From: Lysobacteraceae bacterium CU05-9
GTDB lineage: Bacteria; Pseudomonadota; Gammaproteobacteria; Xanthomonadales; Xanthomonadaceae
Reading direction: 5' to 3'
Assembly (NCBI GenBank): GCA_007556525.1
Contig: SWJS01000005.1
Span: forward strand, 62,001 to 126,000
DNA: 64,000 nucleotides
This document shows, piece by piece, positions 1 through 64,000 of this stretch. The translations under genes and the position numbers were made by a program. Under the pieces are notes generated by a model, which was not told where the DNA came from, ran no database searches, and worked only from the letters and a program-made list of their open reading frames with translations. Numbering within the stretch: the stretch's first letter is position 1; each line of letters begins with the position of its first letter.

Positions 1-994
1 GATTCATCAACGAATCCACGGCACGGTCGCGAGGATCGAAATCACCACCGCGCTCGATCATGTCGTACAAAACGCCTTCACGCAAAGCCGCCTTGCTGAC
101 AATGACGCGCTCTAAACCCAACGTGCGGAAGGCTGCCTCAACGATCAGCAAACCACCCGCGATCACCGGACGGCGATCCGCATGCAATGCCGGCAAATCA
201 ATTTCGTCGATGGTTTCAGCGAGGAGCAAACGATCGCGCAAAGCCGGCAACGCATCCGCGATGATGGCGCCCTTGGTCAGATTCATGGCCTGGCAAATGG
301 CGCCGATGGCTTTCATCGTGCCGGATGTTCCGATGACTTCATCCCAACCCAACGCGCGATAGACACCTGCGAAATGCTGGAACTCTGCAGCGACGTCATC
401 CAGGGCGGCGCGATATTTCTTGCGGGATAACTTGCCATTGCCAAAATATTTCAACGTCGACGCAACACACCCGAGCTGCACGGATTCCCGTTCAATCGGC
501 TTGTAGCCGGCACCAATAATGGATTCCGTTGAACCACCACCGATGTCGATGACGAGACGAAGTTGATCCTTCTTCGGCGGTTGGGCATGTGCAACGCCCA
601 GATAAACCAGACGTGCTTCTTCGCGACCTGCAATGACTTCAATCGGTTGGCCAAGCGACTTCTCGGCTTTCGTGAGAAACCCTTGCGGATCATTGAGCTT
701 ACGGACCGTGTTCGTCGCAACGGCGCGGACATGCGACTCAGGAATATCCTGCAACCGCTGGCGGAAACGCTCGAGGCAATCTGTCGCACGCTTACGTGCA
801 TCATTGGAAAGATTGCCCTTCTTGTCGAGACCCTCTGCCATGCGCACAGGTTCGCGGATGCGATCCAGAAGATGCAGTTCGCCGAGCGTATAACGGGCGA
901 CCACCATATGAAAGCTGTTTGAGCCCATATCGATGGCGGCGAGTTGATCGCCTTCTTTCAAGTCAAGCTGTGCGCCACGCAGAATGTCGGTCAT
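1..994 (-). CDS. ppx: Exopolyphosphatase, Ppx/GppA family (partial; 3' end outside window)
   Basis: Removes terminal phosphates from inorganic polyphosphate in the cytoplasm. The start codon is ATG at 994; 331 codons are visible and the frame is still open at the window edge, so the C-terminal third of a normally 500-residue protein is missing. The N-terminus carries the phosphate-binding AAIDMGSNSFHMVVAR motif typical of the ASKHA-fold Ppx/GppA family, and near the window edge the LYDMIER segment is also family-typical. It follows ppk by 34 bases in the same orientation, so synthesis and breakdown of polyphosphate are co-transcribed behind the Pho box at 5198. GppA is the alternative, but the ppk neighbour favours Ppx. 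Confidence 0.93.
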   Translation of the reverse strand, partial: MTDILRGAQLDLKEGDQLAAIDMGSNSFHMVVARYTLGELHLLDRIREPVRMAEGLDKKGNLSNDARKRATDCLERFRQRLQDIPESHVRAVATNTVRKLNDPQGFLTKAEKSLGQPIEVIAGREEARLVYLGVAHAQPPKKDQLRLVIDIGGGSTESIIGAGYKPIERESVQLGCVASTLKYFGNGKLSRKKYRAALDDVAAEFQHFAGVYRALGWDEVIGTSGTMKAIGAICQAMNLTKGAIIADALPALRDRLLLAETIDEIDLPALHADRRPVIAGGLLIVEAAFRTLGLERVIVSKAALREGVLYDMIERGGDFDPRDRAVDSLMN

Positions 995-1028
995 TGCGTC
1001 ATTTTATCTGAAAGCGATGATGAAAAAA

Positions 1029-3104
1029 TCACACGTATGTTTTCGCCAGCATCGTCATCTGAGCGGAGAACGGTTCTTCACCATCCTTCGGTGTCAATCG
1101 TTCATACGAAGCGTCGGCTTGCAGCAGATACGCATTTTGATTGTCCTTCAGGTAGTTACCGAGAGATTCCTCAAAAACACGCGCCGCAATGTCCGGATCC
1201 AAAATCGGAAACGCCGCTTCAACACGACGCAACAAATTCCGCTCCAGCCAGTCCGCAGACGAACAATACAACTCCGAATCGCCGTTGTTGTTGAACCAAT
1301 AGACGCGGTGATGTTCGAGGAAGCGTCCAATGATGGAGCGAACCGTGATGTTCTCAGACATACCCGGCACACCTGGACGCAGCGTGCATGCGCCACGCAC
1401 AATCAAATCAATCTGCACGCCGGATTGCGAAGCGTCATAAAGGGCGCGGATGACTTTCGGCTCGTTTAACGCATTCATTTTGGCAATGATGCGTGCAGGC
1501 TTGCCTTCCAATGCCAACTGCTTTTCACGCTCAATGCGATCGAGCAGACCGGCATGCAAAGTGAAAGGCGATTGCAGGATTTTCTTCAATTGAATTGCAG
1601 GCGCCAATCCGGACAGTTGTTGGAAAATCAAATGCACGTCCGCACCCAACTCAGGATTCGCCGTCATCAGACTGAAGTCGGTATACACCCGCGCAGTGCC
1701 GGCGTGGTAGTTGCCGGTGCCAAGGTGGACATAACGTTTCAGCTTCTGATTTTCGCGGCGGACGATCAACATCATCTTCGCGTGCGTCTTATAACCGACA
1801 ACGCCGTAGACGACTTGCACGCCTGCTTCCTGCAAACGGTTGGCGAAGCCTAAGTTCGCCTCTTCATCGAATCGCGCGCGCAATTCAACGACAACCGTCA
1901 CGTCCTTACCGTTTCGTGCTGCTTGAATGAGACGTTCAACGATCTGCGAATCCTTACCTGAGCGATACAGCGTTTGCTTGATCGCGAGAACATTCGGATC
2001 TTCCGCAGCCTGCTTCAGTAATTCAATGACCGGCGAAAACGAATCAAACGGATGATGCAGCAAGATGTCGCCTTGCTTGATCTGGTCAAAAATATTCTCG
2101 CCATACGCTAACTTGCGCGCATTGAATTCCGTGTAGAGCAAGTCAGGGCGATGCACGAGATCAATGACTTGCGAAACACGGTTGAGGTTGACCGGACCGG
2201 TGATGCGGTAAACCGCATTCTCCGTGAGCTCGAAATTCTCCAGCAACGTCTCGACAATTTCATCGGGACATGCACGGTCAATTTCCAAACGCACTGCACG
2301 CAAATATCCGCGACCTTGCAATTCATCTCGCAAAGCCAGCGCAATGTCTTCGACTTCTTCTTCGTCGACAAACAATTCCGAGTTACGCGTGACGCGGAAT
2401 TGGTAGGCACCCTTAACGGTCATGCCAGGGAACAAGTCCGCAACGTAAACCGAAAGAATCGTCGACAGGAAAACATAATCCGCAGGCTGACCCGAAACGG
2501 ATTCCGGAATATGGATGATGCGCGGCAACGAACGCGGCGCGCGCACAACCGCCAATCCACCCTCACGTCCGAACGCGTCACGCCCTTCGACAACGACGAT
2601 CAGGTTCAGGGACTTGTTGAGGATTTTCGGGAATGGATGCGACGGATCCAAACCTAGAGGTGACAGCACCGGCATGATTTCATTGTGGAAATATTCGCGC
2701 AGCCACTCTGCTTGCGCCGGCGTCCAGTCGCGTTTCGGCAAGACACGAATGCCTTCTTCAAGCAGTGCAGGGCGCAGCACATCATTCCACGCGTTGTACT
2801 GTGCTTCCACGAGCTTCGCCGCTTCATCATGCACACGGTTCAACACTTCCTGTGGCGTTAGGCCATCGGAACCTGGGTAGGGAGCGAGCGCAATTTTTCG
2901 CGCTAAGTTGCCCGCACGGATTTCGAAGAATTCATCGAGGTTCGTGCATGAGATGCACAGAAACCGCAAACGCTCCAGCAATGGAATGCGTGTATCGAGC
3001 GCTTGATCCAACACGCGGAAATTGAAGTTGATCTGCGACAGTTCGCGGTTCGCAAAAAGCGGCTCATCGCTGGATGGAACGACGGTGGATGCTTCAATGT
3101 TCAA
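1029..3104 (-). CDS. ppk: Polyphosphate kinase 1
   Basis: Reversibly transfers the gamma phosphate of ATP to polyphosphate. The 691-residue length matches PPK1. The N-terminal domain starts with the FANRELSQINFNFRVLDQA signature, and the catalytic phospholipase-D-like half contains YKTHAKMMLIVRR, whose His441 is the expected autophosphorylated residue, followed by HLGTGNYH. The start is a TTG at 3104 preceded at six bases by GAGG; no in-frame ATG lies near the N-terminus, so this start looks right. The first 11 bases overlap the end of phoR, implying translational coupling in the phoB-phoR-ppk-ppx operon and hence phosphate-starvation control. Confidence 0.97.
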   Translation of the reverse strand: MNIEASTVVPSSDEPLFANRELSQINFNFRVLDQALDTRIPLLERLRFLCISCTNLDEFFEIRAGNLARKIALAPYPGSDGLTPQEVLNRVHDEAAKLVEAQYNAWNDVLRPALLEEGIRVLPKRDWTPAQAEWLREYFHNEIMPVLSPLGLDPSHPFPKILNKSLNLIVVVEGRDAFGREGGLAVVRAPRSLPRIIHIPESVSGQPADYVFLSTILSVYVADLFPGMTVKGAYQFRVTRNSELFVDEEEVEDIALALRDELQGRGYLRAVRLEIDRACPDEIVETLLENFELTENAVYRITGPVNLNRVSQVIDLVHRPDLLYTEFNARKLAYGENIFDQIKQGDILLHHPFDSFSPVIELLKQAAEDPNVLAIKQTLYRSGKDSQIVERLIQAARNGKDVTVVVELRARFDEEANLGFANRLQEAGVQVVYGVVGYKTHAKMMLIVRRENQKLKRYVHLGTGNYHAGTARVYTDFSLMTANPELGADVHLIFQQLSGLAPAIQLKKILQSPFTLHAGLLDRIEREKQLALEGKPARIIAKMNALNEPKVIRALYDASQSGVQIDLIVRGACTLRPGVPGMSENITVRSIIGRFLEHHRVYWFNNNGDSELYCSSADWLERNLLRRVEAAFPILDPDIAARVFEESLGNYLKDNQNAYLLQADASYERLTPKDGEEPFSAQMTMLAKTYV

Positions 3105-4443
3105 TGCTGGCCTCTGCGGTCATCAAGTTGCTATCAGAAACGATGGGTTCCAAAACGGACTCCCTTTCAAAATAGCAGGAAAACGTACTGCCAATCCCCA
3201 CTTCCGAACTGATCTCAAGATAGCCGCCGTGGAGATTCAAAATGTGTTTGCAGATTGCCAAGCCCAAGCCGGTGCCACCGGTGCCGCGACTGCGCGAATT
3301 GGATACGCGATAAAAACGTTCGGTCAAGCGCTTTAAGTGCGTCGCCGGGATTCCATAACCGGTATCGGAAACCGTCAACACTGCACCGCCATTCCCCGTC
3401 CGGAAAAACCGGATCACAATCCGTCCATCCGTCGGCGTATAACGCACTGCGTTGCTGACGAGATTGAGGAACGCCGAATGCAGTTCCTTGAAAGCACCAT
3501 GCAAATCAATGTCGGTCAGGTTCTCAACAAGAATCGTATGGCGCCCCTGACTCAATCCATGCGCATCGCGACCCAGCAATGTGAGCATCTCGGTCATGTT
3601 GACGCGTTCTTTTTCCAGCACGGTTGCTTGCGCTTCAAGACGCGACAGTGTCAGCAAGTCTTCAACCAACGCCGTCATGCGATCGGACTGACGCGACATT
3701 TCTGTCAGCACCGGAGACAACTCCGGGTAATCCTCACCATCCAGCATGTCGAGATAACCGTGGATCACGGTCAGTGGTGTGCGCAATTCATGCGATACGT
3801 TCGCGACGAAGTCACGGCGCATCCCTTCAAGCTTCACCAATCTCGATACGTCACGCGCCAACAGCATCAACAAGTCGTTCGAATATGGAATGACCTTCAT
3901 GCTTAGCGTGATGCTTGGATCGTTCGGTGAGGCAACATCCGTCGCCTCCGCATCCAGGGGTCCCGCCAGTAACTGCGCGATCGGCAATTGCGGCAATGAC
4001 GTGATGACGTTGCGTTCGAGATCGTCGGGATAACGTAAGCCGAGCAACGGCTGCGACGCTTCGTTAAACCAGATCAATTGCTTGGTGTTGCGATCAACAA
4101 TGCACAACGCGTCGGGCAAGGCGGCACCGGCAGTACGGTATGCACGCAACAACTGCACGAGACGCTTGCGGCTATGCCGTGATTCTGATTGACCGCGATA
4201 GAGCATCCGGTCCAATTCATTCCAGATGCCATCTCCGACGCGCGGAGTGGAGCGGCGGCGCGAGCGCAGTCGCGTGAGGAGAACGCGCAATCGCCAGTAA
4301 TGCCAGATGACAACGCCGGCGAGTGCAGCCGTCAACATCTGCCACGGATAACCGATCCACACCCCGATGCCTGCAGCAAGCGCCACCAGCAAAATCAATT
4401 CACCGATCGTGCGATTCCAGGCGAGGCGTGAACGTAGAGGCAT
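3094..4443 (-). CDS. phoR: Phosphate regulon sensor histidine kinase PhoR
   Basis: Membrane sensor kinase that phosphorylates PhoB when phosphate is scarce. Two hydrophobic segments near residues 14-30 and 34-48 anchor the N-terminus, then comes a PAS-like region (about residues 105-200), an HisKA domain with the phospho-acceptor in VSHELRTPLTVIHGY (His218) and an HATPase domain with N box (LVSNAVRYTP), DTGYGI and GTGLGLAI motifs. At 449 residues it is of normal PhoR length. It starts nine bases after phoB and overlaps ppk by 11 bases. The direct link to ppk and ppx ties phosphate sensing to polyphosphate storage. Confidence 0.95.
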   Translation of the reverse strand: MPLRSRLAWNRTIGELILLVALAAGIGVWIGYPWQMLTAALAGVVIWHYWRLRVLLTRLRSRRRSTPRVGDGIWNELDRMLYRGQSESRHSRKRLVQLLRAYRTAGAALPDALCIVDRNTKQLIWFNEASQPLLGLRYPDDLERNVITSLPQLPIAQLLAGPLDAEATDVASPNDPSITLSMKVIPYSNDLLMLLARDVSRLVKLEGMRRDFVANVSHELRTPLTVIHGYLDMLDGEDYPELSPVLTEMSRQSDRMTALVEDLLTLSRLEAQATVLEKERVNMTEMLTLLGRDAHGLSQGRHTILVENLTDIDLHGAFKELHSAFLNLVSNAVRYTPTDGRIVIRFFRTGNGGAVLTVSDTGYGIPATHLKRLTERFYRVSNSRSRGTGGTGLGLAICKHILNLHGGYLEISSEVGIGSTFSCYFERESVLEPIVSDSNLMTAEASIEH

Positions 4444-4452
4444 TGGTAAATT

Positions 4453-5151
4453 TTAGGCGATTGCGGCCGTCGCGGAAAAACGATAACCGGCACCGCGAAC
4501 CGTCTGCACCATTTCGTCGAGGCCGAAGGGAGCCAGTGTTTTGCGCAGGCGACGGATATGCACGTCGACAGTGCGTTCTTCCACGTACACGTTGCCGCCC
4601 CAAATGTGATCGAGCAACTGCGAGCGCGAATAAACACGGTCCGCATGCGTCATGAAAAAATGCAGCAACTTATATTCAGTCGGTCCAATCGTCAGAGGCT
4701 GTTCGTTGGCGAACACGCGATGCGCCGCACCTTCGATGCGCAATCCACCCACTTGTACGCTGCCATCTTCTTCGTCTTCGCGCGAACGTCGCAGCACCGC
4801 ACGGATGCGTGCCAACAACTCACGTGCGGAGAAGGGCTTCACGACATAATCATCGACACCGGCTTCGAGTCCGCTGACGCGATCATTCTCTTCGCCGCGA
4901 GCAGTCAACATGATGATCGGAACATCACGCGTCAACGCATCCTTACGCCAGCGACGCGCCAACTCAATGCCACTCGTGCCCGGCAGCATCCAATCCAGCA
5001 AAATCAAATCGGGAACTTTATCCGCGACGGCTTCCTGCGCCTCACGCGCATCGCTCGCCATGACCGGGTCAAAATCACCCTTGCGAACGGCGAACGCCAC
5101 CATGTCACGGATTGCAGCTTCGTCTTCAACGATGAGAATGCGTTTTTGCAC
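4453..5151 (-). CDS. phoB: Phosphate regulon response regulator PhoB
   Basis: OmpR-type response regulator that binds Pho boxes. The receiver domain contains the acidic pair ED at residues 9-10, the phosphorylation site Asp53 in [10 protein letters not shown], and the conserved Lys in [14 protein letters not shown]. The C-terminal winged helix includes [17 protein letters not shown] and a [11 protein letters not shown] recognition region, as in PhoB. Start is GTG at 5151; the only nearby ATG (5159) is out of frame. It is the first gene of the operon and has its own Pho box and -10 element upstream, so autoregulation is likely. Confidence 0.95.
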
Positions 5152-5178
5152 ACCAACATACCGATGGATTGAGATGCC

Positions 5179-5184
5179 AGTATA
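5179..5184 (-). promoter_or_regulatory. -10 element of the phoB promoter
   Basis: Reading leftward the hexamer is TATACT, one base from the sigma-70 consensus. The Pho box ends 13 bases upstream and takes the place of the -35 hexamer, the usual geometry of a PhoB-activated promoter. Confidence 0.6.
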
Positions 5185-5197
5185 AGACTACAGTTTG

Positions 5198-5215
5198 GTG
5201 ACGGTTTCATGACAG
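5198..5215 (-). promoter_or_regulatory. Pho box upstream of phoB
   Basis: On the minus strand the 18 bases read CTGTCATGAAACCGTCAC, two 7-base direct repeats (CTGTCAT and CCGTCAC) separated by four bases, matching the PhoB consensus CTGTCAT-N4-CTGTCAT closely. It sits just upstream of a good -10 and about 50 bases from the phoB start. The match and the gene behind it support each other. Confidence 0.8.
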
Positions 5216-5236
5216 TGACTTCCGTCACGCATTTGC

Positions 5237-6925
5237 TCAGCCTGTGCCACCCGCGCGACGACCGTGCAAATCCGGATCTTCCTGACCTTGGCGGCGCAAC
5301 TCGAGGACGAGCGGTTTGATTTTGGCAATGCGTGCATCAATTCGCGATCGGGAGTAATAATCCAAATCCGTGCGACGTTTCAGCGTTTCGTACTGCACCA
5401 ACGCTTGCTCGGCGAAGCCACGGGTATAGGCATTTTCGGCAAAAGCTTCACCCGCTCTCACCGGATCACCCGACACTTGAGCAGCGCGCGCAACTGACAA
5501 CCAGTACAACGGATCATCGTTGACCTTGCCTTCCAACGGACGCAGCACCTCCAACGCACGCTTCGCCGACGCCGCGTTATCACGGTTCGTCAAACTCTCC
5601 GCATACGTCAACGCGACTGCACGATCCGAAGGAAAGCGCTTCACCAACTGCTCAAATTCCGCATCCGCTTTCGCAACATCACCGCTACGGTTCAACACAT
5701 CGGCATATGACAAGCTCACCCAGATATTGTCGGGCGAGGAAGCCTTCAAAGGCGTCAACAACGACAGTGCTTCCTTGTATTCCTGGCTTTGCGCGAGCGC
5801 AACGGCGAGACCATATTTCTGTGCTTCGGACAACGTTCCATTGCGTTGGATCGTTTGATACTCCTTGAGCGATTGCTTCGGCAGCTCTTCACTCAACACG
5901 CGCAGACGCTCCCGGGCAAAAGCAAACCCCGCACTCTCACGCACCACAACCTTGAAAGACTTCGGTCCCGTTTGCGTCGCCGAATTACTCGACTTCGGCT
6001 CAGAAGCAGCACCACCGACCGGCACCTGCAGCGACTTCGGCAACAACGAATTACGGTTTTCAATCGTTGGTACAGCGACATTCTTCGGCACCATGCCACC
6101 TGGCTTCGAATATTGCTCAGCCAACGCGCGCGCTTCGGAAATCCGCGTCAACGTGACCGGGTGCGTCATCAAATACTCAGGTGGATCTTCGCCGCTGTAA
6201 TTGGCGCCGTTCGCACGCAAGCGCGTTTGCAACACCTGGAAAAAATCCGCCATCGCATTCGGATCATAGCCAGTCCGAATCATCGTCTGGATGCCGATTC
6301 GATCTGCTTCCTGCTCACCCGAACGCGTGTAGTTGATTTGACGTTGCTGCGCGATTCCCATTGCACCCGTCATGATCGCCATCGCAGCATTACCACTGCT
6401 CGAACTACCGGATTGAGCCGCCGCAATCGCACCAAGAATCGCCAGCATCATCGGCAACTGATCACGCTTCGCGCGCTCGACCGAACGCAACACGTGATCC
6501 TGCGTGACGTGCGCAATTTCGTGCGACAAAACACCCGCCACCTCATCTTCCTTATCCGCAGCAAGAATCAATCCCGCATTCATGCCGATGTAACCACCGA
6601 GCGTTGCGAACGCGTTGATCTGACGGTCCTTGACCAGGAAGAAGGTGAAGTCCTGGTTGGGTTTGGCGCTGTTTTTGCCAAGTTGCTGTCCCACTTGATT
6701 GAGCCAGCGATTCAACAACGGGTCTTCGAGGATCAGGTTGTAGTGACGCAACTGCGCGAGCATCATGCTGCCGTACTCGGCACGCTTGGCAGGCGTCAGC
6801 AACTCGCCGGCGGATGAACCCATCTCCGGCAAATTCCGTTCCTGGACATTCCAGTTCTGCGCGGACGCGAGCCCAAACGAGAGGCTCAAGCTCAAACCGA
6901 TGGCAAACGACAAAACCCGACGCAC
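5237..6925 (-). CDS. bepA: M48 family metalloprotease with TPR repeats, BepA-like
   Basis: Periplasmic zinc metalloprotease/chaperone of the BepA (YfgC) type, involved in outer-membrane protein quality control. A signal peptide (residues 1-22, cleaved after ASA) precedes an M48 domain with the zinc motif HEIAH at residues 135-139 and the third ligand in SGEQEADRIG. The C-terminal half (about residues 330-540) is alpha-helical with TPR-like pairs (for example AQSQEYKEALSLLTPL, DRAVALTYAESL). The 562-residue length is slightly above E. coli BepA. Start is GTG at 6925. It is divergent from the glutaredoxin gene with an 83-base gap. Assignment to BepA rests on domain order. Confidence 0.88.
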   Translation of the reverse strand: MRRVLSFAIGLSLSLSFGLASAQNWNVQERNLPEMGSSAGELLTPAKRAEYGSMMLAQLRHYNLILEDPLLNRWLNQVGQQLGKNSAKPNQDFTFFLVKDRQINAFATLGGYIGMNAGLILAADKEDEVAGVLSHEIAHVTQDHVLRSVERAKRDQLPMMLAILGAIAAAQSGSSSSGNAAMAIMTGAMGIAQQRQINYTRSGEQEADRIGIQTMIRTGYDPNAMADFFQVLQTRLRANGANYSGEDPPEYLMTHPVTLTRISEARALAEQYSKPGGMVPKNVAVPTIENRNSLLPKSLQVPVGGAASEPKSSNSATQTGPKSFKVVVRESAGFAFARERLRVLSEELPKQSLKEYQTIQRNGTLSEAQKYGLAVALAQSQEYKEALSLLTPLKASSPDNIWVSLSYADVLNRSGDVAKADAEFEQLVKRFPSDRAVALTYAESLTNRDNAASAKRALEVLRPLEGKVNDDPLYWLSVARAAQVSGDPVRAGEAFAENAYTRGFAEQALVQYETLKRRTDLDYYSRSRIDARIAKIKPLVLELRRQGQEDPDLHGRRAGGTG

Positions 6926-7008
6926 GTAACTATTTACCCGAAACTAATGAATGTTGGACTTCATTCGACCATAATTTAAGGTCATTAGTTCAAATGCAAG
7001 GTAACCGA

Positions 7009-7290
7009 ATGTCTGAACAGTCACCAACGATCACCATGTACACCACGGCGATTTGCCCGTACTGCAACATGGCGAAAGCATTCCTGAAGTCGCAAGGCCG
7101 TGAGGTCGAGGAAGTTCGCGTGGATCTCGATCCGGTCATTCGCGACAATATGGTGGCAAAGACGAAGCGTACGAGTGTGCCGCAGATTTTTGTCGGTGAA
7201 GTGCACGTCGGCGGTTACGACGACATGATGGCATTGCATCGCCAAGGCAAATTGTTGCCGCTGCTCAACGGTGAGGTCACTGAACTGTGA
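7009..7290 (+). CDS. grxC: Glutaredoxin 3 (dithiol, CPYC)
   Basis: Small cytoplasmic thiol-disulfide oxidoreductase using glutathione. The protein is 93 residues with the dithiol active site CPYC, the cis-proline motif TSVPQIF and the GGYDDM glutathione-binding loop, all in standard glutaredoxin positions. The ATG at 7009 is chosen over the in-frame ATG at 6994 because AAGGT lies six bases upstream of it. The next gene begins with GTG inside the last codon (GTGA overlap), indicating coupled translation with the AhpD-like protein, a plausible redox pair. Confidence 0.93.
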   Translation: MSEQSPTITMYTTAICPYCNMAKAFLKSQGREVEEVRVDLDPVIRDNMVAKTKRTSVPQIFVGEVHVGGYDDMMALHRQGKLLPLLNGEVTEL

Positions 7291-7679
7291 CCGGTAAGCC
7301 TTGCGACGACCACACCGAATCCACGCAAGACCGCGTCAAGGAGTTCACGGAATTCCGCCAGCGCATGAACAAGCGCATCCTTGATGAGCCAAATCAGGTG
7401 GTCAAAAGATTTTTTGCCCTCGACACGCAGACCTATAAGGAAGGCGCGCTGGACGTGAAAACGAAGGAGATGCTCGGTCTCGTTGCCTCCATGGTTTTAC
7501 GCTGTGACGACTGCATCAGCTACCACGTTGCCCAGTGCAAGGAAGAGGGTGTGACGCGTGAGGAGATGTTCGAGGTTTTCAGTGTCGGACTTGTTGTCGG
7601 CGGCTCAATCGTGATCCCGCACATGCGTCGCGCGGTCGACTTCCTGGACACGCTGGAAGGCGCTCAGACTGCGGAATAA
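7287..7679 (+). CDS. Carboxymuconolactone decarboxylase (AhpD-like) family protein
   Basis: A 130-residue all-helical protein of the CMD/AhpD superfamily. The segment LRCDDCISYHVAQCKEEGV carries the CxxC...H pattern of AhpD-like alkylhydroperoxidase disulfide reductases, so a thiol-based redox role is more likely than a true decarboxylase role. The GTG start at 7287 overlaps the glutaredoxin stop by four bases. The exact substrate cannot be told from sequence. The nearby TTTACTTTAGG before the next gene gives no clear terminator. Confidence 0.85.
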   Translation: MTGKPCDDHTESTQDRVKEFTEFRQRMNKRILDEPNQVVKRFFALDTQTYKEGALDVKTKEMLGLVASMVLRCDDCISYHVAQCKEEGVTREEMFEVFSVGLVVGGSIVIPHMRRAVDFLDTLEGAQTAE

Positions 7680-7735
7680 AGGCATTTCTGGCATAATGGG
7701 GAGCTAACTTTTTGGCTTTACTTTAGGTGCTTTGA

Positions 7736-8746
7736 ATGACTCAGACGATTTCGGTAATCCGCGGCGATGGTATCGGCCCGGAAATCATGGACGCAACTTT
7801 GAAGGTTCTCGATGCGATGAACCTCGGTCTGCAATATGAGTTCGTCGATGCAGGTCTGTCGGCACTCGAGAAGACCGGTGAGCTGCTTCCTGAAGCGACC
7901 CTGGAATCGATCGCACGCAACCGCATCGCATTGAAGTCGCCATTGACCACGCCGGTCGGTGAAGGCTTCACGTCGATCAACGTCTCGTTGCGTAAGAAGT
8001 TCGATCTGTACGCGAACGTGCGTCCTGCGAAGTCCTTCCCGAACACCAAGTCGCGTTTCCCTGCAGGCGTTGACGTGATCACAGTGCGTGAGAACACGGA
8101 AGGCCTGTACATCGGTGACGGTCAAACGATTACCGAAGATGGCGAACTCGCAACGTCGACGTCGCGCATCACGCACAAGGGTGCGGAACGCGTTGTGCGT
8201 TATGCGTTTGAACTCGCGAAGAAGACCGGCCGCAAGAAGGTGACGGTCGTGCACAAGGCGAATATTCTGAAAACGACTTCGGGCCTGTTCCTGAAGACGG
8301 CGCGTGAAGTCGCAGCGCAATATCCGGAAATCGAATGCAACGAAATGATCGTGGACAACACGTGCATGCAGTTGGTGATGAAGCCGGAACAATTCGACGT
8401 AATCGTCACGACCAACTTGTTCGGTGACATCATCTCTGACTTGTGCGCAGGTCTCGTCGGTGGCCTTGGTTTGGCACCGGGCGCGAACATCGGTGATGAG
8501 AATGCGATTTTTGAAGCGGTCCACGGCTCGGCGCCGGACATCGCAGGCAAGGGCATCGCAAATCCATGTGCATTGTTGCTCGCAGCAGGTCAAATGCTGG
8601 ATCATCTCGGTCAGACGGATAAGGCAGAGAAGTTGCGCAACGCCATCGTCGAAACGCTCGAAGCGAAGGACAGCCTGACCCCTGATCTGGGCGGTACGGG
8701 CACTACGCAAACGTTTGCGGAAGCAATCGCGAAACGAGTTGCATAA
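7736..8746 (+). CDS. Isocitrate dehydrogenase, NAD-type (isocitrate/isopropylmalate family)
   Basis: Oxidative decarboxylation of isocitrate to 2-oxoglutarate in the TCA cycle. The 336-residue length and motifs are those of the short NAD-dependent form: GDGIGPEI at the N-terminus, the substrate arginine loop NVSLRKKFDLYANVRP, RENTEGLY, the metal-binding stretch NLFGDIISDLCAGLVGG, and GSAPDIAGKGIANP. 3-isopropylmalate dehydrogenase is the main alternative, but no leu genes are nearby and the VRP/ENTEGLYIG context fits the homodimeric NAD-IDH common in Lysobacterales. It appears monocistronic; the tRNA cluster promoter begins six bases after its stop. Confidence 0.9.
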   Translation: MTQTISVIRGDGIGPEIMDATLKVLDAMNLGLQYEFVDAGLSALEKTGELLPEATLESIARNRIALKSPLTTPVGEGFTSINVSLRKKFDLYANVRPAKSFPNTKSRFPAGVDVITVRENTEGLYIGDGQTITEDGELATSTSRITHKGAERVVRYAFELAKKTGRKKVTVVHKANILKTTSGLFLKTAREVAAQYPEIECNEMIVDNTCMQLVMKPEQFDVIVTTNLFGDIISDLCAGLVGGLGLAPGANIGDENAIFEAVHGSAPDIAGKGIANPCALLLAAGQMLDHLGQTDKAEKLRNAIVETLEAKDSLTPDLGGTGTTQTFAEAIAKRVA

Positions 8747-8751
8747 AACAC

Positions 8752-8779
8752 TTGACACGCCGAAATCGCAAGGTAATAA
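8752..8779 (+). promoter_or_regulatory. Sigma-70 promoter of the tRNA cluster
   Basis: TTGACA (8752-8757) is a perfect -35; after 16 bases comes TAATAA (8774-8779) as -10. It lies 40 bases before tRNA-Pro, the expected place for a strong stable-RNA promoter. Confidence 0.7.
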
Positions 8780-8818
8780 TAGTTGACCTTTCGAGGCACG
8801 GCGTGCCAAGAAACCTGT

Positions 8819-8895
<77 letters not shown>

Positions 8896-8978
8896 ACTTC
8901 TTCAAGGAATGGGAGCGGTTTTGCAGCTTCATCTTGAAAGTTGAGTCGGACGACTCGTGTAGAATTGCAAAGTTCTGT

Positions 8979-9055
8979 GCGCCCGTAGCTCAACCGGATA
9001 GAGCACCGGCCTTCTAAGCCGGGGGTTGCAGGTTCGATTCCTGCCGGGCGCGCCA
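8979..9055 (+). tRNA. tRNA-Arg (TCT anticodon)
   Basis: 77 bases with encoded CCA. Acceptor GCGCCCG pairs with CGGGCGC; anticodon arm CCGGC-CTTCTAA-GCCGG gives TCT, reading AGA/AGG. Second in the tRNA cluster. Confidence 0.97.
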
Positions 9056-9074
9056 CCCGATCAGTTTTTCTGTG

Positions 9075-9151
9075 GTGGCTGTAGCTCAGTTGGTTAGAGC
9101 TCCGGATTGTGATTCCGGAGGTCGGGGGTTCGAGTCCCCTCAGCCACCCCA
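9075..9151 (+). tRNA. tRNA-His (GTG anticodon)
   Basis: Acceptor GTGGCTG pairs with CAGCCAC, and an extra encoded G at 9074 can pair with the discriminator C, the G-1 identity element of tRNA-His. Anticodon arm CCGGA-TTGTGAT-TCCGG gives GTG. CCA is encoded. Confidence 0.97.
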
Positions 9152-9209
9152 TTTTTGCAGTACAACGCAGCGAGATTTACCAACCCGCTGACGTACAATT
9201 TAAGTTTCA

Positions 9210-9285
<76 letters not shown>

Positions 9286-9291
9286 ACTCCA

Positions 9292-9324
9292 ACGAGTCAT
9301 GCAGGAATGCATGGCTCGTTTTTT
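9292..9324 (+). terminator. Terminator of the tRNA cluster
   Basis: Twelve-base arms ACGAGTCATGCA and TGCATGGCTCGT (one T-G wobble) around a GGAA loop, followed by six T. It lies seven bases after tRNA-Lys. Confidence 0.85.
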
Positions 9325-9366
9325 ATTGGTATGGTGCTGTATCCGCCATTGATGAAGGACGCGAAG

Positions 9367-9837
9367 ATGATCCGTTTGCAAGTTTGGATTGATGCCCCGC
9401 AGGACGTCGTTTACGACCTCATTGCGAAGACCGAGAACCTCGGCGCGTGGTGGGAAGCGCATACGGAGTATGACGTGGATGGCCAAAAAGTCATCGAACA
9501 CACCCCAGGCCCTCTGCACGATACAGTCCGTTTCGCGGTGATCGAGAATGAGCCGCACGAACGCGTCATCTGGGAATGCATCAACACGTCCATGCGCAAG
9601 GGTACTCCCGGCTGTGAATGGCCAGGCACGCAGATCCGTTTCGAACTGCATGAACGTAACCATTTCCGCGATGCTTTTGGCGAGTGGGCTGACGCCATTA
9701 AAGGCACGACGGTGCTGGAGTTTTCGCACATTGGCTGGCCACCGCAGAGTGTCTACATGTCGTTTTGTACGACCGCGTGGGCGAACGCCCTGAACAAGCT
9801 GAAGCAGGTCGCTGAGGCACGCGCGACGGCGCAATAA
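9367..9837 (+). CDS. SRPBCC (START/AHSA1-like) superfamily protein
   Basis: A 156-residue protein of the polyketide-cyclase/AHSA1 fold, whose members bind hydrophobic ligands in a deep cavity. Visible features are the N-terminal beta strand VWIDAPQDVVYDLIAKTENLGAWW, typical of activator-of-Hsp90-like domains, and the C-terminal helix SFCTTAWANALNKLKQV. The ATG at 9367 is used because AAGGA lies seven bases upstream; an in-frame ATG at 9307 falls in the loop of the tRNA terminator and cannot be the start. It stands alone between the tRNA cluster and tRNA-Leu. The ligand is unknown. Confidence 0.8.
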   Translation: MIRLQVWIDAPQDVVYDLIAKTENLGAWWEAHTEYDVDGQKVIEHTPGPLHDTVRFAVIENEPHERVIWECINTSMRKGTPGCEWPGTQIRFELHERNHFRDAFGEWADAIKGTTVLEFSHIGWPPQSVYMSFCTTAWANALNKLKQVAEARATAQ

Positions 9838-9885
9838 GCTGGTCAGAATCGCCAGAAATATGTCAAAATAGGCGGTTCACAAAAA

Positions 9886-9970
9886 GCGAATGTGGCGGAA
9901 TTGGTAGACGCCCTGGTTTTAGGTACCAGTGTCGTGAGACGTGTGGGTTCGAGTCCCTCCATTCGCACCA
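9886..9970 (+). tRNA. tRNA-Leu (TAG anticodon)
   Basis: 85 bases with a long variable arm, as in class II tRNAs, and encoded CCA. Acceptor GCGAATG pairs with CATTCGC; anticodon arm CTGGT-TTTAGGT-ACCAG gives TAG. It lies 55 bases upstream of tig. Confidence 0.96.
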
Positions 9971-10025
9971 GATTATTTTTTACGCATCTGCCTCGGAACG
10001 GCAGGGCATTAGGAGTTGAGTTCAT

Positions 10026-11324
10026 ATGCAAGTGTCAGTTGAATCGCAGGGCAATTTGGGTCGCCGCGTCACGCTGAGTCTGCCGGCAGACCGTCTGCAA
10101 TCGCTGGTCGATACGCGTCTCAAGGACATCCAGAAGAACGCGAACATCAAGGGCTTCCGTCCGGGTAAGGTTCCGGCGAATGTCATCAATCAACGCTTCG
10201 GCGATCAAGTCCGCGGTGAAGCGATTGAAGGTCTGTTGCGCGAAGGTCTGACGACCGCTATCCGCGACAACGACTTCAACCTCGCCGGCAATCCATCGAT
10301 CACGCCGGTCGAAGGCAGCGAACTCGATTACATCGCAGACATCGAACTGATGCCGGAATTCGGTGACGTCGACGTGACCGCATTGAACGTCACGCGCAAT
10401 ACCGCTGAAGTGACCGACGCTGACATCGACACGATGATCAACAACTTGCAACAACAACGCCGCACGTGGAAGCCTGTCGAGCGCGGTGCGCAAGAAGGTG
10501 ACTTGGTTGGTTTCGAATCGTTCTCGACCGTCGATGGCACCCGCTATCCGGAAGAAGGCTTCGAGCGCAATGCAACGGCGATTGGCAGCAACGTAATTTT
10601 GCCGGAACTGGAAGAAGGCCTGAAGGGCTTGACCGTCGGTGAATCGAAGACGATTCCTGTCGCGTTCCCGGAAGAATGGCGCATTGCTGAATTCGCTGGC
10701 AAAACTGTCGACATCACCGTCGACGTCAAGGAAGTTTCCGAACCGGTTTTGCCGGAAGTCAACGAAGGCTTCATCCGCAGCTTCGGCGTGAACAGCGGTG
10801 ACATGGATCAATTCCGCACGGAAATCCGTGGCAACCTTGAGCGCGAACTGAAGGGTGCTTTGATGCAACGTCTGCGTCGCGCCGTCGGCGATCAACTGAT
10901 CGAAAAGTATCAGGACGTCGAGATGCCACCACGCCTCGTTGAGCAAGAAGCACGTTCGATGGTTGCACAGGTCGCCGAACAAGCTCGCCAACAAGGTCAG
11001 CATTACCCAGTTGATTCCGACGCACACCTTGGCTTCCTCGACTCTGCACGCAAGCGCGTTCTGGTCGCGATGCTGGTCGGTGAAGTCGCGCGCAAGAATG
11101 ACCTGCGTCTCGACGGCGCCCGCGTCAACGAAACGATCAACTTGATCGCTTCAACATACGAAAACCCACAGCAAGTCATCGATCTCTACGCTCAAGACCG
11201 TGATCTGCTCGCGAACGTGCAGAACCGCGTGATGGAAGAGCAAGTGATTGACTGGATCGCAGAGCGCGCACAGCACACTGACGTGCCGCTGTCGTTCACG
11301 GAAGCGATTGCACCTGCTGCCTAA
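10026..11324 (+). CDS. tig: Trigger factor (ribosome-associated chaperone)
   Basis: Binds nascent chains at the ribosome exit tunnel and has prolyl isomerase activity. The 432-residue length is normal. The N-terminal ribosome-binding domain contains the signature GFRPGKVP (residues 41-48); the middle part (about 150-245) is the FKBP-like domain (EEGFERNATAIGSN, LPELEEGLKGL), and the rest is the helical C-terminal chaperone domain. ATG at 10026 is preceded by AGGAG. It heads the tig-clpP-clpX-lon order conserved in gammaproteobacteria, but a terminator and a repeat element separate it from clpP, so clpP likely has its own promoter. Confidence 0.97.
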   Translation: MQVSVESQGNLGRRVTLSLPADRLQSLVDTRLKDIQKNANIKGFRPGKVPANVINQRFGDQVRGEAIEGLLREGLTTAIRDNDFNLAGNPSITPVEGSELDYIADIELMPEFGDVDVTALNVTRNTAEVTDADIDTMINNLQQQRRTWKPVERGAQEGDLVGFESFSTVDGTRYPEEGFERNATAIGSNVILPELEEGLKGLTVGESKTIPVAFPEEWRIAEFAGKTVDITVDVKEVSEPVLPEVNEGFIRSFGVNSGDMDQFRTEIRGNLERELKGALMQRLRRAVGDQLIEKYQDVEMPPRLVEQEARSMVAQVAEQARQQGQHYPVDSDAHLGFLDSARKRVLVAMLVGEVARKNDLRLDGARVNETINLIASTYENPQQVIDLYAQDRDLLANVQNRVMEEQVIDWIAERAQHTDVPLSFTEAIAPAA

Positions 11325-11338
11325 GCACTGAAACGCGA

Positions 11339-11359
11339 AGCGCCCTACGGGGCGCTTTT
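11339..11359 (+). terminator. Terminator after tig
   Basis: AGCGCCC and GGGCGCT pair around a TACG loop, followed by TTTTCGTTT. It starts 15 bases after the tig stop. Confidence 0.8.
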
Positions 11360-11376
11360 CGTTTCACGCTTAGAAC

Positions 11377-11536
11377 GAGGTAGAGGTAGAGGTAGACGAT
11401 TTAGTAAGAGCGGCTTCCCGGGATATCTGGAAATTCGCCTTTGCAACCGCCGAATTTCTGCATCTCAAGTCGCTAGAGCAGTGAGCGGTAGCGCGGAGCG
11501 GGCTTTCACTAAATAGTCTACCTCTACCTCTAACTC
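11377..11536. repeat. Paired GAGTTAGAGG-type repeat element between tig and clpP
   Basis: A 160-base stretch bounded by inverted copies of one module: GAGGTAGAGGTAGAGGTAGA-CGATTTAGTAAGAG at 11377-11410 and the reverse complement of GAGTTAGAGG TAGAGGTAGA-CTATTTAGTGAAAGCC at 11501-11536. The interior includes a second inverted pair (AAATTCG near 11430 and CGAATTT near 11451). It fills the tig-clpP gap and ends about 75 bases before clpP. Three other such pairs occur in this window (19605-19815, 45842-46059, 56320-56553). Confidence 0.75.
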
Positions 11537-11612
11537 AGGTTTACCCAGGGGTGGCTTGCAATTTCGGGCCGACACCCACAAATTAGAAGCATTGTCGAAG
11601 TAAGGAACTTTA

Positions 11613-12239
11613 ATGAATAACACCCCTGTGGGTTTAAACCTGATTCCGATGGTCGTCGAACAAACCAGCCGTGGTGAACGTTCGTACGACATCTACTCGC
11701 GCCTGCTGAAGGAGCGCGTGATTTTCCTCGTGGGACCGATTGATGACCATATGGCGAACGTCATCATGGCGCAGCTGTTGTTTTTGGAAGCTGAGAATCC
11801 TGAGAAAGACATCAGCCTGTACATTAATTCGCCGGGCGGCATTGTGACCGCCGGTATGGGCATTTACGACACGATGCAGTACATCAAGCCGGACGTGAGC
11901 ACGATTTGTGTGGGTCAGGCGGCGAGTATGGGTGCTTTGTTGCTCGCGGCGGGTGCGCCGGGTAAGCGTTTTGCACTGCCGAATTCGCGTGTGATGATCC
12001 ACCAACCGCTGGGTGGCTTCCAAGGTCAGGCGACCGACATTGATATTCATGCGCGTGAGATTTTGTCGTTGAAGACCCGGTTGAATGAGATTTTGGCCAA
12101 GCATACCGGTCAATCGCTGGAAACCATTGCCCGTGATACCGAGCGTGACAACTTCAAATCCGCCGAAATGGCGCGTGATTACGGCTTGGTCGACCAAGTG
12201 CTGGAACGCCGTCCGGAAGACTCAATTCAAGCGGGTTGA
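11613..12239 (+). CDS. clpP: ATP-dependent Clp protease proteolytic subunit
   Basis: Serine protease forming the 14-mer degradation chamber that works with ClpX. The 208-residue protein has the catalytic serine in [11 protein letters not shown], the histidine in [11 protein letters not shown] and the aspartate in [11 protein letters not shown], all in family order, plus the SPGG oxyanion loop ([13 protein letters not shown]). ATG at 11613 follows AAGGA. The clpX start is 54 bases downstream with no terminator between, so they form one transcript. Confidence 0.98.
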
Positions 12240-12293
12240 TGCGATTTTGTGTAGCATCGAAAGAAAGTATTCGTTGTAGATTCAGGTAAAAGA

Positions 12294-13604
12294 ATGAGTG
12301 AAGACAAATCCGGTCGCGGATCGAGTGAGAGCAGCAAGGTTCTGTACTGCTCGTTTTGCGGCAAGAATCAACACGAAGTAAGGAAGCTGATCGCAGGTCC
12401 GGGTGTTTACATCTGCGACGAGTGTGTCGATCTGTGCAACGACATCATCAGCGAAGAGTTGCAGGACACCACGCAGGCGACGCGCACCGCGCTGCCGAAG
12501 CCGAAGGAAATTCTCGGCGAACTTGATCAGTATGTGATTGGCCAGATGCGTGCGAAGCGCACGTTGGCGGTGGCGGTTTATAACCACTACAAGCGCATCG
12601 AATCGCGACAGCGCGAAGACGACGTCGAATTGGCGAAGTCGAATATTTTGTTGGTGGGACCGACGGGTTCGGGTAAGACATTGCTGGCGGAAACGCTGGC
12701 ACGTTTGTTGAATGTGCCGTTTACGATGGCCGATGCAACGACGTTGACCGAAGCCGGCTATGTCGGCGAAGACGTCGAAAACATTATCCAAAAGCTGTTG
12801 CAGAAGTGCGATTACGACGTCGAGAAGGCGCAGCAGGGTATCGTCTACATTGACGAAATCGACAAGATTTCACGCAAGTCCGATAACCCATCGATCACGC
12901 GTGACGTCTCGGGCGAAGGCGTGCAGCAAGCGCTGCTGAAGCTCATTGAAGGTACGGTTGCAAGTGTGCCTCCGCAAGGTGGACGCAAACATCCGCAGCA
13001 GGAGTTTTTGCAGGTGGATACCCGCAATATCCTGTTTATCGTCGGTGGTGCGTTTGCCGGTCTCGACAAGGTGATCCAAGCGCGCAGTACGGAAGCTGGT
13101 GGTATCGGTTTCGGTGCGAAGGTGAAGAGCTCCGAGAAGAAGGCAGAAATTGGTAAGGTGCTGGCGGAAGTTGAGCCGGAAGATCTGATCAAGTTCGGTT
13201 TGATTCCGGAATTCATCGGTCGTCTGCCGGTCATTGCGACGCTGGAAGAATTGGATGAAGAGGCGTTGGTGCAGATTTTGACTGAGCCGAAGAATGCCAT
13301 CACCAAGCAGTTCAAGAAGCTGTTTGAGATGGAAGGCGTTGAGCTGGAATTCCGTCCGGAAGCGTTGACTGCGATCGCGCGTAAGGCGTTGAAGCGGAAG
13401 ACGGGTGCACGTGGTTTGCGCACGATCGTGGAGAATATTTTGCTCGATACGATGTACGAACTGCCGTCGGCTGAGAACGTCCGCAAGGTCGTCGTGGATG
13501 AGTCGGTCGTTGAGCACAAGACGGAACCGTTCCTGATTTATGAGACGGCACCATTGGCTCCTTCGAAGGTTGCCGAACCGAAGGTGCGCGCAGCGGGCGA
13601 ATAA
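12294..13604 (+). CDS. clpX: ATP-dependent Clp protease ATP-binding subunit ClpX
   Basis: AAA+ unfoldase that feeds substrates to ClpP. The N-terminal zinc domain shows two Cys pairs (CSFCGKNQ and ICDECVDLC). The AAA+ core has Walker A GPTGSGKT, Walker [10 protein letters not shown], the pore loop GYVGEDVE and the IGF-type ClpP-docking loop ([10 protein letters not shown]). The 436-residue length is normal. It is co-transcribed with clpP; a terminator follows. SspB, an adaptor that delivers ssrA-tagged proteins to ClpX, is encoded at 56573 in the same window. Confidence 0.98.
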
Positions 13605-13628
13605 ACCACCGCGGTGATATCGAAATGA

Positions 13629-13659
13629 GGGAGTCACTTGGGTGGCTCCTTTGTTTTTT
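13629..13659 (+). terminator. Terminator after clpX
   Basis: GGAGTCAC and GTGGCTCC (one wobble) with a TTGG loop, followed by TTTGTTTTTT. It closes the clpPX transcript 25 bases after the stop. Confidence 0.8.
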
Positions 13660-13693
13660 GGGTTAATTAAACGCAACGAGTGCCCATGTGACC

Positions 13694-13722
13694 TTGTGCA
13701 ATGCGGCACGTGACCTTATAAA
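13694..13722 (+). promoter_or_regulatory. Promoter of lon
   Basis: TTGTGC (13694-13699) and TATAAA (13717-13722) with a 17-base spacer fit sigma-70. The same stretch also reads CTTGTGC-N14-CCTTATAAA, a loose match to heat-shock sigma-32 promoters, which would suit lon. Which factor is used cannot be decided by eye. Confidence 0.55.
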
Positions 13723-13729
13723 AGAGGTA

Positions 13730-13752
13730 GGGACCTTTGGTCCGGTTTTTTA
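13730..13752 (+). promoter_or_regulatory. Leader hairpin with T-run in the lon 5' UTR
   Basis: Within the short leader, GGACC and GGTCC pair around TTT and are followed by GGTTTTTTAG, an attenuator-like arrangement just downstream of the promoter. The GGAC arm could alternatively pair with GTCC of the ribosome-binding region GGAGTCC at about 13759-13765. Function is an inference. Confidence 0.35.
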
Positions 13753-13768
13753 GTTATTTGGAGTCCTA

Positions 13769-16237
13769 ATGGCGAAGTCAAAATCCAAGCCCGAATCCGT
13801 CGAGCGCCTGCCGGTATTGCCGCTGCGTGACGTGGTCGTGTTTCCGCACATGGTGATCCCACTTTTCGTGGGACGCGAGAAATCGATCCATGCGCTGGAA
13901 GTGGCGATGAATTCGGAGAGCAAGCGCATCCTTTTGGTTGCGCAGAAGGCTGCCGAAACGGATGATCCGCAAGGCACCGATCTTTATGGCGTCGGCACAT
14001 TTGCCAATGTCCTGCAGATGCTCAAACTGCCCGATGGCACGATCAAAGTGCTCGTTGAAGGCTTGTCGCGCGCATCCCTGTCCAACGTGACAGAGGGGGA
14101 AGGTGCGTTGTATGCCGACGCACTGGAAATCCCGTCTGACGTCGATCGCGATGAGCGTGAGATGGATGCGGTGTCGCGTTCGTTGATCAGTCTTTTTGAA
14201 CAATACGTCAAGACGAACCGAAAGCTCCCACCGGAGTTGATGCAGACGTTGCAGGCCATCGATGAGTCATCCCGCCTCGCCGATACGGCCGCGGCGCATC
14301 TGGGTGTGCGTCTGGTGGATAAGCAAAAGTTGCTCGAAACGTCCGGCATTGCGGCACGCATGGAAAGCATGATCGGTCTCGTCGATGGCGAGATTGACGT
14401 GCAACAACTCGAGAAGCGCATCCGCGGCCGCGTGAAGTCGCAGATGGAGAAGTCGCAGCGCGAGTACTATCTCAACGAGCAAATGAAGGCGATCCAGAAG
14501 GAGCTCGGCGAGTACGACGATGCACCGAATGACATCGACGAGCTGACCCGCAAGATTGCGGAGGCCGGCATGCCGAAGGTTGTCGAGACGAAGGCGAAGG
14601 CGGAGCTCAACAAGCTCAAGCAAATGTCGCCGATGTCTGCAGAAGCATCCGTTGTTCGCAACTACCTCGATTGGTTGGTCGGCGTGCCTTGGAGCAAGCG
14701 CTCGAAGGTCAGCAAGGATCTCAAGGCGGCGCAGGAAGTGCTGGATGCCGATCACTTTGGACTGGAGAAGGTCAAGGACCGCATCCTCGAATACTTGGCG
14801 GTTCAGTCGCGCGTGAAGCAAATGCGTGGGCCGATTCTGTGTCTGGTTGGACCGCCGGGCGTTGGTAAAACTTCGTTGGGTCAATCCATCGCGAAGGCGA
14901 CAAACCGTAAGTTCGTGCGCATGGCGCTGGGCGGCGTGCGTGACGAATCCGAAATTCGCGGTCACCGCCGTACATATGTCGGCTCGATGCCCGGTCGCCT
15001 GGTGCAGAACATGACGAAGGCGGGCACGAAGAATCCACTGTTCGTGTTGGACGAAATTGACAAAATGGCCAACGATTTCCGCGGCGACCCGGCTGCGGCG
15101 TTGCTGGAAGTTTTGGATCCGGAACAGAACCACGCGTTCAACGATCACTACCTGGAAGTCGATTTGGACTTGTCGGAAGTGATGTTCGTGGCGACCTCGA
15201 ACTCGATGAACATCCCGGGTCCGTTGCTGGACCGCATGGAAGTCATCCGCATTCCGGGCTACACCGAAGAAGAGAAGTTGAACATCGCGTCGCGTTATCT
15301 TTTGCCAAAGCAAATGGCGGCGAATGGTTTGCGCGAAGATGAAGCTGTTATTTTGGATGATGCGTTGCGCGAAGTCGTGCGTTACTACACGCGTGAATCC
15401 GGCGTGCGTTCGCTTGAGCGTGAAATTGCAAAGATCGCGCGCAAGGTCGTCAAGGACATCGCACTCGCGGGACCTGTGAAGAAAGGCGACAAGAAAAAGC
15501 CAGTCATCAAGGTCACGCCGGCCAACATCGAGAAGTATCTCGGCGTACGTCGCTTCGACTTTGGTCGTGCCGAAGAAGAGAACGAAGTTGGTCTGGTCAC
15601 GGGTCTTGCGTGGACGGAAGTCGGCGGCGATTTGCTGCAGATTGAAACGACGCAGATGGCAGGTAAGGGCGGCGTCACGTTGACGGGTCAGCTCGGTAGC
15701 GTGATGAAGGAATCCGCTTCTGCCGCAATGTCCGTTGTGCGTTCGCGCGCAGAACAGTTGGGCATCGCGCAGGACCAATTCACGAAGCATGACGTACACA
15801 TCCACGTGCCGGATGGCGCGACACCAAAGGATGGTCCATCAGCAGGTATCGCAATGGCAACGGCGTTGGTGTCGATGTACACGAAGGTGCCTGTCCGTGC
15901 CGACGTCGCGATGACTGGCGAGATTACGCTGCGTGGTCGCGTGCAACCGATTGGTGGGCTGAAGGAGAAGCTTTTGGCAGCACTGCGCGGTGGCATCAAG
16001 ACCGTGATCATTCCCCAGGAGAATGCGAAGGACTTGATCGACATGCCGAAGTCGGTGTCGAAGGGACTGGAGATCATTCCGGTCAAGTACATCGATGAAG
16101 TGTTGAACATCGCCCTCGAGCGTCCGCTCGGTCCGCCGAAGAAGGCACGTAAAGCAGTGAAGAAGGTCGCGTCCAAACGCGCGGTGACGAAGCAGGTTCG
16201 CAAGCCGGCGTCGGGTTCGTCCCGCGCCAAGCATTGA
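13769..16237 (+). CDS. lon: ATP-dependent protease Lon
   Basis: Homo-oligomeric AAA+ serine protease that degrades misfolded and regulatory proteins. The N-terminal LON substrate-binding domain begins [15 protein letters not shown]; the AAA+ core has Walker [10 protein letters not shown] and Walker [11 protein letters not shown]; the protease domain has catalytic Ser in [15 protein letters not shown] and the Lys further on in the [14 protein letters not shown] region. Total 822 residues. The last 30 residues form a Lys/Arg-rich tail ([13 protein letters not shown]), an extension beyond the E. coli enzyme that may aid DNA binding. It has its own promoter and terminator and is thus monocistronic. 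Confidence 0.98.
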
Positions 16238-16270
16238 TCGCGGATGAATTCAAGCGTTAAGAAACACGAA

Positions 16271-16297
16271 AAAGCCTGATTTATCAGGCTTTTTTGC
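16271..16297 (+). terminator. Terminator after lon
   Basis: AAGCCTGA and TCAGGCTT pair around TTTA, flanked by A-run and six T. Strong and possibly bidirectional. Confidence 0.9.
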
Positions 16298-16326
16298 TTG
16301 ATTAGAACGGGTAGCACTGGTATAAA
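16298..16326 (+). promoter_or_regulatory. Promoter of hupB
   Basis: TTGATT (16298-16303), a 17-base spacer, and TATAAA (16321-16326) with an extended TGG just upstream. The -35 begins at the end of the lon terminator. The leader to the HU start is over 100 bases and contains the perfect palindrome CGGAATGATTCCG at 16410-16422. Confidence 0.65.
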
Positions 16327-16439
16327 TTAAGCATTCGACGCGAAGATCGTTGTTGGATCTGGAGTGCGGGGACGAATCCGTACTTGAATTTTTTTTGGAA
16401 TAACACCAGCGGAATGATTCCGCGCAGGAGCTCAGATTA

Positions 16440-16712
16440 ATGAATAAGACCGAATTTGTATCTGCCGTTGCAGAAGCCGCAGAACTTTCGAAGACCGACG
16501 CAGCCAAAGCTGTTGACGCAATGATCGACGTGATCACGAACACCTTGAAGAAGGGTGATGCAGTGACGTTGGTTGGCTTCGGTACTTTCCAAGTTCGCGC
16601 ACGCGCTGCACGCGTTGGCCGTAACCCACAGACGAAGGCTGAGATCCACATTCCTGCGTCGAACAATCCTGCATTCAAGGCTGGTAAAGCCCTTAAGGAC
16701 GCTGTAAACTAA
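16440..16712 (+). CDS. hupB: DNA-binding protein HU
   Basis: Abundant nucleoid-associated protein that bends DNA without sequence specificity. The 90-residue sequence has the HU N-terminal helices ([19 protein letters not shown]), the [13 protein letters not shown] strand and the DNA-minor-groove arm with the conserved proline ([14 protein letters not shown]). The terminal [11 protein letters not shown] helix is standard. Position directly after lon and before ppiD is conserved in gammaproteobacteria and supports the hupB name. GGAG lies about nine bases before the ATG. Confidence 0.97.
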
Positions 16713-16765
16713 GCGCCCTGTCAACGCGAAGCCACTGCTGCATGCTCGCGACGACGAATGGATTT

Positions 16766-16840
16766 GCGGGCTTAGCTCAGCGGTAGAGCGTCTCCTTTAC
16801 ACGGAGAGGGTCGGGGGTTCGATCCCCTCAGCCCGCACCA
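16766..16840 (+). tRNA. tRNA-Val (TAC anticodon)
   Basis: 75 bases with CCA. Acceptor GCGGGCT pairs with AGCCCGC; anticodon arm TCTCC-TTTACAC-GGAGA gives TAC. Located 53 bases after hupB and closed by a terminator. Confidence 0.97.
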
Positions 16841-16846
16841 AATTAA

Positions 16847-16875
16847 ACCCCTGGCTCGCCAGGGGTTTTTATTTT
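16847..16875 (+). terminator. Terminator after tRNA-Val
   Basis: ACCCCTGG and CCAGGGGT pair around CTCG, followed by TTTTATTTT. Confidence 0.9.
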
Positions 16876-16884
16876 CTCAAGTCT

Positions 16885-17307
16885 ATGGGTGGAACATTGA
16901 AACGAATCATTTTTGCCGCAATCATTGCGGCGTTGGCAGTGCCAGCAATCGGTAAGGCTCACAACTGGGTTCCGTATGACAAGGACGAGTGCGGTGTGCA
17001 TTTTCTGGATGCAAAGTCGAAGGATTCCGTTGTTGAAGGTCGTTACCGTATTTTTGAATTGCTCAATCTGCAGGTGCCCGAGCGATCCGGCAACAAGCAG
17101 TATAAGAGTGTGCTGTCCAACATCGTAATCGATTGCACTTCACGAACCAGCGCAGTCGATTTCGAGATCGAGTACGGCAAAGCCGATGCGAGAGGCGCGT
17201 TGGTCGGATCGCGTAAGTGTTTCGATGCGGATAAACAGTGGTCTTCGGCGAAAGCTGAGTCCGCGCAGGGCAGGCTAATCGAGATCGTTTGCAACGCGGC
17301 AAACTAG
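16885..17307 (+). CDS. Secreted protein resembling the surface-adhesin E family
   Basis: A 140-residue exported protein. A basic N-terminus and hydrophobic stretch (FAAIIAALAVPAIGKA) form a signal peptide. The mature part has four cysteines, two of them in NIVIDCTSR and IEIVCNA, and a pattern of short beta strands ending in a Trp-containing turn (DKQWSSAK) that resembles the small surface-adhesin E-like domain of proteobacterial secreted proteins. The resemblance is by pattern only; function is not known. It lies between tRNA-Val and tRNA-Asp with no operon partner. Confidence 0.6.
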   Translation: MGGTLKRIIFAAIIAALAVPAIGKAHNWVPYDKDECGVHFLDAKSKDSVVEGRYRIFELLNLQVPERSGNKQYKSVLSNIVIDCTSRTSAVDFEIEYGKADARGALVGSRKCFDADKQWSSAKAESAQGRLIEIVCNAAN

Positions 17308-17366
17308 GGTTTCACCAACGATTTGGGTGATGCATTAAATTTATCAAAATAATTTTCGTTTTAGGC

Positions 17367-17395
17367 TTTACAAACCGAAATTTCTTTTGCATAAT
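17367..17395 (+). promoter_or_regulatory. Promoter of tRNA-Asp
   Basis: TTTACA (17367-17372) and CATAAT (17390-17395) are separated by exactly 17 bases, and the -10 ends 38 bases before the tRNA. Confidence 0.65.
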
Positions 17396-17433
17396 TGTTC
17401 ACCTTGCAGAGGCAAAGCCAAAGCAAGCAGCGC

Positions 17434-17510
17434 GGAGCGGTAGTTCAGTTGGTTAGAATGCTGGCCTGTCACGCCGGAGGTCGCGGGTTCGAGTCCCGTC
17501 CGCTCCGCCA
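17434..17510 (+). tRNA. tRNA-Asp (GTC anticodon)
   Basis: 77 bases with CCA. Acceptor GGAGCGG pairs with CCGCTCC; anticodon arm CTGGC-CTGTCAC-GCCGG gives GTC. Confidence 0.97.
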
Positions 17511-17522
17511 TTTATTCTGAAG

Positions 17523-17549
17523 CGCCTGCAGGTTTCCTGCAGGCGTTTT
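17523..17549 (+). terminator. Terminator after tRNA-Asp
   Basis: Ten-base arms CGCCTGCAGG and CCTGCAGGCG around TTT, followed by TTTTCTTTT. Confidence 0.9.
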
Positions 17550-17626
17550 CTTTTGCACGGAACTAGGGGAATTCAGCGTGTTGCGCTAAAATGGTCGATT
17601 AGTCCATTTGATACTGCTGAACACAC

Positions 17627-19600
17627 ATGCTGCAAGGTCTTCGTGAAAAAACGACGGGTTGGGTCGCCACCGTCATCCTCGGATTGCTGATCATTCCGTT
17701 TGCCTTTTTCGGCATCGAACAATATGGTTCTACCGGTCCCGACGCATCCGCTGTTGCGAAGATCGATTCGCCACCGACGTACTGGAAGAGTGCGCCGCAT
17801 TTTTGGCCGTTTACGATGCTCTACGACAAGCATGAAGTGACCGTCGAAGAATACCGTTCGCGTCTCGAACAACTTCGCGCCGAACAACGTCAGCAGCAAG
17901 GCGATGCATTTGATGCGCTTGAGTTTGATAAGCCGGAGAACAAGCGCGCATTGGTTGAGCGTTTGATCGACGAGAAGATCGGTGCGATCGCTGCGCAGCA
18001 AGATCGTTTGGCGGTCAGTGACGCTGACGTACAGAAAGAAATCGCCTCCATTCCGGCATTCCACGTCAACGGCAAATTTGATCCGCAGACTTATGTGATG
18101 ACGTTGCGTTCGATTCAACCGGCACAAACGCCGAAACAGTTTGAATCAACGATCCGTACGAGCCTCGAGCAGCGTATTTTGCCGCAGGGAATTGCAAACA
18201 GCAGTTTCATTACCCGCAAGGAATTGAACAATCTGGTGAAGCTCAGCGGCGAGACGCGCGACGTCACTGTGATCGGCATTCCAACGACGCCGGACTTGAA
18301 GGCTGCGGTCAGCGATGCGGAAGTTACCAAGTGGTACAACGAGCACAAGGGTCAGCTGCAATCGCCGGAATCCGTCGTGCTTGAGTACGTGACGATTGAT
18401 GCGGACAAATTGCCACCACCGACGCCAGTGAGCGAGCAGGCGATCCGTGAGCAATACGACAAGGACATCGCGAAGTACACGGGTACGGAGTCGCGTGAAG
18501 CATCGCACATCCTGGTGGAAGTTCCTGCAAATGCGAACAAGACTGCACAAGATGCTGCCAAGGCACGCGTGGACAAGATTTATTCGGAAGTGACGGCGAG
18601 CGGTGCAGATTTTGCCGCAATCGCGAAGGCACAATCAGATGACTCGGGTTCGAAGTCGCAAGGCGGTAACCTTGGTGCGATCAGCAAGGGTTCGATGCCG
18701 AAGGCGTTTGAAGATACGGTTTTTGCAATGCAATCGAACACGATTTCAAAGCCAGTCAAAACTGAATTCGGTTGGCACATCATTCGCGTTGGAAAGGTCA
18801 CCGCGGCATCGCAACGTTCGTTCGATCAAGTGAAGGGTGAAATTGCTGCTGACTTGAACAAGAAGAACGCGTCCCAGCAAATCAACAACGTCACGGGTAA
18901 GATCCTCGATGCCGTTTACCGTAACCCGACGGACTTGCAAGGCCCGGCGAAGGCGAACGGTTTGACCGTCGAAACGACGGCCGTCTTGCCGCGTGCATCG
19001 AACGAAGGTTTGTTCGCGGTACAAGGCGTGAAGCGCGAAGCGTTCAAGGAATCGAATATCAAGGAAGGCACGGTCAGCGAGCCGATCGACGTCTCGCCGA
19101 CACAGAAGGTCCTTATCCGCGTTGTGAAGCACAACCCAGCCGCCGCAATTCCATTGGCTCAAGTCAAAGATAAGGTGATCGAGCAAATCCGCGTTGACCG
19201 GGCGAATGCGGTTGCGCTGGAGAAGGCGAACGCAGCATTGGCGAAGATCAAGGCAGGCACCGCATTTGATGCTGCAACGGCAGGCTTCCCTCGCCAAAAT
19301 CTCAAGGCAGTCCCACGTCAATCGCGTGAATTGGATCCGAAGTTGTCGGAAGGGATTTTTGCAATCTCATCATCGGCAACTGGCGCCGCGCAATCACGCG
19401 TCGTGCAGATGACGAACGGTCAACCATTGGTCATCAAGGTGGACAAGGTGACTTCCGGTGATCCTTCCGTCTACACCCCTGCGCAGATGCAACAGTTGAT
19501 GCAGCAGTTCTCGTTGGGCCGCGGCATCGATGAGGTGAACACTTTCATCAAGTCGAAGCGTAAGCAAATGAAGGTTCGGGTGTTGGACGCAAACCTCTGA
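17627..19600 (+). CDS. ppiD: Periplasmic folding chaperone PpiD (SurA_N / parvulin domains)
   Basis: Inner-membrane-anchored chaperone at the Sec translocon exit. One N-terminal membrane segment (residues 11-30, WVATVILGLLIIPFAFFGI) precedes a SurA_N-like helical region and a parvulin domain (about residues 290-395) with SHILVEV, a GGNLGAISKGSMPKAFEDTVF core and GWHIIRV, then a C-terminal SurA-like half. At 657 residues it is of normal size. Its place after lon and hupB matches E. coli. The stop is followed after four bases by a GAGTTAGAGG repeat and a GGGCGCC terminator. Confidence 0.93.
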   Translation: MLQGLREKTTGWVATVILGLLIIPFAFFGIEQYGSTGPDASAVAKIDSPPTYWKSAPHFWPFTMLYDKHEVTVEEYRSRLEQLRAEQRQQQGDAFDALEFDKPENKRALVERLIDEKIGAIAAQQDRLAVSDADVQKEIASIPAFHVNGKFDPQTYVMTLRSIQPAQTPKQFESTIRTSLEQRILPQGIANSSFITRKELNNLVKLSGETRDVTVIGIPTTPDLKAAVSDAEVTKWYNEHKGQLQSPESVVLEYVTIDADKLPPPTPVSEQAIREQYDKDIAKYTGTESREASHILVEVPANANKTAQDAAKARVDKIYSEVTASGADFAAIAKAQSDDSGSKSQGGNLGAISKGSMPKAFEDTVFAMQSNTISKPVKTEFGWHIIRVGKVTAASQRSFDQVKGEIAADLNKKNASQQINNVTGKILDAVYRNPTDLQGPAKANGLTVETTAVLPRASNEGLFAVQGVKREAFKESNIKEGTVSEPIDVSPTQKVLIRVVKHNPAAAIPLAQVKDKVIEQIRVDRANAVALEKANAALAKIKAGTAFDAATAGFPRQNLKAVPRQSRELDPKLSEGIFAISSSATGAAQSRVVQMTNGQPLVIKVDKVTSGDPSVYTPAQMQQLMQQFSLGRGIDEVNTFIKSKRKQMKVRVLDANL

Positions 19601-19604
19601 CACT

Positions 19605-19634
19605 GAGTTAGAGGTAGAGTTGACTATCTAGTGG
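19605..19634 (+). repeat. GAGTTAGAGG module, forward copy after ppiD
   Basis: GAGTTAGAGGTAGA at 19605-19618 continues as GTTGACTATCTAGTGG and runs into a GGGCGCC hairpin. It begins four bases after the ppiD stop and forms an inverted pair with the copy at 19798-19815. The convergent ppiD/permease gap of 250 bases is entirely made of these repeats, two terminators and a palindromic repeat. Confidence 0.75.
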
Positions 19635-19635
19635 A

Positions 19636-19660
19636 GGGCGCCTTTGGGCGCCCTTACTTT
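19636..19660 (+). terminator. Terminator after ppiD (GGGCGCC hairpin)
   Basis: GGGCGCC and GGCGCCC pair around TTTG, followed by TTACTTT. The same stem occurs at 45875 and 56347, each time directly after a GAGTTAGAGG module. Confidence 0.75.
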
Positions 19661-19694
19661 CCTGCGAAACCGTTTGATGCTAGAAAAACGTTGT

Positions 19695-19742
19695 TTTCAA
19701 AGGTTGAACTTCTTTCCGGTGACACAGATTCAACCTTTGAAA
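19695..19742. repeat. TTTCAAAGGTTGAA palindromic repeat, copy 1
   Basis: Perfect 14-base arms TTTCAAAGGTTGAA (19695-19708) and TTCAACCTTTGAAA (19729-19742) around a 20-base loop containing GGTGACACAG. Related copies lie at 41386-41433 and 56404-56450. Confidence 0.8.
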
Positions 19743-19761
19743 TTGCGAAATTTCCGACGCA

Positions 19762-19790
19762 CAAAAAAATGAGGCACCCGAAGGTGCCCC
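19762..19790 (-). terminator. Terminator of the GntP permease gene
   Basis: On the minus strand GGCACC and GGTGCC pair around TTCG and are followed by a run of seven or more T. It ends the leftward permease transcript and immediately follows the inverted GAGTTAGAGG module. Confidence 0.8.
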
Positions 19791-19797
19791 ATGCTTT

Positions 19798-19815
19798 TAC
19801 TCACTCCTCTAACTC
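19798..19815 (-). repeat. GAGTTAGAGG module, inverted copy after the GntP permease
   Basis: Read leftward it is GAGTTAGAGGAGTGAGTA, between the permease stop and its terminator. The bases before it (GAGTCCGAGTAG read leftward) match those beside the copy at 56537, so the repeat extends beyond the core. Confidence 0.7.
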
Positions 19816-19849
19816 CTACTCGGACTCGTCTCACGAAGTGAGAGACCAG

Positions 19850-21253
19850 TCATACCCAACCCGTCGCGTAGTAGATTCCGATCACGACGAATACCGCCAA
19901 CGTCTTGATGATCGTCACCGCAAAAATATCCTTATACGACTGACGGTGCGAAAGTCCGGTCACTGCGAGCAGGGTGATCACCGCGCCGTTATGTGGCAGC
20001 GTGTCCATGCCGCCGGATGCCATGGAGGCGACGCGGTGCATGACTTCGAGAGGGATGCCGGCCGCTGCAGCGTTCGCCATGAACGTGTCGGCCATGGCGG
20101 CGAGCGCGATGGAGAGTCCGCCCGACGCCGAACCCGTGATGCCGGCGAGAGAGGTGACGGTCACGGCTTCGTTGACGAGCGGATTTGGAATGGCGTTCAG
20201 TGCGTTGGCGACGACGAGGAAGCCCGGGAGAGCGGCAATCACTGCACCGAAACCATATTCCGATGCGGTGTTCATCGCAGCGAGCAGTGCACCGCCGATG
20301 GCGGCTTTGCTGCCGTGGGCGAAATTGCCGATGACTTTTTTGCCGGCGAAAATAAACACCAACAAGATACCTGCAAGCAACGCACCTTCGACCGCCCAAA
20401 TTGCGGAGAGCTTCGACACTTCCTGCACGACTGGCGGCGTGTTCCCGATGATCGCAGGATCGAATGAAACCTCTTTGCCATAGACCTTCGGAATGTAATC
20501 AGTGAGCAACTTATTGATCACGCCGACGGCGATCAACGGCAAAATCGCAATGAAAGGATTCGCAAGGTTCGTGCTGTCGATTGGTTCTGGTTCGTTGAGC
20601 AAGGTTGCAGGATCGCCGTAGCCTTCGCCATTGGCTTTCGCAACGCGGCGGCGCCAGTCGAGATACATCAAGCCGAGAACGAGGATAAAAACACCGCCAC
20701 AAATGCCGAGGATCGGCGCAGCCCACGTGGTGGTTTCGAAGAAGGTTGTCGGGATGATGTTTTGGATTTGCGGTGTGCCCGGCAATGCGTCCATGGTGAA
20801 AGTAAATGCGCCGAGTGCGATCGTTCCAGGAATCAAACGCTTTGGAATGTTGCTTTGACGGAACAACTCAGCGGCGAATGGATAGACCGCAAATACAACG
20901 ACGAACAACGACACGCCGCCGTAGGTGAGCAACGCGCACACCGCGACGATCGACAACATCGCACGCGACTCGCCGAGCAGCTTGATGGATGCAGTGACGA
21001 TGGACTTCGAGAAACCCGAAAGTTCAATCACCTTGCCGAAGATGGCGCCGAGCAGGAAGACGGGGAAGTAGTTTTTGAGAAAACCAACCATCTTGTCCAT
21101 GAAGAGCCCCGAGAACATCGGAGCCACCAATTGTGGATCGGTCAAAAGCACCGCACCCAACGCCGCCACCGGCGCGAACAGAATGACACTGTGTCCGCGA
21201 TACGCAATCCACATCAGGAAGCACAGTGCGGCAAGGACGATTAGAAAGGACAT
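19850..21253 (-). CDS. GntP family permease, resembles D-beta-hydroxybutyrate permeases
   Basis: Inner-membrane transporter of the gluconate/hydroxy-acid GntP family with about 12-14 membrane segments across 467 residues. The N-terminal stretch LMWIAYRGHSVILFAPVAAL and the block YFPVFLLGAIFGKVIELSGF are closer in pattern to proteins named D-beta-hydroxybutyrate permease than to gluconate permeases. TGSASGGLSIALAAM and the PHNGAVITLLAVTGL block near the C-terminus are family hallmarks. ATG at 21253 is chosen because the protein then starts at the first membrane segment; an upstream in-frame start would add an unlikely 32-residue tail. It is divergent from a TonB receptor gene. Substrate is inferred. 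Confidence 0.85.
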   Translation of the reverse strand: MSFLIVLAALCFLMWIAYRGHSVILFAPVAALGAVLLTDPQLVAPMFSGLFMDKMVGFLKNYFPVFLLGAIFGKVIELSGFSKSIVTASIKLLGESRAMLSIVAVCALLTYGGVSLFVVVFAVYPFAAELFRQSNIPKRLIPGTIALGAFTFTMDALPGTPQIQNIIPTTFFETTTWAAPILGICGGVFILVLGLMYLDWRRRVAKANGEGYGDPATLLNEPEPIDSTNLANPFIAILPLIAVGVINKLLTDYIPKVYGKEVSFDPAIIGNTPPVVQEVSKLSAIWAVEGALLAGILLVFIFAGKKVIGNFAHGSKAAIGGALLAAMNTASEYGFGAVIAALPGFLVVANALNAIPNPLVNEAVTVTSLAGITGSASGGLSIALAAMADTFMANAAAAGIPLEVMHRVASMASGGMDTLPHNGAVITLLAVTGLSHRQSYKDIFAVTIIKTLAVFVVIGIYYATGWV

Positions 21254-21426
21254 GCAAAAATCCGAAGTCGGCAATTGATGTTCTCTAGTGTGGTTGTGCG
21301 CGCGAAATGTGCACATTGTCCGAAAGGACAACTGCCAGAATGCAAACACTTTGTTAACGTTGACCTGTCCCTGACCGAGGATGGTCGGGCTTGTTGAATT
21401 ATTTTTTGGAACATTGAGGAAATCAT

Positions 21427-23679
21427 ATGCGTCGCGTCATCAACACACGTCATGCGCTTTGCCTGGCAATTCTGGGTGCACTGGTCGCCGCTCCGGCGAT
21501 GGCACAGGATTCCGGTTCGGCTGCAGGTAGCTCGGATTCGGATCAGCAATCGAGCGAAGTGAAATCGATCGGTAAGGTCAAGGTGACGGCACGTAAGCGT
21601 GACGAAACGTTGCAGGAAGTTCCCGTAGCAGTGACCGCCTTTACGCCGGAACGCCTGGAAACGCTGAACATCCAGGACCTCGGTGACCTCGGCCGTCAAG
21701 TCCCTAACTTGACTGTCTATGCAGCGCGCGGTTCGAGCAGCACGATCACGGCATACATCCGTGGTATCGGTCAGTCCGATCCACTGTGGGGCGTTGATCC
21801 GGGCGTTGGCTTGTATCTCGACGACGTCTACATTGCACGTCCGCAAGGTGCGTTGCTTGACGTGTTCGACGTTGAGCGCATCGAAGTGTTGCGCGGTCCG
21901 CAAGGTACTTTGTATGGCAAAAATACCATCGGCGGCGCCATCAAATACATCTCGAAGGATCTGCCCCGCAAGACGAATGGTTTTGCATCGTTGACGGTTG
22001 GCAACTATGGTCAAGCAGACGTCAAGGCTGCGATCGGCGGTCCAATTCTGGGTAGCGAAAATCTTCGCGCCCGTCTCTCGGTTGCCAGCTTGCACCGTGA
22101 CGGCTTCGGCGAAAATCTGACGAACGGTCAACCGGTCAGCGACAAGGAAATCCTTGCAGCTCGCGGTGAACTCGGCGCATTTGCAAGCGAAGCGTTTGAC
22201 GTCAAGTTTGCATTCGACTGGATGAAGGATCGTTCGGGCGTCCGCGGTGCGAAAATGTTGGCAGTCAATCCTTTGGCGCCAAGCTACAAACCGCTTGATA
22301 GCCGTTATGACATCCGCAGTGGCATGGACAACATCAACGACACGGACATGAAGGGCATCAGCGCGACCGCGACCTGGCGTCCGAATGCAGATTGGGCTGT
22401 GAAGTTCGTGACGGCAAAGCGTGAGTCGGATACGTCAACGTCGATCGACTTCGATACCCTGCCAGGCAAGTTCGTTGACGTGCACGCCAAGTATTACGAC
22501 GAGCAAGTCAGCAACGAATTGCAAGTCAACTACGATGCCGGCGGACGCTTCCGCGGCGTGTCAGGTCTTTATCACTTCAACGGTGAAGCCGGCGGTCAAG
22601 TGCTGAACTACTTCTACAACCCATTGGCAGCGCCTAGCCTGACGAACCCATTGTTCGGTGATACGCAAGGTAAGGTCATGACGAAGCAGCTCGCTGTCTA
22701 TACCGACTGGACCATCGACGTCACCGACAAGTTCAACATCAACACCGGCGCGCGCTGGACGGAAGAAGAGAAGCATGCGATTGCCTTGAACCGCTTCTAC
22801 ACGACGCCACAGTATCCGAATCCGACGGTCAGCATTCCGTGGGGCACTGCTGCGAACTTCAACAAGACGAAGACATTCAAAAACATCTCGCCGAAGTTGG
22901 TTGTGAATTATCAGTTCACGCCGGACATCATGGCCTATGCGTCCGCAACGCGTGGCTTTAAGTCAGGTGGCTACAACATCCGTGCCAACACCACGGCAGT
23001 TCCGCGCTCCGGTGAACCATTCCTGGATGAAACGGTGGACAGCCTGGAGCTGGGTTCGAAGATGAGCTTCATGGATCAACGCTTGTTCGTGAACATGGCG
23101 TACTTCCACAACAACTACAAGGACATCCAGCTGTCGGTGTTCACCGAGTACACGCTGCCAAACGGCACGAAGAGCTTCTTCGGTGACTTCACCAACGCGG
23201 GTGCCGGGAAGATCAGCGGTTTCGAACTGGAAACGCAATTCCTGCCGAGCGACCGTTGGGTGATCAGCAGCAACATGTCCTGGTTGAATTCGAAGTACAC
23301 CGAATTCATGACCAATAACATCAACGTTGCGGATTCACAGCACTTCACCAACGCGCCGAAGTTCCAGGGTTCCGTGAACGTTGAACACCGCATGCCTTTG
23401 GCGACTGCGGGTGAGTTGGCGGCACGCGTCAGCTACAGCTACCAAGGCGCTGTGTGGCCAACGACGGACCTGTCGCCGGCAATCTATCAGGAAGGCTACG
23501 GACTGTTGAATGCGGGTCTGATCTGGCGCAACAAGCCATGGACCGTTTCGTTGCAAGGCACGAACTTGCTGGATGAGGAATACCGCACGACGGGTTACAA
23601 CATTGCCGCTTACGGTGTGTTGACCGGATTCTATGGTGCGCCACGTCAGTATTCGTTGACGGTCCGTTACGACTTCTGA
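21427..23679 (+). CDS. TonB-dependent outer-membrane receptor
   Basis: Energised outer-membrane importer of 750 residues. A signal peptide (cleavage after APAMA, residue 26) is followed by a short acidic Ser-rich linker, the plug domain (VTARKRDETLQEVPVAVTAF, RGPQGTLYGKNTIGGAI) and a 22-strand barrel ending in the typical terminal Phe (SLTVRYDF). The plug is of the Caulobacter/Xanthomonas carbohydrate-and-small-nutrient type rather than a classic siderophore receptor, but the substrate is unknown. ATG at 21427 has GAGG upstream. It is divergent from the GntP permease and followed by the CrbS-like kinase, suggesting uptake of a small hydroxy acid or its oligomer. Confidence 0.93.
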   Translation: MRRVINTRHALCLAILGALVAAPAMAQDSGSAAGSSDSDQQSSEVKSIGKVKVTARKRDETLQEVPVAVTAFTPERLETLNIQDLGDLGRQVPNLTVYAARGSSSTITAYIRGIGQSDPLWGVDPGVGLYLDDVYIARPQGALLDVFDVERIEVLRGPQGTLYGKNTIGGAIKYISKDLPRKTNGFASLTVGNYGQADVKAAIGGPILGSENLRARLSVASLHRDGFGENLTNGQPVSDKEILAARGELGAFASEAFDVKFAFDWMKDRSGVRGAKMLAVNPLAPSYKPLDSRYDIRSGMDNINDTDMKGISATATWRPNADWAVKFVTAKRESDTSTSIDFDTLPGKFVDVHAKYYDEQVSNELQVNYDAGGRFRGVSGLYHFNGEAGGQVLNYFYNPLAAPSLTNPLFGDTQGKVMTKQLAVYTDWTIDVTDKFNINTGARWTEEEKHAIALNRFYTTPQYPNPTVSIPWGTAANFNKTKTFKNISPKLVVNYQFTPDIMAYASATRGFKSGGYNIRANTTAVPRSGEPFLDETVDSLELGSKMSFMDQRLFVNMAYFHNNYKDIQLSVFTEYTLPNGTKSFFGDFTNAGAGKISGFELETQFLPSDRWVISSNMSWLNSKYTEFMTNNINVADSQHFTNAPKFQGSVNVEHRMPLATAGELAARVSYSYQGAVWPTTDLSPAIYQEGYGLLNAGLIWRNKPWTVSLQGTNLLDEEYRTTGYNIAAYGVLTGFYGAPRQYSLTVRYDF

Positions 23680-23706
23680 TTGAAACCTTTGTGAGTGGGG
23701 TGGGTG

Positions 23707-23740
23707 ACGGCAGACTTCGGTCTGCCGTTGTCTTTTTTGG
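23707..23740 (+). terminator. Terminator after the TonB receptor
   Basis: ACGGCAGAC and GTCTGCCGT form a stem with a TTCG tetraloop, followed by TGTCTTTTTT. Confidence 0.88.
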
Positions 23741-23770
23741 GTATCCTGATTTGATGAGATTTGACGTTTC

Positions 23771-26700
23771 GTGCCCGTGCCAAGTTTGCTGACCGTTGCC
23801 CTCGCATGCCTGACCTGGCTTGCGATCATGTTTGCGATTGCGCGCTGGGCTCAGCGTAACCCGCCGGCATTTTCGAAGCATTGGGCGTGGGTGTATGCGT
23901 TGTCCTTGGCGATTCACTGCACGTCGTGGACGTTTTATGGAACGGTGACGCAAGCGGCGCGTTCGGGTTGGTGGATACCGCCGACGTTTATCGGTGCGAT
24001 TTTGCTGTATGTGCTCGGCTTTGGCTTCATGCGCAAGTTGATCGAGATCGGTCGGGCGAATCACTCGAGTACGATTGCGGATTTCGTGGCAACAAGACTG
24101 GGCAAAAATGTTCCTCTCGCCGCCCTCATCACGCTCGTCGCGATCATCGGCATGGTTCCTTACATTGCGTTGCAGTTGAAAGCGGTAGGCAGTAGTTTCG
24201 CCATGCTTACGCATGCAAAGGCGAGTGTTGCGCAAGGTCCGTGGTATCTGGACATCGCATTGTATTGCGCGTTGGCAATGGCGCTGTTCGCAATTTTCTT
24301 CGGCGCGCGCGAAGCCAATGCTTCCGCGCATAACCGCGGCTTGGTCATGGCGATTGCGTTTGAGTCAGTGTTCAAACTCTTCGCGATGCTTGTCGTGGGA
24401 TTGTTCGTAGTCTTGATGATTCCGGAGGCGCCACTGGCATCAATTCCACCGGTTGATCGTAATTTGGATGGATTTGCGCCGCAGATTTTGTTGGGTGCGA
24501 TGGCAATGTTCATCCTGCCGCATCAATTCCATATGGCGGTCGTTGAAAGCCGTTCAATGTCGCAGACGAAACTCTCGCGCTGGGTTTTGCCGTTGTATCT
24601 GCTGTTGATTGCGTTGCCGGTTTTGCCAATTGCGATTGCAGGTCAGCGTTGGCTTGGTGCTTCCGGAATTCCCGCCGATCTGTACGTTCTCGCATTGCCG
24701 ATGGAACAGGGGTCAAGTTGGGTCGCGTTGTTGGCGTTCCTCGGTGGGATGAGCGCGGCAACCGGAATGGTCGTTGTCAGTACATTGACCTTGAGCTTGA
24801 TGGTGATCAACCACTGGATCACGCCGGCGTTGTTGCGCGGTGTTTGGCTGCGTGCAGAAGGTCAGGATCTGAGTCGTCGCGTGATCTGGGCACGTCGCGT
24901 TGCGATTGTGTTGATGATGTATCTGGCATGGCTTTTCAGTCGCACGGTTGGCAGCAATTCCGCACTTGCAGACGTGGGTGCGCTGTCATTCAGTGCGATG
25001 GTGCCGCTGATTCCGGCGGTTTTGATTGCAGTGTACCGTCCTCAGACATCGCCGCGGGCGGTTGCCTTCGGCATCATCGCTGGCTTGCTCACATGGATGT
25101 GGGTCAATGTCGGTGGGCGCCTTCTTCCGAATTTGGAATGGCATGGGATTTTCAATGCATTGACGCCATCGCATTGGATGGGATTGGGTCAATGGAGTCT
25201 GCTGGCGAAGGGTGTCGTGTCATCGCTTGTCGTGAGCTACTTCGCGACGTTGTTTGCGCAGCCCTTCCTCAGCCAACGTCCACAGCGCGACACGGAATCC
25301 GCATGGCAGGTTCGACAGTTGCGTGAGCTGACAGCACGTTTCTTGAACGAAGCAACTGTCGTGGATTTATTCAAGGGCTTTGGCAACAACGCGCTGGTGC
25401 CGATGCAGCTGGAAGCTCAAGTGGAATCGGAATTGGCGAAGGTGCTCGGCAGCTCTTCCGCACGCTTGTTATTGGATGCCGCACAAAACGAACAAAGCCT
25501 TCGCATTGAAGACGTCGCGCAGATCGTTGACGAGTCACGCGTCGACTTGAAGTTCAATCAAACGGTTCTAGAGGCAGCGCTGCGAAACATGACGCAGGGA
25601 ATCAGCGTTGTTGATCGCGATCTTCGTTTGGTCGCATGGAATCCCCGGTATGCCGAATTGTTCGGCTATCCCGAGGAATTGTTGCAGGTTGGCCAGCCGG
25701 TTGCGGACCTTGCACGCTGGGCGATTGAGCAGACGCGTCCGGATGTCACCAACATTGATAAGGCCATTGAGCGCCGTCTCGCATACATGCGCGCTGGAAC
25801 GACGCATTTGTCAGAGAGAGTTTTTCCGGATGGCAGCCGCATTGAGATCCGCGGAAACCCAATGCCCGGTGGAGGCTTCGTCGCGACGTTCACGGATGTT
25901 ACGGAGTTCCGCAATAACGAAACAGCATTGAAGGAAATCAATGAGTCGTTGGAGTCGCGCGTCAGTGAACGCACGCAAATGCTGGCGGATGCGAAGCATG
26001 AAGCAGAGTTGGCGAACGAAGCCAAAACACGTTTCATGACCGCCGTTGGCCACGATCTCATGCAACCGCTGCACGCCGCGCAATTGTTTGCTGATGGTCT
26101 CGACAGTTATCTGCAACGTCAAGCATTGCATGATCACGAACCGGTCAAGCGCTTGAAGGACATTCGCGGTGCGTTGGGTTCAACGACCGAGTTGTTGCAA
26201 GGCTTGCTCGAGATGGCGAAGTTGAAGTCCGGTGGATTGAGCGCAAACGCACGCCCGCAACCATCGCGCGACGTGACCGATCCTTTGGCTTCAGAGTTTG
26301 CGGCAATTGCGGCCGATAAGGGTTTGACATTTTCTTACTCGCCAAGTGAAGAATGGATTCGCGCGGATGCGATGTTCGTGAGGCGTATTTTGCAAAATTT
26401 CCTGTCCAACGCCGTTCGTTATTCACGACGCGGCGAGATCGCGTTGATTGTAAGTGTGTCCGAAGATCACCTGCGAATTGAAGTGCGGGATCAAGGCGAA
26501 GGCATTGCGGTTGAGGAGCAGGGCGCGATTTTTGAAGAGTTCCGCCGTGGCGAAAATGCCGCAGAAAATGGCCTTGGTCTAGGTCTTTCCATCGCGTCGG
26601 GTTTAGCAGAGTTGATCGATGCGCGAATCGGCATGCGCAGTGTTGTTGGCGAAGGGTCGACGTTTTGGGTGGATATCCCAACGGCTGTGATGGACGTTGC

Positions 26701-27109
26701 GCGAACTGCCAATGTCTTAAGCGGCAATCATCATGGCGTCAGTGAGATTTTGCTCATCGACAATGATCAACCAACGCGCGAAGCATTGGGTTCAATGTTG
26801 AGCGAGTGGGGGCATGCGGTGCGCGTCGGCGACGGTAATGACTACGCGCAGATTCGTGAGGATGCGAAACGCGCACACGTCTGGCTGTTCGATTATCACC
26901 TGGACAATCAGGCGACCGGTGTTGGCTTGTATGAATTGCTGGTCGCTGAAATGAAAGCGAAGCCGACTTTGATTCTCACTGCGGACATTAGCGACTCAGT
27001 TCGCGCGCAGTGTCAGGAGTTGGGATTGATATTGGTGAGCAAGCCAATTCGTCCGCTCGCGTTGAAGTCCGTTTTGTCGCGATTGATCTCAGCGAGTCAC
27101 GCAGGCTGA
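23771..27109 (+). CDS. Hybrid sensor histidine kinase with sodium/solute-symporter domain, CrbS/MxtR-like
   Basis: An 1112-residue fusion. Residues 1-500 form a sodium:solute symporter-like domain with about 13 membrane segments (WAWVYALSLAIHCTSWTFYG near 38-57 is typical). A PAS domain (about 595-715) precedes a coiled coil (KEINESLESRVSERTQMLAD), an HisKA domain with His761 in AVGHDLMQPLHAA, an HATPase domain (FLSNAVRYSRRGE, ENGLGLGLSIA) and a receiver domain with Asp1041 in WLFDYHLDNQ. This order is that of CrbS/MxtR kinases, which control acetate use with a LuxR-type partner, and such a regulator gene lies convergent and overlapping by 13 bases. GTG start at 23771. Whether the symporter part transports is unknown. 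Confidence 0.88.
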   Translation: MPVPSLLTVALACLTWLAIMFAIARWAQRNPPAFSKHWAWVYALSLAIHCTSWTFYGTVTQAARSGWWIPPTFIGAILLYVLGFGFMRKLIEIGRANHSSTIADFVATRLGKNVPLAALITLVAIIGMVPYIALQLKAVGSSFAMLTHAKASVAQGPWYLDIALYCALAMALFAIFFGAREANASAHNRGLVMAIAFESVFKLFAMLVVGLFVVLMIPEAPLASIPPVDRNLDGFAPQILLGAMAMFILPHQFHMAVVESRSMSQTKLSRWVLPLYLLLIALPVLPIAIAGQRWLGASGIPADLYVLALPMEQGSSWVALLAFLGGMSAATGMVVVSTLTLSLMVINHWITPALLRGVWLRAEGQDLSRRVIWARRVAIVLMMYLAWLFSRTVGSNSALADVGALSFSAMVPLIPAVLIAVYRPQTSPRAVAFGIIAGLLTWMWVNVGGRLLPNLEWHGIFNALTPSHWMGLGQWSLLAKGVVSSLVVSYFATLFAQPFLSQRPQRDTESAWQVRQLRELTARFLNEATVVDLFKGFGNNALVPMQLEAQVESELAKVLGSSSARLLLDAAQNEQSLRIEDVAQIVDESRVDLKFNQTVLEAALRNMTQGISVVDRDLRLVAWNPRYAELFGYPEELLQVGQPVADLARWAIEQTRPDVTNIDKAIERRLAYMRAGTTHLSERVFPDGSRIEIRGNPMPGGGFVATFTDVTEFRNNETALKEINESLESRVSERTQMLADAKHEAELANEAKTRFMTAVGHDLMQPLHAAQLFADGLDSYLQRQALHDHEPVKRLKDIRGALGSTTELLQGLLEMAKLKSGGLSANARPQPSRDVTDPLASEFAAIAADKGLTFSYSPSEEWIRADAMFVRRILQNFLSNAVRYSRRGEIALIVSVSEDHLRIEVRDQGEGIAVEEQGAIFEEFRRGENAAENGLGLGLSIASGLAELIDARIGMRSVVGEGSTFWVDIPTAVMDVARTANVLSGNHHGVSEILLIDNDQPTREALGSMLSEWGHAVRVGDGNDYAQIREDAKRAHVWLFDYHLDNQATGVGLYELLVAEMKAKPTLILTADISDSVRAQCQELGLILVSKPIRPLALKSVLSRLISASHAG

Positions 27110-27777
27110 CCGTTCTCGCGAAGATGACGCGACGGATCGGTAAGTTCGAGTTCGCGTAAGACGACGCCGGCTTGCGTGCGATTCCGGACACCGAGCCGAT
27201 CAAAAATCGCCGACACATGCGCTTTCACTGTGCGTTCCTGCACGCCGAGTCGATCTGCAATTTGCTTGTTCAACAAGCCGTCGGCAACCATCCGCAAAAC
27301 ACGGAATTGCTGTGGCGAGAGACTCGCGAGCTTTGCAGACATCGCGGCATCTTCCGAAGCCGTTTCCGTGCGCATCACTGCGGCCTTCAACGAAGCAGGC
27401 AGCCATTGCTCCAAATTCATGACGGACGTGATGGCGGCGTTGAGGTCGTCGAGACCGGAACTTTTTGGCAGAAAACCCGCCGCGCCATAATCCAACGCGC
27501 GCCTCACGACGGTTGGATCATCATTTGCGGAAACCACGATCACCGCGACCATCGGATACTGCGCACGAATTGCCGCAAGACCTGCGAGGCCATGATTGCC
27601 GGGCATGTGCAAATCCAACAAAATCAGCTCAATCTCCGGCTGCTTATCGAGCACTGCGAAAACGCTGTCGAGCGTATCGGCTTCAAAGGTTTCGACGCCT
27701 TCCATCGATTCCGAGGCGACCGTACGCAACGCGGTGCGAAACAGCGGGTGATCGTCGGCAATGAGGATTTGATGCAT
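27097..27777 (-). CDS. LuxR-family response regulator, CrbR/ErdR-like
   Basis: Receiver plus LuxR helix-turn-helix regulator, 226 residues from the ATG at 27777. The receiver has ADDHP at the N-terminus, phospho-acceptor Asp55 in LILLDLHMPG and the Lys in GFLPKSS. The C-terminal HTH reads LSPQQFRVLRMVADGLLNKQ and VKAHVSAIFDRLGVRNRTQA. An upstream in-frame GTG at 27798 is possible. It faces the symporter-kinase gene tail to tail with a 13-base overlap, and is its probable partner: CrbS-type kinases act through exactly this class of regulator, switching on acetyl-CoA synthetase in characterised species. Confidence 0.85.
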   Translation of the reverse strand: MHQILIADDHPLFRTALRTVASESMEGVETFEADTLDSVFAVLDKQPEIELILLDLHMPGNHGLAGLAAIRAQYPMVAVIVVSANDDPTVVRRALDYGAAGFLPKSSGLDDLNAAITSVMNLEQWLPASLKAAVMRTETASEDAAMSAKLASLSPQQFRVLRMVADGLLNKQIADRLGVQERTVKAHVSAIFDRLGVRNRTQAGVVLRELELTDPSRHLRENGQPA

Positions 27778-27863
27778 AGCGGTTAGTGTAACAACCACAT
27801 CCTGAATTGCATTGTGGACTTTAGGACTATTGCGGCGTCTGCTGTATGGTTTAGGCTAAATGC

Positions 27864-29615
27864 ATGAAGATGCCAAAACTGACTGTTTTTTCCATCGCCA
27901 TCGCGACTGCTTTCGCTCTTGCGGGTTGTGCGACGCTCAATGAATCCACCAAGCTAGGCCGCGCCGCCGTGACGACTCTCCAGCAGCAAACAAACACTTA
28001 CGATGATCTCCTGACGGCAGGGCTCGACGCTGCAATGTTGCGCAACCCGGTCGGCCCCACGTTTGCGAATCCTGCTGCTCCGACTGCCGCCGAATTGCGC
28101 CGCCGCTCGATCTGGTCGAGTTGGCGCGGGATCTACAACGTTGCCAGCAGGGATCTCGATGCATTGCTCGCCAGCAGTGGCAAAATTCCTGGCCGCGAAT
28201 TTTCCGCGATTGCCCAGCTTGCAGGAAGTACTTCGACACATCGCGTACTGACGCAAGTTCCTGATAGCTTCAATCAACAAAATCGTTGTTTAATCGTCGC
28301 CCCATCATCCGGCAGCCGTGGCGTCTACGGTGCAATTAGCGTTGCCGCGCCTTGGGGTTTGCCGAAGGGTTGTGCGATTGCCTATACCGACAAGGGAACG
28401 GGTAGCGATTATTTTGATGTCGACACTAAAACGGGTGCTGATCTGAGTGGCGTTGTGAGCTCGGGTGATGCGCGTGTTTTCGTGCCGAATGTTGCTTCAA
28501 CTGTCCGTCCGCATGAAGTTGCTTTCAAGCACGCACACTCCCAACAAAATCCCGAAGCCGACTGGGGTCGCTTCGTCGTCCAGGCTGCTGAGTTTGGCCT
28601 GGCATCGCTGACCGAAGCATTTCCTTCGCAGACTCCGTTTACCTGGGAAAACACTCGTGTCATCGCGGTCGGCATCTCAAACGGTGGCGGTGCAGTTCTT
28701 CGTGCTGCGGAAGAGAAGGGCGCGAACTTCGCCGCGGTTGTCGCCGGTGAGCCACAAATTCACGTCACTGGCCACAACAGTGTCCCGCTCTACGATTACT
28801 CGATCGAAGCCGCCACGCTGATGGCCTGCGCGCAGCTCGCATTGCCGGAAGACAAATTGCCGCAACCACCATTGCTCGCCCAAGCCAAACCGTTGATGGG
28901 TCTTTGGTGTCAGCGTCTCAAGATGGCCAATGTCCTGCAAGGTAATGATGTCGCGGCACAATCCGCCGAAGCACTTCAGAAGCTCAAAGCCCGCGGTTGG
29001 AACGAGGGTGCCATTGCGGCTGGGTTTGCGTCGACGGGTTTTGACCTTTGGCGTTCGGTACTGGCGGGTTACGTCAGCGCTTACGCGAAAGCACCAGTCG
29101 GTGCGAATCCGTGTGGTTTCTATTACACGCCGCAGGACGCCGAGATGAAGCCACGCGCCGCGACCAATGCAGAACGTGCGATGTGGTGGACGGATTCAAG
29201 CGGGATTCCAACGGGCGCCGGCGTGAACTTGCGTCACGACAACCCGGACATCTACTCGCAAATTCAATGCCTTGCCGAAAAGCGCAACGATCCAACGGTC
29301 ACCGCATCCATCAACGCAACGCTCGGCCACAAGCCGGCAGATGATAAGCTGCCGGTGTTCGTCGTGCATGGCAAGTCAGATGGTCTCGTGCCGATTCATT
29401 ACTCGAGCATTCCGTATGTCGAAATGGTTCGCGCATCCGGACATTCGCGGATTAGTTTTTGGCAAATCGAAAATGCACAACACTTCGACGCGTTCCTCGC
29501 ATTCCCTGGCTACGGTGACAAGTTCGTCCCACTCCTGCCGCACGTTTACAAAGCACTCGACGCAGCGTGGAGCACAGCAACAACCAACGCTCCGATGCCG
29601 ACAGACGTCAACTGA
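27864..29615 (+). CDS. D-(-)-3-hydroxybutyrate oligomer hydrolase, lipoprotein
   Basis: Hydrolyses short 3-hydroxybutyrate oligomers, products of polyhydroxybutyrate depolymerisation, to monomers. The 583-residue protein starts with a lipoprotein signal (FALAGC, lipid Cys22), so it is exported. The catalytic serine is Ser272 in VIAVGISNGGGAVLR, the family's lipase-like box, and the downstream VFVVHGKSDGLVP block and a His near NAQHFD provide the other triad candidates. It is shorter than the roughly 700-residue enzymes of betaproteobacteria. It is transcribed away from the CrbR-like regulator, and completes a set with the hydroxybutyrate-type permease 6.6 kb upstream. Confidence 0.85.
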   Translation: MKMPKLTVFSIAIATAFALAGCATLNESTKLGRAAVTTLQQQTNTYDDLLTAGLDAAMLRNPVGPTFANPAAPTAAELRRRSIWSSWRGIYNVASRDLDALLASSGKIPGREFSAIAQLAGSTSTHRVLTQVPDSFNQQNRCLIVAPSSGSRGVYGAISVAAPWGLPKGCAIAYTDKGTGSDYFDVDTKTGADLSGVVSSGDARVFVPNVASTVRPHEVAFKHAHSQQNPEADWGRFVVQAAEFGLASLTEAFPSQTPFTWENTRVIAVGISNGGGAVLRAAEEKGANFAAVVAGEPQIHVTGHNSVPLYDYSIEAATLMACAQLALPEDKLPQPPLLAQAKPLMGLWCQRLKMANVLQGNDVAAQSAEALQKLKARGWNEGAIAAGFASTGFDLWRSVLAGYVSAYAKAPVGANPCGFYYTPQDAEMKPRAATNAERAMWWTDSSGIPTGAGVNLRHDNPDIYSQIQCLAEKRNDPTVTASINATLGHKPADDKLPVFVVHGKSDGLVPIHYSSIPYVEMVRASGHSRISFWQIENAQHFDAFLAFPGYGDKFVPLLPHVYKALDAAWSTATTNAPMPTDVN

Positions 29616-29641
29616 TCTCTGAAAAGGGAGATGGGAAAAAC

Positions 29642-29674
29642 GAAAAGGGAAACGAAATCTTCGTTTCCCTTTTC
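29642..29674. terminator. Bidirectional terminator between the oligomer hydrolase and fabI
   Basis: Fifteen-base perfect arms GAAAAGGGAAACGAA and TTCGTTTCCCTTTTC around ATC. The A/T-rich ends give a T-run on both strands, so it can serve both converging genes. A second hairpin (GACGCAGCAC-GAA-GTGC) overlaps the fabI stop near 29730-29755. Confidence 0.8.
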
Positions 29675-29753
29675 TATTCGTCTCTAGTCTAGTGCGAAGC
29701 ACAAAGCCAAAAGCTCTTACCACTTACCTAGACGCAGCACGAAGTGCTATGCG

Positions 29754-30551
29754 TCAATCGTCGTCTCCAATCCCCGTCATGCCGAGAATGTTGTAACCCG
29801 AATCCACGTAGGTCACTTCACCCGTGATGCCGGAGGCAAGGTCAGAGGCAAGGAACGCAGCCGTGTTGCCGACTTCCTCGATCGTAACCGTGCGATGCAA
29901 TGGCGCGTACTTCTCGAAGTGGCCCAGCATCTTGCGGAAGTTCGCGATACCCGATGCTGCGAGCGTGCGGATAGGACCTGCAGAGATCGCGTTGACGCGC
30001 GTGCCGTCCTTGCCGAGATCCAATGCGAGGTAACGCACGGTGGCTTCCAACGAAGCCTTGGCAACGCCCATGACGTTGTAGTTTTGCAACGCACGTTCCG
30101 CGCCAAGATACGTCAGCGTCAAAACAGCGCCATTGCGACCCTTCATCAACGGACGCGCTTCCTTCGCAAGAGCGGCGAGGGAATATGCAGAGATGTCGTG
30201 TGCGATCGCCCAATTTTCGCGAGTTAAACCATCCAGGAATTCACCTTCGATCGCTTCGCGCGGCGCGAATGCGATGGCGTGGACGAGAATGTCGAAACCG
30301 TCCGGCCAATGTTGACCGAGTTGCGAGAAACATTCCGTGATTTGCGCATCCGAGGAGACGTCCAAAGGAATGACGATGTTGCTGCCGTATTCGTTCGCGG
30401 CTTTCTCGACGCGGGACTTCAACTTGTCAGTCTGATACGTAAACGCGAGTTCCGCACCTTCGCGATGCATGGCTTCCGCGATGCCCGACGCAATGGAGCG
30501 CTCCGAAGCGATACCGGTGATCAGTGCGCGCTTACCTGCCAAAAAACCCAT
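29754..30551 (-). CDS. fabI: Enoyl-[acyl-carrier-protein] reductase (NADH) FabI
   Basis: Last reduction step of fatty-acid elongation, and target of triclosan. Short-chain dehydrogenase fold with the FabI-type cofactor loop ([17 protein letters not shown]), the catalytic Tyr-x6-Lys pair in [13 protein letters not shown], and the [18 protein letters not shown] substrate loop. ATG at 30551 is preferred to the ATG six bases upstream since GAGGA then lies at a proper six-base distance; the product is 265 residues. It is a single gene between the shared terminator and the transglycosylase. Confidence 0.96.
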
Positions 30552-30622
30552 AGTCATTCCTCAACCAAAGTAATCCCACTAGTTTGCACTGTCGGACGCC
30601 ATTGGACTAGAGCGTATGGTTG

Positions 30623-31459
30623 TTATTTGGGATCGTGGACCAGAACTTCGCGGCCGCCGATGGAGCCTGAAGCCAAGGCAGGGTTCAACTTCCTGATCCA
30701 AACCGGATCGTAGCCCTGTGCCTTCGACCACGCCGTCAAGCCAGGCGCACCGGCTTCGGCACGAACAACGCGCAGCTTCGGAACCTTGCGGCTCATTGCG
30801 GATTTAAACGACGGCTTGTCCATGGACTTGTCGATCAAGCAGGAGAGCGCGTTGATTTTCTTCGGATAAGCATGGGTGATTTCAGACAACTTAGTTTGAC
30901 CACGCAAAAAATTCTTCATCCGGCCTTCGCCCGCGTTGTACGCCATGACCACGCGTTCTTCGTCGCCTTTGAACATTTTGTCCAGGTACTTGAGATACGT
31001 GATCACGCTACGCGTTGAATCGACCGGCGAGAGGCGACCGTCATAACCGTTCTTCATCGGCACCTTGAAATTCACGGCGGTGCCGCGAACCATTTGCCAA
31101 AGACCGGTTGGGCCGAGACGGCTTGTCATGTGCGGGAAGTATGAGCTTTCGACGAAAGGAATCATCGCGTACTCACTCGCAAGTCCCGCGTCGTGCATCT
31201 CTTCCAGCACGTAGTTGAACAATGACAACGTTGGGTCGGATGGATCAGCCAGCTGCTTCGGGGCATTGCTGTAGTGCGCCATCCAACGTGCCACAGGACT
31301 CGCAGTGCAAGCCTTGTTTGCAGCCTTATCGTGATACGACGCCATCACTTGCGTGCCGGTGATCGTCTCGGCTTGCGCAGGCGTGACGGTTGCATAGTTC
31401 GGCGCAACGCAGAACAAACCTAAAACAGTTGCGGCAATTATTCGTCTTTTAAGAAACAT
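30623..31459 (-). CDS. Lytic transglycosylase, MltD-like, SLT domain
   Basis: Cleaves peptidoglycan glycan strands in the periplasm. A signal peptide (FLKRRIIAATVLGLFCVAP, cleavage near TPAQA) is followed by the SLT domain with catalytic Glu in MIPFVESSYFPHM and the motifs GLWQMV and VMAYNAGEGR. There is only one short degenerate C-terminal segment (AWSKAQGYDPVWIRKLNPAL) where E. coli MltD has LysM repeats, and the length of 278 residues is well below MltD. The ATG at 31459 follows AAGGA and overlaps gloB by 11 bases. The mltD-gloB-methyltransferase-rnhA-dnaQ order is as in E. coli. Confidence 0.88.
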   Translation of the reverse strand: MFLKRRIIAATVLGLFCVAPNYATVTPAQAETITGTQVMASYHDKAANKACTASPVARWMAHYSNAPKQLADPSDPTLSLFNYVLEEMHDAGLASEYAMIPFVESSYFPHMTSRLGPTGLWQMVRGTAVNFKVPMKNGYDGRLSPVDSTRSVITYLKYLDKMFKGDEERVVMAYNAGEGRMKNFLRGQTKLSEITHAYPKKINALSCLIDKSMDKPSFKSAMSRKVPKLRVVRAEAGAPGLTAWSKAQGYDPVWIRKLNPALASGSIGGREVLVHDPK

Positions 31460-32219
31460 AACGGTCCTTCCATTCCCGTAGGCGTCCGATGCGTTCAATT
31501 GCATCGGCGGATGGACTGCCAAACTCGCGAGCGATGGATTCCGAAATTTCCGGAAGATCACTTCGCAAAAAAGGATTGCACGCCAGCTCAATGTCCATCG
31601 AGGTGGGCAGCGTGTCGCGACCGAGTTGTCGCAATTGGGTAATTTTTTCGGAGTATTCCTGCAACGTCATGTTCGAAGGTTCGACGTGACGCGCGAAATG
31701 CGAATTCGATAATGTGTATTCGTGTGCCGCGAAAACTTTCGTCGTCGCCGGCATTTCCTTCAGTGTCGACATCACGCGGTGCAAGTCAGCCGGGGTGCCT
31801 TCAAACAGGCGCCCGCAGCCGAGACTAAACAGCGCATCGCCGCAGAACAGCACGCCATCGCCGAAGTATCCGATGTGGCTGGTCGTGTGAGCGGCGAGAT
31901 CTAGAACCTTAAACGTGAAGCCTGTGACTTCGACGACGTCACCTGGCACGACGCTTTCCGTGCGATACCCGAGGCGCTCATCGGTAGGCGCGATGACGCG
32001 GATGTCCGGGTATTTTTCGACGAGCGCCGACACCCCACCGATATGATCGGCGTGGTGATGAGTCAACAATATCGCGGCGGGCGGCAATGGCTCATCTGCG
32101 AGCGCCGACAGGACAGGCTCCGCCTGACCCGGATCCACAACGATGACGGGATCCCCAACTCCGCGGCGCGCAATCCAGACAAAATTGTCTGCAAACGCAC
32201 GAACGGCAGTAAAATGCAT
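31449..32219 (-). CDS. gloB: Hydroxyacylglutathione hydrolase (glyoxalase II)
   Basis: Hydrolyses S-D-lactoylglutathione to D-lactate in methylglyoxal detoxification. Metallo-beta-lactamase fold with the metal-binding motif LTHHHADHIGG, then HTTSHIGYF and CGDALFSLGCGRLFEG, and the glyoxalase II helix KVFAAHEYTLSN. 256 residues from ATG at 32219, the start of the conserved MHFTAVRAFADNFVW sequence. It overlaps the transglycosylase gene and is divergent from the methyltransferase with only 24 bases between starts, so the two promoters overlap. Confidence 0.95.
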   Translation of the reverse strand: MHFTAVRAFADNFVWIARRGVGDPVIVVDPGQAEPVLSALADEPLPPAAILLTHHHADHIGGVSALVEKYPDIRVIAPTDERLGYRTESVVPGDVVEVTGFTFKVLDLAAHTTSHIGYFGDGVLFCGDALFSLGCGRLFEGTPADLHRVMSTLKEMPATTKVFAAHEYTLSNSHFARHVEPSNMTLQEYSEKITQLRQLGRDTLPTSMDIELACNPFLRSDLPEISESIAREFGSPSADAIERIGRLREWKDRYVS

Positions 32220-32243
32220 GGGGTAACTTTGGAGTGGGACGCC

Positions 32244-33005
32244 ATGCCAGTCAAGTTGAACCTGAACGAGCAAGCCCATCTGAACGGTCTGAATTGGTTT
32301 CATTCAGCTGACGGGCAAGCCGTCCTTGCCGCCGGAAAGGCGATTGCCGAGGAGATTCTCGACGGACAACCGCTTGCACCATGGCTTTGGCTGGGGGTCA
32401 GCGCCGGGATGGTTCCTGAGGCACCCTACGGCGTCCACCTGCGTCGCGCCTTCGCAAACGTGAATGCAAATAACCATACGGAAACGCCGGAATTGTCGAA
32501 TTTTGGCGAAATTGCGATGAATCGCTTCCGTGGCTCGGTCATCTGCGACTTGCCGCTGCCATTCGCGAATGAGTCGTTTACGACGATTTTGATCCAGCAT
32601 GCACTCGACGATGGACGCGACTGGCACTACTTATTGAGTGAGTGCGAACGCGTGCTTGCGCCCGGTGGTTTGCTTTGGATTACCGCGTTGAATACGTGGA
32701 GTCCATATCGCTTGCATTGGATGCGGCGACGCTTGCACGTGATGGGTGTTTCGCAATGGCAAAAGGCTTTGGGCTACGCCGGCTTCGATGCGCGTGCGAC
32801 GAGCGTGCAATGGTTGGGTCCGCGATGGCGCGTGTCACATGGCGAGGCTGGGGTAGGGCCGCTGGATTTTTTCCGCGCGTCTGTTGCTTTGAAAGTCAAA
32901 AAACAAACCCTCGCCCGCATCAAAGGCAAACCCATCCGACGGGCGGCAGCTTGGAAGCCTCAAGTGGTCGCGAAATCTCAGACACAGAGACCTCACGACC
33001 GCTAA
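32244..33005 (+). CDS. SAM-dependent methyltransferase, YafS-like
   Basis: Class I methyltransferase-like protein of 253 residues. The core has post-I/IV elements CDLPLPFANESFTTILIQHALD and LLSECERVLAPGGLLWITALN, but the glycine-rich motif I is weakly preserved (LGVSAGMV). The C-terminus is basic. E. coli carries the uncharacterised methyltransferase gene yafS at the same place between gloB and rnhA, so this is likely its counterpart. ATG at 32244 has GGAG upstream. Substrate unknown. The rnhA start follows after nine bases. Confidence 0.8.
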   Translation: MPVKLNLNEQAHLNGLNWFHSADGQAVLAAGKAIAEEILDGQPLAPWLWLGVSAGMVPEAPYGVHLRRAFANVNANNHTETPELSNFGEIAMNRFRGSVICDLPLPFANESFTTILIQHALDDGRDWHYLLSECERVLAPGGLLWITALNTWSPYRLHWMRRRLHVMGVSQWQKALGYAGFDARATSVQWLGPRWRVSHGEAGVGPLDFFRASVALKVKKQTLARIKGKPIRRAAAWKPQVVAKSQTQRPHDR

Positions 33006-33014
33006 ACTAGTTGC

Positions 33015-33494
33015 ATGAGTTCAAAGGTTGCATCCGCGCCGTCTGCCGCGAAGAAGCAGGTTGTAGTTTTTACCGATGGCGCATGCTCCGGCAATCCGGG
33101 GCCGGGCGGTTGGGGCGCGTTGCTGCGCTACGGCGAGCATGAGAAGGAATTGCGTGGCTCTGAAGCAGACACCACGAATAACCGCATGGAATTGATGGCC
33201 GCAATCCAAGCGTTGGAATCGCTCAAGCATCCGTGCATCGTCGATCTCACCACCGACTCGGTGTATGTCAAAGATGGCATCAGCAAATGGGTGCCGAATT
33301 GGATTCGCAATAACTGGAAGACGTCCAGCAAGCAACCGGTGAAGAACCAGGATCTGTGGGAGCGTTTGTTGGCAGCCGCAGCACCACATGAAGTCAGATG
33401 GCATTGGGTGAAAGGCCACTCCGGTCATGACGAAAATGATCGCGTCGACGAGCTCGCTCGTTTGGCCATTGAAGAATTAAGGGGTAACGCATGA
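33015..33494 (+). CDS. rnhA: Ribonuclease HI
   Basis: Degrades RNA in RNA-DNA hybrids during replication and repair. Of the normal length with an added N-terminal stretch of about 13 residues. Catalytic acidic residues appear as [15 protein letters not shown] (Asp), [10 protein letters not shown] (Glu), [11 protein letters not shown] (Asp) and the C-terminal [14 protein letters not shown] (His and Asp). The RNA-binding basic protrusion ([18 protein letters not shown]) is present, marking the HI type. It overlaps dnaQ by four bases (ATGA), a coupling also seen in relatives. Confidence 0.97.
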
Positions 33495-34231
33495 GCGTGA
33501 ATCGACAAGTCGTCCTGGATACGGAAACGACAGGACTGGAAACACGCAACGGCAATCGTATTGTCGAAATCGGCTGTATCGAGATGATCAACCGTCGTCC
33601 GACTGGTCGTGTCTACCATACGTATTTGATGCCGGATCGCGACTTCGAAGCCGGCGCGCAACAAGTCACCGGTTTGAGTCTCGAGTTCCTGGAAGACAAG
33701 CCTAGGTTTGCGGAAGTCGTGGATGATTTTCTCGACTTCGTTGAAGGCGCGGAGTTGTTGATTCACAACGCACCGTTTGACGTCGGCTTCATTGATTACG
33801 AAATGAGTCTGCTCAATGAACCGGATAAGTACGGCTCGATCACGGAGCTATGCAAGATCACGGATACATTGCGTCTAGCGAAGCAAACCGTCCAGGGACG
33901 TTCGAGCTTGGATGCGTTGTGTAAGCGTTTTGGTGTCGATAACAGTGGCCGTGAATTCCACGGCGCATTGCTCGATGCGCAGTTGCTGCAGGAAGTCTAC
34001 ATTGCACTCACATCCGGTCAGTCGGAACTCGGTCTGGCTGCGAACGCGAGTGCACCTTCAGAAGCGGCGCAAAGTGTTTATGCCAGCAACGAAGGCGCTG
34101 CGCGTCCGAAGTTCATCAACACGCCGGATGACATGGCTGCACACTTGACGGTGCTTGAGCGTTTACGCAACGCAGCTCAGAAAGCCGAATTGAAAAGCGG
34201 CGTGATCTGGGACCGCATCTTCCGCGATTAA
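33491..34231 (+). CDS. dnaQ: DNA polymerase III epsilon subunit (3'-5' proofreading exonuclease)
   Basis: Proofreading subunit of the replicative polymerase. DEDDh exonuclease motifs: [10 protein letters not shown] (Exo I), [15 protein letters not shown] (Exo II) and [19 protein letters not shown] (Exo III with His and Asp). The C-terminal tail (about residues 185-246) binds the alpha subunit. 246 residues, standard size. It overlaps rnhA at its start and its stop overlaps the convergent PP2C-like gene by four bases. Confidence 0.97.
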
Positions 34232-34878
34232 AGTTTCAGGACGATGACAGAGAAGCTTTCTTCGATGTCGTTCTCAAGCGCTTCGAACGCCAACGTGTCC
34301 ACCATTTCCTGAGCGGAACATTCGCGGTCCTTGAGGATCTCCGTTGCGCGAGGCGTGCCGACTAACGGAACGACGGCATCGCTGCTGATGAGGATGCGCG
34401 AATAGTTAGCGGCATTGAAGCTCACTTGAGCAACGTGCAAACGTGCTGCATCCGTCACTCCCAATGCCATCGTTCGGATTGAAGTTGGTGTTGCGGCATC
34501 CGGGACAGTGAGTTCAACCCACTCGCCTTTCGCATTGATTCCGAACGCACGGGTGGCACCCACCCATCCCAAGTTCAAGGATTGGGTCGCTTCGTCACGT
34601 TGCAAAATAATGGCGCTGGTTCCGCGCAAGTTCGATTTCGATTTGGGGACTGCGCAAACGGCTTGATCTGCCGTACGGATGGCGTCTTCGATCGATTGAC
34701 CCATGCGCAAGGATTTCTGCAATGATTCGCGCGCTGCATTCGCCGCAACTTCGCCGCAGCCTTCACCGCCGATTCCATCAAGAATCATCCAAAAACCAAG
34801 CTGCCCATTCCCCGTATACGTACTTTCGTTGCAAACCTTAAGAGTGCCCGGATGGGACAGATGGCCAAATTCAATCAT
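34228..34878 (-). CDS. Divergent PP2C-like serine/threonine phosphatase domain protein
   Basis: A 216-residue protein with a PP2C outline: MILDGIGGEGCGEVAANAA corresponds to the DGMGGH block, GTSAIIL to the GTT strand, and ISSDAVV to the SDGL block. Several metal-binding acidic positions are changed: the first-motif NED is NES, the VGDSR motif reads VGATR, and the final DN is replaced near ENDIEESF. It may therefore be weakly active or a non-catalytic binding protein. It overlaps the Rrf2 regulator by four bases (ATGA) and so is co-transcribed with it, an unusual partner. Function unknown. Confidence 0.7.
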   Translation of the reverse strand: MIEFGHLSHPGTLKVCNESTYTGNGQLGFWMILDGIGGEGCGEVAANAARESLQKSLRMGQSIEDAIRTADQAVCAVPKSKSNLRGTSAIILQRDEATQSLNLGWVGATRAFGINAKGEWVELTVPDAATPTSIRTMALGVTDAARLHVAQVSFNAANYSRILISSDAVVPLVGTPRATEILKDRECSAQEMVDTLAFEALENDIEESFSVIVLKL

Positions 34879-35360
34879 TCAGATACTTTACCTGATTGCT
34901 TTTTCGGCTTCACGCTTCGCCTGGGTTTCGCGACGGGCTCGATTGGCCTCGGGAAGTAGGTCTCAATATTTGGACTCGCCGCGATCAGTTGATTCAGGGA
35001 ATACCCATCCAACACCTTCAAAAACGCATTCGTCGCTTCCGCTAACGGTTTGGGAATGCCGCACACGGGTGCAATCAAACAGCCGATACAGTCCACGAGC
35101 TGCATGTCCGGCTCCAGCGTGCGGACCAATTGACCCAGATTGATCTCGGAAGGTGGCTTGTTGAGCCGTAACCCGCCATTTCGACCGCGGGTTGCCTCCA
35201 CGATCCCATTTCCAGCCAATTTCTGGGCGACTTTGGCCAAATGATTGCGCGAAATACCGTACGAGTCCGCAATTTCGGCAACGGAAGCGACATCTTCACC
35301 TCGAACACCGAGGTAAAGGACGATTCGCATGGCATAGTCGGTAAAGCGTGTCAGCTGCAT
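34875..35360 (-). CDS. Rrf2-family transcriptional regulator, NsrR-like nitric-oxide sensor
   Basis: A 161-residue winged-helix regulator. The N-terminus MQLTRFTDYAMRIVLYLG and the recognition helix SYGISRNHLAKVAQKLA are those of NsrR, the Fe-S repressor of NO detoxification genes. Three cysteines, Cys91, Cys94 and Cys100 (DCIGCLIAPVCG), can bind the cluster but with CX2CX5C spacing, shorter than the CX8CX5C of classical NsrR. The segment after them (LAEATNAFLKVLDGYSL) fits NsrR. It is divergent from the NO reductase gene, whose promoter has an NsrR-type palindrome. The basic C-terminal tail is extra. Confidence 0.85.
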   Translation of the reverse strand: MQLTRFTDYAMRIVLYLGVRGEDVASVAEIADSYGISRNHLAKVAQKLAGNGIVEATRGRNGGLRLNKPPSEINLGQLVRTLEPDMQLVDCIGCLIAPVCGIPKPLAEATNAFLKVLDGYSLNQLIAASPNIETYFPRPIEPVAKPRRSVKPKKQSGKVSE

Positions 35361-35398
35361 AAGCGTTACATTCTAGTCAACGTGACGTGAATAAAGTG

Positions 35399-35428
35399 TT
35401 GACGAAACAGGTATTAAAAATACATAAT
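35399..35428 (+). promoter_or_regulatory. Promoter of norB
   Basis: TTGACG (35399-35404) as -35 and TACATAAT (35421-35428) as the -10 region, spacing 16-18. The NsrR-like operator fills the spacer, so a bound repressor would exclude polymerase. Confidence 0.55.
35409..35425. promoter_or_regulatory. NsrR-like operator
   Basis: AGGTATTAAAAATACAT; on the other strand ATGTATTT-TT-AATACCT, where one half equals the NsrR half-site ATGYATTT and the other matches five to six of eight positions. It lies between -35 and -10 of norB and upstream of the divergent regulator gene. Confidence 0.55.
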
Positions 35429-35524
35429 TTACTTAAAACTAAACGCGCAGTAAATATGCGGCTTGGTGAATTGAGTTTTTGGTTTGTTTAACGCTGTACG
35501 TCGTGCCTTTGGAGGGCGCATTTT

Positions 35525-37792
35525 ATGTCAACAACGAAACGCTTATGGTGGGGTCTCGGCATCCTGCTAGCGGCCAGCTTCGCGGTGATGCTTTGGCTAG
35601 GGGCCGATCTCAACCGCACGAAACCGCCAATCCCTGGCAAAGTCGTCACGACGAGTGGCCAGACTCTTTACACGCACGCGGACATCATGGAAGGCCAGAA
35701 GGTTTGGCAATCCATGGGTGGTATGCAACTGGGCTCCATCTGGGGTCACGGTGCGTTGGTTGCTCCGGACTGGTCCGCTGACTGGTTGCACCGCGAGAAG
35801 ATCGCGGAGCTCGATGCTTCGGCAGCGAAGCTCGGTGCCAAGAATTTCGAATCCTTGAACGCCGGTCAACAAGCGCAACTGACTGCAGACCATAAGGACG
35901 CGTTCCGTAAGAACACGTACGATCCGGCAACTGATACGCTGACGATTACTGACGAACGTGCAGCGGCAATCGCCGTTGTCAGTCAGCATTACGATGAAGT
36001 GTTCTCGGACAATCCGGCCGGTGCTCAGCTTCGCGAAGATTACGCGATGAAGAACAACACGATTTCGGATCCGGAACGCCGCAAGAAGTTGAATGCGTTC
36101 TTCTTCTGGACGTCATGGGCTACCACGACGAACCGTCCGAACTCGGATAAGGTGACGTACACGAACAACTGGCCATATGAGCCATTGGTCGGCAACCATC
36201 CTGCCCCAAGTACCTTCATGTGGTCGTTCTTCTCGATCCTGTTCCTGATCGGTGGCGTTGGCTTGCTGACGTGGCACTATGCCGGTTGGCAGCGTCATGA
36301 AGAACCTGCAGTGATTCCTGACAAGGATCCACTGGCCGGTTTGAAACCAACACCTTCGATGAAGGCAACGGCAAAATACTTCTGGGTCGTGATCGCGTTG
36401 ATGCTCGTGCAAATCGCACTGGGTGCAACGACGGCTCACTACCAAGTTGAAGGACAACATCTGTATGGTCTGAACCTTTCGGACATCCTGCCGTACAGCT
36501 TGACGCGTTCGTGGCACACGCAACTCGCGGTGCTCTGGATCGCGACGGCATGGCTTGCAACCGGTCTTTACATTGCACCGGCGGTGGGTGGGCATGAGCC
36601 GAAGTTCCAGCGACTTGGCGTCAACTTCCTGTTCACCTGCTTGTTGATCATTGTCGTCGGCTCGTTTGCCGGTCAGTGGTTTGCAGTCATGCAGAAGATG
36701 GGACTGGCTGAGAACTTCTGGTTCGGTCACCAAGGTTGGGAATACACCGACATCGGTCGTTTCTGGCAAGCCTTCCTGTTTGTTGGATTGTTGGTCTGGC
36801 TGGCTCTGGTAAGCCGCGCGCTGTGGCCTGCGATCAAGGCGAAGGATGAAAGGTCGTCCATCGTGTTCCTGCTGTTCCTGTCGTCGGTTGCAGTCGCCCT
36901 GTTCTACGGTGCCGGTCTGTTCTGGGGCAGCGAGTCGCACATCTCGATCGTTGAGTACTGGCGCTGGTGGGTTGTCCACCTGTGGGTTGAAGGCGTGTTC
37001 GAAGTCTTCGCAATCGCAGTGTTGGCATTCCTATTCGTGCAGTTGGGCTTGGTCCGCGGTAAGACTGCGACGGTCAACGTTCTTTTTGCAACGATCATTT
37101 ACCTCGCCGGTGGCGTGCTCGGTATGTTCCACCACTTGTACTTCGTCGGTACGACGACGGCAGGTGTGGCACTGGGTGCATCGTTCTCCGCACTTGAAGT
37201 CGTTCCATTGGCTTTGATCGGTATGGAAGCCGTCGAAAACTGGCGCCATTCCCGCTCGACTCCGTGGATGCAGAAGTACAAGTGGCCAATCATGTTCTTC
37301 CTTGGCGTTTCGTTCTGGAACCTCGTGGGTGCAGGCTTGTTCGGCTTCCTCATCAATACGCCACTGGCGCTGTACTACATGCAAGGTCTGAACTTGACCC
37401 CGCTGCATGGTCACACGGCATTGTTCGGTGTGTACGGCATGTTGGCAGTTGGTCTGATGCTGTTCTGCATGCGTGGACTGAAGGGCGAGCAAGCATGGAG
37501 CAATGGTTTGCTGCGTGCATCGTTCTGGGCGTTCAACATCGGCTTGATGCTGATGGCATTGCTGACGCTGTTGCCAATGGGTGTCCTGCAGTTGAATGCG
37601 GCACTTGAGCACGGCTACTGGTATGCACGTTCGGCTGAGTTCATGAACCAGGCAATCATCGACGTCCTCGTTTGGATGCGTATGCCGGGCGACTTGATCT
37701 TCGCAGCAGGTTCGATCCTGTTGGCGTTGTTCGTCGCAGGTCTGTGGCTGTGGCCGAAGAAGATGACCGCGGAAGACGTCACTCCGCAGTAA
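35525..37792 (+). CDS. norB: Quinol-dependent nitric oxide reductase (qNOR, single-subunit NorB)
   Basis: Reduces 2 NO to N2O at the cytoplasmic membrane with electrons from quinol. The 755 residues include the N-terminal extension of the qNOR class, a membrane segment at residues 8-26, a large periplasmic domain (about 40-225) and a catalytic part with about 13 membrane segments. Heme ligands are among the conserved His residues of SWHTQLAVLWIA, WRWWVVHLWVEGVFEV and GMFHHLYFVG. ATG at 35525 follows GGAGG. Without other denitrification genes nearby, it most likely detoxifies NO under the adjacent NsrR-like repressor. Confidence 0.96.
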   Translation: MSTTKRLWWGLGILLAASFAVMLWLGADLNRTKPPIPGKVVTTSGQTLYTHADIMEGQKVWQSMGGMQLGSIWGHGALVAPDWSADWLHREKIAELDASAAKLGAKNFESLNAGQQAQLTADHKDAFRKNTYDPATDTLTITDERAAAIAVVSQHYDEVFSDNPAGAQLREDYAMKNNTISDPERRKKLNAFFFWTSWATTTNRPNSDKVTYTNNWPYEPLVGNHPAPSTFMWSFFSILFLIGGVGLLTWHYAGWQRHEEPAVIPDKDPLAGLKPTPSMKATAKYFWVVIALMLVQIALGATTAHYQVEGQHLYGLNLSDILPYSLTRSWHTQLAVLWIATAWLATGLYIAPAVGGHEPKFQRLGVNFLFTCLLIIVVGSFAGQWFAVMQKMGLAENFWFGHQGWEYTDIGRFWQAFLFVGLLVWLALVSRALWPAIKAKDERSSIVFLLFLSSVAVALFYGAGLFWGSESHISIVEYWRWWVVHLWVEGVFEVFAIAVLAFLFVQLGLVRGKTATVNVLFATIIYLAGGVLGMFHHLYFVGTTTAGVALGASFSALEVVPLALIGMEAVENWRHSRSTPWMQKYKWPIMFFLGVSFWNLVGAGLFGFLINTPLALYYMQGLNLTPLHGHTALFGVYGMLAVGLMLFCMRGLKGEQAWSNGLLRASFWAFNIGLMLMALLTLLPMGVLQLNAALEHGYWYARSAEFMNQAIIDVLVWMRMPGDLIFAAGSILLALFVAGLWLWPKKMTAEDVTPQ

Positions 37793-37874
37793 TCGGTAAC
37801 GGTAGAATGGACGGCATCGTCAGTTTGTGGCGGTGCCTTCTTTTACGTTTGAAGTAGTTAGGAGTAGAGACACG

Positions 37875-38276
37875 ATGGCAATGATGGAGATGTATCCGCA
37901 GATCCGCGAATCGCATGTCGGCATGATCATGCTCAGCGGCGGCTGGATGACGGTTCGTCTGCTTTTTGCGGCTTTTGGAATGAATTGGCCGCGCCATATT
38001 GCAGCGCGCATCGTTGCATGGACGATCGATGGCTTGGTGCTGACATTCGCCGCGATGCTGTTTACGATGCTCCCCAAGGAGATGTTCGCGAATGGCTGGA
38101 TCTGGGTGAAAATCCTTTTTGTCGTTATCTACTACGCGCTCGGTTATATGGCTTTAGGTAAGACTCGTACGCGCACGCAACTCATCGTGATGGGTGTGTT
38201 GGCGATGGCCGCATACGCGATGGCTTACGGCATCGCACGCGCGCATCATCCGCTAGGGTGGTTCGTCGGAATGTGA
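37875..38276 (+). CDS. SirB2 family membrane protein
   Basis: A 133-residue protein with four predicted membrane segments. The opening MEMYPQIRESHVGMIMLSGGW and the later VKILFVVIYYALGYMALGKTRT match the SirB2 pattern (invasion gene expression up-regulator family, biochemical role unknown). The ATG at 37875 is preceded by AGGAG; the leader TAGTTAGGAGTAGAGAC that carries this site looks like a worn GAGTTAGAGGTAGAG module. It follows norB by 82 bases and ends in a strong terminator. Confidence 0.8.
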   Translation: MAMMEMYPQIRESHVGMIMLSGGWMTVRLLFAAFGMNWPRHIAARIVAWTIDGLVLTFAAMLFTMLPKEMFANGWIWVKILFVVIYYALGYMALGKTRTRTQLIVMGVLAMAAYAMAYGIARAHHPLGWFVGM

Positions 38277-38283
38277 TTTGTTG

Positions 38284-38308
38284 AATGGCGACTTCGGTCG
38301 CCATTTTC
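38284..38308 (+). terminator. Terminator after the SirB2-like gene
   Basis: AATGGCGAC and GTCGCCATT with a TTCG tetraloop, then TTTCATTT. It overlaps the stop codon of the small leftward gene at 38307. Confidence 0.85.
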
Positions 38309-38471
38309 ATTTGGCGAATGGAAGCTTGAGCTTCTGCTTCTTGAGCTTCGCGTCGATTGCGCGCTGACCGCCATCCAAACGTTTGGTGCAGTCGAGTGGG
38401 TTGGGTGCATCGTCGAAGCCAAAATCCACCGTGCTGAAATCTTTGCCGGTGCGCGGATCGTATTCGCTCAT
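38307..38471 (-). CDS. Small hypothetical protein, about 54 residues
   Basis: Short hydrophilic, charged protein from ATG 38471 (MSEYDPRTGKDFST) ending in a lysine-rich tail (AKLKKQKLKLPFAK). The frame stays open upstream, so a TTG at 38522 would make 71 residues; neither start has a clear ribosome-binding site. A plausible -10 (TATACT read leftward near 38553) lies upstream. The protein-like composition and one Cys (NPLDCTKRL) make it a credible gene, but no family is recognised and it could be spurious. Confidence 0.4.
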   Translation of the reverse strand: MSEYDPRTGKDFSTVDFGFDDAPNPLDCTKRLDGGQRAIDAKLKKQKLKLPFAK

Positions 38472-38603
38472 GACTTTGGCTTGCGTGCCTTCGTATCCGT
38501 GAGCCAGATGGCCGGAACGCAAAAACGCAGGAAGGTTTCCATCGTTCCGAGTATAGGGCTAAAGTAGCCTATGCCGCATTTGGGTTTGGAGCAGGAGATT
38601 TCG

Positions 38604-38960
38604 TTGAACGTACGTTGGTTTTGGTGGCTTCTCGCGTACGTGAGTCTCGGGCTTGGCATCATCGGCATCGTGGTGCCGGGACTGCCGACCGTTCCCTTTA
38701 TTTTGCTCTCGGCGTTCGCCGCTGCACGAGGCTCGGAGAAGCTTCGCACATGGCTGGCTTCGCATCAGACGTTCGGTCCGATGATCCGTGATTGGGAGTC
38801 GAACGGTTCCGTGAGCAGGCGTGCGAAATGGGCGGCGACGATCACGATGGTTTTGAGTGGTGCTTTGATGTGGCTGGTGTCGCCGAAGTGGTGGATGGCG
38901 GCAGTGGGTTGCGGCGTGATGTTGGTGGTTGGCACGTGGTTGTGGATGCGGCCGGAATAG
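38604..38960 (+). CDS. YbaN family (DUF454) inner-membrane protein
   Basis: A 118-residue protein with two pairs of membrane segments. The first hairpin GLGIIGIVVPGLPTVPFILLS is the DUF454 hallmark, followed by FAAARGSEKLRTWLASHQ and a second pair (ITMVLSGALMWLV, VGCGVMLVVGTWLWM). TTG at 38604 is chosen because AGGAG lies six bases upstream; an in-frame ATG at 38571 lacks such a site. Function of the family is not established. No partner gene is evident. Confidence 0.8.
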   Translation: MNVRWFWWLLAYVSLGLGIIGIVVPGLPTVPFILLSAFAAARGSEKLRTWLASHQTFGPMIRDWESNGSVSRRAKWAATITMVLSGALMWLVSPKWWMAAVGCGVMLVVGTWLWMRPE

Positions 38961-38980
38961 GTTTTGAGCCCACAAAATAA

Positions 38981-39012
38981 AGAACTCAGCTCCCCGAAAG
39001 AAGCTGAGTTCT
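38981..39012 (-). terminator. Leftward terminator with no annotated gene upstream
   Basis: Eleven-base perfect arms AGAACTCAGCT and AGCTGAGTTCT around a ten-base loop. Only the minus strand has a T-run after the stem (TTTATTTTG), so it ends a leftward transcript. No gene of credible length lies to its right on that strand up to 39235; see the findings for a possible small RNA. Confidence 0.65.
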
Positions 39013-39234
39013 GCGCGTCCGATGCGAGGCCCGTTGTCGAACCCATCTCCGCCGTCCGTAGCGGGTCCCCATTGCAATGTTCCGTCACTAGCAGTCACAT
39101 TACGCTGTCGTTCCGAGGCTGTCATATACCCTATTGGATATGATGTATTTGCAAACTTGGCGGTTCAATTTGATGCGAATTTTTCGCCCCCCAAAAATCT
39201 CATGTGCATCCATTCAGTGTGCTAGCGTTGACAC

Positions 39235-40356
39235 ATGGCAAGGCGCTCCGGTTACAAGCAGGCTGAAGTTTCTTCGGTCACTGATGCGGTTCTCAACGCA
39301 GGACTGGATGCGTCACGATGGATGGATGCGTTAAGGCAGATTGCCGATCTCACCGCCTCCAATCACGCGCAACTGATTTGCGTGGATGGTCCCGCCAAGT
39401 TATCCATGAATTTCATTTCGGAGTATTCACCGACCGAGATGGAATCGATCTTGCACGATCCTCGGATGTACGACGAAACGAACTGGCGAATTCAAGTCAG
39501 CCGCGGCTTGCATGACGTTGTGCATGAAGCTGATTACGCGGAGGCGAGACTCGGCGAGAAAGATAGTTTTTATACGGACGTCTGCGAGCGCGAAAACATC
39601 ATCAATGGCTGCCAGACGATCATTTTCGACGATGCCGGATCTCTGTTTGGATTTGCGTTGTTGCGTTCACTCGGTGATGGCGAAACGACGGAAGAGGATC
39701 GCGCCGTTTTCAAAACGTTATCCCATCACATGACGACGGCGGTGCGAACGCACTTGGCTCTCGCTGATGAAGCGACGAAGTTGTTATGTGGTGCGATGGA
39801 GTCGATGAAGATTTGTGCGTTTTTTTGTGATCTGAAAGGACGTGTGCTGAGTTGGACGCAATCGGCGGAAGGTTTGATGTCGAGCGGCATTTTAGGCATC
39901 AATGCATCTGATGGTGTGTTGATGATTCGCAATGGTGCCGATGGTGGGGAGTTGCGTCGGCGGTTCAAGCTATCTTCGGCGTCGAAATTCCGGTTACGTC
40001 CGCGCGCCGAGGGACGAGGGCAATTCCACTCGCTTACCTGCGAAGTGATCCCGTTGCCGGTGCAGGAATACGAATCCGCATTCCGCCCTTCTCTGATGGT
40101 TGTCGTGTCTCGGCCGCCGAATGAAGTGTCGTTTGGTGCCGCCGAAAAGGACACGTTACGCATGGCGTTCGGTCTGTCGGAAGCGGAGGCGGAAATCGCG
40201 CTCTCGTTGGCGATGGGAACATCGCGTGAGGAAATTGCCACACGCCGCAATGTCAGCCAAGGAACGGTGAGTGTGCAGATCAAGTCTGTTTTTGCCAAAA
40301 CAGGTGCTTCCCGCGAAGGCGAACTCGTCGCTCTCGTGCATTCCTGTTTGCGCTGA
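39235..40356 (+). CDS. LuxR-type HTH transcriptional regulator
   Basis: A 373-residue regulator with a C-terminal LuxR helix-turn-helix (FGLSEAEAEIALSLAMGTSR, EEIATRRNVSQGTVSVQIKSVF). The first 300 residues lack a receiver Asp pattern and a known autoinducer-binding motif; two PAS/GAF-like segments are possible (about 15-165 and 180-290). This layout is frequent among orphan LuxR-type regulators of Lysobacterales and Alphaproteobacteria. It is flanked by the candidate small-RNA region and the toxin-antitoxin pair, so its target cannot be guessed. Confidence 0.82.
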   Translation: MARRSGYKQAEVSSVTDAVLNAGLDASRWMDALRQIADLTASNHAQLICVDGPAKLSMNFISEYSPTEMESILHDPRMYDETNWRIQVSRGLHDVVHEADYAEARLGEKDSFYTDVCERENIINGCQTIIFDDAGSLFGFALLRSLGDGETTEEDRAVFKTLSHHMTTAVRTHLALADEATKLLCGAMESMKICAFFCDLKGRVLSWTQSAEGLMSSGILGINASDGVLMIRNGADGGELRRRFKLSSASKFRLRPRAEGRGQFHSLTCEVIPLPVQEYESAFRPSLMVVVSRPPNEVSFGAAEKDTLRMAFGLSEAEAEIALSLAMGTSREEIATRRNVSQGTVSVQIKSVFAKTGASREGELVALVHSCLR

Positions 40357-40368
40357 TATCTGTCGGTA

Positions 40369-40707
40369 TCAAATACTCAGGACGATTCTCAGCCCTTCGT
40401 CAATCTTCGCGATCGTTTGCGGCGTTAGCTTGTTTGCTTTCTTGACGAGCATTGTTCGGTCTATCGTGATGATCTGAGAAATGTTTACCACCGAGGCTTT
40501 GGACAGACCTGAATCTGACTTCGACAGCCGCACGTTTCCCGGCAGTGATTCGCGGGCAAGTTGAGAAGTGACGGTCGCAACTATGACGGTTTCAATGCGA
40601 CTATCATTGAACGCGTTTGCCTGGATGATCACAACCGGGCGTCTAAAGCCAGGACCTGATCCAGTTGGCGTCGGCAACGCTGCCCACCAGACTTCACCAC
40701 GTTTCAT
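40369..40707 (-). CDS. MazF/PemK-family mRNA interferase toxin
   Basis: A 112-residue CcdB/MazF-fold protein. It starts MKRGEVWWAALPTPTGSGPG, with the RGEVWW and GFRRPVVIIQAN motifs of the family, and continues with NVRLSKSDSGLSKASVV and the QIITIDRTML block. Such toxins cut mRNA at short sequences. The ATG at 40707 overlaps the antitoxin stop by 14 bases, the usual two-gene arrangement with the antitoxin first. Ends 12 bases from the convergent LuxR gene. Confidence 0.88.
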   Translation of the reverse strand: MKRGEVWWAALPTPTGSGPGFRRPVVIIQANAFNDSRIETVIVATVTSQLARESLPGNVRLSKSDSGLSKASVVNISQIITIDRTMLVKKANKLTPQTIAKIDEGLRIVLSI

Positions 40708-40930
40708 TTTCGAAAATCCGCGACTGCGCATACTCAATAAGCGGATCGCCCAAATTTGAGTTCGTCGAAAAAAACGCATTAAGCCGTTCCGTGATCTCGC
40801 TCTGGCTGTGTTTGGCTAGGTATTCTTCAAGTGCCGCCGCTATCAGCGAACTACGCGAGACGCCGAGGTCCTTCGCCATCTGGTCGGCGGCATCGAAAAG
40901 CTTGTCAGGTAAAGAGATCGCCACTTTCAT
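40694..40930 (-). CDS. Ribbon-helix-helix antitoxin of the MazF-like toxin
   Basis: A 78-residue protein with an N-terminal ribbon-helix-helix (MKVAISLPDKLFDAADQMAK, then LGVSRSSLIAAALEEYL) for DNA binding and a C-terminal tail (ITERLNAFFSTNSN) that would wrap the toxin. The gene is upstream of, and overlaps, the toxin gene. A perfect 13-base palindrome just upstream of its start is a likely autoregulatory operator. Confidence 0.87.
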   Translation of the reverse strand: MKVAISLPDKLFDAADQMAKDLGVSRSSLIAAALEEYLAKHSQSEITERLNAFFSTNSNLGDPLIEYAQSRIFENETW

Positions 40931-40936
40931 ACTCCC

Positions 40937-40949
40937 ATGGTAATACCAT
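40937..40949. promoter_or_regulatory. Palindromic operator of the toxin-antitoxin operon
   Basis: ATGGTA-A-TACCAT, perfect six-base arms, seven bases upstream of the antitoxin start; a further TCATAC repeat at 40952-40957 may be a second half-site. Ribbon-helix-helix antitoxins bind such sites. Confidence 0.5.
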
Positions 40950-41150
40950 AGTCATACCGAGTCCAATGAGGATGTTCAATCGGCCTGGGTCGTTTTTTCT
41001 AGTCAGAAAATGACTCTCAAGTTCGTAGGATTTGTTCGGTAACGCGCGCGACGGTGTTCCTGTTCGGGTTTGGTAAGGCTAAGTGATGATGGGCTTCACA
41101 CGCATCTGATAACTTCAAGTCTCCAACAATAACAACCATGGGAATTCGAA

Positions 41151-41327
41151 ATGGCAGAGTCATCAGGCACCGGTAAGTGGATCGTCATTGTCATCCTGGC
41201 AGTGGTCGCCGCACTTGCTCTCTTTATGTTGTTCGGTCAATCCGGTTCGGGCGATAAGAAGATGCCCGATAAGGTTGATGTCAAAATCGAAGCTCCAGCC
41301 GCACCAGCACAGGCACCATCAAACTAA
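41151..41327 (+). CDS. Small single-pass membrane protein, 58 residues
   Basis: Short reading frame from ATG 41151: a hydrophilic start (MAESSGTGK), one membrane segment WIVIVILAVVAALALFMLFG, then a hydrophilic Lys/Asp stretch and an Ala/Pro-rich tail (EAPAAPAQAPSN). The hydrophobic profile, a clear terminator 23 bases after the stop, and lack of any competing frame argue that it is real. No family is recognised. About 220 bases upstream of it (40931-41150) hold only the toxin-antitoxin control region and otherwise featureless sequence. Confidence 0.6.
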   Translation: MAESSGTGKWIVIVILAVVAALALFMLFGQSGSGDKKMPDKVDVKIEAPAAPAQAPSN

Positions 41328-41349
41328 CCGTTTGGTTTGGGGAGAGTGG

Positions 41350-41380
41350 AAAAGGTCGTCAGATTGGCGACCTTTTTCTT
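41350..41380 (+). terminator. Terminator after the small membrane protein gene
   Basis: AAAAGGTCG and CGACCTTTTT pair around TCAGATTGG, followed by CTTT. Confidence 0.8.
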
Positions 41381-41385
41381 TGGGT

Positions 41386-41433
41386 TTTCAAAGGTTGAAT
41401 CCGTGTCCATTGACGCAAGTTCAACCTTTGAAA
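41386..41433. repeat. TTTCAAAGGTTGAA palindromic repeat, copy 2
   Basis: Perfect 14-base arms (41386-41399 and 41420-41433) identical to copy 1, with a 20-base loop TCCGTGTCCATTGACGCAAG that matches the reverse complement of the copy 3 loop. It starts right after the terminator. Confidence 0.8.
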
Positions 41434-41465
41434 CTTGATTTTTTCTTATTCGCCCAGGAGCGGGG

Positions 41466-41566
41466 GGATTAACTCGGCACATCCATGTGCCTCGCCCTGC
41501 GGGCAGCCTTCGGCTGTTCGAATCGGCTTCCTGCCGATTCGTCGAACCCCCACGGGGAGTTCTTGA
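41466..41566. repeat. String of five short hairpins next to tRNA-Ser
   Basis: Consecutive palindromes GGCACAT/ATGTGCC, GCCC/GGGC, AGCC/GGCT, GAATCGGC/GCCGATTC and CCCC/GGGG with loops of two to five bases, packed in about 100 bases. They lie between copy 2 of the palindromic repeat and the tRNA-Ser terminator. No reading frame here looks real. Confidence 0.5.
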
Positions 41567-41585
41567 ATCCGCCTTCCGCGTTCAA

Positions 41586-41614
41586 CAAAAAAGCCGTCCT
41601 ATTGGACGGCTTTC
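41586..41614 (-). terminator. Terminator of tRNA-Ser
   Basis: AAAGCCGTCC and GGACGGCTTT pair around a four-base loop; the T-run is on the minus strand. Confidence 0.85.
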
Positions 41615-41623
41615 TGTTGAAAC

Positions 41624-41714
41624 TGGCGGGGAAGGGGGGATTCGAACCCCCGATACGCTATTAACGTATGCCTGATTTCGAATCAGGTACATTCAACCAC
41701 TCTGCCACCTCCCC
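41624..41714 (-). tRNA. tRNA-Ser (CGA anticodon)
   Basis: 91 bases on the minus strand with long variable arm and encoded CCA. Acceptor GGGGAGG pairs with CTTCCCC; anticodon arm CCTGA-TTCGAAA-TCAGG gives CGA. Confidence 0.96.
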
Positions 41715-41823
41715 GGGAAGTGAGCCGATAATTTTACGGCATCTCTAACGCGTGCGCAATACCTTTGGAGTCAGAGATGCAGCAAATCGGCCTTTAGCCT
41801 TCAACCATAAGCCTTCAGCCTGT

Positions 41824-43653
41824 TTACTTCACCCCATGCATCATCTTCTTCAGCAACGGTGACAGCGCGAAGGCGACGACCGCGAACCCAATGCCCATCC
41901 ACAGCATCAGATTGAACAGCTCACCGTATTTCGATCCCGCCTCGGCCATGTTCAAAACAGCACCTTCCGCGGGGACGTCCATGGCGGAGATTTTGGCAAG
42001 TTGGGCGGCGAGGATTTCGGAGAATGCCGTCGCCAGGAACCACGTGCCCATCATCAACGAGACGACCGACGGCACCGACAACTGCGTGACGGCGGACAGG
42101 CCGACCGGTGACAAACACATTTCGCCGATTTCGAGTATCAAGTAGGCGGCGACCAACCACCACACGGAAGCGAGCTCACCGGAGGCGCCGGCTTGCTTGG
42201 CGGCCAACAACAATGGAATGAAAGCGAGACCTGCAAAAAGCAAACCGTATGCGGACTTCACCGGCTTCGAGGGATTGAGATTGCGCTTGTCGAGCCAGCC
42301 CCACAGCACGGTGAAAATTGGCGCCAACAAAACAATGAACATCGCACCGAGGAACGTCAGCGAACCGGCCGTTTGTGGCAACGTCAAAATATCGCGCAAC
42401 AGGAACACCAACATGATCAGCATCGTTGCGCCGAAGAGTATTTTCGGCAAGCCCGACGACGGGTCACGATCATTCAACGACGACGACACGACGAACACCA
42501 ACGGCGCGAGAATCAACGACACGATTGACCAAGGAGCATGCGCAAAAAACACCTTAATGTCTTCGGAGAAGTTGCCCGTCATCAAGGACTTGTCGGCGGC
42601 AGGTTGCACCAACGATGGCACTAAATCCTTCGTCAACATCCGATCCGTAAACGTTACCCACGAACCATAGGTTTGCTCATACAACGTAAAAAACACCAGA
42701 CACATGATGATCATCGCCATCAACGAAATCATCTGCTGACGTTGCACCGGCGTGCACTGCGTCGCAAGGAACCAGAAGAACCAGGCAAGCACCGCGACCA
42801 TCACGACCAACATCAATGCCATCGCCGGCGAGAACGAACCGAGTACCGAAGCCAACGAATTGTTCGCAACCGAGTAGAGCAGTGCGGCAATCGGCACCAA
42901 CGCGACGGTCGAGAAAATATAGATCAACCACTCACGCGGGAGACCCATGACGCGCTCACGCAGCGATGCCGGATTGGAAGGTTCTGCGTGGCCTTTGAGG
43001 TATTTTTGACCCCAGAGAAATTGCACCAAGCCCAAAGCCATGCCGACGCCCGCAGCGCCGAAGCCCCACGACCAACCCAACGTCTGACCGAGGTAGCCGC
43101 AGATGATCGACGCAAACAACGCACCGATGTTGATACCCGCATAAAACAGCGAGAAACCGGAGTCGCGGCGCGGATCATTTTCTTCGTATAACTTACCGAC
43201 GATCGTCGAGATGTTCGGCTTGAGGAAGCCCACGCCCATGATGATCAACGCAAGGGACATGTAAAAAAACTTCAACGCTCCCTCATCGCGCACCACAACG
43301 CCATCCACCACGGTCGCCGCAGTGCCTTCAATCGCCATGCCGGCGTGACCGAGCACGAGCAGCAAGCCGCCAAAGATGACCGCCTTGCGCATGCCGAGAT
43401 AACGGTCCGCGAGAATGCCGCCGATCACCGGGATGCAGTAAACCAAACCGCCGTATGCGCCGAGAATGTCGTAACCGCCTTTGTCACCGAACTTGTGGTG
43501 CTCCAGTAAGAACAGCAACAACAACGCCTTCATGCCGTAGAACGAAAACCGCTCCCACATTTCCGTGAAGAAACAGACGAACACGCCTTTCGGCACACCA
43601 AACAACTCATCCGATCGCGCTGGCAAGTTGCCGGCATTGGTCACAACACCCAT
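41824..43653 (-). CDS. POT-family proton-dependent oligopeptide transporter
   Basis: Major-facilitator importer of di- and tripeptides, driven by protons. The first helix has the POT signature EMWERFSFYGMKALL with the proton-coupling ExxERF residues, and GGILADRYLGMRKAVIFGG and FSLFYAGINIGALFA are further POT motifs. The 609 residues include an expanded region between helices, common in Lysobacterales. ATG at 43653 has GGAG six bases upstream. Head-to-head with an S9 peptidase gene, so peptide cleavage and uptake may be linked. Confidence 0.93.
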   Translation of the reverse strand: MGVVTNAGNLPARSDELFGVPKGVFVCFFTEMWERFSFYGMKALLLLFLLEHHKFGDKGGYDILGAYGGLVYCIPVIGGILADRYLGMRKAVIFGGLLLVLGHAGMAIEGTAATVVDGVVVRDEGALKFFYMSLALIIMGVGFLKPNISTIVGKLYEENDPRRDSGFSLFYAGINIGALFASIICGYLGQTLGWSWGFGAAGVGMALGLVQFLWGQKYLKGHAEPSNPASLRERVMGLPREWLIYIFSTVALVPIAALLYSVANNSLASVLGSFSPAMALMLVVMVAVLAWFFWFLATQCTPVQRQQMISLMAMIIMCLVFFTLYEQTYGSWVTFTDRMLTKDLVPSLVQPAADKSLMTGNFSEDIKVFFAHAPWSIVSLILAPLVFVVSSSLNDRDPSSGLPKILFGATMLIMLVFLLRDILTLPQTAGSLTFLGAMFIVLLAPIFTVLWGWLDKRNLNPSKPVKSAYGLLFAGLAFIPLLLAAKQAGASGELASVWWLVAAYLILEIGEMCLSPVGLSAVTQLSVPSVVSLMMGTWFLATAFSEILAAQLAKISAMDVPAEGAVLNMAEAGSKYGELFNLMLWMGIGFAVVAFALSPLLKKMMHGVK

Positions 43654-43776
43654 CGGGCACTCCAAAAACTACAGTTAGTTTTCGAGTATAGCCACCAAAT
43701 TGGGACTTCAGGCTTTTTGGAGAGTGTGCTTTCGGACTATGATTGAAAAATTGACATTCAAATTCAGGGATTTCAC

Positions 43777-45841
<2,065 letters not shown>

Positions 45842-45843
<2 letters not shown>

Positions 45844-45872
45844 GTTATAGGTAGAGTAAGAGGAGTGAGTAA
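45842..45872 (+). repeat. GAGTTAGAGG module, forward copy after the S9 peptidase
   Basis: GAGTTATAGGTAGAGTAAGAGGAGTGAGTAA, starting inside the TGA stop codon of the peptidase and running into the GGGCGCC terminator. Inverted partner at 46025-46059. The 240-base convergent gap holds this pair, two terminators and little else. Confidence 0.75.
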
Positions 45873-45874
45873 TT

Positions 45875-45897
45875 GGGCGCCTTCGGGCGCCCTTTTG
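45875..45897 (+). terminator. Terminator after the S9 peptidase (GGGCGCC hairpin)
   Basis: GGGCGCC and GGCGCCC around a TTCG tetraloop, followed by TTTTG. Same stem as after ppiD and sspA. Confidence 0.88.
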
Positions 45898-45958
45898 CTG
45901 CGCCGGTGCGCGCGTCGATTTCGGTAAAGCGACTATTTTCGATCTGCCACGCGCGCAA

Positions 45959-45988
45959 CAAAAAACGGGACGCCACCTGGCGCCCCGT
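45959..45988 (-). terminator. Terminator of corA
   Basis: On the minus strand CGGGGCGCCA and TGGCGTCCCG pair (one wobble) with a short loop and are followed by at least five T. It closes the leftward corC-to-corA transcript. Confidence 0.8.
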
Positions 45989-46024
45989 GCTTTTTGACTT
46001 CGCAGAAGTGCTTGTCGCGAACGC

Positions 46025-46059
46025 GGCTCTCACTAAATCGTCTACCTCTACCTCTAACT
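46025..46059 (-). repeat. GAGTTAGAGG module, inverted copy after corA
   Basis: Read leftward: AGTTAGAGGTAGAGGTAGAC then GATTTAGTGAGAGCC, nearly identical to the copy at 11501-11536. It lies 25 bases after the corA stop. Confidence 0.75.
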
Positions 46060-46083
46060 GGAGACGAGCGCAGCGAGTAGTGA

Positions 46084-47082
46084 TTAGAGCCAACCTGACT
46101 TCCTGAAACTGCGATACAACACAATGCACACCAACGCGACTGCGCCGATGACAATGCCGTAACTCCAGCGGGATTCGAGCTCTGGCATGAATTTGAAGTT
46201 CATCCCGTACCAGGAGGCGACCAGCGTCGGGACGGCGAGCAGAGCTGCCCACGCACCGAGACGCTTGACGACTTCGCCCTGGCGCACCGTGACCAACGAG
46301 AGGTTGGTGGCCATGGCGGCAGAGAGCATCTCGCGTATGGTGTCGATACCGTCGTTCAACCGCAATGCGTGATCGTGGACGTCGCGGAGGTAGGGTTGGA
46401 TTTTTTTGGTGACCAATTCCTTACGCGTGCGGAGCAACTGCGCGACGATGTCGGCCATTGGCGACGCTGCGATGCGCAACTTCGTCAACTCGAGTTTGAG
46501 CTCATACAAACGTTGGATCGTCGTTGGGTGGAAGGTTTCCGCGAGCACTTCCTCTTCCAGCGAATTGAGCTGATGATTGAAGTCATCGAGGAGCGGCAAG
46601 TAGTTGTCGACGATGGTGTCGAGCACGACGTAAATCGCGCCGGCGGAACCTTGAGACATCAATTGCGGCTCGCGTTCCAAACGCTTACGTGAAATGGAAT
46701 AACTCAAGGAACTACCGTGGCGGACGGTGACGAGGAAGCGCTTGTTAAAAAACAAATGCGTCTCACCGAACTTCACCCGGCGGTCAACGGTCTGCGCGGT
46801 TTTCACAGCGAGAAATAATGTTTCGCCGTAAGCTTCAATTTTCGGGCGTTGGTGAGCAACTTGCGCATCCTCAATGGCGAGGTCGTGCAAGTCGAATTCC
46901 AGCTGGACCTCGCGCAATGTGGTTTCGTCCGGCTCGTAAAGAGCAATCCAAACGAAGCCGTCCGTATCTGTCGCTAGAACGTCACTGACAGACGCCAGTG
47001 TGATGGGCTCCGGCGCTCCATTCTTCGGATAGTGCGTGCAGGCGACGACGCCGCTAGGTTGAGGTGTTGGAGTTTTGTCCAT
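46084..47082 (-). CDS. CorA-family magnesium/divalent cation transporter
   Basis: Pentameric channel for Mg2+ or related divalent cations. The cytoplasmic funnel occupies the first 270 or so residues, including a long helix (LYELKLELTKLRIAASPM), and two C-terminal membrane segments follow, the first ending with the selectivity motif YGMNF. The final basic tail FRKSGWL is short. ATG at 47082 is used; it lies within the 3' end of the preceding DUF4105 gene (29-base overlap). It could act in zinc or cobalt export rather than Mg uptake; sequence alone does not decide. Confidence 0.9.
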   Translation of the reverse strand: MDKTPTPQPSGVVACTHYPKNGAPEPITLASVSDVLATDTDGFVWIALYEPDETTLREVQLEFDLHDLAIEDAQVAHQRPKIEAYGETLFLAVKTAQTVDRRVKFGETHLFFNKRFLVTVRHGSSLSYSISRKRLEREPQLMSQGSAGAIYVVLDTIVDNYLPLLDDFNHQLNSLEEEVLAETFHPTTIQRLYELKLELTKLRIAASPMADIVAQLLRTRKELVTKKIQPYLRDVHDHALRLNDGIDTIREMLSAAMATNLSLVTVRQGEVVKRLGAWAALLAVPTLVASWYGMNFKFMPELESRWSYGIVIGAVALVCIVLYRSFRKSGWL

Positions 47083-48268
47083 TCCGCCATTGTAAATGGC
47101 GAACGCCAAAGAACAACCCAAAATGCAAGGGAACCATCAGTGCAATCCAATGCGCATTCGACTGTCCATTCCTGACGGTCAACCACAGCATGAACATCCC
47201 GAGCAGTGGCAACACCATGTCGACAAGGATTACAGACGCCTGCAGGCCGCGCACATTGAACGCGGATTTCGGTGCGCGCCAATAGAACCAAGCGCACAGT
47301 AGGGCCAATGGATTGAGGAGCCAGAGATTGTGGTTGCCCCACGCAAACTCATGCACGGTGAAGAACCACAGATAAGTCAGAGCCAGTCCAAACACTGCGA
47401 ACTTAATCCACGCCAGCGTTGCAATCACACTGAACACACGCGGGCAACGCTTTGCGAGCATGAGCAACAGATAACCAATCGCGACGCCTCCGATGAACCA
47501 CTGCCACCAAACGAAGCGCGGATCCGTCGCGTCAGGACGCAGCTTGTGATCGAGGACTTTCTCGGTTGATGCAACCAGTGGCTTGCCATCGACTTGCACT
47601 TGCGTCAACGCAGTTTCCAACGTTCCGGGAATGAACGCCGCATCCCAGGTATTCAACGGACGGTCGGCGCGTGGACCCAGACCCAGATCAAACAGTACAC
47701 GCATCCACGTCGCGTCATCTGCCAAGCGAACCGCTTCGCTACGATACGTGGAGCCGACGGAACTGGAGCGGAGTTGTTTTTGTAAATCACCACCCAGCAC
47801 CGTGTTTATCGCATCGCGAACGCGCGTCGAACAGTTATCGGTGAAGTACTGATAGTGATAAAAAGCATTCTCCGGCTCGGCATTCGTCGCTAACGCTTGC
47901 GCCAACGTCGTCGCTTGCGCAGGCGTCAAGTTCAACCACTGAATCGAAACGCCACGGCCTTCATGCTGATACGTCATCAAATCTTCGGATGTCGGCAACA
48001 AGGCGAGTTGATAGCGCATTTCACCGCGTGCAAACCGCGACACGAAGTCAGGTGCCGTCGGATCAAAAAATCCAAAGTTATAACTTGCACGGACGCCGTC
48101 GGGTCGCTCGACCACAATCGCGTTATGTCCAAACCGCTCCCAAAAAATCTCCCCCGGCTTCATCGTCATCACACCGATGCGCGGCGCAGCGGTGTCTTGG
48201 GCGAATAAGGGAAAACTACTGAAAACAAGGCACAACAGCACGGCGAACCGTGCAAACAGCTTAATCAT
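47054..48268 (-). CDS. DUF4105 domain membrane protein
   Basis: Exported or membrane-anchored protein of 404 residues. A signal sequence (FARFAVLLCLVFSSFPLFAQ) precedes a soluble domain with the DUF4105 features EIFWERFGHNAIVV, YNFGFFD and the NCSTRVRDAI block, then five membrane segments toward the C-terminus. The ATG at 48268 overlaps the corC stop by eight bases; an in-frame ATG at 48286 is possible. Context (corC upstream, corA downstream, all overlapping) suggests an envelope role. No activity is known for the family. Confidence 0.85.
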   Translation of the reverse strand: MIKLFARFAVLLCLVFSSFPLFAQDTAAPRIGVMTMKPGEIFWERFGHNAIVVERPDGVRASYNFGFFDPTAPDFVSRFARGEMRYQLALLPTSEDLMTYQHEGRGVSIQWLNLTPAQATTLAQALATNAEPENAFYHYQYFTDNCSTRVRDAINTVLGGDLQKQLRSSSVGSTYRSEAVRLADDATWMRVLFDLGLGPRADRPLNTWDAAFIPGTLETALTQVQVDGKPLVASTEKVLDHKLRPDATDPRFVWWQWFIGGVAIGYLLLMLAKRCPRVFSVIATLAWIKFAVFGLALTYLWFFTVHEFAWGNHNLWLLNPLALLCAWFYWRAPKSAFNVRGLQASVILVDMVLPLLGMFMLWLTVRNGQSNAHWIALMVPLHFGLFFGVRHLQWRNGQNSNTST

Positions 48269-49118
48269 CGGGAAGTACACTGACATGCAAAGTATGGAGG
48301 CGGCGGGCATCAGCCTGCGCAACACGGAAGACAAAACGACCCAAGCTCAGCTCCTCACCGGCTTCAGGCAAGTGTCCGATCGCATCGGTGATCAAACCAC
48401 CAATCGTGTCGTATTCGTCATCCTCGAATTCCGAGCCGAAACGCTCGTTGAAGTCTTCAATCGGCGTCAACGCATCGACGATGTATTGACCATCGTTTTG
48501 CGCGGCGCGAATCGAATTGCTTTCATGGGCTTCATCATGCTCATCGTCGATGTCGCCAACGATTTGCTCGAGCACATCTTCAATCGTGACGAGGCCGGCG
48601 ACACCGCCATGCTCATCAATCACGATTGCCATGTGATTCCGTAATTGACGGAACTCACGCAGCAATACGTCCAAGCGTTTCGACTCAGGAATCAAAACGG
48701 CAGGGCGCAGCAACGCATGAATCGTGCCGGGACCATTGTCCGCAACGACGCCACGCAACAAATCCTTCGCCAACAAAATACCGATGATCTGATCTTTGTT
48801 TTCGCTATGCACCGGGAAGCGCGAGTGACCCGATTCCACGACTTGTTTCATCAAGTCGATCAAGTCGTCGTCGATGTCCAGCGACACCATTTGCGAACGC
48901 GCAATCATGACTTCGCCGACCGTCAAGTCAGAGACTGCGATCGCACCTTCCATCATTTTGAGCGTGTCGGCCTCGATAAGGCCGTCTTCCTGCGCGTCCC
49001 TGAGAATCTCAAGCAAATCTTCGCGCGTGGTGGGTTCGCCGGATAGGGCATTGCCGATGCGTTCCAGCCAGGAGCGCTTTTCGGATGAACTTGACTGACT
49101 ACTGTCGTCCTCGGACAT
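48261..49118 (-). CDS. corC: CorC/HlyC-family CBS-domain protein (YbeX)
   Basis: Soluble 285-residue protein with two CBS motifs (about residues 68-185; VMIARSQMVSLDIDDDL and AIVIDEHGGVAGLVTIEDVLE) and a C-terminal CorC_HlyC transporter-associated domain (GLITDAIGHLPEAGEELSLG). Linked in enterobacteria to Mg/Co efflux with CorA and to ribosome maturation. It is the fourth gene of the miaB-phoH-ybeY-corC order and here is followed, through one gene, by an actual corA homologue, strengthening the cation link. Confidence 0.94.
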   Translation of the reverse strand: MSEDDSSQSSSSEKRSWLERIGNALSGEPTTREDLLEILRDAQEDGLIEADTLKMMEGAIAVSDLTVGEVMIARSQMVSLDIDDDLIDLMKQVVESGHSRFPVHSENKDQIIGILLAKDLLRGVVADNGPGTIHALLRPAVLIPESKRLDVLLREFRQLRNHMAIVIDEHGGVAGLVTIEDVLEQIVGDIDDEHDEAHESNSIRAAQNDGQYIVDALTPIEDFNERFGSEFEDDEYDTIGGLITDAIGHLPEAGEELSLGRFVFRVAQADARRLHTLHVSVLPDD

Positions 49119-49200
49119 GGGCGTTGCTATGACTCTTCGTCGTAAAAAAGTTACTTGTAGTTATACCAGACCACCATGAACAATGGCGTCACTGGCGCGT

Positions 49201-49674
49201 TCAGTACGGGTCGGAGATACCCAGCATCGAAAGGATTTCGCGCTCGAGTTGCTCCATCGCCTGAGCCTCACGATCATCCTCGTGATCCCATCCCAGCAAG
49301 TGCAGCGTGCCGTGGACGGTGAGGTGAGCGAAGTGGTCCATGGGTTTTTTGGACTGTTCCTGCGCTTCTTTCAGCACGACCGGTGCGCAAATGATCAAGT
49401 CACCCATCAACGGCAAAATCACATCCTTCGGCAAACCTTCCGGGCGTTCGGTTTCGAAGCTCAGGACGTTGGTCGCGTAATTCTTACCACGGTAATGATG
49501 GTTGAAGTGCTGACCTTCTTCAGTGTCGACGACGCGGATGCCGATGTTCGCTTGGCGCACGCGCGCATGCAACGCCGCTTCAACCCACTTGCGGAACGAT
49601 GCGGCACCCGGCAAACCTTTGCGTGGCAAACCGTAGCTGACAGAGACGTCGAGCTCGAGCGGACCCTTGGTCAT
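49201..49674 (-). CDS. ybeY: Endoribonuclease YbeY (rRNA maturation factor)
   Basis: Zinc-dependent RNase needed for 16S rRNA 3'-end processing and ribosome quality control. The 157-residue sequence has the diagnostic HGTLHLLGWDHEDD with three metal-binding His residues, and the upstream TNVLSFETERP strand. Start ATG at 49674 overlaps the phoH stop by four bases. Standard length and order (miaB-phoH-ybeY-corC). Confidence 0.97.
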   Translation of the reverse strand: MTKGPLELDVSVSYGLPRKGLPGAASFRKWVEAALHARVRQANIGIRVVDTEEGQHFNHHYRGKNYATNVLSFETERPEGLPKDVILPLMGDLIICAPVVLKEAQEQSKKPMDHFAHLTVHGTLHLLGWDHEDDREAQAMEQLEREILSMLGISDPY

Positions 49675-50672
49675 GACAAATCTTCCGATGAAGGATTGAT
49701 GTTGGAATTGCGGTCGCGCGCATCATACGCATTGACGATGCGAGCAACGAGCGGATGGCGCACCACGTCTTTCGATTCAAAAAACGTAAAGCTAATCCCG
49801 TTGACGTCACGCAACACTTCGAGCGCATCGCGCAAGCCGGACTTCACGTGACGCGGCAAATCCGTTTGCGTGAGATCGCCAGTGACCACTGCGGTCGAAC
49901 CATAACCGATACGCGTGAGGAACATTTTCATTTGTTCGATCGTGGTGTTCTGCGCTTCATCGAGAATCACGAATGCATCGTTCAACGTCCGGCCGCGCAT
50001 GTAGGCGAGGGGAGCGATTTCGATGGTATTTTTCTCGAGTAATTTCACGACCTTGTCGACGCCGAGCATCTCATACAACGCGTCATACAACGGGCGCAGA
50101 TACGGATCGACCTTCTGCGTGAGATCACCGGGCAGGAAGCCCAGCTTCTCGCCGGCTTCAACGGCAGGACGCACCAAAATCAAACGCTGCACCCGACCTT
50201 CATTCAATGCTTCGACGGCGCTGGCGACGGCGAGATATGTTTTGCCGGTACCTGCAGGACCAATGCCGAAGTTGATGTCGTTCGTTGCAATCGCATGCAA
50301 GTACTTCGCTTGGTTTGGACCGCGACCTTTGATCGTGCCGCGCTTGACGCGGATGTTCACGGTCTGGGGTTCGTAAGCTTTGTCGTTGGACGTTTCTTCG
50401 TTCATTGCATTCGCCACCGTGGTTGCGAGATGGATTTGGTCGTTGTCGATTTCCTGCTTTTGCGCATCGACCCAAAGGTCACGCAGAACCGTTTCTGCAC
50501 GATGCACGCCGTCAGCAGGACCGGTCACGCGAAACGCTTGACCGCGTGCACCGATCGTGACGCCGAGACGCTTTTCGATCATGCGGAAATGCGATTCAAA
50601 CGCACCACTCAAATTCGAGAACGCATCGGCATTTGTTGGAATCAATTCAAATTCGCTGACGGTCTGTGCCAT
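49671..50672 (-). CDS. ybeZ: PhoH-like ATPase (YbeZ)
   Basis: P-loop ATPase of 333 residues, partner of YbeY in RNA metabolism. N-terminal KH-like region (about 30-110) and a RecA-like core with Walker A IGPAGTGKTYLA, Walker B FVILDEAQN and GYGSTAVVTGDLTQTDLP. Its first base coincides with the last base of miaB, and it overlaps ybeY by four bases, so all are translated as one unit. Confidence 0.95.
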   Translation of the reverse strand: MAQTVSEFELIPTNADAFSNLSGAFESHFRMIEKRLGVTIGARGQAFRVTGPADGVHRAETVLRDLWVDAQKQEIDNDQIHLATTVANAMNEETSNDKAYEPQTVNIRVKRGTIKGRGPNQAKYLHAIATNDINFGIGPAGTGKTYLAVASAVEALNEGRVQRLILVRPAVEAGEKLGFLPGDLTQKVDPYLRPLYDALYEMLGVDKVVKLLEKNTIEIAPLAYMRGRTLNDAFVILDEAQNTTIEQMKMFLTRIGYGSTAVVTGDLTQTDLPRHVKSGLRDALEVLRDVNGISFTFFESKDVVRHPLVARIVNAYDARDRNSNINPSSEDLS

Positions 50673-52054
50673 TAGGCAACGGCCTCCGCAACTGCGATCA
50701 CCACACGACCACGCAACGAATTCGAACGCGCTTCGGTAATCACGACATCAACGAACTCACCGATCAAACGGGCTGGACCTGCGAAGTTCACTTGGCGCAT
50801 GTTTTCGGTTTTGCCAGTTAACTCATTCGGATCCTTGCGCGAACGACCGACCACGAGAACCTTCTCAACCTTGCCAACCATCGATTGCGAAATCGCATAC
50901 GAGTGTTCGTTGATGTGTTGTTGCAATCGCGTCAAGCGCGCGTGCTTATCCGTTTCGCTTACGTCATCAACGAGATCCGCTGCAGGCGTTCCAGGGCGGC
51001 GCGAATAAATGAAGGAGAAGGACTGATCGAAGCCGATGTCTTGAATTAGCTTCATCGTTTTCTCAAAGTCTGCATCCGTTTCACCGGGGAAGCCCACGAT
51101 GAAATCCGATGCAACCGAAATGTCAGGACGAACAGCGCGGAGCTTGCGGATTTTCGACTTGAATTCCAGCGCCGTGTAACCACGCTTCATCGCCGACAGC
51201 ACTCGATCACTTCCCGCTTGCACCGGTAAATGCAGATAGTTCGCAAGCTTCGGCACATCGCGATACGCTTCGATCAACGAATCCGAAAACTCCAGCGGAT
51301 GCGACGTCGTGAAACGAATGCGACCGACGCCATCGATCTCCGCAATCGCACGAATCAACAACGCGAGGTCTGCAACTTCAACGGTGCCGTCATCGTTTGC
51401 GGGCAGGGGACCTTGGTAGGCATTTACATTTTGGCCAAGTAAATTAATTTCTTTCACGCCTTGCGCAGCGAGCTCGGCAACTTCCACCAAAACATCTTCA
51501 AACGGCCGCGAAATCTCTGTGCCACGCGTATACGGCACGACGCAGAAAGAGCAATACTTGCTGCAGCCTTCCATGATCGACACGAATGCCGTTGGACCTT
51601 CCGCACGTGGCTCCGGTAAGTTATCGAACTTCTCGATTTCAGGGAACGAAATATCAACTTGCGGCAAACCGGTTTCGCGCTTGGCTTGAATCAACTCCGG
51701 CAAACGATGCAACGTCTGCGGACCAAACACCAAATCAACATACGGCGCGCGCTTCACGATCGCTTCGCCTTCCTGCGATGCCACGCAACCACCGACACCA
51801 ATCAGCACCGGCTTGTCGCCCTTCTTCAAAGACTTCCAACGACCGAGCTGGCTAAACACTTTCTCCTGCGCCTTCTCACGGATGGAACAGGTGTTCACCA
51901 AAATCACGTCCGCTTCATTCACGTCCGTCGTCAACTCGAGACCTTCCGATGCGGACAAAACATCCGCCATCTTCTGCGAGTCATATTCATTCATCTGGCA
52001 GCCGTGCGTTTCAATAAACAGCTTGCCGCGGACAGGATTCAAATTGTCAGTCAT
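50672..52054 (-). CDS. miaB: tRNA-2-methylthio-N6-dimethylallyladenosine synthase MiaB
   Basis: Radical-SAM methylthiotransferase modifying A37 of tRNAs. The N-terminal UPF0004 domain has cluster cysteines in [21 protein letters not shown] and [11 protein letters not shown]; the radical-SAM motif is [17 protein letters not shown]; a TRAM domain ends the 460-residue protein. Head of the phoH-ybeY-corC operon, divergent from a transglycosylase gene. Confidence 0.97.
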
Positions 52055-52205
52055 GTGCTACTCAACAAGGGGAGACGGCGATTATTCCGTGCCCATGGAA
52101 ATGGACGACCATTTTAGCGCGAAACGCCTATACCCACCGACAAAATGCACGTTTCCCCCGACGAGTGTCCTTTCCCTCACGCGCGCCTCTCCGCAAACTG
52201 GATCC

Positions 52206-52862
52206 ATGAAAATCCTTCTCCTAACGCTCATCCTCGCGATCGTCCCGCCCGCCTTCGCCGGCGAAATTTATCGCTGCAGTGATCAGGGCACATCGCGTCT
52301 CTCCGACCGCCGCATCGCCGGCCAGCGTTGCGATGTCGTGCAATCCTGGGTTGAGCGCGATCCCGCTTACGTCGACGCCACCGCACTTCCCATTGAACCC
52401 GCAGCATTCACACGCCCCGCGCCGCAACGCGCACCGCCGAAGCCCACAAAACCACGAATCCTCGACGCCACACTCGATGCCACCATCCGCACGCATGCGC
52501 AACGCTGGCGCGTCGACGAGTCACTCGTGCGCGCAGTGATTCACGCGGAATCTTCGTTCAACCCGCGTGCCGTTTCACCGAAGGGCGCGATGGGCCTCAT
52601 GCAATTGATGCCCGCGACGGCAAGACGATTCGGTGTGAGCAACGCATTCGACCCTTACCAAAACATCGCCGGCGGCGTCCAATACCTTGCGTGGCTACTC
52701 AACCGTTACAAGGGTGATTGGCGGCTTGCGGTGGCGGGATACAATGCAGGGGAGGGCGCAGTTGATAAATATTCCGGCGTTCCGCCGTACCGCGAAACGC
52801 GCGACTACCTCAACAAAGTGTGGTCGTTATCACAGTCTTACGGCGCACTTTTGCGCAAATAA
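52206..52862 (+). CDS. Lytic transglycosylase with DUF4124-like N-terminus
   Basis: Periplasmic peptidoglycan-cleaving enzyme, 218 residues. Signal peptide MKILLLTLILAIVPPAFA, then a small domain beginning EIYRCSDQGTSRLSDRR (DUF4124 type, with paired Cys), a Pro-rich linker, and an SLT domain with catalytic Glu in VIHAESSFNPRAVSPKGAMG, followed by LMQLMPATA and AGYNAGEGAV. ATG at 52206 is directly followed by the signal peptide. Monocistronic, second SLT enzyme of the window. A weak CCCC/GGGG hairpin lies at about 52882-52902. Confidence 0.9.
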   Translation: MKILLLTLILAIVPPAFAGEIYRCSDQGTSRLSDRRIAGQRCDVVQSWVERDPAYVDATALPIEPAAFTRPAPQRAPPKPTKPRILDATLDATIRTHAQRWRVDESLVRAVIHAESSFNPRAVSPKGAMGLMQLMPATARRFGVSNAFDPYQNIAGGVQYLAWLLNRYKGDWRLAVAGYNAGEGAVDKYSGVPPYRETRDYLNKVWSLSQSYGALLRK

Positions 52863-52904
52863 GCCCGTTTTGGCACTCAGACCCCCTGATTTCATGCGGG
52901 GTTA

Positions 52905-52933
52905 TTGTCTATTTGTTCACCTTTTCGTTAAAC
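52905..52933 (+). promoter_or_regulatory. Candidate promoter of petABC
   Basis: TTGTCT (52905-52910) and TTAAAC (52928-52933) separated by 17 bases, about 90 bases before petA. Moderate match. Confidence 0.35.
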
Positions 52934-53021
52934 TTGTTTGTCTTTCATGGCTTCGATGGGCGGTGACGCTCTTTCGTGCCATGTGAATCTTTTGTAAATC
53001 AAGTGCTTTGCGGAGTGCCGG

Positions 53022-53633
53022 ATGGCTAATAACGAGGGCGAACAGCCCATTAATAAGGGACGTCGTCGGTTCCTGACTGCAACCACAGCTGTGGTGGGTG
53101 CGGTTGGTGCTGGCTGTGCGGCCGTGCCTTTCATCAAGTCCTGGAATCCAAGTGCCCGTGCCCAATTGGCCGGCGCACCGGTGACTGTCGATATCACCGG
53201 CCTCGAAGTTGGCCAACGTTTGGTTGAGGAATGGCGCGGTCAGCCAATCTGGATCGTCAAGCGTTCGCCGGAAATCATCAAGGATCTCCCGACGCTGGAT
53301 TCGCAGTTGCGCGATCCGAAGTCGGAGAACCCGGAACAGCAGCCAGCTTACATCAAGGGCGAAACGCGTTCGATCAAGCCGGAAATTTCCGTGCTCGTCG
53401 GCCTGTGCACGCACTTGGGTTGCTCGCCGGAAATGAAGGCTGAAATCCGTCCGGAACCTTTTGACGCGAATTGGAAGGGTGGTTACTTCTGCCCATGCCA
53501 CAAGTCGAAGTTCGACATGTCCGGTCGCGTTTATCAAGGCGTTCCTGCGCCGACGAACTTGGTTGTGCCGCCACACCATTACGAAAATGACAACACCATC
53601 GTCATCGGTGTCGATCCGAAGGGAGCTGCATAA
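53022..53633 (+). CDS. petA: Ubiquinol-cytochrome c reductase iron-sulfur (Rieske) subunit
   Basis: 2Fe-2S subunit of respiratory complex III. Twin-arginine-like signal anchor (GRRRFLTATTAVVGAVGAGC) targets the folded protein to the membrane. Cluster ligands sit in LCTHLGCSPE and FCPCHKSKFDMSG. Length 203 residues; ATG at 53022 has GGAG upstream. First gene of petA-petB-petC, with a two-base gap to petB. Confidence 0.97.
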   Translation: MANNEGEQPINKGRRRFLTATTAVVGAVGAGCAAVPFIKSWNPSARAQLAGAPVTVDITGLEVGQRLVEEWRGQPIWIVKRSPEIIKDLPTLDSQLRDPKSENPEQQPAYIKGETRSIKPEISVLVGLCTHLGCSPEMKAEIRPEPFDANWKGGYFCPCHKSKFDMSGRVYQGVPAPTNLVVPPHHYENDNTIVIGVDPKGAA

Positions 53634-53635
53634 TC

Positions 53636-54895
53636 ATGGCGAATATCCTTACGAACTCCGTGGAGAAGTTCCAGGACTGGTTTAACGAACGTGCGCCGGC
53701 TTTTGGCCCGTTCTACCGCAAGCATATGACGGAGTACTACGCTCCGAAGAATTTCAACATCTGGTACATCTTCGGAATTTTGGCGACGGTGGTACTGGTC
53801 AACCAGATCCTCACGGGTATCTTCCTGACGATGCACTACAAGCCGTCCGCGGCTGAAGCGTTCGCGTCGGTTGAATACATCATGCGGGACGTGGATTGGG
53901 GTTGGTTGATCCGCTACATGCACTCCACCGGTGCATCGCTGTTCTTCATCGTCATCTATCTGCATATGTTCCGCGGATTGATGTATGGCTCTTACCAGAA
54001 GCCACGTGAAATGGTCTGGATCCTCGGCATGCTGATTTATCTCGTGCTGATGGCAGAAGCGTTCATGGGCTACGTGTTGCCATGGGGTCAGATGTCGTTC
54101 TGGGGCGCGAAGGTCATCATCTCGCTGTTCGGCGCGATTCCTGTGATCGGTGGCTCGCTGGTCGAATGGATCATGGGTGACTACCTGCCGGGCGACGCGA
54201 CGTTGAACCGCTTCTTCGCATTGCACGTCATTGCGTTGCCACTGGTTCTGTTGCTGTTGGTCGTCCTGCACTTGGGCGCACTGCACGAAGTCGGCTCGAA
54301 CAACCCGGACGGCGTTGAAATCAAGAAGGGTCCTAAGGGCAACCGTTGGTCGCCTACCGCTCCTAAGGACGGTATCCCGTTCCACCCGTATTACACGGTC
54401 AAGGATTTCTTCTACGTTTGTTTCTTCCTGTTGATCGGCGCGTTCATCATCTTCTTCTCACCAGCCTTCGGTGGTTGGTTCCTGGAGCATGACAACTTCG
54501 TCGAAGCGAACCGCTTGGTCACGCCAGCGCACATTAAGCCAGTTTGGTACTACACCCCGTTCTACGCGATGTTGCGCGTGGTTCCGGATAAGCTCGGCGG
54601 CGTCATCGTGATGTTCGGCGCGATCGCGATCCTGTTCGCGGTGCCATGGCTGGATCGCAGCAAGGTCAAGTCCGTCCGTTACCGCGGTTGGATTACCAAG
54701 GTGATGTTGGCGATTTTGGCAATTGCGTTTGTCTGGCTGGGTAAGATCGGTGCAGGCCCAGGTACGGATCCAATGGAAACGATCATCGGTCGCATCCTGA
54801 CGGTGCTGTACTTCCTGTTCTTCCTGACGATGCCAATCTGGACCAAGATGGACCAAACGAAGCCTGTACCAGAGCGAGTGACAATGCATGACTAA
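53636..54895 (+). CDS. petB: Ubiquinol-cytochrome c reductase cytochrome b subunit
   Basis: Eight-helix, two-heme subunit of complex III forming both quinone sites. Heme-binding His pairs in RYMHSTGASLFFIVIYLHMF and RFFALHVIALPLVLLLLVVLH; the Qo-site motif is close to PEW-type loop region (PVWYYTPFYAMLR has the tyrosine version). 419 residues, long C-terminal helix included. Overlaps petC by eight bases. Confidence 0.97.
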   Translation: MANILTNSVEKFQDWFNERAPAFGPFYRKHMTEYYAPKNFNIWYIFGILATVVLVNQILTGIFLTMHYKPSAAEAFASVEYIMRDVDWGWLIRYMHSTGASLFFIVIYLHMFRGLMYGSYQKPREMVWILGMLIYLVLMAEAFMGYVLPWGQMSFWGAKVIISLFGAIPVIGGSLVEWIMGDYLPGDATLNRFFALHVIALPLVLLLLVVLHLGALHEVGSNNPDGVEIKKGPKGNRWSPTAPKDGIPFHPYYTVKDFFYVCFFLLIGAFIIFFSPAFGGWFLEHDNFVEANRLVTPAHIKPVWYYTPFYAMLRVVPDKLGGVIVMFGAIAILFAVPWLDRSKVKSVRYRGWITKVMLAILAIAFVWLGKIGAGPGTDPMETIIGRILTVLYFLFFLTMPIWTKMDQTKPVPERVTMHD

Positions 54896-55640
54896 GTTCA
54901 ATTTTTTACGGAAAATCGCGCTCGGTTTCGCGGTGGTACTGATGGCCAATTCGGCCATCGCAGCTGAAGGTGCGGCTCTGCAGCAAGCAGACACGGACCT
55001 GACGGATAAGGGGTCGCTGCAACGTGGCGCGAAGTTGTTCATGAACAACTGCTCGGGCTGTCACTCGTTGAATTTGCTGCGTTATTCGCGGATGGCTACC
55101 GACCTCGGTCTGACCGAGAAGGAAGTCATGGATAATTTGAACTTCACCGGCGCTAAGTTCGGTGAGCAAATTGGTTCGACGATGGCTCCGAAGGCCGGTG
55201 AACGTTGGTTCGGTAAGGCACCACCTGATTTGTCGCTGGTCTCGCGTAGCCGTGGTCCGAACTGGGTGTATTCGTACCTGAAGTCGTTCTACCTCGACCC
55301 TACGCGTCCGCTGGGCTGGAACAACACGGTGTTCCCGAATGCGTCGATGCCGAATCCGTTTTTTGCAGAGCAAGGCATGCAGCATGCGGTCTACGGCAAG
55401 CCTGATGCAGCAACCGGTGATCCGGTTGTCGAAAGCCTGAAGGTCACGACGCCTGGCAATCAAACGCCTGCGCAATACGATCAAACGATCCGTGACGTGA
55501 CTGCGTTCCTCGAGTATGCGGGTGAGCCTGCCGGCATCAAGCGTGAAGGTATGGGTGCCTACGTGCTCGCATTCCTGGCATTGCTGACGTTCCTGGCATT
55601 CCTGTTGAAGAACGAATACTGGAAAGACGTCGAGCATTAA
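54888..55640 (+). CDS. petC: Ubiquinol-cytochrome c reductase cytochrome c1 subunit
   Basis: Membrane-anchored c-type cytochrome that passes electrons to soluble cytochrome c. Signal sequence (ALGFAVVLMANSAIAAEG), heme motif NNCSGCHSLNLLRYS, axial Met candidates in MPNPFF or GMQHAV, and a C-terminal membrane anchor (AYVLAFLALLTFLAFLL). 250 residues. sspA follows after 31 bases without a terminator, so the operon continues. Confidence 0.96.
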   Translation: MTKFNFLRKIALGFAVVLMANSAIAAEGAALQQADTDLTDKGSLQRGAKLFMNNCSGCHSLNLLRYSRMATDLGLTEKEVMDNLNFTGAKFGEQIGSTMAPKAGERWFGKAPPDLSLVSRSRGPNWVYSYLKSFYLDPTRPLGWNNTVFPNASMPNPFFAEQGMQHAVYGKPDAATGDPVVESLKVTTPGNQTPAQYDQTIRDVTAFLEYAGEPAGIKREGMGAYVLAFLALLTFLAFLLKNEYWKDVEH

Positions 55641-55671
55641 TTGCTCGGCGCACTGAGGGAGAGATCCGGGA

Positions 55672-56316
55672 ATGATGACCACAACCACGCGTATGCGAAA
55701 TGCGTTGACGCTGTTTTCCGCTGCGGATGATGTGCAATGCCACCGTGTACGGTTGGTTTTGGCGGCCAAGGGTGTCAGCTATGACTACTTCCAAGTCGAT
55801 CCAAACGATCCACCGGAAGATCTCATTGACTTGAACCCTTATCATTCCGTGCCAACACTTGTTGAGCGCGATATGGTGCTCTATCCGGCGACGGTCATTT
55901 GCGAATACCTCGATGAGCGTTATCCGCATCCTCCTTTGATGCCAGTGGATCCTCTGTCGCGTGCACGTTTGCGTCTAGCCATGCTGCGCATCGAAGCGGA
56001 GTGGATCCCGCAGGTTTCGGCAATTCAGTCGGGCACGAAGGCACAAGCCGACGCAGCACGTAAGCGCTTGCGTGAATTGCTCGCGGCATCGGTGCCGTTG
56101 TTCAAGGCGACGAAGTTTTTCGTGAATCCGGAAATGTCGTTGGCCGACTGCGCGATGGCTCCGATCATCTGGCGTTTGGATTCGCTGGGTGTGGGTTTGC
56201 CGAAGGATGGTCAGGTCATTGAAGACTATGGCAATCGTATCTTCAGGAATCCGGGCTTCGTTCGTTCGCTGACTGATCAGGAGAAGCGGTTGAGGGATAT
56301 GACTCACTACGTCTGA
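55672..56316 (+). CDS. sspA: Stringent starvation protein A (GST-fold RNA polymerase-associated protein)
   Basis: RNA-polymerase-binding regulator induced by starvation. GST N-domain with TLFSAADDVQCHRVRLVLAA and HSVPTLVERDMVLYPATVICEYL, and an all-helical C-domain with the conserved SLADCAMAPIIWRL; the PHP-type surface motif is represented by RYPHPPLMP. 214 residues from the first of two adjacent ATGs. Placement after petABC is typical for beta- and gammaproteobacteria. Four bases after its stop a GAGTTAGAGG module begins. Confidence 0.95.
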   Translation: MMTTTTRMRNALTLFSAADDVQCHRVRLVLAAKGVSYDYFQVDPNDPPEDLIDLNPYHSVPTLVERDMVLYPATVICEYLDERYPHPPLMPVDPLSRARLRLAMLRIEAEWIPQVSAIQSGTKAQADAARKRLRELLAASVPLFKATKFFVNPEMSLADCAMAPIIWRLDSLGVGLPKDGQVIEDYGNRIFRNPGFVRSLTDQEKRLRDMTHYV

Positions 56317-56319
56317 GTT

Positions 56320-56345
56320 GAGTTAGAGGTAGACGATATAGTGAT
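56320..56345 (+). repeat. GAGTTAGAGG module, forward copy after sspA
   Basis: GAGTTAGAGGTAGACGATATAGTGAT, leading into the GGGCGCC terminator at 56347. Inverted partner at 56537-56553. The 256-base sspA-sspB gap consists of this pair, the terminator and palindromic repeat copy 3. Confidence 0.75.
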
Positions 56346-56346
56346 T

Positions 56347-56371
56347 GGGCGCCGGTGGCGCCCTTTCTTTT
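56347..56371 (+). terminator. Terminator after sspA (GGGCGCC hairpin)
   Basis: GGGCGCC and GGCGCCC around GGT, followed by TTTCTTTT. If active it separates sspB from the petABC-sspA transcript, which in other species are joined. Confidence 0.85.
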
Positions 56372-56403
56372 GCGCGTGGCTGTGGGGATCAAAAAAAATT
56401 ACA

Positions 56404-56450
56404 TTTCAAAGGTTGAATTTGCGTCACGGACACAAGTTCAACTTTTGGGA
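56404..56450. repeat. TTTCAAAGGTTGAA palindromic repeat, copy 3
   Basis: Left arm TTTCAAAGGTTGAA is exact; right arm TTCAACTTTTGGGA has decayed at four positions. Loop TTTGCGTCACGGACACAAG is the inverse of the copy 2 loop, so this copy sits in opposite orientation. Confidence 0.7.
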
Positions 56451-56536
56451 ACGCCAGATTTTTGACATCCACGCCAGTTGCTAAATGCAACGCACAACCT
56501 CGCTGTTCGACAACGCCTCAAAGTGCGAGAATGAGG

Positions 56537-56553
56537 ACTCACTCCTCTAACTC
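56537..56553 (-). repeat. GAGTTAGAGG module, inverted copy upstream of sspB
   Basis: Read leftward GAGTTAGAGGAGTGAGT. It ends 20 bases before the sspB start, in the place where a ribosome-binding site and promoter are expected. Confidence 0.7.
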
Positions 56554-56572
56554 CGACTCCAACTAAACATCA

Positions 56573-57055
56573 GTGAATAGTTACAAGCCATACCTCATCC
56601 GCGCGCTCCACGAATGGATCACCGACAACGGCATGACGCCGCACTTGCTTGTTGATGCGACGGTGGAGGGCGTGATTGTTCCGGCGACGGCGATCAACGA
56701 AGGGCGAGTGGTGCTCAACGTTGCGTATCGTGCGGTGATGGGGTTCCGGGTGGACGATGAGTATGTGAGTTTTTCTGCGAGATTTAATGGCGTATCGCAG
56801 GAAGTGTGGGTGCCGATTAAGGCCGTGATGGCGATTTACGCGCGTGAGAACGGGCAGGGCATGGCGATTCCGGATGATCCGTATGACGCGACGCTGGATG
56901 CCGAATTGAGCGAAGGTGAAGCGGCGATTGAGGAAGTTGTCAAAGCCGAGAGCAAGCCGTCGTTGGCGAGTGTGCCGAGCACTGATGAAACCACGCCACC
57001 AGACGACACGCCTACGCCTCCGAAGAAGGGCGGACACCTACGCGTGGTGAAGTAA
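56573..57055 (+). CDS. sspB: ClpXP protease specificity-enhancing factor SspB
   Basis: Adaptor that tethers ssrA-tagged proteins to ClpX. The folded part (residues 1-105) matches E. coli SspB: YKPYLIRALHEWITDNGMTP, VVLNVAYRAV, VSFSARFNG and PIKAVMAIYARENGQGM. A long acidic, Pro/Thr-rich linker leads to the ClpX-binding tail GGHLRVVK. Start is GTG at 56573; no Shine-Dalgarno sequence is visible because repeat sequence lies directly upstream. 160 residues. Confidence 0.95.
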   Translation: MNSYKPYLIRALHEWITDNGMTPHLLVDATVEGVIVPATAINEGRVVLNVAYRAVMGFRVDDEYVSFSARFNGVSQEVWVPIKAVMAIYARENGQGMAIPDDPYDATLDAELSEGEAAIEEVVKAESKPSLASVPSTDETTPPDDTPTPPKKGGHLRVVK

Positions 57056-57056
57056 C

Positions 57057-57392
57057 TCAGCGCGGGCGAATGAAAGGAACGATGGTGGGTTCCTGGCGTT
57101 GCGGACCCTCGAAGTAGACGAGCTGCTTGTCGCGGATGATCATTTTGCCGGAGTGACGGTCGGCACCGGTGACGGAGAAGTCGAAGTGGAATTTGCGGTC
57201 GAGTCCGATCCAGCCACTGTCGCGGCGGCGGATCGAGTAACCGTTGAGCTGCACCGAATCATCGAGGAATTGCACCCCTGCGGCATCGCAAGCGCGGCGG
57301 CCGAGAATGTGCGCGTATTCGGAAGCGGCGCGGTTGTTATTCCAAAATGAGACCGCGGCTGCACCGACGATCATCAGCAAAATCAATTCCAA
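57057..57392 (-). CDS. DUF3301 family protein
   Basis: A 111-residue protein with one N-terminal membrane segment (MELILLMIVGAAAVSFW) and a soluble part whose sequence VQFLDDSVQLNGYSIRRRDSG and FHFDFSVTGADRHSGKM fits the DUF3301 pattern, a family of unknown function. It starts nine bases after nadC in the same direction and converges on sspB with a one-base gap, so the two stop regions share no terminator. Confidence 0.8.
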   Translation of the reverse strand: MELILLMIVGAAAVSFWNNNRAASEYAHILGRRACDAAGVQFLDDSVQLNGYSIRRRDSGWIGLDRKFHFDFSVTGADRHSGKMIIRDKQLVYFEGPQRQEPTIVPFIRPR

Positions 57393-57401
57393 GATTCGAA
57401 C

Positions 57402-58283
57402 TCATTGTCGTGAGGCTAACCTTACAGATGATGGCGGCGGGCCCAATTTCAAGCTCAAGTCCAACGCGTGCAAGTGCTTGGTGAGACCACCGATGGAAAC
57501 GAAGTCGACGCCGTCAGCGGCGATTTCGGCGATGTTTTCGAAGGTGACGTTTCCCGAAACTTCCAACGGGATGCGACCGTTCGCAATCTGCACCGCTTCG
57601 CGACGAAGTTCCGGCTCGAAGTTGTCGATGAGAATCCGAGTGCAATCCGTCTCGAGCGCTTGGCGGAGTTCGTCGAGATTTTCGACTTCAATCACCAGCG
57701 GCAAATCGGGGAACTTGGCGCGTGCGGAGGCGACGGCATTGGCGATGGAGCCGGCGGCGCGGATGTGATTTTCCTTGAGCATCACCGTGTCGAACAAGCC
57801 GAACCGATGATTCATCCCACCGCCGCACAACACGGCGTATTTCTGGGCGTGGCGGAGGCCAGGAATGGTTTTGCGCGTGTCGAGCACACGGAGTTTGTTG
57901 TCACCGATCGCGTCGACGTAGCGACGCACGGTGGTGGCCGTGCCAGATAAGGTCTGCAAAAAATTCAACGACGATCTCTCCGCCGTCACAATCGCGCGGG
58001 AATGTCCTTTTAGCAAGGCCAAAACCGTGCCGTTGTAAATGCGGTCACCATCATTGGCGAACCACGTGATTTCGACGGAAGGGTCGAGTGCGCGATGGCA
58101 CAGCTCGAACCACGCACTGCCGGCAAGCACACCATCTTCCTTGCACAGCAAGTACGCAACGTCTTCGCTGTCAGGCAACAGTGCCGCGGTGACGTCGCCG
58201 GTGCCGATGTCTTCCTGCAGCGCATCCACGACATCGGATTCGATTTCGGCGCGAGGTGGCAGTGCTTGCGCGAGTGTGTTCAT
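57402..58283 (-). CDS. nadC: Nicotinate-nucleotide pyrophosphorylase (carboxylating), QPRTase
   Basis: Converts quinolinate and PRPP to nicotinate mononucleotide in NAD synthesis. 293 residues; motifs EDIGTGDVTAALLP, ERSSLNFLQTLSGTAT, LDTRKTIPGLRHAQKYAV, GGGMNHRFGLFD and MLKENHIRAAG are all standard. ATG at 58283 overlaps the stop of the preceding small gene as TAATG. No nadA or nadB in the window. Confidence 0.96.
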   Translation of the reverse strand: MNTLAQALPPRAEIESDVVDALQEDIGTGDVTAALLPDSEDVAYLLCKEDGVLAGSAWFELCHRALDPSVEITWFANDGDRIYNGTVLALLKGHSRAIVTAERSSLNFLQTLSGTATTVRRYVDAIGDNKLRVLDTRKTIPGLRHAQKYAVLCGGGMNHRFGLFDTVMLKENHIRAAGSIANAVASARAKFPDLPLVIEVENLDELRQALETDCTRILIDNFEPELRREAVQIANGRIPLEVSGNVTFENIAEIAADGVDFVSIGGLTKHLHALDLSLKLGPPPSSVRLASRQ

Positions 58284-58546
58284 TAGCGCCAATCCGGCAT
58301 CTGCACAGTGCTGATCGCCGTCTCCGTCAACAAAACAGGAATGCCATCATCGACGCGGTAAATCGTTTTACCATCTTTCGTGATGAGGGCTTGCGCGATG
58401 GAATTAACGGCTTTCCCACCCTGTGCATCCACGATGTTGCCGGCGGAAATCGCAGCGTTGAGTCGCGCGAGTTGGTCGGAAGTGAGCAGCAACAGCGTTT
58501 GGCGGGTTGCAGGGCAGACGAGTAAATCGAGAAGTTTGCGGTCCAT
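58283..58546 (-). CDS. Trm112-like (UPF0434/YcaR) small protein
   Basis: An 87-residue protein whose start MDRKLLDLLVCPATRQTLLL and end YRVDDGIPVLL match the YcaR/Trm112-like family, small zinc-ribbon-type proteins that act as partners of methyltransferases in some systems. Only one of the metal-binding Cys is present (VCPATRQ), so it probably does not bind zinc. It is longer than YcaR because of a central insert (about residues 25-55). Its stop overlaps nadC. Divergent from purE with 56 bases between. Confidence 0.82.
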   Translation of the reverse strand: MDRKLLDLLVCPATRQTLLLLTSDQLARLNAAISAGNIVDAQGGKAVNSIAQALITKDGKTIYRVDDGIPVLLTETAISTVQMPDWR

Positions 58547-58602
58547 GGATGAAGCTCTTTGTCGTTGGTAGTAGAATACCTTTTTAGGGATAGGGCTGAC
58601 CA

Positions 58603-59121
58603 ATGACAGCTGAAAATCTGCCAAATGCCGCTGCACCACTGGTCGGCATTGTGATGGGTTCGCGTTCCGACTGGGACACGATGAAGCCCGCCGCCGACAA
58701 GCTCGACGAGCTCGGTGTGCCTTACGAAGTGCGCGTGGTGTCGGCGCATCGGACGCCGGATGTTTTGTTTGAGTATGCCGCGACGGCGCAAGAACGTGGA
58801 CTACGTGCCATCATCGCCGGTGCTGGCGGTGCGGCTCATTTGCCGGGCATGTTAGCGTCCAAAACCGTCGTCCCCGTCCTCGGCGTCCCCGTGCAAAGTA
58901 AGGCGCTGAACGGCATGGACTCTTTGTTGTCGATCGTGCAGATGCCTGCGGGCATCCCCGTCGCCACCTTCGCGATCGGTGTTGCCGGTGCTGCCAATGC
59001 TGGTTTGTTCGCTGCGTCGATGCTTGCGTCGTCTCACGCTGAGATTGGTAACGCCCTGACGAAATTCCGCGACGACCAAACCGCTGTTGTCATGGCGAAC
59101 GACGACCCGCGCGTATCATGA
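58603..59121 (+). CDS. purE: N5-carboxyaminoimidazole ribonucleotide mutase PurE (class I)
   Basis: Second step of the two-enzyme bacterial CAIR synthesis in purine biosynthesis. Motifs [43 protein letters not shown] and [20 protein letters not shown] are class I PurE. 172 residues with a short N-terminal extension. It overlaps purK by four bases (ATGA). Confidence 0.97.
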
Positions 59122-60275
59122 GCGACACGTTCACCACGGTTGGCATTCTCGGCGGCGGTCAGCTCGCACGCATGCTTGCGATCTCAGGCGCACCGCTCGG
59201 TTTGCGATTCCTCGTGCTCGATAACGCGCCCGATGCTTGTGCCTCGCAATTCGTGCCGATGGTGCTCGGAGATTACACGGACGAGAAGGCGCTGGAGGAT
59301 TTTGTCCGGCAGATTGATGTCGCCACTTTCGATTTCGAAAACGTCCCCGCCGAATCCGCTGCATGGTTGATGGAACGCAAGCCGGTTTATCCGAAGCCGC
59401 GTGCGCTTGCAGTCGCGCAAGATCGTTTGGCCGAGAAAACATTGTTCACCGAGCAGGGAATCCCCGTTCCGCCATTCGTCGACGTCACCTCCCGAGAAAG
59501 CCTGATCGCCGCGGTGGATGTCGTCGGTTTGCCATGCATCATGAAAACGCGCCGCCTCGGTTACGACGGTAAAGGTCAGTTCCGCATCAAGTCTTTGGCG
59601 GATGTCGACGCTGCGTGGTCAGCTCTCGGCGCGCAAGCGGATCGCACGGGATTGATTGTGGAGGGGTTCGTTGATTTTGACCGTGAGTTGTCGGTCGTCG
59701 GTGTGCGCTCCGCGTCCGGCGAATTCCGCACGTGGCCACTCACCGAAAATTGGCACGTCGACGGCGTTCTCTCCGCGAGCCTCGCACCTGCATTGGTCTC
59801 GGACGAGCTCGCCACCACCGCTTACAAGTACGCACGCAAGCTCGCCGAAGCGCTGGATTACGTGGGCGTGTTTGCGTTGGAGTTGTTTTGTAAGGGCGAC
59901 ACGTTGCTTGCGAACGAGCTCGCACCTCGCGTGCACAACTCGGGTCACTGGACGATCGAAGGCGCCGAAACGTCGCAATTCGAAAACCATCTGCGCGCCG
60001 TCATCGAACGCCCGCTCGGCTCCACCGCCTGCGTCGGCGTGTCGTGCATGCTCAATTGGATCTCTGAGCTGCCTGACGCCAATCCGATTCTCTCGGTACC
60101 TGGCGGCCACTGGCACGACTACGGCAAAATTTCCCGCTCCGGCCGCAAAGTAGGTCACGCCACTTTGCGACGCGACACTGTGCGCGAATTAGTTTCTGCG
60201 TTGGAGCAGGTCGGCGTTGAGCTCAATCGCATGCCGCAAGTCGCATCGGTCCTCGCGCGATTGTCGGAATACTAG
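59118..60275 (+). CDS. purK: N5-carboxyaminoimidazole ribonucleotide synthase PurK
   Basis: ATP-grasp enzyme making N5-CAIR from AIR and bicarbonate. 385 residues: Rossmann-like start [17 protein letters not shown]-grasp loop [16 protein letters not shown], active-site [17 protein letters not shown]. Follows purE in a two-gene operon. The 209 bases after it hold a cluster of palindromes and the sodB terminator. Confidence 0.97.
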
Positions 60276-60307
60276 GCTGCTACAAATGTAACTTTCTGAT
60301 GCAGTTT

Positions 60308-60336
60308 GGTTGCGAAACGGTTGCGAAACGCAACCG
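60308..60336 (+). terminator. Hairpin with tandem repeat after purK
   Basis: GGTTGCGAAAC occurs twice in tandem (60308-60318, 60319-60329); the second copy pairs with GCAACCG to form an eight-base stem with AAA loop (60318-60336), then CTTTGCTTC. The T-run is poor, so termination is uncertain. Confidence 0.4.
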
Positions 60337-60349
60337 CTTTGCTTCAATT

Positions 60350-60365
60350 TGTTACAAACGTAACA
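60350..60365. repeat. Palindrome TGTTAC-AAAC-GTAACA
   Basis: Perfect six-base arms in the purK-sodB gap. A related TACAAATGTA lies at the start of the gap. Confidence 0.45.
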
Positions 60366-60382
60366 CGCGCATTTTCTTGCAC

Positions 60383-60417
60383 TGTCACAACTGTGGCAAT
60401 CTGCCACGATTGTGACA
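60383..60417. repeat. Long inverted repeat in the purK-sodB gap
   Basis: TGTCACAACTGTGGCA and TGCCACGATTGTGACA, 16-base arms with two mismatches around ATC. It lacks a T-run and so is not an ordinary terminator. Confidence 0.6.
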
Positions 60418-60427
60418 CCCCCGAAAG

Positions 60428-60458
60428 CAAAAAGCCCGACCATTGACGGCCGGGCTTT
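60428..60458 (-). terminator. Terminator of sodB
   Basis: On the minus strand AAAGCCCG and CGGGCTTT pair around twelve bases, followed by TTGCTTT. Confidence 0.8.
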
Positions 60459-60483
60459 GTAACGCAACGACAGGGGAGAGCGC

Positions 60484-61062
60484 TTACGCCATTTGTGACG
60501 CGGCGAATTCCCAGTTGACGAGATTCCAGAACGCTTCCAGATACTTCGGACGCAGATTGCGGTAGTCGATGTAGTACGCGTGTTCCCAGACGTCGCAGGT
60601 GAGCAGCGCCTTGTCTTCACCGGTCAGGGGTGTGCCGGCGTTGGACGTGGAGACGAGAGCGAGGGTGCCATCTGGCTTTTGGACCAGCCAACCCCAGCCC
60701 GAACCGAACGTGTTGATCGAGAGCTTGGTGAATTCGTCCTTAAACTTTTCAAAATCACCAAACGCCGCATTGATCGCGTCGGCCAGCTTGCCAGTTGGTT
60801 CGCCGCCGCCGTTCGGGGACAGGCAGTTCCAGTAGAACGTGTGGTTCCAGACTTGCGCCGCGTTGTTGAAGATGCCGCCTTGCGAGGTCTTGATGATTTC
60901 TTCCAGCGACTTGCCTTCGAATTCCGTGCCTGGCACCAATTCGTTGAGCTTGTTCACATACGCTTGGTGATGCTTGCCATAGTGATATTCCAAAGTCTCG
61001 GCCGAGATGTTTGGTTCGAGTGCATTCTTTTCGTAAGGCAGTGGTGGCAATTCAAAGGCCAT
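60484..61062 (-). CDS. sodB: Superoxide dismutase [Fe]
   Basis: Cytoplasmic dismutation of superoxide. 192 residues, typical Fe-SOD. Metal ligands in [23 protein letters not shown] and [22 protein letters not shown] and the Gln-containing [10 protein letters not shown] stretch, with residues placed as in the Fe-specific branch. ATG at 61062 follows AGGAGC. An 18-base palindrome lies 27 bases upstream, between it and divergent grxD. Confidence 0.96.
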
Positions 61063-61088
61063 GTTGTTAGCTCCTGTTGGACAAGTAG

Positions 61089-61106
61089 TACAATGACATC
61101 ATTGTA
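61089..61106. promoter_or_regulatory. Palindromic operator candidate between sodB and grxD
   Basis: TACAATGA-CA-TCATTGTA, eight-base arms. Read toward sodB it covers TACAAT, a possible -10, so a bound protein could repress sodB. The regulator is not identified; it is not a Fur-box match. Confidence 0.45.
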
Positions 61107-61174
61107 ATCGGTATGGTGTTTCCCTTTCGTCAAATCAAGGGTGCGCACCGCAACGCCCGCAACTGGAGCAGGAA

Positions 61175-61501
61175 TTGAACGGCATTCTGGACCGCATTCG
61201 TCAAATCATCGAAGGACACGGCGTCGTTCTTTTCATGAAAGGTACACCGGAATATCCGATGTGTGGTTTTAGCGCGCAGGCGGTTGAAGCGTTGAAGAAA
61301 GCCGGTGCCGGCAACTACCATTTTTTCAACGTTCTCGAAGATGCCGAAGTGCGTGCGAACTTGCCGCGATTTTCGAACTGGCAGACATTCCCGCAACTGT
61401 TCCTCAATGGCGAATTGATTGGTGGGGCGGATATTTTGACGGAACTGCAAGAGTGCGGTGAACTCACCCGCATCATCAGCGAACTCGATCAGGCGGCGTA
61501 A
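61175..61501 (+). CDS. grxD: Monothiol glutaredoxin, Grx4/GrxD type (CGFS)
   Basis: Iron-sulfur cluster carrier. 108 residues with the active site MCGFSAQAVEAL, the WQTFPQLFLNGELIGGADIL glutathione loop and a FMKGTPEYP start, all typical. Start is TTG at 61175, with GGAG six bases upstream; no ATG fits. It sits divergent to sodB, an iron enzyme, which supports an iron-related control region. The SDR gene follows after five bases. Confidence 0.95.
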   Translation: MNGILDRIRQIIEGHGVVLFMKGTPEYPMCGFSAQAVEALKKAGAGNYHFFNVLEDAEVRANLPRFSNWQTFPQLFLNGELIGGADILTELQECGELTRIISELDQAA

Positions 61502-61506
61502 CTCGC

Positions 61507-62244
61507 ATGTTGAAGGACAAGGTTTTTCTGATCACTGGCGCGAATGGCGGACTCGGTGGCGCGACTGCGGTGGAACTTGCGCGGCAGGGTGCGACGGTGG
61601 TTTTGCTCGGGCGCAAAGTGCGGCAACTTGAGCGCGTGTATGACGCCGTGATCAAAGTTGGACGCGATCCGATGATCTACCCGTTGGACCTGGAAGGTGC
61701 GGGGCCGGATGAATTTTTTGAGATGGCGCAAACGCTCGAACGCGAAGTGGGGCGTCTCGATGGCGTGATCCACATGGCTGCGAATTTCGAAGGACTGACG
61801 CCGCTGCTGCATCTCGATCCCGCGAAACTTGCACGCGCGATGCACATCAACTTCACTTCGATGTCGTGGTTGTCTCAAGCTTTGCTGCCTTTGCTGGCTG
61901 ATACCGCCAAAAAATATTCTTCCCCATCCACCATCCTTCTTTCGGTTGACGATGCTGAGCGTGTGAGTGCTCCGTTTTGGGGAGGTTATGGTGTGGCGCA
62001 TATGGCTCGGCGTAACTGGGTGTCGATGGCCAGTGGCGAGTTGGGAAGTGAGAGTCCGGTACGCATCCTCGGTTTCATGCCGGGACCACTGCGCACGATG
62101 CTGCGTTCGCGCGCCTATGCGCAGGACGTTGACGTGCAATCCGTGTCTCCAACCGAAGTCGCACCGGAGATCGCCGCGTTACTCGCCGATGATTCAGTGG
62201 GCACGGGAACGATCGTCGAAGCCGCGAGAGTGAGAGCGAAGTGA
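61507..62244 (+). CDS. Short-chain dehydrogenase/reductase family protein, YciK-like
   Basis: Rossmann-fold oxidoreductase of 245 residues with the cofactor motif ITGANGGLGGATAVEL and the HMAANFEGL region. The catalytic Tyr is in GGYGVAHMARRNW, where the usual Tyr-x3-Lys is Tyr-x3-His, and the catalytic Ser (LLSVDDAE) is shifted in context. It resembles YciK-type SDRs but may have altered activity. Follows grxD by five bases and overlaps marC by four (GTGA). Confidence 0.82.
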   Translation: MLKDKVFLITGANGGLGGATAVELARQGATVVLLGRKVRQLERVYDAVIKVGRDPMIYPLDLEGAGPDEFFEMAQTLEREVGRLDGVIHMAANFEGLTPLLHLDPAKLARAMHINFTSMSWLSQALLPLLADTAKKYSSPSTILLSVDDAERVSAPFWGGYGVAHMARRNWVSMASGELGSESPVRILGFMPGPLRTMLRSRAYAQDVDVQSVSPTEVAPEIAALLADDSVGTGTIVEAARVRAK

Positions 62245-62840
62245 CCGTTTTTTCGGCAGCGTTGATGTTGTTCCTGATTCTCGATCCGCTCGGGAACATT
62301 CCGGTGTTCATGAGTTTGCTCAAGGGCATCGCGCCAAGCCGGCAACGTTTCATCATCGCGCGTGAGTTGTTGATTGCGCTGGTCGTGCTGATGCTGTTCC
62401 TGTGGGGCGGCAAGTATGCGCTCGAGGCGATGCATCTGCGGCAAGAGTCGGTGGCCATTGCAGGCGGGATTATTTTGTTCCTGATTGGCTTGCGGATGAT
62501 TTTCCCGCCGCCGGAAGGGATCATGGGTTCGCATGATGGAGAGGGCGAGCCCTTCATCGTGCCTATGGCGATTCCGATGGTGGCCGGTCCGTCCGGCATG
62601 GCGGCCGTGATGCTGCTCGGTAGCAACGAAGCGACCCGGATGACCGACTGGAGTCTGGCGCTGCTGATTGCGTGGGGTGCGACGGCGGTGATCCTGTATA
62701 GCGCCACCTACCTGCACAAAATCCTCGGCGACCGCGTTCTCACCGCTGTCGAGCGCTTGATGGGGATGTTGTTGGTGGCGATCTCGGTGCAGATGCTGGT
62801 CGACGGCATTCGGGCTTATTTGGCGACACCGATCACGTAA
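62241..62840 (+). CDS. MarC family integral membrane protein
   Basis: Six-helix inner-membrane protein of 199 residues. The family signature LFLILDPLGNIPVFMSLLKG opens the protein and FIVPMAIPMVAGPSGMAAVML repeats a related motif in the second half, reflecting internal duplication. Function of MarC/YchE/YhgN proteins is not established. GTG start overlaps the SDR stop, so grxD, SDR and marC are one transcript. Confidence 0.92.
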   Translation: MTVFSAALMLFLILDPLGNIPVFMSLLKGIAPSRQRFIIARELLIALVVLMLFLWGGKYALEAMHLRQESVAIAGGIILFLIGLRMIFPPPEGIMGSHDGEGEPFIVPMAIPMVAGPSGMAAVMLLGSNEATRMTDWSLALLIAWGATAVILYSATYLHKILGDRVLTAVERLMGMLLVAISVQMLVDGIRAYLATPIT

Positions 62841-62994
62841 TACGCAGACGTATGCAAACGTGGCAATTGTGAACTTTTTGTCACAAAAGCTCAACAAAAC
62901 TCCCATAAAATGTTAACCTATGTTTAACGGTTGGCCATCGCCAGCGTTTCTCCCTGCTCACGAATTTTTCTTTCTCCATTTGAGGTTCACTCCC

Positions 62995-64000
62995 ATGACT
63001 CATTCGAAGCGTCTCCGCGTGTCGAAATTGTCACTCGGCCTGCTGGTTTGTCTTGCCGCAGCCCCTGCATTTGCACAATCCTTGTCGGCTGGTATCAGCG
63101 GTCAAGTTGTTGGCTCGGACGGTCGTCCTGTCGCCAACCAAGTCGTCACAATTACGAACACCGAAACCGGTACGTCGAACACGGTTACGACGGACGCAAA
63201 CGGGCGTTATGCGGCTCGTGGTTTGCGCGTCGGCGGTCCTTACACGATCAGTACGTCTGGCGGTTCGGAAACTGGCGTCTACTTGAATTTGGATAAGGTC
63301 AGCGAAATCAATATCGCAACCGCAGGCGCCGGTACTTCGGCTGCGACGTCGGTTGGTACGGTCCGCGTCACTGGTAACGCAGCTCAACGCAACTTGTTCA
63401 ATAAGGACAAGATGGGTGCGGGCACAAGCGTTGGCCAAGCTCAAATCAATGCATTCCCGTCGATCGAACGCAGCATGCAAGACTATGCGCGCATGGATCC
63501 ACGCGTCGTTCAAACTGACAAATCGCGTAACGAAATTTCGGTAGGTGGTCAGAACCCACGCTACAACGCGATCCGTGTTGACGGTATCAGCACGAACGAT
63601 TCGTTCGGTTTGGAATCGAACGGTCTGCCAACGCCGAAGCAACCATTCTCGATGGACACGATCCAGGAAATCCGCGTTGACGTCGCTAATTACGACGTAA
63701 CGATTACGGGTGGCACCGGCGGCGTGATCAACGCGATTACGAAGTCGGGTACGAATAACTTCCACGGTTCGGTTTACGGTCTTTACCGCGATGCCGATAT
63801 GATGGGTAAGCTGAATGGCAACAAGTTCACCGGTTTCGATAAAGACACAACTTACGGTGCGACGTTCGGCGGCCCAATTCTGAAAGACCGCTTGTTCTTC
63901 TTCTTGAACTACGAGAAGAGCGTGATGTCTGCGGCAGGCCCAAGCTATGGTCCAGTCGGTTCCGGTGCTTCGAACATCCTGCCAATCACTCCGGAAATGA
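62995..64000 (+). CDS. TonB-dependent receptor, Oar-like, with carboxypeptidase-regulatory-like N-terminus (partial)
   Basis: The first 335 residues of a large outer-membrane receptor, continuing past the window. Signal peptide with cleavage after PAFA, then a CarboxypepD_reg-like beta domain (SGQVVGSDGRPVANQVVTIT), a linker, and a plug domain with RVDGISTNDSF, QEIRVDVANYD and GGVINAITKSGTN, followed by first barrel strands (FGGPILKDRLFFF). This domain order matches Oar-type receptors that are abundant in Lysobacterales and are tied to protein secretion or polymer uptake. ATG at 62995. Its upstream 150 bases are AT-rich with no clear operator. Confidence 0.93.
   Translation, partial: MTHSKRLRVSKLSLGLLVCLAAAPAFAQSLSAGISGQVVGSDGRPVANQVVTITNTETGTSNTVTTDANGRYAARGLRVGGPYTISTSGGSETGVYLNLDKVSEINIATAGAGTSAATSVGTVRVTGNAAQRNLFNKDKMGAGTSVGQAQINAFPSIERSMQDYARMDPRVVQTDKSRNEISVGGQNPRYNAIRVDGISTNDSFGLESNGLPTPKQPFSMDTIQEIRVDVANYDVTITGGTGGVINAITKSGTNNFHGSVYGLYRDADMMGKLNGNKFTGFDKDTTYGATFGGPILKDRLFFFLNYEKSVMSAAGPSYGPVGSGASNILPITPEM

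Follow-up and report, generated by a model that had tools for sequence, protein, structure and literature searches.

Bacteria commonly store carbon as polyhydroxybutyrate (PHB), which is also a biodegradable plastic, and in the literature that we searched we found nothing on the route by which its larger fragments cross the Gram-negative outer membrane. Could five neighboring genes of Lysobacteraceae bacterium CU05-9 make up such a route, as a preliminary description had suggested? The window, by which we mean the whole stretch of DNA analyzed, is 64,000 nt long (SWJS01000005.1, positions 62,001–126,000; assembly GCA_007556525.1; genome size 2.35 Mb), and all five open reading frames (ORFs) were found between its positions 19,850 and 29,615. 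Taken together, the gene families, their conserved linkage in relatives, and operator-like repeats that track CrbS/R make it probable that the locus is a dedicated, CrbR-controlled PHB-oligomer utilization system with its own TonB receptor.

Gene families and layout of the locus

The gene at 27,864–29,615 (+ strand) belongs to the 3-hydroxybutyrate (3HB)-oligomer hydrolases, as originally called (PF10605; 3.5e-109, 366.5 bits against a cut-off of 27), and we propose that its product cuts 3HB oligomers. Ser272, singled out before, was identical in all 127 aligned sequences (window included), and its likely triad partners, Asp506 and His540, were each conserved in 126 of them. A lipobox (LAGC), read off the sequence, places the lipid-bearing cysteine at residue 22, again in agreement with the preliminary description. 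An alpha/beta-hydrolase fold was predicted, with low TM-scores (0.24–0.39 of the query) among the 50 matches listed. The family includes the extracellular enzyme of strain A1 and the intracellular PhaZ2/PhaY of Ralstonia/Cupriavidus (cited in PMC7830162). These share the conserved serine, aspartate, and histidine, whereas the window enzyme is a lipoprotein encoded beside a TonB receptor; no such receptor turned up at 23 distant hydrolase loci from other groups, which were fetched by similarity and some of which were incomplete.

The TonB-dependent outer-membrane receptor itself (21,427–23,679, + strand) passed both domain cut-offs (plug PF07715, 2.2e-19, 70.4 bits; barrel PF00593, 2.1e-40, 140.3 bits). 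Downstream of it lies an intrinsic terminator-like hairpin (23,702–23,738, + strand; 14-bp stem and T run; RNA fold −19.7 kcal/mol, z −4.57), so the receptor and the kinase that follows are probably on separate transcripts. A search for sigma-70-type promoters in the region found none, against 4.7 expected from shuffles.

The kinase (23,771–27,109, + strand) is CrbS-like, as proposed: residues 5–457 match PDB 10ED (8.4e-48), named in a preprint as the SLC5–STAC part of CbrA, and are followed by PAS, HisKA, HATPase, and receiver domains. The PAS and HATPase domains exceeded their Pfam gathering scores, and HisKA (24.8 vs. 26.9) and the receiver (25.5 vs. 30.2) fell just under them. Convergent with the kinase gene and overlapping its end is the gene of a LuxR-type response regulator (27,097–27,798, − strand). 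Its best NCBIfam model was ErdR (=CrbR; NF041830), at 223.8 bits, below the curated cut-off of 390.

The least direct assignment is that of the permease (19,850–21,253, − strand; longest ORF form to 21,349), which probably starts at the ATG at 21,253 and not at the GTG at 21,349. The claim that it is a GntP permease drew support from distant locus relatives, but the window protein itself matched no Pfam or NCBIfam model, and neither did a close relative (L097). Three more distant permeases from loci of the same type passed the GntP_permease (PF02447) cut-off (L155, 1.9e-10; L185, 8.2e-11; L112, 3.3e-5); through these relatives, the protein is indirectly supported as GntP-like, and we propose it as a candidate inner-membrane 3HB carrier.

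Further genes of PHB metabolism were encoded elsewhere in the genome: a 3HB dehydrogenase (C11:11260–12012; 318 bits, above cut-off), a SCOT-type CoA-transferase (C15:13693–14337), and a class III PhaC, the PHB synthase (TIGR01836, 513.8 vs. a cut-off of 365.3), which by eye is adjoined by a PhaE-like ORF. A secreted depolymerase is likely absent; an NF050059 search of the genome gave no match, a search that was silent in control genomes too. Two PF10503 matches (27.5 and 23.4; cut-off 23 bits) were considered for this role and set aside, as by eye they resemble general esterases.

Conservation of the gene neighborhood

We examined the neighborhoods of related genes by scoring all stop-to-stop ORFs; longest-ORF calling misses genes in GC-rich relatives. 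The order sample held 38 places with a close relative of the receptor (class A, window's own excluded), and of the receptor–hydrolase counts only the class-A one is free of construction bias. CrbS was near 34 of these receptors, CrbR near 27, a polyester hydrolase near 29, and a permease near 29, where permease counts pool two kinds, one close and one farther off (∼200–380 bits to the window's). At least one of CrbS, CrbR, and permease lay beside all 38, and thus closest receptors beside unrelated genes, the outcome that would have spoken against the grouping, were seen in 0 of 38. Class-B receptors had a hydrolase beside them in 28 of 29 cases, a count that is true by construction because they were reached via hydrolase loci.

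Seen from the hydrolase, 79 loci had complete flanks, with CrbR in 56, the receptor in 41, CrbS in 36, a permease in 31, a 3HB dehydrogenase in 38, a type-2 PHB depolymerase in 19, and phaE in 10; 68 had some partner and 11 had none. The receptor was missing from 38 of the 79; at two loci (L098 and L174), a receptor broken by the edge of the retrieved region was counted as none. Representatives of the linked genes exceeded curated cut-offs (dehydrogenase TIGR01963, 358 and 329 vs. 307; depolymerase NF050059, 316 vs. 280; PhaE TIGR01834, 210 vs. 155). In three genomes missing the oligomer hydrolase (G086, G023, and G047), the receptor adjoins a type-1 PHA depolymerase, identified by similarity in all three; in a profile scan, the type-1 PHA depolymerase of locus L108 scored 281 with NF050058 (cut-off 150). 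The preliminary grouping of the five genes, and with it the co-occurrence of receptor, hydrolase, and permease in the order, was thus borne out.

A second receptor lineage, 32%–39% identical to the window's, holds the same place by the hydrolase. The grouping in our receptor tree (quick method; long branches flagged) is partly by construction because its members were collected by similarity to the window's receptor. Lipoboxes were counted in 64 of 85 hydrolases linked to receptor/CrbS/R loci and in 3 of 18 outside them, by a heuristic uncorrected for relatedness that scored at least two lipobox proteins (L127 and L133, judged by eye) among 15 as lacking one. Fewer lipoboxes outside these loci would be in line with the hydrolase having distinct secreted and intracellular forms.

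An operator-like inverted repeat

Shared upstream motifs were found as well. De novo discovery, run separately on the regions upstream of the hydrolase and of the receptor in relatives, gave an inverted repeat similar to the published CrbR motif, with scores far above those of dinucleotide-shuffle controls given equal starts (hydrolase 455.7 vs. 56 and 57; receptor 535.4 vs. 62 and 68); the symmetry of the repeat is not itself a result because palindromic symmetry was imposed on the discovery. Each set was also scored with the matrix derived from the other: a 99% level set by dinucleotide-preserving shuffles was passed by 55 of 103 upstream regions of the hydrolase and by 51 of 67 of the receptor. 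The repeat tracked CrbS/R: it was present upstream of the hydrolase in 54 of 72 loci with CrbS/R and 1 of 31 without, and upstream of the receptor in 48 of 51 with and 3 of 16 without. Kinase upstream regions gave a different, weaker motif.

Within the window, a perfect repeat (TTGTCC-GAAA-GGACAA, 21,315–21,332), a candidate CrbR operator in the gap from which the permease and receptor genes diverge, ranked 1 of 63,983 positions. The matrices behind this rank came from relatives' hydrolase or receptor upstream regions and had been re-estimated with the window left out, but their starting matrix contained it. A weaker candidate CrbR site (GGAC-N4-GGAC, 27,813–27,830), between the divergent crbR and hydrolase genes, ranked 12 of 63,983 with the hydrolase-trained matrix and 21 with the receptor-trained one, and by eye it sits where relatives have their strong site. 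The repeat resembles the ACTU motif, with published matches such as TACTACCATCGTCGAAT (PMC5715377, accessible text). Fixed patterns from four published ACTU sites occurred at chance level in the window (6 vs. 5.56 expected; 24 vs. 24.65 expected). Among relatives, a fixed ACTU-type pattern was found in 25 of 104 hydrolase upstream regions, against a mean of 10.8 and a maximum of 20 in shuffles. For crbR the excess was marginal (16 of 77 upstream regions; shuffle mean 7.6, maximum 16), and in receptor, kinase, and permease upstream regions the pattern did not exceed shuffles.

A whole-genome scan with the strict repeat showed no enrichment (11 places vs. 13 for the reversed control). Overlap with stop-to-stop ORFs does not tell the 11 matches apart, as every one of them, even the receptor site, has such an overlap; we claim no genome-wide regulon. 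Two fair matches (12.5 and 10.7) lie ∼70–140 bp upstream of the CoA-transferase gene, inside the end of the neighboring coding region, and are only suggestive as CrbR sites. The acs-like gene of this genome had no good match upstream, and for that reason CrbS may be devoted to its own locus here and not to acetate metabolism at large. Hence, of the earlier assignment of this kinase to a class controlling acetate and acetyl-CoA metabolism, the family stands, but a general acetate role here needs qualification.

Proposed route, alternatives, and significance

From these observations, we infer a route as follows, and the inference extends to what is transported and how, to the signal, and to whether and in which direction CrbR acts on its sites. 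Depolymerases of other organisms (in many relatives, also one encoded at the locus) would free 3HB oligomers from PHB, and the receptor would draw them across the outer membrane by TonB-energized import. The hydrolase, as an outer-membrane lipoprotein, would cut them to 3HB, which the GntP-like permease would carry to the cytoplasm for conversion to acetoacetyl-CoA by the dehydrogenase and CoA-transferase. The SLC5-type kinase CrbS would sense 3HB, acetoacetate, or acetate as a product of the route, and CrbR would bind the repeats in the gaps between receptor and permease and between crbR and hydrolase.

Small 3HB oligomers might cross porins without a TonB receptor, which counts against this reading. 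Also weighing against it are the complete hydrolase loci that lack a receptor or any partner, the 23 distant loci without this receptor, the weak hydrolase-side site, and the negative outcomes of the genome-wide repeat scan and the promoter search. An alternative is that the receptor carries an iron chelator, heme, a vitamin, or another polyester, for example cutin or medium-chain PHA, and has only its regulation in common with the 3HB genes. The solved receptors nearest by sequence are mostly siderophore, heme, and vitamin B12 receptors; the best NCBIfam match is a siderophore family (167 bits, below the 223.5 cut-off); nine of 38 class-A loci have no polyester hydrolase nearby; and in three genomes the receptor's neighbors are an acyl-CoA ligase and a different alpha/beta hydrolase, a pairing that would suit other hydroxy acids. 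We nevertheless regard such a ligand as unlikely given the polyester hydrolase beside 29 of 38 class-A receptors (in a neighbor search directed at the 3HB and CrbS/R gene families) and the second receptor lineage in the same place.

The substrate could also be endogenous, as a class III synthase is encoded in this genome with the PhaE-like ORF beside it, and phaE lies within the cluster in 11 of 19 f1 loci of relatives. The locus would then handle the cell's own PHB, recovering 3HB or oligomers leaked or from lysed sister cells in connection with the PHB cycle. This seems quite unlikely to us: a receptor and a lipoprotein hydrolase are envelope proteins, not needed for intracellular granules, and unlinked hydrolases more often lack a lipobox by the uncorrected heuristic count above. 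Characterized CrbS/R systems control acetate use (acs and actP) in Vibrio and Pseudomonas (PMC5715377, as far as accessible), but that an ordinary acetate switch merely adjoins hydroxybutyrate genes in a cluster without joint function is highly improbable, since the receptor and hydrolase repeats are almost confined to loci with CrbS/R and the acs-like gene lacks a good site. Our preferred reading thus remains the PHB-oligomer utilization system. More tentatively, we suggest that its receptor is dedicated to storage-polyester oligomers under a CrbS recruited from acetate sensing to a PHB breakdown product, and that this streamlined genome has dropped the secreted depolymerase kept by many relatives and would live on oligomers that others release.

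TonB-linked polymer-utilization loci are a known type, as in the PULs of Bacteroidetes and the carbohydrate loci of proteobacteria. The present locus has in common with them a receptor, an envelope hydrolase, an inner-membrane carrier, a sensor, and shared operator-like sites, and in relatives, too, the receptor, hydrolase, carrier, and regulator were found clustered in the conserved manner of such loci; it differs in its proposed polyester substrate and in that none of the five genes encodes a SusD-like protein. We found no description of a TonB-linked hydroxybutyrate-oligomer locus in the literature searched, most subscription papers being beyond its reach, or in the accessible parts of PMC12542648 and PMC5979037. 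The latter, in the part available, lists TonB receptors of Steroidobacter cummioxidans 35Y for rubber-oligomer import, likewise suggested for polymer breakdown products, the polymer there being polyisoprene. Compared with CrbS/CrbR (MxtR/ErdR) of Pseudomonas and Vibrio, the SLC5-type hybrid kinase and LuxR-type regulator are alike, whereas the regulator scores below the ErdR cut-off and the genes proposed as targets encode a receptor, a permease, and an enzyme that hydrolyzes polyester oligomers. The conserved locus and its candidate operator supply named genes and a testable substrate for PHB-fragment uptake; if our reading is true, CrbS/R would gain a second kind of substrate besides acetate, and polyesters would join the substrates of polymer-utilization loci.

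Five neighboring genes and their predicted products

The preliminary description had read five neighboring genes as one hydroxybutyrate-oligomer scavenging locus, and all five open reading frames are present: a permease (19850-21253, minus strand), a TonB receptor (21427-23679, plus), a CrbS-like kinase (23771-27109, plus), a CrbR-like regulator (27097-27798, minus), and a hydrolase (27864-29615, plus). A terminator-like hairpin (23702-23738) separates the receptor and kinase genes. Three family assignments were borne out. The receptor has both plug and barrel domains; the hydrolase strongly matched the 3-hydroxybutyrate (3HB)-oligomer hydrolase family (3HBOH, PF10605); and the symporter-kinase has an SLC5-type first half followed by PAS, HisKA, HATPase, and receiver domains. 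Kinase residues 5-457 matched PDB chain 10ED (8.4e-48), identified in preprint PMC13022988 as CbrA's SLC5-STAC portion. Two assignments stood in part: ErdR (CrbR) is the family nearest to the LuxR-type partner, at a score below the curated cut-off, and the permease had no direct family-model match, its GntP identity being suggested by more distant permeases of same-kind loci that match GntP_permease.

Across 127 aligned hydrolases, the proposed Ser272 was invariant (127/127), and Asp506 and His540 were each conserved in 126. A structure model based on an alignment of 21 sequences (mean pLDDT 73.5, pTM 0.80) has a predicted alpha/beta hydrolase fold. Its nearest solved structures in Foldseek include feruloyl esterases, CalA-type lipases, and MHETase (low TM-scores), and a second aligner returned lipases, acylpeptide hydrolases, and PETase (best Z 18.7 over 310 residues, rmsd 3.7). 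The predicted fold is compatible with ester hydrolase activity but does not reveal the substrate. Four hydrolases of genome family f12 (L141, L142, L144, L145), encoded outside the receptor locus, have no visible signal sequence, as if intracellular.

Linkage across the order

We sampled 200 genomes of the order, including that of CU05-9; PF10605 was present in 109 and a receptor match at E ≤ 1e-100 in 85. Close relatives of the window receptor (class A, 800 bits or more) occupied 38 further places in 37 genomes. Their neighborhoods, a few on short contigs, contained CrbS in 34 cases, the permease in 29, CrbR in 27, and a polyester hydrolase in 29, and none lacked all three of CrbS, CrbR, and permease. 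The co-occurrence of receptor, hydrolase, and permease proposed for checking is therefore found within the order, and receptor relatives lying beside unrelated genes were not seen among the 38. PF10605 was present in 35 of the 38 class A genomes (own included) versus 74 of 162 others (Fisher p = 5e-8, kinship ignored); of those 35, 21 have receptor and hydrolase no more than 12 kb apart, two have them on one contig but at a great distance, and 12 have them on separate contigs.

Viewed from the hydrolase (103 loci from 99 genomes, 79 with at least 8.9 kb on each side), the complete loci held the receptor in 41, CrbR in 56, CrbS in 36, the permease in 31, 3HB dehydrogenase in 38, type-2 PHB depolymerase in 19, and phaE in 10; 68 had some partner and 11 none. 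The receptor frequency (52%) compares with about 6, 13, or 29% by chance for a 3.5 Mb genome with 10, 25, or 60 receptors.

The usual order, in families f1 and f12 and one f3 genome (L122), is permease (−), receptor (+), optional depolymerase, CrbS (+), CrbR (−), optional dehydrogenase, hydrolase (+). The locus in the window is compact and lacks both the dehydrogenase and the depolymerase. Some f1 and f9 genomes have receptor and CrbS on the opposite side of the hydrolase, and f8 loci lack CrbS/R and pair the receptor with the hydrolase, in some cases with the permease as well. In a tree that included, as outsiders, 19 further receptors encoded by the CU05-9 genome, locus receptors clustered together in two lineages, which is partly expected because receptors were sampled by similarity; both lineages hold the same position in the locus, even within the window's own family (L102, L098). 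At class level, PF10605 occurred in 11 of 369 genomes, seven outside the order (one a fragment). None of 23 distant hydrolase loci found by sequence, some incomplete, had the locus receptor; within this sampling, the receptor-linked form is thus characteristic of this order.

A candidate CrbR operator

Separate de novo searches of the hydrolase and receptor upstream regions each recovered repeats of the GTAC-N4-GTAC type, scoring 455.7 versus 56 and 57 (hydrolase) and 535.4 versus 62 and 68 (receptor) for dinucleotide shuffles with equal starts. PMC5715377 describes the CrbR motif (ACTU) as an inverted repeat of imperfect symmetry, matched for example by TACTACCATCGTCGAAT. Scored with the matrix from the opposite set, 51 of the 67 regions upstream of receptors and 52 of the 103 upstream of hydrolases exceeded the 99% level of simple shuffles (51 and 55 with dinucleotide shuffles). 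The repeat went with CrbS/R in the fetched stretch (kinship ignored): for hydrolases, 52/72 with versus 0/31 without (simple) or 54/72 versus 1/31 (dinucleotide), and for receptors, 48/51 versus 3/16 under both, the three exceptions under simple shuffles being L114, L116, and L121. A shared upstream motif, as the preliminary description had suggested looking for, is thus present. In the window, 21315-21332 ranks first of 63,983 positions under both matrices; the site between crbR and the hydrolase gene (27813) takes only 12th or 21st place, depending on the matrix.

Partner enzymes and the wider pathway

Representatives of the locus-linked enzymes exceeded their cut-offs: dehydrogenases (TIGR01963, 358.2 and 328.9 bits versus 307.05), depolymerase (NF050059, 316.3 versus 280), and PhaE (TIGR01834, 209.6 versus 154.95). 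Three genomes without PF10605 (G086, G023, G047) carry a variant locus (L108, L109, L110) of receptor, type-1 PHA depolymerase (L108: NF050058, 280.9 versus 150), second alpha/beta hydrolase, CrbS, CrbR, and acyl-CoA ligase. This variant may act on a different polyester or hydroxy acid. Across loci the hydrolytic partner varies and the polyester theme is constant.

Elsewhere in the CU05-9 genome, one of 10 3HB dehydrogenase matches exceeded the cut-off, 78 kb away; its gene is followed directly by one for a patatin-like DUF3734 protein (G000:C11:11260-13197; L213:11257-13197). A SCOT/PcaI-type CoA-transferase subunit is encoded, adjoined by its partner (by eye). Two fair CrbR-type repeat matches (L235:2235-2303) lie about 70-140 bp upstream of the CoA-transferase gene and fall within the last part of a coding region resembling cystathionine synthase. 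The acs-like gene scored 262, under the acetoacetyl-CoA synthetase cut-off of 521, and has no good CrbR-type repeat upstream; it lies (L236) directly behind another two-component pair, by eye a short kinase and a LuxR-type regulator, not CrbS/R. A class III PHB synthase is encoded. No type-2 secreted depolymerase was seen, the same search giving no match in control genomes either, and PF10503 returned only two esterases, just over the cut-off. At 34875-37792 of the window, the genes for an Rrf2/NsrR-like regulator and a quinol-type nitric oxide reductase are, by eye, divergently oriented.

Grouping the five genes into one locus was right, the same partners recurring across relatives in the order. 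They form part of a conserved, apparently CrbR-controlled polyester-utilization locus, in which the receptor would, as the best inference, import 3HB oligomers.
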